27,276 nt of DNA from a virus. Below the pieces are notes generated by a model. The model worked only from the letters and a program-made list of their open reading frames with translations. It had not been told where the DNA came from and searched no databases. This document shows positions 1 to 27,276 of the stretch, one piece after another. The DNA lies in the IMG/VR virus record IMGVR_UViG_3300030430_003409, positions 1 to 27,276 of that record; one strand, given 5' to 3'. Positions within the stretch are counted from its first letter, which is position 1. Every line of letters begins with the position of its first letter. Both the position numbers and the translations under genes were made by a program.

Positions 1-289
1 TTGTGATAGTTGGTACTGTTACTGTTTCTCTAGCTTTACCTAAGAACACACAGTACATTTCATCTGTACCATTTGTTAATGCAGATGATAGTGTAAGTGT
101 TGTACCACTAGCAGTATATGCTTTACCACTACCAGGCTCTTGAACAACATTGTTAATTACAAGCCTAATTTCGTTCTCATCTGCTACAGAAAAATTTAAT
201 GTGTAAGCAGTTTGAGAATTAACAATTGTAAAATTTTGTTTTGCAAAACTTATAAAATTTTCTCCTGGTATATTTCCAATGTAAGACAA
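1..289 (-). CDS. Tail/virion structural protein, N-terminal part (cut by window edge)
   Basis: The reading frame is open from 289 to the left edge, so only about 96 N-terminal residues are visible. It begins at a TTG codon (287-289) preceded by a strong AGGAG six bases upstream, and no ATG fits. The peptide begins MSYIGNIPGENFISF and contains NNVVQEPGSGKAYTASG, a beta-rich module that I recognise from the N-termini of many marine phage tail fibre or tail-associated proteins, where it probably mediates attachment to the virion. The SD overlaps the stop of the preceding gene (300-638), so the two are probably co-translated in the late operon. Which tail part it forms is unknown because the distal part is missing. 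Confidence 0.72.
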   Translation of the reverse strand, partial: MSYIGNIPGENFISFAKQNFTIVNSQTAYTLNFSVADENEIRLVINNVVQEPGSGKAYTASGTTLTLSSALTNGTDEMYCVFLGKARETVTVPTIT

Positions 290-299
290 TTTAATCTCC

Positions 300-638
300 T
301 TATGTACTTATTGAATCTACTATGCTTGTTAAGACATCAACAGCAGAAGCAGTATCAGCAAATGCTTTTAGGACATCTCCTGTTTGCATTACAATTTTGC
401 TGCCGCCATCAATTAATTCTAAAGATCCGCCAACTGGTATAGGTGCAGCAGAAATAACATTATAAGTAGTTGATCCACTATCTGTTATTTGTACTGTTAC
501 TGTTACAGCAGATGAAGATTTATTTACGCATCTTATTCCAATAATTGCATCATCTGAGTTTGCAGTTGTTATAGTAGTTGGAGATCCAGAATTATTAGAA
601 ATTGATGATTTAAATATTCTTTCAAAATCTTGAGCCAT
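300..638 (-). CDS. Small beta-rich virion protein, conserved in marine phages
   Basis: A 112-residue protein beginning MAQDFERIFKSS. The body (about residues 30-95) is rich in Val, Thr, Ile and Gly with alternating hydrophobic residues, as in an Ig-like or jelly-roll fold, and contains PIPVGGSLELIDGG. There is no signal peptide or membrane segment. The start has a near-perfect AAAGGAGG SD. It lies between two tail-fibre-like genes, so a structural or accessory tail role is likely. I recognise the general type (SAxPIPxGSxLxLIDGxxKIVLQSGD) from marine podovirus genomes, where it has no proven function. Confidence 0.7.
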   Translation of the reverse strand: MAQDFERIFKSSISNNSGSPTTITTANSDDAIIGIRCVNKSSSAVTVTVQITDSGSTTYNVISAAPIPVGGSLELIDGGSKIVMQTGDVLKAFADTASAVDVLTSIVDSIST

Positions 639-648
639 TTATCCTCCT

Positions 649-2250
649 TTAAAGTGCTATTGCCATTGCAACAGCGAATCCTGCGGTTGCTCCAGTTGCA
701 GGTAAATTTGTTAATTGACTTCCATCAACAGCAGGAAGTCTAGCTGATCCATCAAGTTGAACTATTTTACTAGCAGTTGTTCCAACATCTACAGCAATAG
801 TGCCAGTTGTTGTTATTGTACCACCAGTCAAACCTGTTGATGCAATAATTTGTGTTACAGTTCCACCCCCTGATGGAGTTACTTGTGTGAATGTTATATT
901 AGCACTACCGATTGTTCCGCTATCAGTAGTACATAAATGAAATGTATCTGCATTATTAGATCCTTCTTTTACAATAATCATTTGACCTGCTAATTCATCA
1001 ACAGTATCAAAGTCAGTATCTCTTGAAGCAGTACCACTTGCTACAACAACATAAATACCATTTTGAGTTTGATTAGTTTGATTTTTTACCAAAATTTTAT
1101 CGTTTGTTGCAAGAGTAATACTATCTAAAGTATCACCATTTTGTAAATCTTGAGTTAAATCTATGTTTGCAGTAGTTGCGGCTCTTACAATAATTCTTGT
1201 TTTTAATCCTGCAACCAAACCATCAACATAATTTTTTGTTGCAGCATCACTTGCATTAGATGGTGATCCTAATCCAGTAATTGATCCACCAGATATTGAA
1301 ACATTGTTAGCAGCCTGAGTAGCAATTGTACCTAATCCTAAAGAAGTTCTAGCAGTAGATCCTGTTTCTGCTACAAAATTTGCTCCATCTCCAACAATAA
1401 AATTACCATTTGTTACAGCCAGTCCTGCAATATCATCTAATTTAGCATTATGAGCTTGAACATTTGATCCAATTGCTAAACCTAAATTTGTTCTTGCAGT
1501 TGATGCAGATGCAACATCAGATAAATTACTTGCAACAGCAAGTTTACCATTCAATTGAGTTTGTATGGCTGAACTCACACCTGATACATGACCAAGTTCA
1601 GTTGTTGTTACAGCACTTACTTCAACTTTTCCTGATCCATTTGATTGCAATGCTCTTGATGCAGTGAGATTTGAACTAGCAATTGTTGAAGCTGCACCAG
1701 TAATAGTTGCTTGTTTTGCATTAATTTGAGTTTGAATTGCACTAGATACACCATTTAAATGTTGAAACTCTGTGTCTGAAACAGTTCCATCTGCAATTTT
1801 TGTTGCAGAAATTCCAGTTGGTAGAGAGTCATTTGTTTTTGATAATGCTGCAATATAAACATTTGAAATACTTTCGTTTGATAAAGATCCACTATCAAAT
1901 GAAACAACTACTGTTGTGTCTGTAGAAAAATTAGAGCTTGATATTGTTCCAAATATTGTGCCTGGTGTTGGTGCAATTATTTTAACTCTACGACCTGCAT
2001 GATAGATTGAAGTAACATCAGATCCAGTTATTTTGAATGAAGTTGAAGATACAAAAGATGCTGTAAACGATCCTGATCCGTCACCATATTCAATCCATTG
2101 AGCATCATTAAACCAATCTCTTGTGTTCTTCATTAATGCTCTAATTGCATTATTAAGGTTTGAAGGTAACATACCCTCAGCAACACTTATTCCATTTAAG
2201 GTTAAATTATTTGCTTGTGTAGTTGAATAATCTTTTATGTTTGATGTCAT
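649..2250 (-). CDS. Tail fibre protein
   Basis: A 533-residue protein rich in Ser, Thr, Ala, Gly and Asn with almost no Cys, typical of trimeric phage fibres. An N-terminal domain (about 1-135) is followed by repeats: HLNGVSSAIQTQ near residue 165 recurs as HVSGVSSAIQTQ near 221, and TARTNLGL near 252 recurs as TARTSLGL near 300. The stretch GSPSNASDAATKNYVDGLVAG (about 328-348) is a hallmark of tail fibres and tail spikes. The C-terminal third looks like a beta-helix or receptor-binding tip, with no chaperone domain seen. AGGA lies before the ATG. It probably recognises the host surface; the receptor cannot be read from the sequence. Confidence 0.85.
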   Translation of the reverse strand: MTSNIKDYSTTQANNLTLNGISVAEGMLPSNLNNAIRALMKNTRDWFNDAQWIEYGDGSGSFTASFVSSTSFKITGSDVTSIYHAGRRVKIIAPTPGTIFGTISSSNFSTDTTVVVSFDSGSLSNESISNVYIAALSKTNDSLPTGISATKIADGTVSDTEFQHLNGVSSAIQTQINAKQATITGAASTIASSNLTASRALQSNGSGKVEVSAVTTTELGHVSGVSSAIQTQLNGKLAVASNLSDVASASTARTNLGLAIGSNVQAHNAKLDDIAGLAVTNGNFIVGDGANFVAETGSTARTSLGLGTIATQAANNVSISGGSITGLGSPSNASDAATKNYVDGLVAGLKTRIIVRAATTANIDLTQDLQNGDTLDSITLATNDKILVKNQTNQTQNGIYVVVASGTASRDTDFDTVDELAGQMIIVKEGSNNADTFHLCTTDSGTIGSANITFTQVTPSGGGTVTQIIASTGLTGGTITTTGTIAVDVGTTASKIVQLDGSARLPAVDGSQLTNLPATGATAGFAVAMAIAL

Positions 2251-2257
2251 ATTTATC

Positions 2258-2404
2258 CTAATTCATAAACCAACTAAAAGCTTTATCGCTTTCAGAATTA
2301 TTTTTATTTATTAATGTATTAACAGCTTCTTCGACTTGCCTTTGAAATAATTCATTGGCTTCAAATGAATATCTAATATTATCAATATCAACTTTTTCAC
2401 TCAT
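2258..2404 (-). CDS. 48-aa acidic helical protein between nozzle and fibre
   Basis: A short gene with an excellent GGAGG SD six bases before its ATG; the ATG overlaps the stop of the 611-residue tail protein as ATGA (2401-2404). The peptide MSEKVDIDNIRYSFEANEL... is charged and predicted helical, ends SDKAFSWFMN, and lacks a signal or membrane segment. Tight coupling on both sides suggests a genuine gene made with the tail proteins, perhaps a small tail adaptor or chaperone. I do not recognise the family. Confidence 0.72.
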   Translation of the reverse strand: MSEKVDIDNIRYSFEANELFQRQVEEAVNTLINKNNSESDKAFSWFMN

Positions 2405-4236
2405 CTATTTCCTCCAGGTGTTGCAACTAAATCTATACCCTGAGCATGATTCCAAATTGAACCTTGTGGAATTTTTACATTAGCTCTAAAATATCTTCCT
2501 GATTGTCTTACAGGATTTATACCAGTGCTATTCATGCTTACACTTGAACTTGTAGTAACACTATCAGCTAATCTATCCCTTGTTTGTATGACTACGTTTG
2601 CAGTTGAGTCAACGATAGGTCTTATACCTGTTATATTAGCTCTTGATCCTTTTATTAATTCTGCTTCTTGAGTTTCTAATTCTGCTTCTAAATTTTGACC
2701 AGAAAAAATAGCTGCTTTAAAATTTTCATCAATTGCACCTAAATTTAAAAAACCACTTTCCCAAAAAGGAGTATCAAGTGCATAGTTAATATTATCTAAG
2801 TTTTGAGAAATTAAATCCATTTTTTCAACAGTATCAATTACAACAAACTGCGGAAATATTTGTGATGCTTTAACTTCTGCAATTGTCCATTTTTGAGTTA
2901 CATAATTATAAATTAATAATCTGTCACAAATTCCAGTAGTATTAGGATTATTAATAGATGGATATAACCATATAGCTAAAGTATTAAATGGATCTACCGA
3001 TGCAGATATTCTATCTGAAAAAGCTTTGTTTAAATCTTGATCAAAAAATCTGTTTACTTTTTCAGCACCAATGGGAATAACTTGATCTCCATTTATTTGA
3101 AAAAATCCATCGTCAGCATAGAAAAATATTTGTCTATTATCTTGACAAACACTTTGTCCATAAACTGCTCCTCTATTTGGTGAAATAACTGAAAATCTAA
3201 ATACTACGTTACCACCAACAAAGTCCATACGAACTATTTGATTTTGTCTAAATATGTAACCAACTTCACCAGATGTTATATGTACTACTTCACCTCCAGA
3301 GCCAGGCAAGTCTTGAGTATCGCTTGATTTTACACCTGCTTCCCAAGTTGCAATATCATTCAAACCTGACCAAGCAACTCTATTTTTATTTCCAACAATA
3401 TTTCCAGTTACTAAAAAATCTCTTATTACACCACTTACTTTAAAAATGGGTGGTGATCCTGATGTTGCAATTGTAGATAAATTTTTAAAAGCTGTTGATG
3501 TTCCCATCTCAAAATATTGTGGTTGATCAACACCATTACTTGCGATCACAAAATTTCCAAACTGTCTAAATGTAATGTAATCTGTATCAGTTCCATTTAA
3601 AGGTGTTCCACCAGTAAAATTTGTAACTGCTATTCTTGTGGTATCAGATGAAGTAACAGTTAAATTATTTCCACCTGCAACAGTCCTTGTAACAGTAATT
3701 ACATTTGCAGCAGGATTTGGAGCTGAAAATCCAGATAAAGCATTAATACCAAGTACACCACCTGCTCCAACAGCAAGATTATCTGCTGTGGATGCATTGT
3801 CTGCTCCAATACTAAATTCATTTGGATTAGTAGTTGGGTTTGTTGCTGTGGCTGTCATCGTTGTAGAATTACCTGCATTATCTGTAAGTGTAACAGTTGT
3901 TCCAGGAGCAATGTTAGTTGCATCTGTAATAGTGATTGTGCAGGTCGCAAAAGAATTTGTAGTTAATTTGTTTCCTGCTCCTCTTTCAGTAAATGTGCCA
4001 CTATCTAATTGAAATATTGTTTCTTTATTTGCTACAAAATTAAAAACTGTATTTGTATTATCTCTAAAACTACCTGCACCTTTTGCATTTTGTCCTATAT
4101 TATTAGAGCTGTAAGAAACTAAACCTTTAAATGGTTTATAACTTGTTTGTGCATGATATACGTTAGTTGCTACAGTAGCTCCAGGATTTAAATAATCTGG
4201 TTGATCAGGAAGCCATTCTCCAAAAGGTAATTGCAT
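2401..4236 (-). CDS. Tail nozzle-like protein (T7 gp12 / P22 gp10 role)
   Basis: A 611-residue protein beginning MQLPFGEWLPDQPDYLNPGATVATNVY. This opening and the later repeated beta-strand blocks (FRQFGNFVIASNGVDQPQYFE, GEVGYIFRQNQIVRMDF, RQIFFYADDGFFQING) are typical of the propeller-like tail tube or nozzle proteins of podoviruses. Residues about 90-215 are a Thr/Asn/Ala-rich insert resembling an Ig-like or cadherin-like domain, an addition to the minimal fold. It sits directly after the head-tail adaptor gene, the usual order. It would form the distal part of the short tail that carries the fibres. Function comes from gene order and protein style, not from a motif that is unique to the family. 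Confidence 0.75.
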   Translation of the reverse strand: MQLPFGEWLPDQPDYLNPGATVATNVYHAQTSYKPFKGLVSYSSNNIGQNAKGAGSFRDNTNTVFNFVANKETIFQLDSGTFTERGAGNKLTTNSFATCTITITDATNIAPGTTVTLTDNAGNSTTMTATATNPTTNPNEFSIGADNASTADNLAVGAGGVLGINALSGFSAPNPAANVITVTRTVAGGNNLTVTSSDTTRIAVTNFTGGTPLNGTDTDYITFRQFGNFVIASNGVDQPQYFEMGTSTAFKNLSTIATSGSPPIFKVSGVIRDFLVTGNIVGNKNRVAWSGLNDIATWEAGVKSSDTQDLPGSGGEVVHITSGEVGYIFRQNQIVRMDFVGGNVVFRFSVISPNRGAVYGQSVCQDNRQIFFYADDGFFQINGDQVIPIGAEKVNRFFDQDLNKAFSDRISASVDPFNTLAIWLYPSINNPNTTGICDRLLIYNYVTQKWTIAEVKASQIFPQFVVIDTVEKMDLISQNLDNINYALDTPFWESGFLNLGAIDENFKAAIFSGQNLEAELETQEAELIKGSRANITGIRPIVDSTANVVIQTRDRLADSVTTSSSVSMNSTGINPVRQSGRYFRANVKIPQGSIWNHAQGIDLVATPGGNR

Positions 4237-4238
4237 AA

Positions 4239-4913
4239 TTATGTTGAGCTAGTTGTTGTTGAATAAACACTTTTAAATGGTGAAGCTATAGTGTCCTCTG
4301 ATCTTACTTGTAATGGTGAACCTGAGTATTGATCTTCTCTATCGTTTTGCTCAAGTCTTTCCATACTTGTTGCAAACATTTGTTGCCATGTTTGAACTTG
4401 TTGAGGGTTATATCCACCTAAAAAATTTGCTGCATGAAACAAAGAGCCATACAAATAAATTGCAGGATGGTCTGTTAAAATAAAATTACTTGTATTGCTG
4501 CTAGTTAATGCTGAAAATTTTTTATAATAATTTAATTTTGCTGTGTAATCATCATCAGGTCTTGGCATAAATCTAAAAGTATCACCTAAAATTGTATAAG
4601 CTAAAGGTAAGCCAGTATTTGAAGTTCCTTTAGTTTGATCCATTTGAGAAGGTGTCATGTATCTCAAAGGATATTTACGACTACCACTTAAAATATAAAA
4701 ATCTCTTACTTGTAAAAAGTCAGCAGGTAAACTTTCAGTTTCACTATCAATAGTTATTGATACTTGTGTAATCATTTTTCTAATTCTTAATTTGGAATTA
4801 AAATCTGCTTCTGTAAGTTTTATAAAATCATCTGCAATTTCATCGGTCAAATCTGATCTGTTTAACCAATTTGCTATAGATGCTTTTAGTGTTGTGTAGT
4901 TAGTTAATGCCAT
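4239..4913 (-). CDS. Head-tail adaptor (tail tubular A / gp4-like)
   Basis: A 224-residue protein starting MALTNYTTLKASIANWLNRSDLTDEIADDFIKLTEADFNSKL with later YPLRYMTPSQMD and LNYYKKFSALTSSNTSNFIL. The N-terminal helical pair and central beta section match podovirus adaptor proteins that bind beneath the portal ring and connect it to the tail nozzle. The ATG overlaps the previous stop in a TAATG junction. It is followed at once by the nozzle gene. The family match is by eye; position between portal/capsid genes and the tail nozzle supports it well. Confidence 0.78.
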   Translation of the reverse strand: MALTNYTTLKASIANWLNRSDLTDEIADDFIKLTEADFNSKLRIRKMITQVSITIDSETESLPADFLQVRDFYILSGSRKYPLRYMTPSQMDQTKGTSNTGLPLAYTILGDTFRFMPRPDDDYTAKLNYYKKFSALTSSNTSNFILTDHPAIYLYGSLFHAANFLGGYNPQQVQTWQQMFATSMERLEQNDREDQYSGSPLQVRSEDTIASPFKSVYSTTTSST

Positions 4914-5251
4914 TACATTTTACCTGGTGCAGTTCTAAAATATCTGTAATCAGAACTATTTAATTTTTCTCTTAAAATTTTGTTTTGAACATCTTTAGGT
5001 AATTCAAACCAATTACCTTTATTTTGATCTTTGTTATATTCTTTAGCCCAAATCTCTAGGACAATGATAGGTATTGATGCAACTCTTTTTAGTTCTTTAG
5101 ATGCAGAATACCCATCATTTTGAGTATATAATTTTTTATTATGATCTAAGATAGGTTGATGGTTTATTTTTCTTTCATGCACAACAGAGTTTTCACCTTC
5201 ATGGAATACGTCTGTAATTAATCCATCTGTTTCTGTGTTGTATTTTTTCAA
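4913..5251 (-). CDS. Conserved phage structural-block protein, TTG start
   Basis: A 112-residue soluble protein, MKKYNTETDGLITDVFHEG..., with a central segment (NDGYSASKELKRVASIPIIVLEIW, about residues 46-69) and an aromatic C-terminus (SSDYRYFRTAPGKM). I recall similar 'GYTxSRELRRVASIPxIVxExW' proteins in podovirus head-tail regions, without a known function. The only plausible start is TTG at 5249-5251, with AAGG nine bases upstream; it overlaps the preceding stop as TTGA. It sits beside the adaptor gene and may be a head-completion protein. Confidence 0.7.
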   Translation of the reverse strand: MKKYNTETDGLITDVFHEGENSVVHERKINHQPILDHNKKLYTQNDGYSASKELKRVASIPIIVLEIWAKEYNKDQNKGNWFELPKDVQNKILREKLNSSDYRYFRTAPGKM

Positions 5252-5382
5252 ACCCTACCTTGCCCCTTATATCTGGTTTTTTTTTTATTTAATTTTTCAG
5301 ATTTATTTAATCTCTTTTTATGTTTCCTTAATTTCTTTGGCTTTGGTCTTGGTACAAAGTGAACAAACTTTCGCTTTGCCAC
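5248..5382 (-). CDS. 44-aa Lys/Arg-rich miniprotein, GTG start
   Basis: A gene with no ATG: GTG at 5380-5382 overlaps the stop of the upstream gene (TAGTG), and its TGA overlaps the next gene's TTG. The peptide reads VAKRKFVHFVPRPKPKK followed by LRKHKKRLNKSEKLNKKK and ends YKGQGRV. Over one third of residues are Lys or Arg. The pattern FVHxVPRxxP...HKK.LxKxEK...YxGQGR is one I recognise from tiny proteins in marine phage structural clusters. Function is unknown; binding to packaged DNA or RNA is a reasonable guess from charge. Coupling on both sides supports it strongly despite the small size. Confidence 0.72.
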   Translation of the reverse strand: MAKRKFVHFVPRPKPKKLRKHKKRLNKSEKLNKKKTRYKGQGRV

Positions 5383-5654
5383 TACGCACTAAGCTCAGAA
5401 ATGGAAACATTTGACGATCCAATTGCAGCAACTTTTTCACCTGGAGATACTTTAAAAATCTCAGGCTGATCTTGTGCAATAAAAATACTGCTTGATGTTG
5501 CAGTTGGATTTGATCCAAATAAAATATGACAGTCCGCATCTGCACAAATTCTTACATAGTAAGTATATTCACCAAAAGCACTTGATTGTGATGAGCTACC
5601 TGATGAAGCTAACATTTGAACAGTTGTAGGTCTTAAACCATAATTAAAACTCAT
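5382..5654 (-). CDS. Small virion or decoration-like protein
   Basis: A 90-residue beta-rich protein. Residues 28-85 contain YTYYVRICADADCHILFGSNPTA and PEIFKVSPGEKVAAIGSS, which look like a compact beta-sandwich similar to capsid decoration or tail-associated small proteins of marine podoviruses. TAAGGAG is placed six bases before the ATG and includes the stop of the Lys-rich peptide upstream. Its stop overlaps the GTG of the next miniprotein. Its position close to the capsid gene fits a head or tail surface role, which remains inferred. Confidence 0.68.
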   Translation of the reverse strand: MSFNYGLRPTTVQMLASSGSSSQSSAFGEYTYYVRICADADCHILFGSNPTATSSSIFIAQDQPEIFKVSPGEKVAAIGSSNVSISELSA

Positions 5655-5664
5655 TTACTTCTCC

Positions 5665-5739
5665 TTATTTCTTTTTAGCCTTTTTACCTTTTTTGGCTTT
5701 TTTACCTTTTTTCATTTTTTTACTTTTATTGTGATACAT
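5665..5739 (-). CDS. 24-aa polylysine-like micropeptide
   Basis: A 25-codon reading frame: MYHNKSKKMKKGKK, then AKKGKKAKKK and stop. Fourteen of 24 residues are Lys, arranged as KKG/KKA repeats. AGGAG lies six bases before the ATG, and the TAA stop runs into the SD of the next gene (TAAGGAG), so it looks like a translated operon member rather than an accident. It resembles a histone-tail or protamine fragment. It could neutralise packaged DNA or bind RNA; no direct evidence exists. The alternative is that the A-rich stretch is a spacer that happens to be open. Confidence 0.6.
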   Translation of the reverse strand: MYHNKSKKMKKGKKAKKGKKAKKK

Positions 5740-5758
5740 ATTTTTCTCCTTTTATTAT

Positions 5759-5774
5759 GGGGGTTTGCACCCCC
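5759..5774 (-). terminator. GC hairpin after the decoration gene (attenuator or mRNA end)
   Basis: The plus strand reads GGGGGT TTGC ACCCCC (stem 5759-5764 with 5769-5774, loop of four). It stands out in AT-rich DNA and lies between two late genes. On the minus-strand transcript no U-run follows, so it may be an RNA stability or processing hairpin rather than a full terminator. Confidence 0.5.
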
Positions 5775-5780
5775 AAAATA

Positions 5781-6128
5781 TTATCTTCTAATGATGATTG
5801 TGAATGTTGCAGCTATAGTATTTGAAGATGCTCCATTTGTAGTAAGCTTAATGCTGTCTCCTTCAACTACACTGTTAGCTGCTGTTGGCTCAGATGTATC
5901 AACATCACCTGCCGCAGAACCAGACTGAGTAATTGTTATAGCTCCATTCGTTATATTAGTGCCGCCAATTGAAGGTGTGATCACTGCATCAGCAGTACCA
6001 ATTGCACCATCAATTACTGACATAATTTTTATTACAGTTCCTCCATCTGGCACTGTTACAAATACAGATCCAGAAGTTGAAACGTCTGTCATTTTTACTG
6101 TTAAAAAGTAATCGTTTAATGTTCTCAT
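5781..6128 (-). CDS. Putative head decoration protein
   Basis: A 115-residue protein, MRTLNDYFLTVKMTDVSTSGSVFVTVPDGGTVIKIMSVIDGAI..., made of alternating hydrophobic and Thr/Ser/Gly residues, without Cys or charged patches: a small beta-sandwich. A longer frame starts at 6173, but AAGGAAA sits seven bases before the ATG at 6126-6128, so I chose that start. It follows the capsid gene after a GC hairpin, the usual place for a decoration or head-fibre protein. The hairpins on both sides (5759-5774 and 6195-6220) suggest its level is set separately from its neighbours. The family is recognised only by style. Confidence 0.68.
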   Translation of the reverse strand: MRTLNDYFLTVKMTDVSTSGSVFVTVPDGGTVIKIMSVIDGAIGTADAVITPSIGGTNITNGAITITQSGSAAGDVDTSEPTAANSVVEGDSIKLTTNGASSNTIAATFTIIIRR

Positions 6129-6194
6129 TTTTTTTCCTTTTATTTGCTTCGTTCCGCCATTGAATGACTTCAAAGACCAAACAAAAATTATTTA

Positions 6195-6220
6195 AGATAG
6201 GGGGAAAAATCCCCCTATCT
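6195..6220 (-). terminator. Strong GC hairpin after the capsid gene (partial terminator)
   Basis: Perfect 10-bp stem AGATAGGGGG / CCCCCTATCT with a six-base loop, immediately after the capsid stop. On the minus-strand transcript it is followed by UAAAUAAUUUUUG, a loose U-rich tract. It probably reduces readthrough from the capsid gene to the downstream tail genes or protects the capsid mRNA 3' end. Confidence 0.68.
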
Positions 6221-6229
6221 AATTATTTA

Positions 6230-7177
6230 TTATGATGTTGTTAAATCAAAAATACCACCACTTGCTTTTTCGTTTTTAGAAACAAGTGTGTATTCTGCTA
6301 ACAATGCCTGTTTAGTAGCATCACCAGTTTTTGCTAGATCCATTAATTGAAAATCTCTCAAAAATGCAACACTGAACATATCAGGCTGTAAAACATAAGC
6401 TGATCTTGATCTTGAGAATCTGTTTGGCATTACTTGTAATGCACCAAAGTCAGACTCATATACATCAACAGACGCAACTAATCTTTTATTTTCAGCAGGA
6501 TCAAATCTTGTAGATCCACCTGTAAAGCCAGATAGTTTTTGTTTGTTGAATGAACCAAGCATAACCATAGATGGATCTCCACCTTCATCCCAACAAGACT
6601 TAATAACGTCTTTTAGTTGAGCTTCTGTGAATGCTCTTTGAGTTCCGTCTGTTCTAGCATTTGAACCAGATGTAGACGGATCTGCTCCAGAACCACCACC
6701 TTTGTTTGTGTTAGTTTTTAACCAAGACTCTAATCCTGCAAGTTTTCTTGCAGTTGAATCGTCACCTGTAACTGGTGCTTGATTAGCTGTAAGAATTGTT
6801 TCCATATCTCTTTTTAGCTCTTTTGAAGCTTTTGAGATTTGGTAAGCAAGTTCATTATTTCTTCCTGCTTTACTTACAGTATCAAGAGTTCCAGAAACGA
6901 TTACAGATTTTCTTGAAATCTGAGTTCTATTTCCAAGTCTTGTTGTAGCCGATGGTGCTGAGAATGAAATTTCATCACCTTCGATTTGTGCGTTGTTAGC
7001 TGTAGCTGCTGCTAGGCTATCTGTTTGCCATTCATGGAATACTGCTGATGCTTGTTCTTTAGCAATACCTGACATGAATGGAGTATCAGTAGGTGCAATT
7101 GAATAGATTATATCTGTCAAATCTTCTCTTTGTCCTACTGCATCATAAGAACTAAAAGTTCCTGTTACTTGTGCCAT
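6230..7177 (-). CDS. Major capsid protein (SU10-like, DUF5309-type)
   Basis: A 315-residue protein beginning MAQVTGTFSSYDAVGQREDL, then TDIIYSIAPTDTPFMSGI. Together with FHEWQTDSLAAA (about 48-59) and GNRTQISRKSVIVSGT (about 82-97), this is the signature I associate with the SU10-type major capsid family (DUF5309), an HK97-fold shell protein. The C-terminal half contains MVMLGSFNKQKLSGF and VMPNRFSRSRSAYVLQPD, as expected. AAAGGAGT precedes the ATG. It lies directly after the scaffold gene, the usual order. There is no sign of a protease gene nearby, which fits assembly on a separate scaffold protein. Confidence 0.9.
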   Translation of the reverse strand: MAQVTGTFSSYDAVGQREDLTDIIYSIAPTDTPFMSGIAKEQASAVFHEWQTDSLAAATANNAQIEGDEISFSAPSATTRLGNRTQISRKSVIVSGTLDTVSKAGRNNELAYQISKASKELKRDMETILTANQAPVTGDDSTARKLAGLESWLKTNTNKGGGSGADPSTSGSNARTDGTQRAFTEAQLKDVIKSCWDEGGDPSMVMLGSFNKQKLSGFTGGSTRFDPAENKRLVASVDVYESDFGALQVMPNRFSRSRSAYVLQPDMFSVAFLRDFQLMDLAKTGDATKQALLAEYTLVSKNEKASGGIFDLTTS

Positions 7178-7198
7178 GATAGACTCCTTTTATGTAGG

Positions 7199-8212
7199 TT
7201 ATTTGTTATTAATCATATCTAAAAATACACTGGTCGCATCTTTCATACTTCCAGATTTTTTTAGACGACTTAACCTATCCTTCCTTGCTTTCAGAGAAAT
7301 ATCAGATTTGGATTGCTTTACCCCAGAAGAAAAAACTTTGCCTGGTTTCGTAATTTTTTTTGCAAGATTTGGTTTTACCTTTTGCATATTACGATAATTC
7401 ATGGCATCGTTTACTAGCATTACAATTCTATGATCAAATACATCTTTAATCTCTTGGGCATTAAACCCATAAGAATATAATGTCTCTGTCATACCAGTTG
7501 CTAAACTTTTAGCTTTGGTTTGATCGGCAAATTCTGGCATTTTTGATACTAGAATTTTTGCCTGTTCTTTTTTGTAATTCTCCAACTGTTGATTTCGTTC
7601 AGATTGAATTTTTTCCATAGCACTTGAAAGCTTTTCTTGTTTCTTCCTTAGTTTATGATCAATCCTTGCGGCTTCCGTTGGATCTTCTTCATACAACTTT
7701 TCTAAATCAGCAGAATTAATATCTGCATTTAGTTGTTGTTGGGCAACATCCAATAACTGATTCAACTCATTTAGTTTGGTTGAATAGTTTTGTCTTTGCT
7801 TTTCAGACTCAGATTGAAGTTGTTTTCTTTCATAAGATAGTTCCTCAGTCTTTCGTCTGTAGTCTGCATCTCTTGAATAGCCATTCTTTAATTCGTCAAG
7901 GGTAACGTCTAACTCTTGACCTGCAACTTTTACCTTGTAGGTGGAGTTTGGTTTCTCTTGAATCTCAGTTTGTTCTTGCTCTTGAGAAGCTTCATCGGAG
8001 ACTTCATCTTGTTCAGTCTCCTGGTTTTCCTCAGTCAGAGGTTGATCTGTTTCAGATTCCTCATTAGATGACTCAGGTAAATTTTGTTCTTCTTCTTGAG
8101 GTTTTTCTACCTCATCTATTTTTTGTGGATCTAATAATCCAGTTATTGCTTTTGTTGCTTTACCGATGTCAGTTTCAGCTTCCTTTAAAGGATTAGCATA
8201 ATTGTCTGCCAT
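7199..8212 (-). CDS. Capsid scaffolding protein
   Basis: A 337-residue, highly charged protein. Residues 30-90 are very Glu/Gln-rich and disordered. Residues about 91-130 carry YKVKVAGQELDVTLDELKNGY then SRDADYRRKTEELSYERKQL, a motif common to podovirus scaffolds, followed by a long coiled coil (about 125-215) and a basic C-terminus (KKITKPGKVF...) that could contact the capsid protein, as in P22. AGGAG precedes the ATG. It lies between portal and capsid genes. It should build the procapsid interior and leave before or during DNA packaging. Confidence 0.85.
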   Translation of the reverse strand: MADNYANPLKEAETDIGKATKAITGLLDPQKIDEVEKPQEEEQNLPESSNEESETDQPLTEENQETEQDEVSDEASQEQEQTEIQEKPNSTYKVKVAGQELDVTLDELKNGYSRDADYRRKTEELSYERKQLQSESEKQRQNYSTKLNELNQLLDVAQQQLNADINSADLEKLYEEDPTEAARIDHKLRKKQEKLSSAMEKIQSERNQQLENYKKEQAKILVSKMPEFADQTKAKSLATGMTETLYSYGFNAQEIKDVFDHRIVMLVNDAMNYRNMQKVKPNLAKKITKPGKVFSSGVKQSKSDISLKARKDRLSRLKKSGSMKDATSVFLDMINNK

Positions 8213-8272
8213 TTTATTTGCTCCTGTTAGTTAAGATCCTCTATTGAGGGTGTCTTATCCTAAACATTGTGT

Positions 8273-8566
8273 TTAGAATTTTTTTTCAGAAATATTTTTT
8301 CTGAAATCTTCTAGCTGTTTCTTTGCTAGTTTTCCTGTATCAATCATTTCAATGAAGTGCTGCTCAACTTTATTAACTATGTTATAAGCTAACCAAAGTT
8401 TTTCTCTTGTAGCTTCTTCATTTACTCCTGTATTGAAAAGGCTCTCTTGATAAAGTTTTCTTAATTTATCAAAAGATTCTTTAAATAATTCGTTTTCAAA
8501 TAATTGTTTAGCTTTGTTCGATTGGGTTATCTCCTGTTGGAGCTTCCCTTCTTGGTCTTTGTTCAT
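8273..8566 (-). CDS. Small helical protein overlapping the portal 3' end
   Basis: A 97-residue, charged, helical protein: MNKDQEGKLQQEITQSNKAKQLFENELFKESFDKLRKLYQESLFN... It begins 59 bases inside the portal gene in another frame; GAAAGA upstream is a weak SD, so translation probably depends on coupling. Similar small helical proteins (with LxKLRxxY and REKLWLAYNIV segments) follow the portal gene in many marine podoviruses. Its function is unknown; a head assembly or portal-associated role follows only from position. Confidence 0.7.
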   Translation of the reverse strand: MNKDQEGKLQQEITQSNKAKQLFENELFKESFDKLRKLYQESLFNTGVNEEATREKLWLAYNIVNKVEQHFIEMIDTGKLAKKQLEDFRKNISEKKF

Positions 8567-10700
8567 TTAATCTTTCTATCTCTCTACCCAACTGATCTGT
8601 AGATTGTTGAGCCGCAAGAAAAGTCTTGTTTCTATTTGATGTAATAAGTTTTTCTATATCTGCATCCGCTTTAATTTTAGCAGTATCAAGCTGTGTATTA
8701 TATTTCAGCTCCATCTCTTTTATTTTAGTTTCAAAACCAAGAATAGCTTCTGTAGTTTCTGATCTTAATTTTTTATTTTCAAGCTCAAGCTCTGCAAGTT
8801 TTCTTCTTTCCTCAGATTGAATTCTTGTAAATTCTATTTTTTCTATCGGTGTTAATGGTGGCTCAGGTGGAGGAGTCATCATTTGTTTACCTTGCTCTGG
8901 ATTTACAAAATAATTTTCAACATTTTTCAATCCTGCGTTTTCAATTATTTTTGATAAACTATTATAAATGTTTTTAAGAGTAACCATTGGGAACTCTCTG
9001 TTACCTTGTAAGCCAAAGGCTTGAAGCTGTCTTTCCAAAATATTATTTAAAATAACTATCTGTTGTTCTTTGGAGCCAGAACCTAATCCTACTGTTATTG
9101 TTATATTATATTTATTTCTCCATTCAGTAGGCATAACTGGAACAAACTGATTGTTAAGTTCTACAATTCTTTCCTTATCTTGATATTTTACAGTTAGTTC
9201 AAATATTTTTCTGAATAAATCTTTAACACCTGTTTCAGAAAAAACTCTTGCGATCAATTCCATTCGCATTTGAGTTTGTGTCATCAATGTGTTTATGCCT
9301 GTTGCAGTTTTATTTAAGCTGTCTGCATCAAGTCCTTGTGCATATCTAGTAACACCTGTTCTAGTTTCTCTTACAGTATCTAAATACTCAAGTAATGGAA
9401 AAGCTTGTTGTGATATTGTTTGAGATTGCATTGGCATCATAACTTGGTTCGGTGGTTGTTTAGTTCTAACAACTCCTCCAGGTCTTGACGTCAGTAGGTC
9501 ATCCAAGTTGACCATACCATCCATTATCGCAACTCTTGAATTATTAGTCAGATACATATTATCAAGTATCTGTCTCATAACTGTAGATTTAATTAATTGA
9601 ACATCCTCTACTAACTCTGAAACTGATCTACCATAAAATCTATGCGGCATTGGAATAGGTGTTAAAGAGCAAAAAGGAATGCTATCGCAAGGCATATTTT
9701 CTAAAACAGTGTAACCACTGTCACCTGCAACAACTACTTTTCTAAGTTCTGCTACACCATCACCATCCATATCAATTTTGATATAACATTCGTATATCTC
9801 AATATCTGCTGTAGAGGCATCTGTTGATTGATTTAATGGAGACTCATCAATATCTGATAATCTTGTCAATCTTTCATCATTCAATATCATATTGTTTGAT
9901 GTAGGAAGTGTTTCAATTATCTCTTGATCAAAACCCATTTCAATTAGTTCTGATCTTGTTCTTAAAACTCTATGAGCTACAAAATTTGCATCTTCAATTG
10001 TTTTGGCATTTCTTTCAATTAGAAATTCTTCTGGTGGTACATTTTCAATTTTAACCTTACCACCTGCAACAAATCTTTTTATAATAACATTATGAAGTTT
10101 TGGTATAGGAACTTCACTTAAATCTTGACCTTGAGCTTCAGCAACTTTTTTAGCTTCTTCCAAAAGCTGCTTACCTTTTTCATCTTCAAATTCTTCATGC
10201 GATACGATTTCAACATTGTCATCATTAACAAGAACCTGATACTCTTGGTCATTTAAATTTTCATAAGTTTCTTGGTGTTGTCTTTCGCTGTCATCCCAAT
10301 AAACTTTTACTATTCCATTTTTTTCTAATAATGCATCTTTGAACCAAGTATATAAAATTGTAAAACCTGGATTATCTTTGTTAAATATATAATTAATATA
10401 ATTTGTTGCTTGTTCAGCCAAAGGTACATCTTCTGCTTTCATTGGCTCACACTTACAAACTTGATCAGATGCAGTAAAAATTCTTAGTAAGTTTGGTAAA
10501 ATTGTTTCAATTGTGTCTGAAACATCTGTACTTACCACCTGGCTACGACCATCAATTTCAGTACCAAGTTTATCTCCCATGTAATACTCAAGAGATTTTT
10601 TTCTTTGAGATGTAAGGTTGCTACCCATGTAACCAATAGCATTATTTATTTCTCTATTGATTATCGATCTTAATTCTATTTCTGTAACTTTTTCTGCCAT
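8508..10700 (-). CDS. Portal protein
   Basis: A 730-residue protein that forms the dodecameric ring through which DNA enters and leaves the head. The N-terminus (NAIGYMGSNLTSQRKKSLEYYMG, GRSQVVSTDVSDTIE) and the core (FYGRSVSELVEDVQLIKSTVMRQILDNMYLTNN, about 346-378, then GIN-TLMTQTQMRMELIARVFSE) match the P22/SU10-like portal class. The C-terminal 110 residues are a long coiled coil, like the barrel of long portals. No SD precedes the ATG, which lies one base after the TerL stop, so expression is probably coupled to terminase. Length agrees with the P22-type family (about 700 residues). Confidence 0.9.
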   Translation of the reverse strand: MAEKVTEIELRSIINREINNAIGYMGSNLTSQRKKSLEYYMGDKLGTEIDGRSQVVSTDVSDTIETILPNLLRIFTASDQVCKCEPMKAEDVPLAEQATNYINYIFNKDNPGFTILYTWFKDALLEKNGIVKVYWDDSERQHQETYENLNDQEYQVLVNDDNVEIVSHEEFEDEKGKQLLEEAKKVAEAQGQDLSEVPIPKLHNVIIKRFVAGGKVKIENVPPEEFLIERNAKTIEDANFVAHRVLRTRSELIEMGFDQEIIETLPTSNNMILNDERLTRLSDIDESPLNQSTDASTADIEIYECYIKIDMDGDGVAELRKVVVAGDSGYTVLENMPCDSIPFCSLTPIPMPHRFYGRSVSELVEDVQLIKSTVMRQILDNMYLTNNSRVAIMDGMVNLDDLLTSRPGGVVRTKQPPNQVMMPMQSQTISQQAFPLLEYLDTVRETRTGVTRYAQGLDADSLNKTATGINTLMTQTQMRMELIARVFSETGVKDLFRKIFELTVKYQDKERIVELNNQFVPVMPTEWRNKYNITITVGLGSGSKEQQIVILNNILERQLQAFGLQGNREFPMVTLKNIYNSLSKIIENAGLKNVENYFVNPEQGKQMMTPPPEPPLTPIEKIEFTRIQSEERRKLAELELENKKLRSETTEAILGFETKIKEMELKYNTQLDTAKIKADADIEKLITSNRNKTFLAAQQSTDQLGREIERLNEQRPRREAPTGDNPIEQS

Positions 10701-10701
10701 A

Positions 10702-11970
10702 TTAAACTATATAATTTGTATTAACTGGTATGTTTTCTTTCCAGTTGCTTATCTCTGCTCCTTCACCCACAACCCCTGTCCTGAAAGCATCGGCACAGTG
10801 ACTTGCGTAATTGTGATGGGGCTTATTTCTAAAGCATTGATTTTTATCATCCCATCTTTTTTGATAAGCTTTTAAATACTCAATACCTTGTCTGCATTTA
10901 TTTTTATCAAACCAACAGTTTGGCAAAGTCTTTCGTACAGCTTCTATGCCATCTTCAATTGATAGTTTGGGTGCAACTTCACCTGCAATACCCAATTCAA
11001 GAAGACTCTCTAATCTTGACTTACCATAGTTGCCAAGCTCCCTAACTTTAACATCATGGGGTAAAATATGTTTTGAATACTCATAACCTTTTTGATCAAT
11101 TACATTTACATAATGATCAAGACCCTCACCTGCATTTTCATAATAATCAATCAATCTGATCTCACCCTTGTATCTTTGAGCAAACCAAATTGAAGTTTGA
11201 TCGTTCATGCCAAGATCCCACCATGTTTCAACGTCAATTGCTTCATCATAAGGAAGTTCCGCAATCCTACCATCTTCTTCTAGTTTTTCGATGATGGCTC
11301 CATAATAAGATCCTGTTATTGCAGCTTGAAAGCTACATTCGAATTCTTGTTGGTATAAATCTTCTGACATTACAGCTTTTGCTGCATCAAGTTCTTCTTG
11401 ATCAAGAATGCCTGTTTCACTTGCTTTGAACATACAAGCAAACCAATCTTTTTTCTCTTTTGCTTCTGAATAAAGATCGTAAAAGAAATTTCTGCCTTTT
11501 GGTGTTCCAATAAACACACACCAACCCTTTCGGTCAGCCAAAGCAGGTCTGATGACTTCTGGAAAGATAGTTGGTTTTATGCTTTGAGTTTCGTCAAAAA
11601 CACAACCATCTAAAAAAATTCCTCTTAAAGATTGATCGTTCTCAGCTCCTAGAATTGTAATCCTAGAACCATTTGGCAGATCGCATCTTAATTCAGACTC
11701 ATTAAATTTTGTGTTCGGTATTTTACCTGCAAACTGTTTTATATAATCCCAAGCTGTTGCCTTACCTTGTTTAAAGGTTGGAGATATGAAAGCATATCTT
11801 GGGCTTGGCAAAGGATTTGTAAGTGCTGCTCTGATCATGTGATTGATCATTGCTACAGTCTTTCCTGCTCTACGATGAAGGACACAAACACTAAATCGGC
11901 TCTTATCAATTTTTTCATGCAAAAATTTTTGGAGCTTTCTAGGCTTGTATGGAATGACAATCTCAGGCAT
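10702..11970 (-). CDS. terL: Terminase large subunit
   Basis: A 422-residue packaging ATPase/nuclease. Walker A is HRRAGKT (32-38). Walker B is CVFDETQ (123-129) with D126 and catalytic E127; most relatives have DEY/DEA here. The coupling motif is IGTPKG (154-159). Nuclease acidic residues are plausible at D252 (WWDLG), D305 (LPHD) and D394 (NYASHCADAFRTG, 387-399). The enzyme translocates DNA into the procapsid through the portal and cuts it. The start ATG has no close SD; a G6 run 15 bases upstream follows the previous stop. The small-subunit gene is 0.5 kb upstream, separated by a small gene and a gene-free gap. Confidence 0.95.
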   Translation of the reverse strand: MPEIVIPYKPRKLQKFLHEKIDKSRFSVCVLHRRAGKTVAMINHMIRAALTNPLPSPRYAFISPTFKQGKATAWDYIKQFAGKIPNTKFNESELRCDLPNGSRITILGAENDQSLRGIFLDGCVFDETQSIKPTIFPEVIRPALADRKGWCVFIGTPKGRNFFYDLYSEAKEKKDWFACMFKASETGILDQEELDAAKAVMSEDLYQQEFECSFQAAITGSYYGAIIEKLEEDGRIAELPYDEAIDVETWWDLGMNDQTSIWFAQRYKGEIRLIDYYENAGEGLDHYVNVIDQKGYEYSKHILPHDVKVRELGNYGKSRLESLLELGIAGEVAPKLSIEDGIEAVRKTLPNCWFDKNKCRQGIEYLKAYQKRWDDKNQCFRNKPHHNYASHCADAFRTGVVGEGAEISNWKENIPVNTNYIV

Positions 11971-11987
11971 TCTGAAACAAAACCCCC

Positions 11988-12176
11988 CTAATGTATGGTT
12001 TTATTTTCAGGAACAAATAAACTTTCTATTCCCAGATCATGCATAAGGTATTTTGAGAATTTTCTAGCTTCTAATATGTCTTCAAAGCCCCCAAAATGCA
12101 CAACAACAGACTTGCTGTTCTCCATGACGTAAATAATTGCAGAATATCCTTTTAATTCATCTTCAAAATCGATCAT
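11988..12176 (-). CDS. 62-aa conserved-type unknown protein
   Basis: A short acidic protein, MIDFEDELKGYSAIIYVMENSKSVVVHFGGFEDILEARKFSKYL..., with an alternating beta-alpha pattern (IIYV, SVVVHFGGF, EARKFSKYLMHDLGI) that looks like a compact ferredoxin-like or dodecin-like fold. AGGA lies eight bases before the ATG. It lies between the terminase subunits and reads in the same direction, so a packaging accessory role is possible. I do not recognise its function. Confidence 0.65.
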   Translation of the reverse strand: MIDFEDELKGYSAIIYVMENSKSVVVHFGGFEDILEARKFSKYLMHDLGIESLFVPENKTIH

Positions 12177-12504
12177 AAAACTTTCCTAATCTAGTTATGC
12201 GTACCTTCCCTAACATTTACACAGCACACAAAAAAAAATTTGCGGTATGGTTCGTAATAAAACCCCCCAAAAGCTACAAAAATAACCAAAAAAACAAGTC
12301 TATTGAATATTAAGCAATTGACATGACTACTTTTTTATTATTTTACGCAGCATTTATAAAATAACTATGTAAAAACTATGCAAACCAATCAACAAGTATT
12401 AATAAAACAGCAAAAAAATCTAAAAAAAACTTTATATAGCTTGTCTGGGCAAGTTTGCTTATAAAATGAATTAATTAAACTATTAACCCTGTTATTGCTT
12501 AGTT
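12177..12504. other. 328-bp gene-free gap between terminase subunits
   Basis: No credible reading frame on either strand. It holds paired 11-bp repeats (12363-12384), a C6 run (AAAACCCCCC at 12259-12268, repeated at 11979-11988), poly-A tracts, a TTGACA box at 12319-12324, and after TerS a weak minus-strand hairpin with a T8 tract (about 12421-12455). It could hold the late promoter for terL and the packaging recognition site, since terminases often bind DNA near terS. These roles are inference. Confidence 0.5.
12363..12384 (+). repeat. Tandem 11-bp repeat, CTATGTAA type
   Basis: AACTATGTAAA (12363-12373) is followed directly by AACTATGCAAA (12374-12384), a one-base difference. The same 11-bp paired arrangement occurs near the integrase at 21387-21408. 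One-turn spacing suits a protein that binds neighbouring sites on one DNA face, such as integrase arm sites or an operator. Confidence 0.6.
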
Positions 12505-12918
12505 TTAATTATTCCATTTAACAACTAGAGGACTATTTTTATCACCAGAAACAGTCAAATTATCTTTTTTTCCATATACTTTTGCGTTTAATTTCTCCGC
12601 TCTCCATTTAGCAAGTGATATAAATTCTTTGACTAAGTGAGTAGATCCTAAATCTACTTTATCCTTATGCTTTGCGTCTTGTATAGCTTCATTGATTAAA
12701 TTCTGAGCATCTGACAAACAATATTCAATTCCGTCTTGCTTAGCTTGGCTATATTTAGCTCTTAATGATGGATATTTCTTCTCATCATTAAGCCAACCTC
12801 TAAAACATTCCCATGACAAATCATGGTTTTTAAGACTGGTTTTAATGCTAATGCCTTGAGCTAAATCTTTCATAATTGAGTTTATTAATTCTTTGCTGTA
12901 TTTGGTTATATTTGGCAT
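12505..12918 (-). CDS. terS: Terminase small subunit
   Basis: A 137-residue protein with an N-terminal helix-turn-helix (about 8-45: YSKELINSIMKDLAQGISIKTSLKNHDLSWECFRGWL), a central helical oligomerisation region, and WRAEKLNAKVYGKK at 105-118, a hallmark of the Sf6/P22-like small terminase group. It binds the packaging site and presents DNA to TerL. No SD is seen; a TATAAA (plus-strand TTTATA at 12927-12932) lies only about 9 bases before the ATG, so the message may be nearly leaderless. It is the first gene of the virion block and faces the divergent regulatory region. Confidence 0.85.
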   Translation of the reverse strand: MPNITKYSKELINSIMKDLAQGISIKTSLKNHDLSWECFRGWLNDEKKYPSLRAKYSQAKQDGIEYCLSDAQNLINEAIQDAKHKDKVDLGSTHLVKEFISLAKWRAEKLNAKVYGKKDNLTVSGDKNSPLVVKWNN

Positions 12919-13090
12919 AATTCTAGTTTATAATCGTTCTAAATAAAGTGTTGCATAAATACAACAGTTTAAATGTTGTTATTGTTAAGTTTTATTTTGT
13001 CTATATCTATTATTAATCAGTTGACATTCTGTTATCATTCATTATTATCTTGTTATGATTCAATTTAACAACATAACAGAGAGGAAAAAA
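12919..13090. promoter_or_regulatory. Divergent operator/promoter region with TGTT half-sites
   Basis: The region separates terS (minus) from a plus-strand gene. TGTTATCATTCA (13030-13041) recurs as TGTTATGATTCA (13051-13062), 21 bp apart, and CATAACA (13072-13078) is an inverted copy. Further TGTTG/CAACA half-sites lie at 12949-12953, 12962-12966 and 12974-12978. Two-turn spacing over a promoter suggests repressor or activator binding. Confidence 0.55.
13021..13048 (+). promoter_or_regulatory. Sigma70-type promoter for the 13091 operon
   Basis: TTGACA (13021-13026), a 16-bp spacer, then TATTAT (13043-13048). A second possible -10, TATGAT at 13054-13059 preceded by TGT (extended -10), overlaps one operator-like repeat. 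The expected start near 13055 leaves a leader of about 36 bases with GAGAGG before the ATG at 13091. Confidence 0.65.
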
Positions 13091-13579
13091 ATGGAAAAGA
13101 CGATCGATTTTGGTAAAATAGATTACCATAATATTAATAAAAGAAATTGCAGAGCTACAGTTACAATTAAATGGGATGGTATAAACTTTGCTGCATCTGG
13201 TAACATCTGGAACCATAAAGAAACAGATATAATATCAGGTGGTCAAAATCTTGATACTTTAAAACAATATTTTAAAAATAATATTTTGTTTGGAGTAATT
13301 TACAATCTTTGGAAAAATTATCATCTTAATGATATGACTCCAGGCAGCCCCAAACAAATGAAGCACCTTGCAACTATTGAAAGACCGCAAGACGCAGAGT
13401 TTTATACATGGGAATGCGATCAATTAAAAAAGGTTAATTTATTAGTTGATGAGTCTTTTTTGCATGATGGAAAGCCTTATAAATACGGCTCTGCTTGGTT
13501 GCTTAAAGAAATTCCAGAAAATGTAAAAAGAAAAATTAACATGATTGTAAAAAGTCCAATAAATAAGGGGGTTGCATGA
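13091..13579 (+). CDS. Conserved phage protein with YHLNDM / GKPYKYGSAWL motifs
   Basis: A 162-residue protein. An upstream ATG at 13055 exists, but GAGAGG six bases before 13091 decides the start. Motifs: SGNIWNHKETDIISGGQ (about 36-52), YHLNDMTPGSPKQ (about 79-91) and DGKPYKYGSAWLLKEIP near the C-terminus. I recognise this combination from small proteins spread over many phages and mobile elements; its function is unknown to me. It lies first in a short plus-strand operon controlled by the operator-rich region, away from the structural block, so it is probably an early or regulatory gene. Its stop overlaps the next start as ATGA. Confidence 0.78.
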   Translation: MEKTIDFGKIDYHNINKRNCRATVTIKWDGINFAASGNIWNHKETDIISGGQNLDTLKQYFKNNILFGVIYNLWKNYHLNDMTPGSPKQMKHLATIERPQDAEFYTWECDQLKKVNLLVDESFLHDGKPYKYGSAWLLKEIPENVKRKINMIVKSPINKGVA

Positions 13580-13749
13580 AGTTAAAATATATAAATTTAG
13601 ATTTTATTTCACCCAGTAAAGATTGTGATGAATGCGATTTTGTAAATAATTATTGTTGTTTTGAGTGTGAGCATGATCAAGTAAAAAATAAACATCCTAA
13701 TGCAACTTATTCAGATAATTGTGAATGGATTTTAAAGGGGGATGCATGA
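13576..13749 (+). CDS. 57-aa Cys-rich (zinc-binding?) protein
   Basis: A short gene with ATGA overlap upstream and AAGGGGG four bases before its ATG. The peptide contains CDEC (17-20), then CC-FEC (27-31) and H34, H40, C49, a likely small zinc site. Acidic residues dominate. Its stop overlaps the next ATG (ATGA). No known family is recognised; small zinc-binding phage proteins of this size often bind nucleic acids or host regulators. Confidence 0.7.
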   Translation: MKLKYINLDFISPSKDCDECDFVNNYCCFECEHDQVKNKHPNATYSDNCEWILKGDA

Positions 13750-13907
13750 AGTTAAAAGAATATAAATCTTTCTGCGATCTGCTTACAAAAGAGCTTAAAA
13801 GAAAAATGTTTCCTTTTAATGACTTTGGAGAAGCTCAAAGGATCAAATTAAGGTCAAATGTTTTACAATTCCCAGTTATTAAAACATATAAACAGAAGAA
13901 AAATTAA
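13746..13907 (+). CDS. 53-aa basic protein
   Basis: MKLKEYKSFCDLLTKELKRKMFPFNDFGEAQRIKLRSNVLQFPVIK... is a basic, mostly helical peptide. A longer frame begins at 13725, but the ATG at 13746 has AAGGGGG four bases upstream and an ATGA overlap with the previous gene. The 23 bases around its start copy those of the preceding gene almost exactly. Function unknown. Confidence 0.65.
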   Translation: MKLKEYKSFCDLLTKELKRKMFPFNDFGEAQRIKLRSNVLQFPVIKTYKQKKN

Positions 13908-13911
13908 AATA

Positions 13912-13961
13912 AATAGCCCCTAGCAAGAGAGAGAAAAAAAGCGAAAATACTGGGGGCTATT
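13912..13961 (+). ncRNA. 12-bp hairpin with a purine-rich 26-nt loop between convergent genes
   Basis: AATAGCCCCTAG (13912-13923) pairs with CTGGGGGCTATT (13950-13961). On the plus-strand RNA all 12 positions pair, one as U-G; on the minus-strand RNA the same position is a C-A mismatch, so the plus-strand RNA is favoured. The loop is almost all purines. On the minus strand it is followed by TATTTTAATTTTT, so it may also stop the opposing operon. It is either a bidirectional terminator or the core of a small RNA. Confidence 0.5.
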
Positions 13962-14042
13962 AATATCTAATTTAACAAGATTTAGATTGTAATTAACCTA
14001 ATTATACCAGATGTAGTATGATAATTTTGCAACATTGTCAAA

Positions 14043-14459
14043 TTATTTTATAAATTTTTTTATATTTTTGTTTGCGATAACGCATAAGTCTAGCAAAGCG
14101 GTCAAATAGTCTTGCCTCAATGCTTCATGGCTTCTATGTAAATAAAGCTTTTTCAATGCTCTATATGACTTTGGATAGGGGTAATTTTTAAATTTAATAA
14201 GTTCTCTTTGCTCAAATGATGCTTTTAACACTAAATTACAGCAAAAATCATGGATTGTCATCTGTCTAGCTGTTGGTATTATTTTCATTTTGCCGCCAGT
14301 ATCTTTGTACTTGTTGTTCTCTGGAACTACATCAAGCAACATAAAATTAGTTGGGCAGTTGGGCTTTTTAATATTTGGTAAATGTTTGTTTACAAAAGAT
14401 GTAATCTGTAAAAGTTTATCTAAATGATTTGGAGTTAAAGGGAATTCAATATCAATCAT
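14043..14459 (-). CDS. Unknown protein with a C-terminal HTH-like region
   Basis: A 138-residue protein. Residues about 60-130 (PTARQMTIHDFCCNLVLKASFEQRELIKFKNYPYPKSYRALKKLYLHRSHEALRQDYLTAL) resemble distantly the DUF6362-type helix-turn-helix found in phages, where a sigma-like HTH ends with an RxDYxxAL helix. The N-terminus (MIDIEFPLTPNHLDKLLQI...) is unassigned. It overlaps the upstream 65-residue gene by 8 bases. It may be a late-gene regulator; the resemblance is weak, so this is a suggestion only. Confidence 0.6.
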   Translation of the reverse strand: MIDIEFPLTPNHLDKLLQITSFVNKHLPNIKKPNCPTNFMLLDVVPENNKYKDTGGKMKIIPTARQMTIHDFCCNLVLKASFEQRELIKFKNYPYPKSYRALKKLYLHRSHEALRQDYLTALLDLCVIANKNIKKFIK

Positions 14460-14649
14460 TTTTATATATTTCCTCTAAATAGTCCATAAATCGGTCATTA
14501 CTAAGCTTTGTACGCATTTCTTTTATTTGTTTGTGTCTGGCATGGGTGTGGGGGTTTTTTTTATTTCTGGTTATTGCTCTTTGATAATTAAAATTTGATT
14601 TCTTCCTGATATTTTCAAGAGTCTTTTCAATAAATTTCTTTTTATCCAT
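14452..14649 (-). CDS. 65-aa basic unknown protein
   Basis: MDKKKFIEKTLENIRKKSNFNYQRAITRNKKNPHTHARHKQIKEMRTKLSNDRFMDYLEEIYKND is basic and helical, with a His/Lys-rich middle. No SD is evident before its ATG, which follows AT-rich DNA (TATATAT). It lies below a pair of 23-bp-spaced repeats that may control it, and its 3' end overlaps the next gene. No family is recognised. Confidence 0.55.
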   Translation of the reverse strand: MDKKKFIEKTLENIRKKSNFNYQRAITRNKKNPHTHARHKQIKEMRTKLSNDRFMDYLEEIYKND

Positions 14650-14682
14650 ATATATATTCTCTATTAATTATTATCTATTTAA

Positions 14683-14725
14683 GACCTACAAAAATTGACA
14701 CCCCTGACTTATAAAAATTGACATC
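14683..14725. repeat. Two direct repeats at 23-bp spacing with TTGACA cores
   Basis: 14683-14702 and 14706-14725 match at 17 of 20 positions, and all three differences are C/T exchanges. Each contains AAAAATTGACA. They lie in the 80-bp gap upstream of the minus-strand 65-residue gene. They look like operator sites, or as the plus strand carries perfect -35 boxes, tandem antisense promoters. Confidence 0.6.
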
Positions 14726-14729
14726 CGCA

Positions 14730-15125
14730 TTATTTTAATTTTACTATTTTGCCTTTTGTTATTTCTTCATTAAGTTTTTTCTCATGGAGCTTCAATTTAA
14801 TGTTATCTGATATTTTTTTACGTTTACCCCTATTCATTCTAATTATATGCTGCATTTCATTTCTATCGAATGTATAGCGATTAGGTTTGTTTCGGTCTGG
14901 TTGCTGCCTGGCAATGAGTCCAAAAAGTGTCAAATTGTCAACATACTTACGCAGTGTAGCTTCTGATTTTATTCCTGTCCTTCGCATCAAATACTTGTTT
15001 GTGACATTGATGCCATTTTTACAATTTTTGAAACGTCTTAATAAAATATAAATTAATTTTTCATGGCTATTTAAATTAAGATTGTCTAGCAATTCTATGT
15101 CAACCTTTTCAAATGTCCAACTCAT
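14730..15125 (-). CDS. Winged-helix DNA-binding protein (replication or regulatory)
   Basis: A 131-residue protein. Residues 18-86 form a winged helix: LNSHEKLIYILLRRFKN, then INVTNKYLMRRTGIKSEATLRKYVDNLTLFGLI and a wing RNKPNRYTF. This is the arrangement of phage replication initiator N-termini (lambda O-like HTH) and of MarR-like regulators. The basic C-terminus lacks any further domain, so it is shorter than a full initiator. It overlaps the methyltransferase gene by ATGA. A role in origin binding or gene control is equally possible. Confidence 0.72.
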   Translation of the reverse strand: MSWTFEKVDIELLDNLNLNSHEKLIYILLRRFKNCKNGINVTNKYLMRRTGIKSEATLRKYVDNLTLFGLIARQQPDRNKPNRYTFDRNEMQHIIRMNRGKRKKISDNIKLKLHEKKLNEEITKGKIVKLK

Positions 15126-15661
15126 ATTTCATTACCCCATACATCCCAACCAGGTGTTTTCTGTCTGGCAAAAAGTTCAATTCTTGGAAGATCACCGCAC
15201 AATTCAACTATGCGATTTCTAATTGTGTCTGGTTTTCTGCTGTGTTCTCTTATTTTTTCAATGATTACTTGGCGGACTTTTTTAGACACCCTCTTTGGTT
15301 TGCCTTTTGTTGCAAGTAAACAAATTTCATTATTGGATCTAGTCCAATAACCAAGACCAATAAAAATGCTATCTGATTTTTTATTTTTTTTTATCCAACT
15401 AAATGCACAGGTTTTATATTTAAAGTTCCATGATTTTATAGTTTCAAGACCTTCCTTTAATAACGGATATGTAACCCAAATAAATAATATACAATCTTTT
15501 TTACAAATTTTTTTAACTGGTAATTTTTTTATTTGATCAATTGACATTACATTATAATGAATGTCTGCGGATCTTTTATTGCCTTTTTTTGACCATGATT
15601 TAAAAGACCATGCAGGATCAGCATAAATAATATTATATTTTTTTTTGGGAAATGAGATCAA
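15122..15661 (-). CDS. MT-A70 family adenine methyltransferase
   Basis: A SAM-dependent N6-adenine methyltransferase of 179 residues. The catalytic motif DPAW is at 15-18 (IIYADPAWSF); GYWTRSNNEICLLATKGKP and SRKPDTIRNRIVELCGD, then GWDVWGNE at the end, are characteristic of the phage MT-A70 group. The frame is open to a TTG at 15724 but no ATG exists; I chose TTG at 15659-15661, which overlaps the upstream stop as TTGA and has a G5 run about eight bases upstream, giving the usual short N-terminus before the DPxW strand. No restriction partner is evident, so it is an orphan enzyme, probably protecting phage DNA or marking it. Confidence 0.88.
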   Translation of the reverse strand: MISFPKKKYNIIYADPAWSFKSWSKKGNKRSADIHYNVMSIDQIKKLPVKKICKKDCILFIWVTYPLLKEGLETIKSWNFKYKTCAFSWIKKNKKSDSIFIGLGYWTRSNNEICLLATKGKPKRVSKKVRQVIIEKIREHSRKPDTIRNRIVELCGDLPRIELFARQKTPGWDVWGNEI

Positions 15662-16167
15662 TTCCAACCCCCATCTTTTAATAAAAAAACTGGAGTTAAT
15701 TGGTCGATAGGAATTGAATAGCAAGGTGGTCTTGCAAGTCCAAAGTCAGTTAAATATTTTTTATTTTGTAAAATTACTGTTGAATTAATAAATCCTTTTA
15801 TGATAAACTTCGGAGCTTCGTCTTGAACAAAAATATAAAACTCATCTTTTTTTGCATTAGGTCTAATTATTAATGAGTTTTGATTTTTTACTTTTGTAGT
15901 TTGTGATCTTATTTGTAATTTTTTATCTTTGTATATTAAATCAGGCTGATTACCATGATTACAAGTATAAGGAAATTTTATATTTAAATATTTTGCGACT
16001 GCCGCTTCCGCACAAGCTCCAGATATAGAATGCGAAAATTTTTGCATTAATGAGCCTTTATAATTATAGCCCCATTTTTCCTTGTGTTTTATAGATTCTA
16101 AGCATCGCAAAATTCCTAAATGAGCTGCGGATTGTAATTCAAATAAATCTAATTCAATTTCTTTCAT
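15658..16167 (-). CDS. PD-(D/E)XK-like phage protein, possibly inactive nuclease
   Basis: A 169-residue protein. HSISGACAEAAVAKYLNI (46-63, E54), QPDLIYKDKKLQIRSQT (74-90, D76) and SLIIRPNAKKDEFYIFVQDEAPKFIIKGFI (98-127) follow the order of a PD-(D/E)XK nuclease fold seen in a common phage family. The expected (D/E)xK at the third motif reads QIR, so the metal site may be altered or dead. It precedes the methyltransferase, so a restriction-like pairing is conceivable but unproven. The end ARPPCYSIPIDQLTPV fits the same family. Confidence 0.68.
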   Translation of the reverse strand: MKEIELDLFELQSAAHLGILRCLESIKHKEKWGYNYKGSLMQKFSHSISGACAEAAVAKYLNIKFPYTCNHGNQPDLIYKDKKLQIRSQTTKVKNQNSLIIRPNAKKDEFYIFVQDEAPKFIIKGFINSTVILQNKKYLTDFGLARPPCYSIPIDQLTPVFLLKDGGWN

Positions 16168-16405
16168 TCAGTTGCCAGTCTAATTTTTCTTGATGACCAA
16201 TATAATTGTTGCCTGTCAAATCTTCACAATGATGACCCATAACAAGAAATCTTTTGTAATAAGTATTTCCTTCTTTATGAATGACAAACTTTTCAAAAGC
16301 TTCATCACAAGTTATTGGTTTGTTTTGATATGAAAAAGTTACCTTATGAAAGATGTAGCTTGTTTCATCCAAAACTAAGATTAAATACAAAAAAAAAGTT
16401 TTCAA
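16154..16405 (-). CDS. 83-aa unknown protein, TTG start
   Basis: MKTFFLYLILVLDETSYIFHKVTFSYQNKPITCDEAFEKFVIHKEGNTYYKRFLVMGHHCEDLTGNN... The start is TTG at 16403-16405, overlapping the metallopeptidase stop as TTGA. The first 12 residues are hydrophobic but too short for a certain signal peptide and look like the first strand of a beta fold. Two Cys and two adjacent His (C33, HHC at 58-60) are present. It overlaps the next gene by 14 bases. No function recognised. Confidence 0.6.
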   Translation of the reverse strand: MKTFFLYLILVLDETSYIFHKVTFSYQNKPITCDEAFEKFVIHKEGNTYYKRFLVMGHHCEDLTGNNYIGHQEKLDWQLNERN

Positions 16406-16731
16406 TTATTTTCATTTTTTTTGATGCAATGTTTAATGATGTTTATTAATTTTGGATTTTGTAAAAAAATTTTACTAAATTCTGATCCTATAAACTCAGC
16501 GATTCCTTCTTCACCCTTGTTTGCTAATTTAGTTTTTGATTTGTGTGCAATAAAATGAGCTATCTCATGGAATAAAATGTTTAGATAATTCTTAGGATTG
16601 AGGTTGTTTTGTATAAAAATCGTTGATTTTGTTGGGTAATATAACCCAAAAGCATTTTCTTTTTTTGCTTGTTTTACAGACATTTTTTTTACTTTAGCTC
16701 TGTAATTTTTATATTTGATTTGCTCAATCAT
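16402..16731 (-). CDS. Small HExxH zinc metallopeptidase (ImmA/IrrE-like)
   Basis: A 109-residue protein with LFHEIAHFIAH at 53-63, so H55 and H59 bind zinc and E56 is catalytic; E74, E75 or E79 in GEEGIAEFIG is the probable third ligand. The layout (strand FGLYYPTKSTIFIQ, then HExxH helix, then Glu helix) matches the minimal catalytic core of ImmA/IrrE or related zincins. In mobile elements ImmA-type peptidases cut the element's repressor. It is the first gene of the minus-strand accessory operon, divergent from the recombination operon. The substrate is unknown. Confidence 0.78.
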   Translation of the reverse strand: MIEQIKYKNYRAKVKKMSVKQAKKENAFGLYYPTKSTIFIQNNLNPKNYLNILFHEIAHFIAHKSKTKLANKGEEGIAEFIGSEFSKIFLQNPKLINIIKHCIKKNENN

Positions 16732-16807
16732 GTCTAGTTATTAACATAATTATATCTATTAGCAATAATGTTGACTTTTAATTTAAGTTATATTATTGAT
16801 TTGTTTA
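16732..16807. promoter_or_regulatory. Divergent promoter region between metallopeptidase and exonuclease
   Basis: On the plus strand TTGACT (16771-16776) with a 17-bp spacer to TATTGA (16794-16799) predicts a start near 16806, at the exonuclease ATG. On the minus strand a perfect TATAAT is read from plus-strand ATTATA at 16749-16754, about 17 bases upstream of the metallopeptidase ATG; its -35 is poor. Confidence 0.5.
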
Positions 16808-17689
16808 ATGGCGAATCAATTGAAAATAATTGGTCAAGCATATAAAAACTTTGGATTAAAGCATACATCCAAATCAACAGCTACACTTCCGCATTCTCAA
16901 AGATTTTTTAAAAAACATTGTTTGAATTCAAAAGAAGCAAGTCAATTATCTAATGCATCATTACAAGGTGGAACAATAATTCATTTGCTAGTGCAAGAAT
17001 CATTAACAAAAAAAATAAGTGTAGCAGAAGCTTACTCAAGTAAAAAAATAACAGATAAAATAAACAATTATGAACCTTTTAGCGAAAAAGATAAAAAAAA
17101 ATTTGATATGATTATAAAACATTCAATCGAAACAGCTAATAACCATATTTTAAATATTAACGAATTGCCTGAGCAGATTTGGCAAGATGAATTAGAGTAT
17201 ACTGTATGGACTCCACCAGTAGAGACATACTGGCTTTGTTACATTGATTTAATTGGTCAAAGTATGTTTGGTGATTTAAAAAATAAATTTGGATCAATTA
17301 GAGAAACAAAAAAAGGCATTTCATATACTTCTGTGAAAATTCCTGACAGACCATTCTTTTCTGATTTATTACAGATTGCATTATATAAAAAAGTTTGTCC
17401 TTTAAAACCATTCTTATCTTACGCAAGTCATACAGATAGAAAATTATTTACTGAGGAAAATTGTGAGGATTTAAGAGAAGAAAATTTACAAAAATATTTA
17501 AAACAATTAATGATTTATGAAATTGCCTGGCAGAAAAAACTTGAATATGCAAATGGTGATATTGAAAAGTTAGCATGGTTATGTCCGCCAGATTTTTCAG
17601 ATATTAAAAAAGGATCTTTTTGGTGGGAGGGTGTACCAAGAGATTTTATTGCAAGGTATTTAAAATTTTATGACATCAAAGAAAATTGA
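16808..17689 (+). CDS. PD-(D/E)XK exonuclease (RecB/Cas4-like)
   Basis: A 293-residue nuclease. GGTIIH (54-59) gives the motif I His, D147 in CYIDLIG and D156-L-K158 in GDLKNK give the metal-binding core, and QIALYKK (189-195) is the QxxxY motif of the RecB/Cas4/lambda exonuclease group. It probably resects double-stranded ends to produce ssDNA for the annealing protein two genes downstream. A TTG start four codons upstream is possible, but the ATG at 16808 is preferred. No SD is visible; the promoter places the transcript start at the ATG. The 3' end overlaps the next gene by 20 bases. Confidence 0.83.
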   Translation: MANQLKIIGQAYKNFGLKHTSKSTATLPHSQRFFKKHCLNSKEASQLSNASLQGGTIIHLLVQESLTKKISVAEAYSSKKITDKINNYEPFSEKDKKKFDMIIKHSIETANNHILNINELPEQIWQDELEYTVWTPPVETYWLCYIDLIGQSMFGDLKNKFGSIRETKKGISYTSVKIPDRPFFSDLLQIALYKKVCPLKPFLSYASHTDRKLFTEENCEDLREENLQKYLKQLMIYEIAWQKKLEYANGDIEKLAWLCPPDFSDIKKGSFWWEGVPRDFIARYLKFYDIKEN

Positions 17690-17870
17690 ACAAGGTATTA
17701 TAAAACCATTAAGACAAAGAGTAAAAGATTTGGAAGAAATTAACGATTATCATCAAAAAGATAATGGCAAGTTAAGAAAAGAATTAGATGAAAAACAAAA
17801 AAAGATAGATGAACTAATTGAAAAGATAAACGATCCGTTAAAAAAATTAAGAAGGGATGGCATAATATGA
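17670..17870 (+). CDS. 66-aa coiled-coil protein
   Basis: MTSKKIEQGIIKPLRQRVKDLEEINDYHQKDNGKLRKELDEKQKKIDELIEKINDPLKKL is a single charged coiled coil of about 50 residues. It sits between the exonuclease and the annealing protein, with 20-base and 4-base overlaps, so its dose is tied to theirs. It could bridge nuclease and annealase or bind one of them, but no motif proves this. Confidence 0.72.
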   Translation: MTSKKIEQGIIKPLRQRVKDLEEINDYHQKDNGKLRKELDEKQKKIDELIEKINDPLKKLRRDGII

Positions 17871-18496
17871 AAGAAGCTGCATTGTCAAAAGCAATACAAG
17901 AATTTAGAAACCAAATAGATAAAGATGATTATGCTAATTTAGGTGCTAAAGGCAAATATTTAACAGTACCTTACAGATTAAAATTTATAAGAGATCATTT
18001 TGGGGAAAGAATATCTATACAAACTGAAAGCCATGAATGCTCAGATGGTATGTTTAGATTTAAAGCAAAAATATATTTAGATGGACAACTAATTTCTGTT
18101 GGAGAGTCCAAGCAAAACATAAAAAAAGATAAAGAATTTGAAAAGCAACAATCGGTAAGTATTGGTAGAGGACTTAGTATTGCAGGGTTTTTTGGTGATG
18201 AAATTGCAACAGCAGAGGAAATGGAGCAATTTTTAAAACAACCTCAGCAAAAAAAACAAGTAGAAAAAATAGATTTACAAGCTTTTGCAGATGCTTGGAT
18301 AGTAAAAATGGGTATGACAGCAAAAAATTCTACTTCTCAAAATATGTATGAAAAAGGAATGCAACATTTGAGAGAAGAATATCAAACAGAGTTACATCAA
18401 TTATCAAATGATCTCATGCTTCAAAATAAAATAGATGAAAAAGAGATCGAATTTAAAAACTTAATAAACGAAAGGAAATCTAATGGCGGATTATAG
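17867..18496 (+). CDS. Single-strand annealing protein (Rad52/Erf/Sak-like)
   Basis: A 209-residue recombination protein. Residues about 25-125 hold the fold: KGKYLTVPYRLKFIRDHFG, ISIQTESHECSDGMFRFKAKIYLDGQLISVGES, then the signature EKQQSVSIGRGLSIAGFFGDEIATAEEMEQFL, equivalent to the 'ETSAIGRALAFAGFGGD.IATAEE' block of phage annealing proteins. The C-terminal 80 residues are helical and variable. It should anneal resected strands made by the upstream exonuclease, for replication, genome circularisation or exchange with other phages. Start overlaps the previous stop as ATGA. Confidence 0.8.
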   Translation: MKEAALSKAIQEFRNQIDKDDYANLGAKGKYLTVPYRLKFIRDHFGERISIQTESHECSDGMFRFKAKIYLDGQLISVGESKQNIKKDKEFEKQQSVSIGRGLSIAGFFGDEIATAEEMEQFLKQPQQKKQVEKIDLQAFADAWIVKMGMTAKNSTSQNMYEKGMQHLREEYQTELHQLSNDLMLQNKIDEKEIEFKNLINERKSNGGL

Positions 18497-18695
18497 TAAT
18501 AGAGGAAGTTTGTGGAAAAGAAAAGCAAAACCAGATGATAACCCAGAAAAAAAATATCCTCAATATATTGGTAATTTTACCGATGCTAATGGCACAGTAA
18601 AAAATGTTGCAATGTGGATTAATAATAACAAAGAAGGTGAACAACCTGACATAAGTTTTGTTGTTTCAGATAAACAAAAACAAAATAATACATGA
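18483..18695 (+). CDS. DUF736-like small protein
   Basis: A 70-residue protein, NRGSLWKRKAKPDDNPEKKYPQYIGNFTDANGTVKNVAMWINNNKEG..., of the type 'GxLFKN...hPDYkGsi...G..y.lsaW...skkG' common beside recombination and SSB genes of phages, often called DUF736-like. It has the look of a small OB-like beta barrel. It overlaps the annealing protein by 14 bases, with AAGGAAA as SD. Binding of ssDNA or of the annealing protein is inferred from context only. Confidence 0.72.
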   Translation: MADYSNRGSLWKRKAKPDDNPEKKYPQYIGNFTDANGTVKNVAMWINNNKEGEQPDISFVVSDKQKQNNT

Positions 18696-18991
18696 AAGAA
18701 CAAGTAAACCCTGATTATTACAAAAATAAAAAAATTGAAACTTATGAAGCAATAAAGTCTCAATTAACACCAGAGGAAATTATTGGTGGACATAGGTGGA
18801 TGATTCTTAAATACATGATGCGAATGGGTGAAAAGCATGGCGGATCACTTGCAGCTTGTAGAATGGATATATCAAAAGCTCATTGGTATGCAGAAAAATT
18901 AATTCAATATTTTTCAGATTTGGAAAGTCAGGGTTACGAAATAAAACAAGCAGACAATGTATCTGATTTATTTAAGGAAAATAAAAAATGA
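18692..18991 (+). CDS. DUF3310 family protein
   Basis: A 99-residue protein. VNPDYYKNKKIETYEAIKSQLTPEEIIGGHRWMILKYMMRMGEKHG, then MDISKAHWYAEKLIQYF, matches the DUF3310 pattern: HYxxGxIExxDxI..., KYxxRxGxK, DLxKAxWYL. The family is common in phage early regions next to nucleotide metabolism and replication genes, sometimes annotated as nucleotide kinase, although proof is lacking. ATGA overlaps join it to both neighbours. Confidence 0.83.
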   Translation: MKEQVNPDYYKNKKIETYEAIKSQLTPEEIIGGHRWMILKYMMRMGEKHGGSLAACRMDISKAHWYAEKLIQYFSDLESQGYEIKQADNVSDLFKENKK

Positions 18992-19275
18992 AAAATGGAA
19001 ACGGACATAAAATATATTTTTCAGAAAAAAAATATAAAGTTTTAACTTTTATTAGAGACTTTATAAAAAAATATGACTACAGCCCAACCCTTTTAGAAGT
19101 TGGAAAGCACTTTGGCTACAGTAGAGCTAGAGCAGGTGCAATTATAAGAGATTTGTATAAAATGGGCTTGATCTACAAAGGTGAAAGCAATCATAGAAAA
19201 ATTAGAATGACAAGCAGTCAAATTAATTCAGTAAAAAATTTGAAATTTAACAGGGAGTTTCAAGCTCATGTCTAA
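18988..19275 (+). CDS. LexA N-terminal-like winged-helix protein
   Basis: A 95-residue protein. Residues 13-74 (KKYKVLTFIRDFIKKYDYSPTLLEVGKHFGYSRARAGAIIRDLYKMGLIYKGESNHRKI) follow the LexA DNA-binding domain: helix, short loop with the SPTxxEVxxxFG segment, recognition helix and wing. The LexA protease domain is absent, so it cannot self-cleave. It could repress the phage's own promoters or read the host SOS operators. It is the sixth gene of the recombination operon, joined by an ATGA overlap. Confidence 0.75.
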   Translation: MKNGNGHKIYFSEKKYKVLTFIRDFIKKYDYSPTLLEVGKHFGYSRARAGAIIRDLYKMGLIYKGESNHRKIRMTSSQINSVKNLKFNREFQAHV

Positions 19276-19441
19276 GGTGACAAAAGAGAGTTATTTTGAA
19301 GTGCTTTGCAAGGCACAAGAAGAATTTGACGATGCAGAAGCGGCTGCACTATCAAATAGACCTAGCGAAAATGCTAGTGTTGAAGTCTTGAATGTTAATA
19401 TAACTAACACCAAGATTAAATTAAACAAGGAGACAAGTTAA
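19268..19441 (+). CDS. 57-aa acidic unknown protein
   Basis: MSKVTKESYFEVLCKAQEEFDDAEAAALSNRPSENASVEVLNVNITNTKIKLNKETS. The ATG overlaps the previous gene by 8 bases and its TAA overlaps the next ATG (TAATG, 19439-19443), so the position is fixed on both sides. The N-terminal 30 residues form an acidic helix; the rest is beta or disordered. No family is recognised. Confidence 0.65.
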   Translation: MSKVTKESYFEVLCKAQEEFDDAEAAALSNRPSENASVEVLNVNITNTKIKLNKETS

Positions 19442-19641
19442 TGGCTTTGACTAAAAGTAACAGTCTATTAAAAAGATATGCTAAACTTGAAAAGTATCAT
19501 GCAGAAATAATGAAACCTGCTAAGGGAAGTAAAGCAAGGCAATGTATTCATTCTACAAATGCTTTTAAAAAGTATGTCAAAACTTTTAGACAAATAAATT
19601 TAGTAGAGAATGATGATGCTAAATTTATGTATGGAACTTAA
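19441..19641 (+). CDS. 66-aa basic helical unknown protein
   Basis: MALTKSNSLLKRYAKLEKYHAEIMKPAKGSKARQCIHSTNAFKKYVKTFRQINLVEN... is basic and helical. AAGGAG seven bases upstream plus a TAATG overlap supports the start. It lies near the end of the recombination operon. No known domain is visible; the charge suggests a nucleic acid or partner-protein contact. Confidence 0.65.
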   Translation: MALTKSNSLLKRYAKLEKYHAEIMKPAKGSKARQCIHSTNAFKKYVKTFRQINLVENDDAKFMYGT

Positions 19642-19701
19642 ATAGTTTAAAAAGTTGTAAAAAAGCTCAGGCTACTTGTCTGCCAAAAATAAGGAGAGAA
19701 T

Positions 19702-19962
19702 ATGGATGAAGATAAATTACTAAATTTTACAGTTGATTTGGATATGCCTTTGGTAAATCCAAGAACAACACAAGTTGATCAAAAAATATTAGATAAAGTA
19801 AAAGAAATACCAATTAAAGGATCTGTTGGATGGTTTTCTAAAGAAGATTGTAAAAGATTTAGAAAATACATGACTAAAGCTTTTGGCAAGGGATCAGTTG
19901 CTCAAAGAGCCATTCCATCAGTACATGGTGGTGTTCAATATAGATTATGGAGATTGAGATAG
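19702..19962 (+). CDS. 86-aa unknown protein, last gene of the recombination operon
   Basis: MDEDKLLNFTVDLDMPLVNPRTTQVDQKILDKVKEIPIKGSVGWFSKEDCKRFRKYMTKAFGKGSVAQRAIPSVHGGVQYRLWRLR. The start follows AAGGAGAGA. Acidic N-terminus, basic C-terminus; SKEDCKRFRKYMTKAFG and QYRLWRLR recall the short 'FxxxARxLGxkvxxRxxxxxxxRVWR' proteins that phages often carry, with a small alpha-beta fold. A 60-bp gap separates it from the previous gene. Function unknown. Confidence 0.68.
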   Translation: MDEDKLLNFTVDLDMPLVNPRTTQVDQKILDKVKEIPIKGSVGWFSKEDCKRFRKYMTKAFGKGSVAQRAIPSVHGGVQYRLWRLR

Positions 19963-19971
19963 AATTTAAGA

Positions 19972-20043
19972 ATTATTAGGTTTATGTTGGAACACCTAAT
20001 AATCATTCATTAATGCTCTAAAGAATGAAATAAAGTTTCCAAC
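19972..20043 (+). ncRNA. Structured RNA candidate with a possible pseudoknot
   Basis: Stem A: ATTATTAGGT (19972-19981) pairs with ACCTAATAAT (19994-20003), perfect 10 bp. Its 12-base loop contains GTTGGAA (19986-19992), which can pair with TTCCAAC (20037-20043) downstream. Between them TCATTC (20003-20008) and GAATGA (20023-20028) form a third stem. Three nested or knotted stems in 72 bases of non-coding, AT-rich DNA before a terminator suggest a small RNA or a 3' UTR regulator. Confidence 0.45.
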
Positions 20044-20073
20044 AATCTTGATGTAATGATGATGATGACAACT

Positions 20074-20095
20074 GGGGGCTTTTAGCCCCCCTTTG
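20074..20095. terminator. GC hairpin between convergent recombination operon and integrase
   Basis: GGGGGCT (20074-20080), loop TTT, AGCCCCC (20084-20090), then CTTTG on the plus strand. The 7-bp GC stem in AT-rich DNA lies exactly between two convergent genes, three bases from the integrase stop. U-runs are short on both sides, so efficiency is uncertain. Confidence 0.65.
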
Positions 20096-20097
20096 TC

Positions 20098-21240
20098 TTA
20101 ATTCCAAGTAATATTTTCTGAAAATTCTTTTGATTTCTCTGTATGCTGATATGGAGCTATATAAGTTCTATTAACAAAATTAATGTCCTTATCTCCAATA
20201 TAATGTGCTAACTCTAAAGCATTAGAAAATTTATTATAAGCTGCAAAGTAAGTTGTTCTATAATGCCTGAAGAGGTATGATTTTCGCTTAATTGGAAAAT
20301 CCTGATACTCTGGCTGCATTTTTGAAAAAGCTTTGCCTACATCCCTTATAATACGTTCTATGCACACAAATTTACCAAGACTATTTAGAAAAAGCTTATC
20401 TTGACGTTCTGGCAAGGTATTTAGATAATCTTGTATATGATCCTTTAAAGATGCTGAAATTTCAACAATTCTCTCACCTTGCTCTGTCTTTGTTTCACCA
20501 AGTTTTTTGTGTCTTTTGACTGAATTTTCAATGGAAATTGCTAATTTATTAGATTTTAAAAATAATAAATTATGTCTATGTAAAGCCCTTATCTCACTTG
20601 GTCTAGCAGCAGTTTCTAACAAAATCATACAAATAATTTTAATCATTTTATTTGAAATTTTTGCGACCAAATCTTGCATTACTTCAAATGTCCAAAAATC
20701 AAGATCAATTTTTTTTCTTTTCTTTTTTATTGAAAAAATATCAGCAACATAATTTGTATCTTTTGTGACATTGTAATTAAGTTTACCCTTATCTGCACAA
20801 TAAGAAATAATGTTTTTAAAATGATTAAAAATTTTTATTATTGTTTGTCCATGTAGCTTTTTATCTTTTAATGACTCAATAAAATTAATAACCTGTTGTT
20901 TTTCTATAAGCCTTACATCCTGGTTTTTAAAATATGGCTGTATATGACATCTGTAAAAACTTTCATAATCTTCAATTGTGCTTATGCTTGTCCTACCATT
21001 TGATCTTTTATAATTTAAATGAGAATTTACAAAAAAATCCTTAGCTTCATCTAGCGGTAATTCTTTGCTGTGAGTTTTAATAAAACCTCTCTCTTTAAAT
21101 TTTTTTTCTATTTTTGCATTTAATAAAGCTTTAGTTGGTGCTTGTAAAAATGCTTTAGATCCATCAGGCTTTTTATATTCGAATCTTGCTATCTTCTTGC
21201 CTTTTGCGTTTGTAGTAAAATGTATATTATAGTTTATCAT
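20098..21240 (-). CDS. int: Tyrosine recombinase / phage integrase
   Basis: A 380-residue integrase. Residues 1-60 look like an arm-binding domain, 65-165 like the SAM-like core-binding domain, and about 180-370 is catalytic. R213 (LLETAARPSEIRAL), K251 (GETKTEQGERIV), R325 (KSYLFRHYRTT) and the Tyr nucleophile Y360 (NRTYIAPYQ) are in the expected order. The two usual His positions read Y322 and D350 (HYIGDKD) instead. AAAGGAG precedes the ATG and a good promoter lies just upstream, independent of the late operon that ends at the 21333-21371 terminator. It should insert the phage at an attP probably next to its 5' end, so the phage is temperate. Confidence 0.92.
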   Translation of the reverse strand: MINYNIHFTTNAKGKKIARFEYKKPDGSKAFLQAPTKALLNAKIEKKFKERGFIKTHSKELPLDEAKDFFVNSHLNYKRSNGRTSISTIEDYESFYRCHIQPYFKNQDVRLIEKQQVINFIESLKDKKLHGQTIIKIFNHFKNIISYCADKGKLNYNVTKDTNYVADIFSIKKKRKKIDLDFWTFEVMQDLVAKISNKMIKIICMILLETAARPSEIRALHRHNLLFLKSNKLAISIENSVKRHKKLGETKTEQGERIVEISASLKDHIQDYLNTLPERQDKLFLNSLGKFVCIERIIRDVGKAFSKMQPEYQDFPIKRKSYLFRHYRTTYFAAYNKFSNALELAHYIGDKDINFVNRTYIAPYQHTEKSKEFSENITWN

Positions 21241-21267
21241 TCTCTCTCCTTTACTTAATTACATTAG

Positions 21268-21295
21268 GTTATACCATTGTTATCATCTATTGCAA
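21268..21295 (-). promoter_or_regulatory. Integrase promoter with extended -10
   Basis: Reading the minus strand: TTGCAA (21295-21290), a 16-bp spacer ending in TGG, then TATAAC (21273-21268). The TGG directly before the -10 makes it an extended -10 element. The start near 21261 gives a leader of about 20 bases with AAAGGAGAG before the ATG at 21240. Confidence 0.65.
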
Positions 21296-21332
21296 CTAAT
21301 CAATTGACACAAATATGCCTTTTTTTAGGCAC

Positions 21333-21371
21333 AAAAAAAGCGGCTTCTATACTAAAATTAGTATAAAAGCC
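21333..21371 (-). terminator. Intrinsic terminator ending the minus-strand lysis/late operon
   Basis: GGCTTCTATACTAA (21342-21355) pairs with TTAGTATAAAAGCC (21358-21371), a 14-bp stem with one mismatch. In the minus-strand transcript the stem is followed by GC and a U7 run (21339-21333), a classical terminator. It lies after the last late gene (21525-21683) and before the integrase promoter, so the integrase is insulated from late transcription. Confidence 0.82.
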
Positions 21372-21524
21372 TATATATTTTTCGATGACTATGTAATAGC
21401 TATGTAAAATTGTTTGATAAAATATTTACAAAATGACAACAACATAGTCAATAATCTAGCCCACCCATCCCCAATAGCATGATGCTATTACTGATCCGCT
21501 AAACAAGTAGATCAACCTATTCTG
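21372..21524. other. Candidate attP region next to the integrase
   Basis: This 153-bp gene-free stretch lies upstream of int. It contains the tandem 11-bp repeats (21387-21408), an inverted relative (plus-strand ACAACATAGTC at 21439-21449), and an 8-bp inverted repeat with one central base, AATAGCAT-G-ATGCTATT (21473-21489), inside the least AT-rich segment (about 21458-21500). This looks like arm sites plus a core. No tRNA-like 3' end was found, so the core and bacterial target cannot be named. Confidence 0.45.
21387..21408 (+). repeat. Tandem 11-bp repeat, CTATGTAA type (integrase side)
   Basis: GACTATGTAAT (21387-21397) is followed by AGCTATGTAAA (21398-21408). Both contain CTATGTAA and repeat at exactly 11 bp, like the pair at 12363-12384. 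Candidate integrase arm-type or excisionase sites. Confidence 0.6.
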
Positions 21525-21683
21525 TTATTTTAGACCAAGCTTTTTTAATTCTTCGTCTATTTTTGATAATTCTGATTTTTGTGTTTCCTGCTTTGTTTGT
21601 ATTAAGTTTTTAAATTTTTCTTCATCTTCTTCATTCTTACCAGGAAAAAATTTGGTAAGTATTTGTTTAAATGTATCTTTCAT
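21525..21683 (-). CDS. 52-aa helical protein, last gene of the late operon
   Basis: MKDTFKQILTKFFPGKNEEDEEKFKNLIQTKQETQKSELSKIDEELKKLGLK is a charged helix, probably a coiled coil after residue 20. AGGAG lies five bases before the ATG and overlaps the stop of the upstream gene. The amphipathic first 13 residues followed by an acidic helix could bind a membrane or a partner protein. Family not recognised. Confidence 0.65.
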   Translation of the reverse strand: MKDTFKQILTKFFPGKNEEDEEKFKNLIQTKQETQKSELSKIDEELKKLGLK

Positions 21684-21691
21684 AATATCTC

Positions 21692-21955
21692 CTATGCGAA
21701 TGTTTTTACGTTTATTGGTTTACCGCTTGAGTTACCTTTTTTTTGTGCTTTTCTTTTTCTTGAAACAGCACTTCTTATTTGTGATGCTGTCATTCTTCTA
21801 GCTTTAGCAAGGGGTACGCACTTAGGATATTTAGACTTTCGATCCTTCTCAAGCTTTGATCTTCCGCATTTTGCAAAAGATCCATCTTTTTTTTTTGATC
21901 CTATATCTACCCAATTCTGCTTAAACCATTTTGTTAATCCACCTGATCTAGCCAT
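21692..21955 (-). CDS. Basic protein of the KWF..WVDIG family
   Basis: An 87-residue protein, MARSGGLTKWFKQNWVDIGSKKKDGSFAKCGRSK, then KYPKCVPLAKARRMTASQIRSAVSRKRKAQ and KPINVKTF at the end. This ordered set of motifs is one I recognise in small basic proteins of marine phages and of large algal viruses; the biochemical role is unknown. It is rich in Lys and Arg, has two Cys (CGR, KCVP) that may bind metal, and begins in a TAATG overlap. The high charge suggests DNA or RNA binding within the virion or the infected cell. Confidence 0.78.
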   Translation of the reverse strand: MARSGGLTKWFKQNWVDIGSKKKDGSFAKCGRSKLEKDRKSKYPKCVPLAKARRMTASQIRSAVSRKRKAQKKGNSSGKPINVKTFA

Positions 21956-22101
21956 TATGTAGTCCTATATCCACCACCTCTTTTTTTATAAGTTCTAACA
22001 AGCCATGCATTAGCATAAGCTGATGGATAAACCTTAAATTTTTTTTTTGCTTCCGATTTTACTCTTGCATAAAGTTTCTTGTTAGTTGGTACGTTAGCCA
22101 T
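21955..22101 (-). CDS. 48-aa basic protein (LYxRVKxEAKKKFxxYPSAYANAWLV)
   Basis: MANVPTNKKLYARVKSEAKK, then KFKVYPSAYANAWLVRTYKK and RGGGYRTT. The pattern LYxxVKxEAxxKFxxYPSAYANxWxVxxYKxRGGxY is recurrent in small proteins of marine phages and giant viruses. The TAA overlaps the next start (TAATG at 21953-21957), and the ATG overlaps the previous gene by 8 bases. Too short for usual gene calls, but its boundaries are fixed on both sides. Function unknown, probably nucleic-acid binding. Confidence 0.78.
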   Translation of the reverse strand: MANVPTNKKLYARVKSEAKKKFKVYPSAYANAWLVRTYKKRGGGYRTT

Positions 22102-22240
22102 GAGTTTTGATTACCTTTAATTTTGCAGTTAATGATGCTCCTTTATGAGCTTTAAATTTACCTTTATGTTTCATTAATTTAAGACCCTTACCAGATTTCA
22201 TAAAATGAAATCCTTTAGGTGCTTTTATTGTTTTCATCAT
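22094..22240 (-). CDS. 48-aa basic, Lys/His-rich protein
   Basis: MMKTIKAPKGFHFMKSGKGL, then KLMKHKGKFKAHKGASLTAKLKVIKTHG. AAGGAAAAAAGT stands before two adjacent ATGs (22240, 22237); the first overlaps the upstream stop as ATGA. The GxHFMKxGKxxKLMKHxGxFxxHKGASLTAxxxV pattern resembles small proteins I have seen in cyanophage and other marine phage genomes. No fold or activity is known; the peptide is strongly basic and without a membrane segment. Confidence 0.73.
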   Translation of the reverse strand: MMKTIKAPKGFHFMKSGKGLKLMKHKGKFKAHKGASLTAKLKVIKTHG

Positions 22241-22365
22241 ACTTTTTTCCTTTTTGATCTTCTAAGCTTTGCAAAATCAGCACCAGTAATTTTATTTCTT
22301 GGTGTAGCTACTCTTGCAATTTTCATTTGTTTTTTGCTGTACTTTTTATTTTTACCTTTAGGCAT
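22237..22365 (-). CDS. 42-aa basic protein (KQxKIARVAxPRNKITGADFxxL)
   Basis: MPKGKNKKYSKKQMKIARVA, then TPRNKITGADFAKLRRSKRKKV. The motif KIAxxAxPRNKITGADFxxL is a distinctive signature of tiny proteins in marine phages. AGGAAAAAAATG gives the start, which overlaps the stop of the upstream zinc protein. About 38% of residues are Lys or Arg. Function unknown; it sits in a run of four small basic proteins. Confidence 0.76.
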   Translation of the reverse strand: MPKGKNKKYSKKQMKIARVATPRNKITGADFAKLRRSKRKKV

Positions 22366-22534
22366 TTTTTTCCTGTTGTTGCTTGATGTAATTAGCTCTA
22401 TCACAATCAAAGTGTGAATATGTTTTATTTAAAAAAGCTAAGAATGATTGATCATTTGTAATTTCTTTTTGACAAACTTTACAATAATCAACAAACATAA
22501 CTGTTGTTGGTTTTTTCCATAATTTTTTTTTCAT
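22358..22534 (-). CDS. 58-aa zinc-knuckle-like protein
   Basis: MKKKLWKKPTTVMFVDYCKV, then CQKEITNDQSFLAFLNKTYSHFDCDRANY. C18, C21, H41 and C44 form a CxxC...HxxC set, probably binding one zinc ion. A GTG start at 22591 would add 19 residues; neither start has an SD, and I chose the ATG at 22534. It heads the run of basic miniproteins. The upstream intergenic region contains the divergent promoter of the 22772 gene. Confidence 0.6.
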   Translation of the reverse strand: MKKKLWKKPTTVMFVDYCKVCQKEITNDQSFLAFLNKTYSHFDCDRANYIKQQQEKNA

Positions 22535-22641
22535 AATTTTTTTTGCAAAAAACCCAAAAAGGATTTTATTGTCGCATCTATTCTGTAACACCCTAAAATT
22601 TTGTTGCTCTACTTTTTAATAAAAATTTTTTTTTGAAAATT

Positions 22642-22771
22642 TTGAAAAACTCAATGTGGTATAATGTTGTTATAAAAATTTTTAGTAAAAATTTTTATTA
22701 GTGATAAAAAAATCACTTAGCTATTTAACATTGTGAATAGAGTTAAGTAAGTTCTTAGAACAGGAGATTAC
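22642..22771 (+). promoter_or_regulatory. Promoter and structured leader of the orphan plus-strand gene
   Basis: TGG-TATAAT (22657-22665) is a perfect extended -10; the -35 is weak. Start is expected near 22672, leaving a leader of about 100 bases. The leader contains a hairpin AGTGAT-A6-ATCACT (22700-22717), the left 13-bp inverted repeat (22733-22745), a palindrome GTTCT-T-AGAAC (22751-22761), and then AGGAG before the ATG at 22772. Confidence 0.65.
22733..22745 (+). repeat. Left 13-bp inverted repeat flanking the orphan gene
   Basis: GTGAATAGAGTTA; its exact reverse complement occurs at 23241-23253. It lies in the leader between promoter and SD of the enclosed gene. Confidence 0.8.
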
Positions 22772-23227
22772 ATGATAGTAATAACTGATAAAAAAACAGG
22801 TAAAAAAACAAAAATTTCTTATGAAAATTTTAGAGAACATTTTCAAAAAGAAAAAGATGAACAAATAAAGAAAAACATACTTAAGGCTCTTCAAAAAAAC
22901 TACAAAAAGTTAAGTGATAATGGACATGAAATTATTGCTCCTAGCTTTTTCATAGATAAAATTGAATTACCTGATGAATATGTTTTTCAATTTACTAGAA
23001 AACATTACTCTAACTATGATGATTATAAAAAAACCATGTTTGACCAAAACAACAATGTTATAGATTATGTTTTTGGAGTTTATAATTTAGAGATTTTAAA
23101 ATCTCTTTGTGAAGTGATTGGTTGGAGTAAAGACAAACATGAGCTGTACCATTCGCTTTGGGGTAGAGGATCTCAAGCGGAAGTTTGTATAGAAAATATA
23201 AACAAACATTTTAGTAAAAATAACTAA
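22772..23227 (+). CDS. Orphan plus-strand gene of unknown function (moron candidate)
   Basis: A 151-residue soluble protein: MIVITDKKTGKKTKISYENFREHFQKEKDEQIKKNILKAL..., a Lys/Glu-rich N-terminal helical part (1-50), a middle with IIAPSFFIDKIELPDEYVFQF, and a C-terminal segment YNLEILKSLCEVIGWSKDKHELYHSLWGRGSQAEVCIENI that looks like a small helical domain. No catalytic motif is visible. AGGAG lies five bases before the ATG. It is the only plus-strand gene within the minus-strand lysis/late block, has its own promoter, and is enclosed by a perfect 13-bp inverted repeat. Such solitary genes are often lysogeny-expressed morons, for example phage exclusion or host-modifying factors; this is inference. 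Confidence 0.78.
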   Translation: MIVITDKKTGKKTKISYENFREHFQKEKDEQIKKNILKALQKNYKKLSDNGHEIIAPSFFIDKIELPDEYVFQFTRKHYSNYDDYKKTMFDQNNNVIDYVFGVYNLEILKSLCEVIGWSKDKHELYHSLWGRGSQAEVCIENINKHFSKNN

Positions 23228-23240
23228 TAATAAAGAACAC

Positions 23241-23253
23241 TAACTCTATTCAC
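23241..23253 (-). repeat. Right 13-bp inverted repeat flanking the orphan gene
   Basis: TAACTCTATTCAC, the exact reverse complement of 22733-22745. It begins 14 bases after the orphan gene's stop and its last base is the end of the stop codon of the minus-strand basic protein gene. Confidence 0.8.
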
Positions 23254-23528
23254 TAGCAATTCCACTTTCTTAATGCTTTGTTAATCCTTGAATTAGGATC
23301 TCTTGCTGTTTTTTTTGATGTAAGTCTTTTTTTCATTCCAAGCATTCTGGCACAAAAGCTTTTTCTACGTTTATCAGCTTTACTGCCCTTTTTAATTTTA
23401 CTTGGTTTTGTTGTTACAGGTGCTTTGAGATTTCCGCCTGTAGCTCTATTATAAGCTGCTCTACCCTTAGCATTCAGTCCTCCAGATTTTGACTGACCTG
23501 CTTTTCTTTGCCAAACTGGTGTTGCCAT
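23253..23528 (-). CDS. Basic protein, probable DUF6321 family
   Basis: A 91-residue protein. MATPVWQRKAGQSKSGGLNAKGRAAYNRATGGNLKAPVT, then RRKSFCARMLGMKKRLTSKKTARDPNSRINKALRKWNC. The motifs WQRKxGxxxxGGLNxKGRxxYxxxTGGNLKxP, RRKSFCARMxGM and LRKW are those I associate with DUF6321, a family frequent in phages and large eukaryotic viruses. Very basic (about 30% Lys/Arg). No function is established; the conserved segments suggest a defined fold that binds nucleic acid. The ATG overlaps the preceding stop by one base (TAATG). Confidence 0.85.
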   Translation of the reverse strand: MATPVWQRKAGQSKSGGLNAKGRAAYNRATGGNLKAPVTTKPSKIKKGSKADKRRKSFCARMLGMKKRLTSKKTARDPNSRINKALRKWNC

Positions 23529-23764
23529 TACAAAATAACCTTTGGCTTAGGCTCAGGCAAGACTAATTCAGTACAATCAAATTTTAAATAAATACCATGT
23601 TTATTTATTTCTTCTTGACCGATCTCAATTGTTTTTTCATAAGATTTCATGTATCCGTCTAGCAAACAAGTATAAGTATCTTCGTAAGTGACAGCAAAAA
23701 CATGAGGACTTAAACAAATATTGTTAATTGATGAACACATAATTATCGATAAAATAAATTTCAT
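23528..23764 (-). CDS. Small exported protein with Cys pair
   Basis: A 78-residue protein. Residues 1-24 (MKFILSIIMCSSINNICLSPHVFA) look like a signal peptide with a Cys inside; the mature part has C33 (YTCLLDGYMKSYEKTIEIGQEEINKHGIYLKFDC) and C64, likely a periplasmic disulfide. The set 'MCSx...CLxP...YxxxYxCxxxGYxxSxxKxxEIGxEEVNKHxIxxKFxC' is one I recognise from many marine phages. Lying directly after holin-like and lysozyme genes, it may take part in lysis in the periplasm, perhaps like a small spanin, but no lipobox or second TM partner is visible. Confidence 0.75.
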   Translation of the reverse strand: MKFILSIIMCSSINNICLSPHVFAVTYEDTYTCLLDGYMKSYEKTIEIGQEEINKHGIYLKFDCTELVLPEPKPKVIL

Positions 23765-23769
23765 TTTTT

Positions 23770-24165
23770 TTATTTTTTACCTTTAAATAAATCCATGCCT
23801 GGCTTCAGACCATATATCGATCCAAAAATTCCAAGAACTAGCCATTTATAAAATTCTGGAAAATTATTAAAATAATGAAAAAATAAATCTAATTTTTCTT
23901 TTGCTTGGCTGTCTCCACTAAAAACTGACCAACTCAAAACTACTATTGGCAAAATTACGATTATTAAAACTATTTCATCTTTTATTCCTTGATCATTTGA
24001 AGCTCTTACAGCTTTTTGGTATTCAATCTGTCCGTCAGCCATACGTTGAGCATGATTCATTTCAGCTATAGACTCTAATTCTTTTGATTTTCTTCTGTTT
24101 GCTGCAATCTTCATTCCAGTTTTAATCATTCCTGGAACTAATTTAGCTGCTATGTTTAACCACAT
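23770..24165 (-). CDS. Holin-like membrane protein (GTA 3TM holin type)
   Basis: A 131-residue protein with a helical charged N-terminal half (MWLNIAAKLVPGMIKTGMKIAANRRKSKELESIAEMNHAQRM...) and two membrane segments, about 64-83 (EIVLIIVILPIVVLSWSVF) and 105-121 (FYKWLVLGIFGSIYGL). The arrangement DEIVLIIVxLPI...FPEFYKWLVLxIFGSIYG resembles the 3TM holins of gene transfer agents and marine phages; the N-terminal amphipathic part would be the third segment. It follows the lysozyme gene, as expected in a lysis cassette, and would open the inner membrane. Confidence 0.76.
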   Translation of the reverse strand: MWLNIAAKLVPGMIKTGMKIAANRRKSKELESIAEMNHAQRMADGQIEYQKAVRASNDQGIKDEIVLIIVILPIVVLSWSVFSGDSQAKEKLDLFFHYFNNFPEFYKWLVLGIFGSIYGLKPGMDLFKGKK

Positions 24166-24172
24166 AATCCTC

Positions 24173-24601
24173 CTAAAGTTTTGCTGATTTCATTTTTCCT
24201 GCAAGTTTACCTGCTCTATAAGGTACTTGTTTTGCGTAAAGACTGTCTAAAATTTGATTACCTGCTTCTTCATAATCTTCATTATCCAAAGCTGCTAAAC
24301 ACTTTACAAATTTTTTGGTTCTAGGTAATCCAATATTGAAAACTAATTCGATTATTACTTCTTTAGCTATATGGTTTACTGGTTTATTTTGTAAAATTTT
24401 ATTTGCATCTGTAACAGCAATATCAAAGTCTCTTTCGAATACACCTTCTAAGTATTCTTTTTCATAAGTCTTTCCATCTTCCCAATGATCTTCTACGCAA
24501 AGATGACCATATCCAACTGTTCTTTTTCCCAAACTATCCAGATATACTGTATCTCTATATCCTTCATGTTCTTTAATCTGATTTTTTAATTCGTCAAACA
24601 T
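24173..24601 (-). CDS. T4-type lysozyme (GH24 endolysin)
   Basis: A 142-residue muramidase. With the ATG at 24601, the catalytic triad E13, D22 and T28 has the exact T4 lysozyme spacing (EHEGYRDTVYLDSLGKRTVGYGH), and the C-terminal helical domain includes VFNIGLPRTKKFVKC and YRAGKLAGKM. It cleaves the peptidoglycan MurNAc-GlcNAc bond in the periplasm and has no signal peptide, so it depends on a holin. A TTG two codons upstream is the other possible start; neither has an SD, and it overlaps the upstream Cys-rich gene by 16 bases. Confidence 0.92.
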   Translation of the reverse strand: MFDELKNQIKEHEGYRDTVYLDSLGKRTVGYGHLCVEDHWEDGKTYEKEYLEGVFERDFDIAVTDANKILQNKPVNHIAKEVIIELVFNIGLPRTKKFVKCLAALDNEDYEEAGNQILDSLYAKQVPYRAGKLAGKMKSAKL

Positions 24602-24777
24602 AAGCAATTACTACAAGCACAAAGACCATATCTGTCTGAGTGTAACTCATCATCACAATGGCATTTGTGAAAACATTTTTTACAAATTTTTTTAAATTTT
24701 CTTTTTATTTTTCTTGGCTCACCAAAATAAATTTTATCCATGTAATCCAAAAATTTTTTTAAATAATATTTAATCAT
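24586..24777 (-). CDS. 63-aa Cys-rich zinc-binding protein
   Basis: MIKYYLKKFLDYMDKIYFGE, PRKIKRKFKK, then ICKKCFHKCHCDDELHSDRYGLCACSNCLCLTN. Eight Cys and two or three His lie within 33 residues, as CxxC-xxxC-x-C ... CxCxxCxC, enough for two zinc ions in a RING-like or ribbon fold. The N-terminus is basic and helical. It overlaps both neighbours, so it is a real operon member located just before the lysozyme. Similar tiny Cys/His-rich proteins occur in marine phage lysis regions, with no known function. Confidence 0.7.
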   Translation of the reverse strand: MIKYYLKKFLDYMDKIYFGEPRKIKRKFKKICKKCFHKCHCDDELHSDRYGLCACSNCLCLTN

Positions 24778-24979
24778 TTATAATCCTTAATATTTTTTTT
24801 CTTCCCATGTAAACTTCTGTTTCAGCTTTTACTTTTTTACATTCAAATCTAACTGACTCAGGATTAACTTCCCTAATTGCTATTCTTCGGCTTTGAAGGC
24901 ATTTTGATAACGACTCTTTCCAGGTTATTTCAATTCTCTCATTATTGAGATACATTATTAGAGCTATAACTATTTCCAT
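24770..24979 (-). CDS. 69-aa protein with hydrophobic N-terminus
   Basis: MEIVIALIMYLNNERIEITWKESLSKCLQSRRIAIREVNPESVRFECKKVKAETEVYMGRKKILRIIND. Residues 1-11 are hydrophobic, like a short signal anchor. The core 'W+ESLSxCLxxRRxAxRxVxxxxVxFxCxKVxAExE' with two Cys (27, 47) is a pattern I recall from phage lysis/late regions, probably a periplasmic disulfide-bonded domain. The ATG lies within the 3' end of the upstream membrane protein gene. Function unknown. Confidence 0.7.
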   Translation of the reverse strand: MEIVIALIMYLNNERIEITWKESLSKCLQSRRIAIREVNPESVRFECKKVKAETEVYMGRKKILRIIND

Positions 24980-25337
24980 TTTCTCTTACCTTGTCTTTAA
25001 GTTTTTCAATATCTCTCAAAGCCTTAGATAGCTGCTCCTCAAGATGATCTAATTTTATTTGTGTATGAATATTCTGATCTATGCTTAGTTGCTGCTTATC
25101 GGTCTGCTTGAAAAGTTCTTCCAGGAGCATGAAGATCTCAAGATTTTTGGGTGTCTGTTCAGCTTTTTTTAACAAATCACTTTCCATCAGAGTGTCATTT
25201 GTTTCAAGTGCAGTAATTCTGTTTGTTAAAGAACTGTAACCAAAAACAGTTGATGCCACCAATGCGATTACCATAATTAAATTGGCAATTGGCATGGAGA
25301 TTTTACTGTTACTGCTTACATCTATTCTATCTTTCAT
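24942..25337 (-). CDS. Single-TM coiled-coil protein of the lysis region
   Basis: A 131-residue protein: short cytoplasmic N-terminus (MKDRIDVSSNSKISM), one membrane segment (16-37, PIANLIMVIALVASTVFGYSSL), then a long coiled coil (about 38-120) with LEEQLSKALRDIEKLKDKV. A TTG two codons upstream is possible; I prefer the ATG at 25337. It overlaps the nuclease-like gene upstream by 11 bases. The topology (N-in, coiled coil outside) is that of an inner-membrane spanin or pinholin partner, and similar proteins are common in marine phages, but its role is not proven. Confidence 0.72.
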   Translation of the reverse strand: MKDRIDVSSNSKISMPIANLIMVIALVASTVFGYSSLTNRITALETNDTLMESDLLKKAEQTPKNLEIFMLLEELFKQTDKQQLSIDQNIHTQIKLDHLEEQLSKALRDIEKLKDKVRENGNSYSSNNVSQ

Positions 25338-25662
25338 AATCAATCATTACTAATTTTATTTTTAATTTTTTTTGTAATTTTGTAGGACATCTACCTATAG
25401 TTTTTTTGTAATGAGGTTTTTTTAATTTTTTTCTATAAGTATTTGTTTTAACGTCTATCAAAGAGATTTTTCCCCTTTTATCAACCACCACTAAATCGAA
25501 AGGACATTGAGGATCTACAGATTTTGCAACATAAAAACCTTTTTTTAAAAAATCTATGATGACTCTATGCTCACCAATTGATCCTTTTACAGATGTTGCT
25601 AATTGACTAGATTTGTGACCAGACTTAGTAATGAGCTTAGACTTATCATTCCTACAGCCCAT
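25327..25662 (-). CDS. PD-(D/E)XK endonuclease-like protein
   Basis: A 111-residue protein with a complete nuclease core: KGSIGEHRVIIDFLKKGFYV (26-45, E31), CPFDLVVVD (53-61, D56) and ISLIDVKTNTYRK (67-78, D70-V-K72). This is the layout of small archaeal Hjc-like or VSR-like PD-(D/E)XK enzymes, including Holliday junction resolvases and phage endonucleases. Basic residues are abundant, suiting DNA binding. It starts 64 bases inside the upstream membrane protein gene in another frame, with no SD. It may resolve branched DNA before packaging; its place within the lysis genes is unusual. Confidence 0.78.
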   Translation of the reverse strand: MGCRNDKSKLITKSGHKSSQLATSVKGSIGEHRVIIDFLKKGFYVAKSVDPQCPFDLVVVDKRGKISLIDVKTNTYRKKLKKPHYKKTIGRCPTKLQKKLKIKLVMIDYER

Positions 25663-25805
25663 AATAATTTATAAACATTTGAAATCTTAATATCTAAGTG
25701 AGCCAAATGATTATCCTTAATAACACTTATTTTGTTATGTATTAGTTTTATTTCCCCTTGAAGCTTTATAATTTCGTTTGCGTTTTTTTGAGATTGTGTA
25801 GCCAT
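25599..25805 (-). CDS. XhlA-like small membrane protein
   Basis: A 68-residue protein: coiled-coil N-terminus (MATQSQKNANEIIKLQGEIKLIHNKISVIKDNHLAHLDIKISN) followed by a membrane helix at 46-66 (LLWAVGMISLSSLLSLVTNLV). The order 'VixxNHLaHixxdixxixxxlxwxxxx' plus a C-terminal TM resembles haemolysin XhlA-like phage lysis proteins, which act with a holin at the membrane. The ATG overlaps the previous stop as TAATG. Its last 64 bases also encode the start of the nuclease-like protein. Confidence 0.7.
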   Translation of the reverse strand: MATQSQKNANEIIKLQGEIKLIHNKISVIKDNHLAHLDIKISNVYKLLWAVGMISLSSLLSLVTNLVN

Positions 25806-27276
25806 TAGTTTGTCTTTTTCTTGTTAGCATTAGACATCATAATCATTTGCAAATATTCATTAATTGCTTGTCTTGATTGAGAGTCAGAATTTGCCATAAT
25901 TATACCTAATTTTGAAATATGTTTCGCAACACCTTCAAAACCTTCATTAGAAGCTATATCGGTTCCTTGAGCCATCCATTTAACAAATCTTGGATTTGTC
26001 ATTAATTTTGCAGTCTGATTTGCACCACCAATAACTAAAGGCACTGATAGGATGAACGCAGGATTACCAGTAAATGCGGTAGCCCCACCACCAAATATTA
26101 ATCCTTGTCCGACTAATCTGTCTGCTGTACCTGATGGATTTTTAAATGTTTTACCACTTTCCCTTATTACAGATGCAATTTTCGCAACCTTATCTAAATC
26201 TTTGTCTAAACCTTTAAAACCTTTTCCAGAAAATAAAATATTTTTTGTTTCTTTGCTTAATTTGTTCCAATTTGTTAAAAATGTTTCAGAAGAAAATCTA
26301 CCAGTAGCTTCTAATATTTCATCAGATCCCTCTGCTAAACCTTGTGATGGTTGTATTCTTCCAAGTCTTTCAATTACAGATGAAAGAAAAATTTTATATT
26401 GCTCTGGATTTAAAGATTTTTTAATTGCATTTACTCTTGTATAACCTTCTTTTGCACTATTCATTAATAAAGAAGTTATTTTATCTGGATCACCAGTTTT
26501 ATAAATAGGCTCTAAATAATCATCAATTCTTTTAAGACCTGATTTATAAAAACTATTTGCTCTTTTATATGCTCTGGTTCCTTTTTTGCCACCATTTTTT
26601 GCAATACCCTCTCCTAAATCATTAGATAAAGCTTTGTAAACTAATTTTAATTGTGCTTTTTCAACGTCAGGAATTAATTCAAAACTAGATAATTTGTTTC
26701 CAATTCTACTTCTTAATTGAGATACAGCTTGATAAGGAAGATTGCCATTATTTTTTGCAACATCCTTTTGCAAACCTTCTAATACTTCATTCAAAAATGA
26801 ATTTGAAAATTTAGCACTTGTTTGTTCAGCACCTTTTATTGGTTGAACTAATTTTTGTAACTCCTTTATAGTTCCATTCATGGATATTGGAGCATCTGGT
26901 TTTACAAAATTATCAACCTCTTTATACAAAACATTAGCTCTTGATTGAAATCTACCAGTAAAACTTGATGCAGAATTTACACCACTTTTTATTCCATCTT
27001 TTACAGTTCGACCAACAAGAATAGTATTTGCAGGTAAAGGTTTATTAATTAATTTTTTTGCAATGTTTGTTGAAAATTTTCCAAGATCATCTTGTGCAGT
27101 TTGAGCAAATTTAGCATACACACCTGACCCACCAGGTATATTTGCTAGTACCATCTCTACAGTTTGAATGCCTTGATTTTGTGTTACTTGACCTAAAGAT
27201 GGACTTACACCTGCATCAACAAAGTTTTTTAATCTTTGACCTGCTTTATTCATGGCTTGTTTGCCACCAGTAACAG
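25805..27276 (-). CDS. Internal virion / DNA-ejection protein, C-terminal part (cut by window edge)
   Basis: The frame runs off the right edge; an in-frame ATG at 27253 exists, but codons before it stay open (VTGGKQA...) and no SD fits, so this is the C-terminal about 490 residues of a larger protein. AGQRLKNFVDAGVSPSLGQV, then TQNQGIQTVEMVLANIPGGSGV, is a motif common in long phage ejection or internal virion proteins. Most of the rest is helical; residues about 400-440 (from 27253) include GLIFGGGATAFTGNPAFILSVPLVIGGA, a hydrophobic stretch that could insert into the host membrane during DNA delivery. It ends SNANKKKTN. Confidence 0.72.
   Translation of the reverse strand, partial: VTGGKQAMNKAGQRLKNFVDAGVSPSLGQVTQNQGIQTVEMVLANIPGGSGVYAKFAQTAQDDLGKFSTNIAKKLINKPLPANTILVGRTVKDGIKSGVNSASSFTGRFQSRANVLYKEVDNFVKPDAPISMNGTIKELQKLVQPIKGAEQTSAKFSNSFLNEVLEGLQKDVAKNNGNLPYQAVSQLRSRIGNKLSSFELIPDVEKAQLKLVYKALSNDLGEGIAKNGGKKGTRAYKRANSFYKSGLKRIDDYLEPIYKTGDPDKITSLLMNSAKEGYTRVNAIKKSLNPEQYKIFLSSVIERLGRIQPSQGLAEGSDEILEATGRFSSETFLTNWNKLSKETKNILFSGKGFKGLDKDLDKVAKIASVIRESGKTFKNPSGTADRLVGQGLIFGGGATAFTGNPAFILSVPLVIGGANQTAKLMTNPRFVKWMAQGTDIASNEGFEGVAKHISKLGIIMANSDSQSRQAINEYLQMIMMSNANKKKTN

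Follow-up and report, generated by a model that had tools for sequence, protein, structure and literature searches.

Messages of a phage accessory cassette are probably closed by long-range pairing of their ends

The message transcribed from a small accessory cassette of a marine phage very probably pairs end to end, closing into a loop around its open reading frame (ORF). The cassette lies in a 27,276-base stretch of DNA, hereafter the window, which is the whole of one IMG/VR virus record and may be a genome fragment. A preliminary description of this DNA had proposed, as one of two readings of an inverted repeat around a lone gene, a transcript whose ends pair, and comparison with other viral contigs bears this out. 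Specifically, an arm in the leader is complementary to bases at the stop codon in all 28 contigs that hold a complete ORF, the window included, and six different arm sequences achieve this, which points to covariation of a long-range RNA stem. From this pattern we infer that the stem forms in cells. End pairing combined with sealing of the message is, taken as a whole, the reading we consider rather probable, with the weight placed on the structure.

The window encodes a portal protein, virion proteins and a phage integrase (20101–21240), and among cultured phages only Pelagibacter phage HTVC106P matches it at near identity, over a 120-bp stretch; on the basis of that match the phage can be called pelagiphage-like, and it is probably temperate. 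On the plus strand, a 151-amino-acid cargo ORF (P0001, 22772–23227, family not detected) opposes the neighboring ORFs on the minus strand, as the preliminary description had noted. Also as described there, the gene has its own putative extended −10 promoter: TGGTATAAT stands at 22657–22665 (plus strand) within a conserved promoter block (22547–22666, plus strand) that comprises an upstream element, TGTCGCATCTATTCTGTAACACCC, and the extended −10, TGGTATAATG. A TTGACA/TATAAT scan of the window did not call this promoter. Downstream, hairpin H1 (22672–22698; ATAAAAATTTTT-AGT-AAAAATTTTTAT), which aligns in 15 leader haplotypes, marks the predicted transcription start; it is followed by hairpin H2 (22700–22717; AGTGAT..ATCACT) and by a conserved leader motif, TAGCTATTTAACATTGTGAATA (22718–22739), the final bases of which are the beginning of the 5′ arm. 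That arm consists of helix 1 (22733–22745) and helix 2 (GTTCTT, 22751–22756), and the Shine–Dalgarno sequence AGGAG (22762–22766) lies outside the stem, which stops 5 nt upstream of it. Beyond the ORF, 3′ arm helix 2 (AAGAAC, 23233–23238) begins 6 nt past the stop codon, and helix 1 (TAACTCTATTCAC, 23241–23253) runs into the stop codon (23253–23255) of the opposing late gene on the right (23253–23528, minus strand; 91 amino acids, PHROG 4689, function unknown); all of these leader, ORF and arm features are on the plus strand. On the left lies a minus-strand gene (22358–22534) whose start we take to be the ATG at 22534–22532, the ORF list having started it at an upstream GTG. Neither an intrinsic terminator for the cassette nor a stable local hairpin past the stop codon was found in the window.

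The repeat that first drew attention to this gene, GTGAATAGAGTTA, occurs at 22733–22745 (plus strand) and 23241–23253 (minus strand) and has no other exact copy in the window. The perfect 13-bp match is as described and is longer than had been claimed, since an internal loop is followed farther inward by pairing of GTTCTT with AAGAAC, for 13 + 6 pairs in all. The accompanying argument that such a pair is unlikely by chance proved weaker than stated. In 60 first-order Markov versions of this AT-rich window, perfect 13-bp inverted pairs within 600 nt are common (mean 1.78 per window), and those with at least four G/C pairs occur at a mean of 0.33; the real window has six such 13-mer pairs, among which only the 22733/23241 pair has at least four G/C. 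Judged from the window alone, the repeat thus exceeds chance only weakly, and it is conservation in other contigs rather than rarity that establishes the stem.

Across the leader cassettes the stem is 12–25 bp long. The own arms of each cassette give RNAduplex energies of −22.6 to −33.8 kcal/mol, and pairing on the 3′ side starts 0–6 nt past the stop codon in 28 of 28 contigs; a 29th (L141), the 3′ piece of the L100 contig, also carries the arm. When pairs were tabulated for 14 representatives by position counted from GTGAATA, arm positions 7–12 were each found to hold two to four Watson–Crick types (in order, GC/CG/UA, AU/GC, GC/AU, UA/CG, UA/AU/CG and AU/UA/GC/CG). The mean duplex energy in this set is −27.2 kcal/mol for own partners versus −16.6 kcal/mol between arm types, own arms compared with shuffled 3′ segments give z-scores of −2.9 to −7.1, and the minimum-energy fold holds the long-range pairs in all 14 messages. 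With one representative of each of the six arm types, the true assignment of 3′ arms beats all 719 others of the 720 in total; the best rival is close (−28.55 versus −29.57), since G–U pairs let A-type and G-type arms cross-pair. In leaderless cassettes, by contrast, the corresponding 5′/3′ duplexes reach only −6.0 to −7.3 in the seven tested. Chance alone is ruled out by the arm-assignment result together with the 28 stems and their tight distance from the stop codon, although the contigs are not independent, as all leader cassettes but the window's carry one gene family. Diverged repeats in relatives had been named beforehand as grounds for rejecting a special role; the repeats do diverge, yet they stay complementary, so this refutation fails. 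Separately, in L151–L159 the 3′ arm shares bases with the stop codon of a convergent, acidic-tailed gene and is thus constrained by two genes at once.

The leader itself, about 100 nt from promoter to start codon, was met again in contig L035, where H2 reads GGTAAT..ATTACC and where the sequence past the stop codon of an unrelated 200-amino-acid gene matches the 3′ arm apart from a compensating change. Searching viral contigs with a pattern returned 23 loci, of which 21 proved genuine (L091 and L098, which have no hairpins, ORF or arm, were dropped), and a search with the cargo family then added leaders whose arms differ strongly, such as GTGAATACGACTA with TAGTCGTATTTCAC (L145), TTTAACATTGTGAATATAGTAGG with CCTACTATATCACAGTGTTAAA (L154) and GTGAATATGACCC with GGGTCATGTTCAC (L166). 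Arm types in which GTGAATA is followed by C or T had escaped the first pattern, and the broader pattern is TAGYTATNNNANATYGTGAATA. The leader is thus present in 33 viral contigs, the window and 32 others. Loci without a leader (L113–L117 and all 14 of L118–L131), cargo relatives without one (L153, L162–L165 and L168) and repeats of contigs already included (L132–L144, L147–L150, L157, L160, L161 and L169) were left out; L093, L106, L107, L111 and L100 break off within the cargo, and L141 supplies the remainder of the L100 contig. No convincing leader was found in cultured phages, a covariance model (R1, built on sequence only) found no new one in 88 plus 43 sources, and the motif is absent from 385 genomes belonging to the same class as G001, the source of the Brucella locus L118, a set that may not include SAR11.

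In silico, the leader is shown to be a unit that starts at the predicted transcription start and stands behind different promoters. L095 and L107 are identical at 98 of 99 leader positions and at 70 of 119 in the 110 nt upstream, which is close to what shuffled sequence gives (mean identity 0.53, maximum 0.63); for L096 and L100, the values are 104 of 104 and 69 of 123. H1 and H2 are only modestly more stable than shuffled sequence (z-scores of −1.3 to −2.5), H2 is absent from 6 of the 15 haplotypes, and RNAalifold on the leader alignment returned no consensus pairs. A known RNA family was considered and rejected, as Rfam covariance models have no match at 22.5–23.3 kb with E up to 1, and so was an attP or tRNA element, there being no tRNA in the window.

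It is informative to consider how the cassette came to lie where it does. Contigs L005, L006, L049 and L050 are without the segment 22531–23253 (to 23250 in L049 and L050), their flanks standing 2–6 nt apart, and in these relatives the left flanking gene comes directly after the right-hand late gene. L005 is about 80% identical to the window on both sides over its 8.3 kb, integrase included, whereas L049 and L050 are more distant. Because the unit of promoter, leader, gene and trailer is absent from otherwise syntenic relatives, its identification as a moron-like insertion is supported, and comparison of these contigs indicates that a promoter-plus-gene unit entered between two operon genes, against leftward transcription. 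The preliminary suggestion of a mobilized cassette or moron therefore stands in part: the whole unit is missing from relatives and its right edge falls at the end of the repeat (23253; 23250 in L049 and L050), but its left edge, at 22531, takes in the promoter block and does not lie at the repeat. Likewise, DNA identity with contig L004 ends at 22666, just past the −10 hexamer, and restarts at 23254, just past the repeat; in between, L004 has a different gene, of 94 amino acids, and a GC hairpin. HTVC106P has the same promoter block (86.8% identity over 120 bp) ahead of gp23 (61 amino acids), again followed by a GC hairpin, so the block is common to the window, HTVC106P, L004 and others ahead of different genes. 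Its upstream element (22570–22593), some 70–95 nt upstream of the −10 and present once in the window, is strongly conserved in many contigs and in HTVC106P, where it precedes different cassettes, and is perhaps an activator site. Elsewhere, window positions 19540–19663 share about 73% identity with sequence that lies some 1 kb upstream of the cassette in L035 and L111.

These observations also bear on whether the repeats act in DNA rather than RNA, either bounding a mobile cassette or flanking a segment that can invert, with recombination or gene conversion keeping them identical. The two arms are inverted copies that are almost the same, and a cassette that is absent from relatives and found beside five different flanking genes would fit such a history. 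However, conservation begins some 60 nt upstream of the 5′ arm, at H1 and the predicted transcription start; because the repeats are not the ends of the conserved unit, an inverton or a transposon end was rejected as the principal reading. Moreover, the internal loops and bulges are asymmetric, the distances from arm to Shine–Dalgarno and from stop codon to arm are tight, the insert has no transposase (the cassette itself lacks a recombinase; a phage integrase lies at 20101–21240), and the orientation relative to the promoter is identical in 33 of 33 leader contigs. The differences between arms are wobbles: non-Watson–Crick positions are G–U in the message strand, with no A–C 1 × 1 mismatch. 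A comparison of strands is less clear-cut, in that the message strand is the more stable in 8 of the 14 representatives and the complementary strand in 6, with L095 (by 4.2 kcal/mol) and L158 (by 1.9 kcal/mol) favoring the complementary strand, against the RNA reading. On balance, we regard action at the DNA level as highly improbable.

If the repeats pair in RNA, what stands in their place elsewhere offers a clue to their role. In 11 of 11 cassettes with the same promoter and no leader, a GC hairpin lies no more than about 15 nt from the stop codon, whereas none of the 14 leader representatives has one after the gene; hence the stem stands where a 3′ hairpin otherwise stands. On reading, two cargo relatives without the leader (L153 and L165) also have GC-rich inverted repeats after the gene. 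Two near-identical hairpins, GGCAGTCTGAAATATGGCTGCC and GGCGATCAGAAATGGTCGCC, recur after different genes in leaderless contigs (L003, 8160–8181; L004, 1291–1310; L085–L090), as if they were themselves an exchangeable module, and no U-tract follows them on the cassette strand.

We propose that the transcript would begin with the AT hairpins and the conserved motif, that the stretch just upstream of the Shine–Dalgarno sequence would pair with sequence at or after the stop codon, and that the ORF would thereby be looped by a stem of 12–25 bp substituting for the usual 3′ hairpin. The stem and the 5′ hairpin might then seal both ends of the message against ribonucleases, so that only complete messages would be stable, with the Shine–Dalgarno sequence left free and near the stop codon. 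Sealing as the main role of the stem is a tentative assignment, drawn by analogy with terminator hairpins, though it is the likeliest of the functions considered. In a more general form, the cassettes may carry an ORF clamp, that is, a leader together with a trailer of 20–30 nt, which would move with accessory genes, loop any enclosed ORF, replace the 3′ terminator hairpin and perhaps return terminating ribosomes to the start; this too we hold as possible, with confidence somewhat short of even.

The placement of the stem relative to the ribosome site is where other functions can be weighed. Pairing ends 5 nt before the Shine–Dalgarno sequence in 9 of the 14 representatives and 9–10 nt before it in four, L095 being miscalled (−1, automatic call). 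Predicted accessibility of the Shine–Dalgarno sequence in the presence of the trailer is higher in L092, L154, L158, L166 and L108, lower in L151, L145 and L095, and about equal in the other representatives. That it is not systematically lowered argues against occlusion of the kind known from hok, aapA or icaR and so favors sealing. Fold-back inhibition, in which the full-length message would be inactive until trimming of its 3′ arm, so that a toxic or host-modifying protein would be made late or conditionally, has the geometry of type I toxin mRNAs as set out in PMC6733600, and a stem ending so near the Shine–Dalgarno sequence could hinder 30S loading. Nonetheless, the distal arm does not pair with the Shine–Dalgarno sequence, the accessibility effect is mixed, the products, at 151–210 amino acids, are not small peptides and antisense promoter-like sites number 5 against 6.0 expected, and we judge this function distinctly unlikely. 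That the stem reaches close to both the stop codon and the ribosome site invites a closed-loop reading, in which the stem would set the stop codon beside the Shine–Dalgarno sequence and terminating ribosomes would re-initiate on the same message; the argument is purely geometric, we know of no bacterial precedent for re-initiation by such a stem, and we consider this quite improbable. In L166 and L167 a further ORF begins 41 nt past the cargo stop codon on the same strand, and the stem therefore need not mark the transcript end there. A stem of 12–25 pairs, in these two contigs within a longer transcript with another ORF downstream, could be a substrate for processing by RNase III, for which icaR (PMC3868564) provides a precedent. 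Against this, the internal loop and bulges differ between arm types, and most cassettes hold a single gene that converges on its neighbor; such processing seems unlikely.

The genes that the stem encloses say less about its role. P0001, which had been described as a protein without a known motif, has no detectable relative among viral contigs and phages or in Pfam, PHROGs, NCBIfam and PDB. On reading it is rich in charged residues, and its AlphaFold2 model has a mean pLDDT of 57. All other leader cassettes carry one family of 165–210 amino acids (alignment A5; L035, L092–L112 and L145–L167) with invariant H100, H104 and H124 (L096 numbering), a conserved lysine-rich helical tail and more variable N-terminal parts; it is predicted to be all-helical (AlphaFold2 pLDDT 76), and Foldseek found no match in PDB or BFVD at E 0.001. 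The earlier idea of a defense or host-modifying factor is conjectural, and the defense reading was set aside, as PADLOC has no match for P0001 or three other cargos. BLASTP detects no similarity between P0001 and the other family, so two unrelated genes appear to share the RNA bracket; that the bracket would serve any gene rests on the window's single contrast. A WGRG-type motif occurs in P0001 (residues 127–138, HSLWGRGSQAEV) and in HTVC106P gp23 (HAWGRGKDEV), possibly a short cargo element shared by the two.

It is worth placing this arrangement beside known systems. Like phage morons, the window's cassette is an autonomous promoter–gene unit between two operon genes that is absent from relatives, with its own promoter recognized from sequence features; unlike them, it has a long-range stem in place of the local terminator hairpin. 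The promoter–gene–hairpin cassettes of HTVC106P (gp23) and related contigs share the promoter block and a site next to convergent minus-strand genes, but their genes are different, their leader is short and unstructured, and the gene is followed by a local GC hairpin.

The closest RNA parallels are hok of plasmid R1 and aapA of Helicobacter pylori, in which a stable 5′–3′ long-distance interaction likewise surrounds the ORF; coupled covariations are reportedly named for hok in a title by Gultyaev from 1997. Such interactions are described for type I toxin mRNAs in PMC6733600. In hok and aapA the Shine–Dalgarno sequence is sequestered and 3′ trimming activates translation, whereas in the phage cassette it lies outside the stem. 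Furthermore, the phage products are 151–210 amino acids rather than small hydrophobic toxic peptides, and in place of a cis antisense RNA none is evident here, promoter-like sites being at chance level. In the icaR mRNA of Staphylococcus aureus, according to PMC3868564, a short UCCCCUG motif covers the Shine–Dalgarno region and blocks translation; the phage stem, in contrast, is 12–25 bp long, lies upstream of the Shine–Dalgarno sequence in the 14 representatives (L095 miscalled) and is common to two unrelated genes.

Searches of the literature on structured RNA in pelagiphages, circularization of bacterial mRNAs and UTRs, long-distance interaction in phage mRNAs and morons in SAR11 turned up no such arrangement, as judged by title. 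Long 5′–3′ interactions in bacterial mRNAs were already known; the ORF-bracketing arrangement is, as far as these searches go, a new form of them. With the leader motif and its covarying trailer as a handle, accessory genes can be sought in phages whose hosts are probably the most abundant bacteria in the ocean. End-to-end pairing of bacterial messages is otherwise a feature of a few regulated genes, where it hides the ribosome site; here it would be a reusable part of marine-phage accessory cassettes, set tightly around the ORF with the ribosome site free and, if the clamp is real, a different way for a cell to distinguish complete from broken messages.
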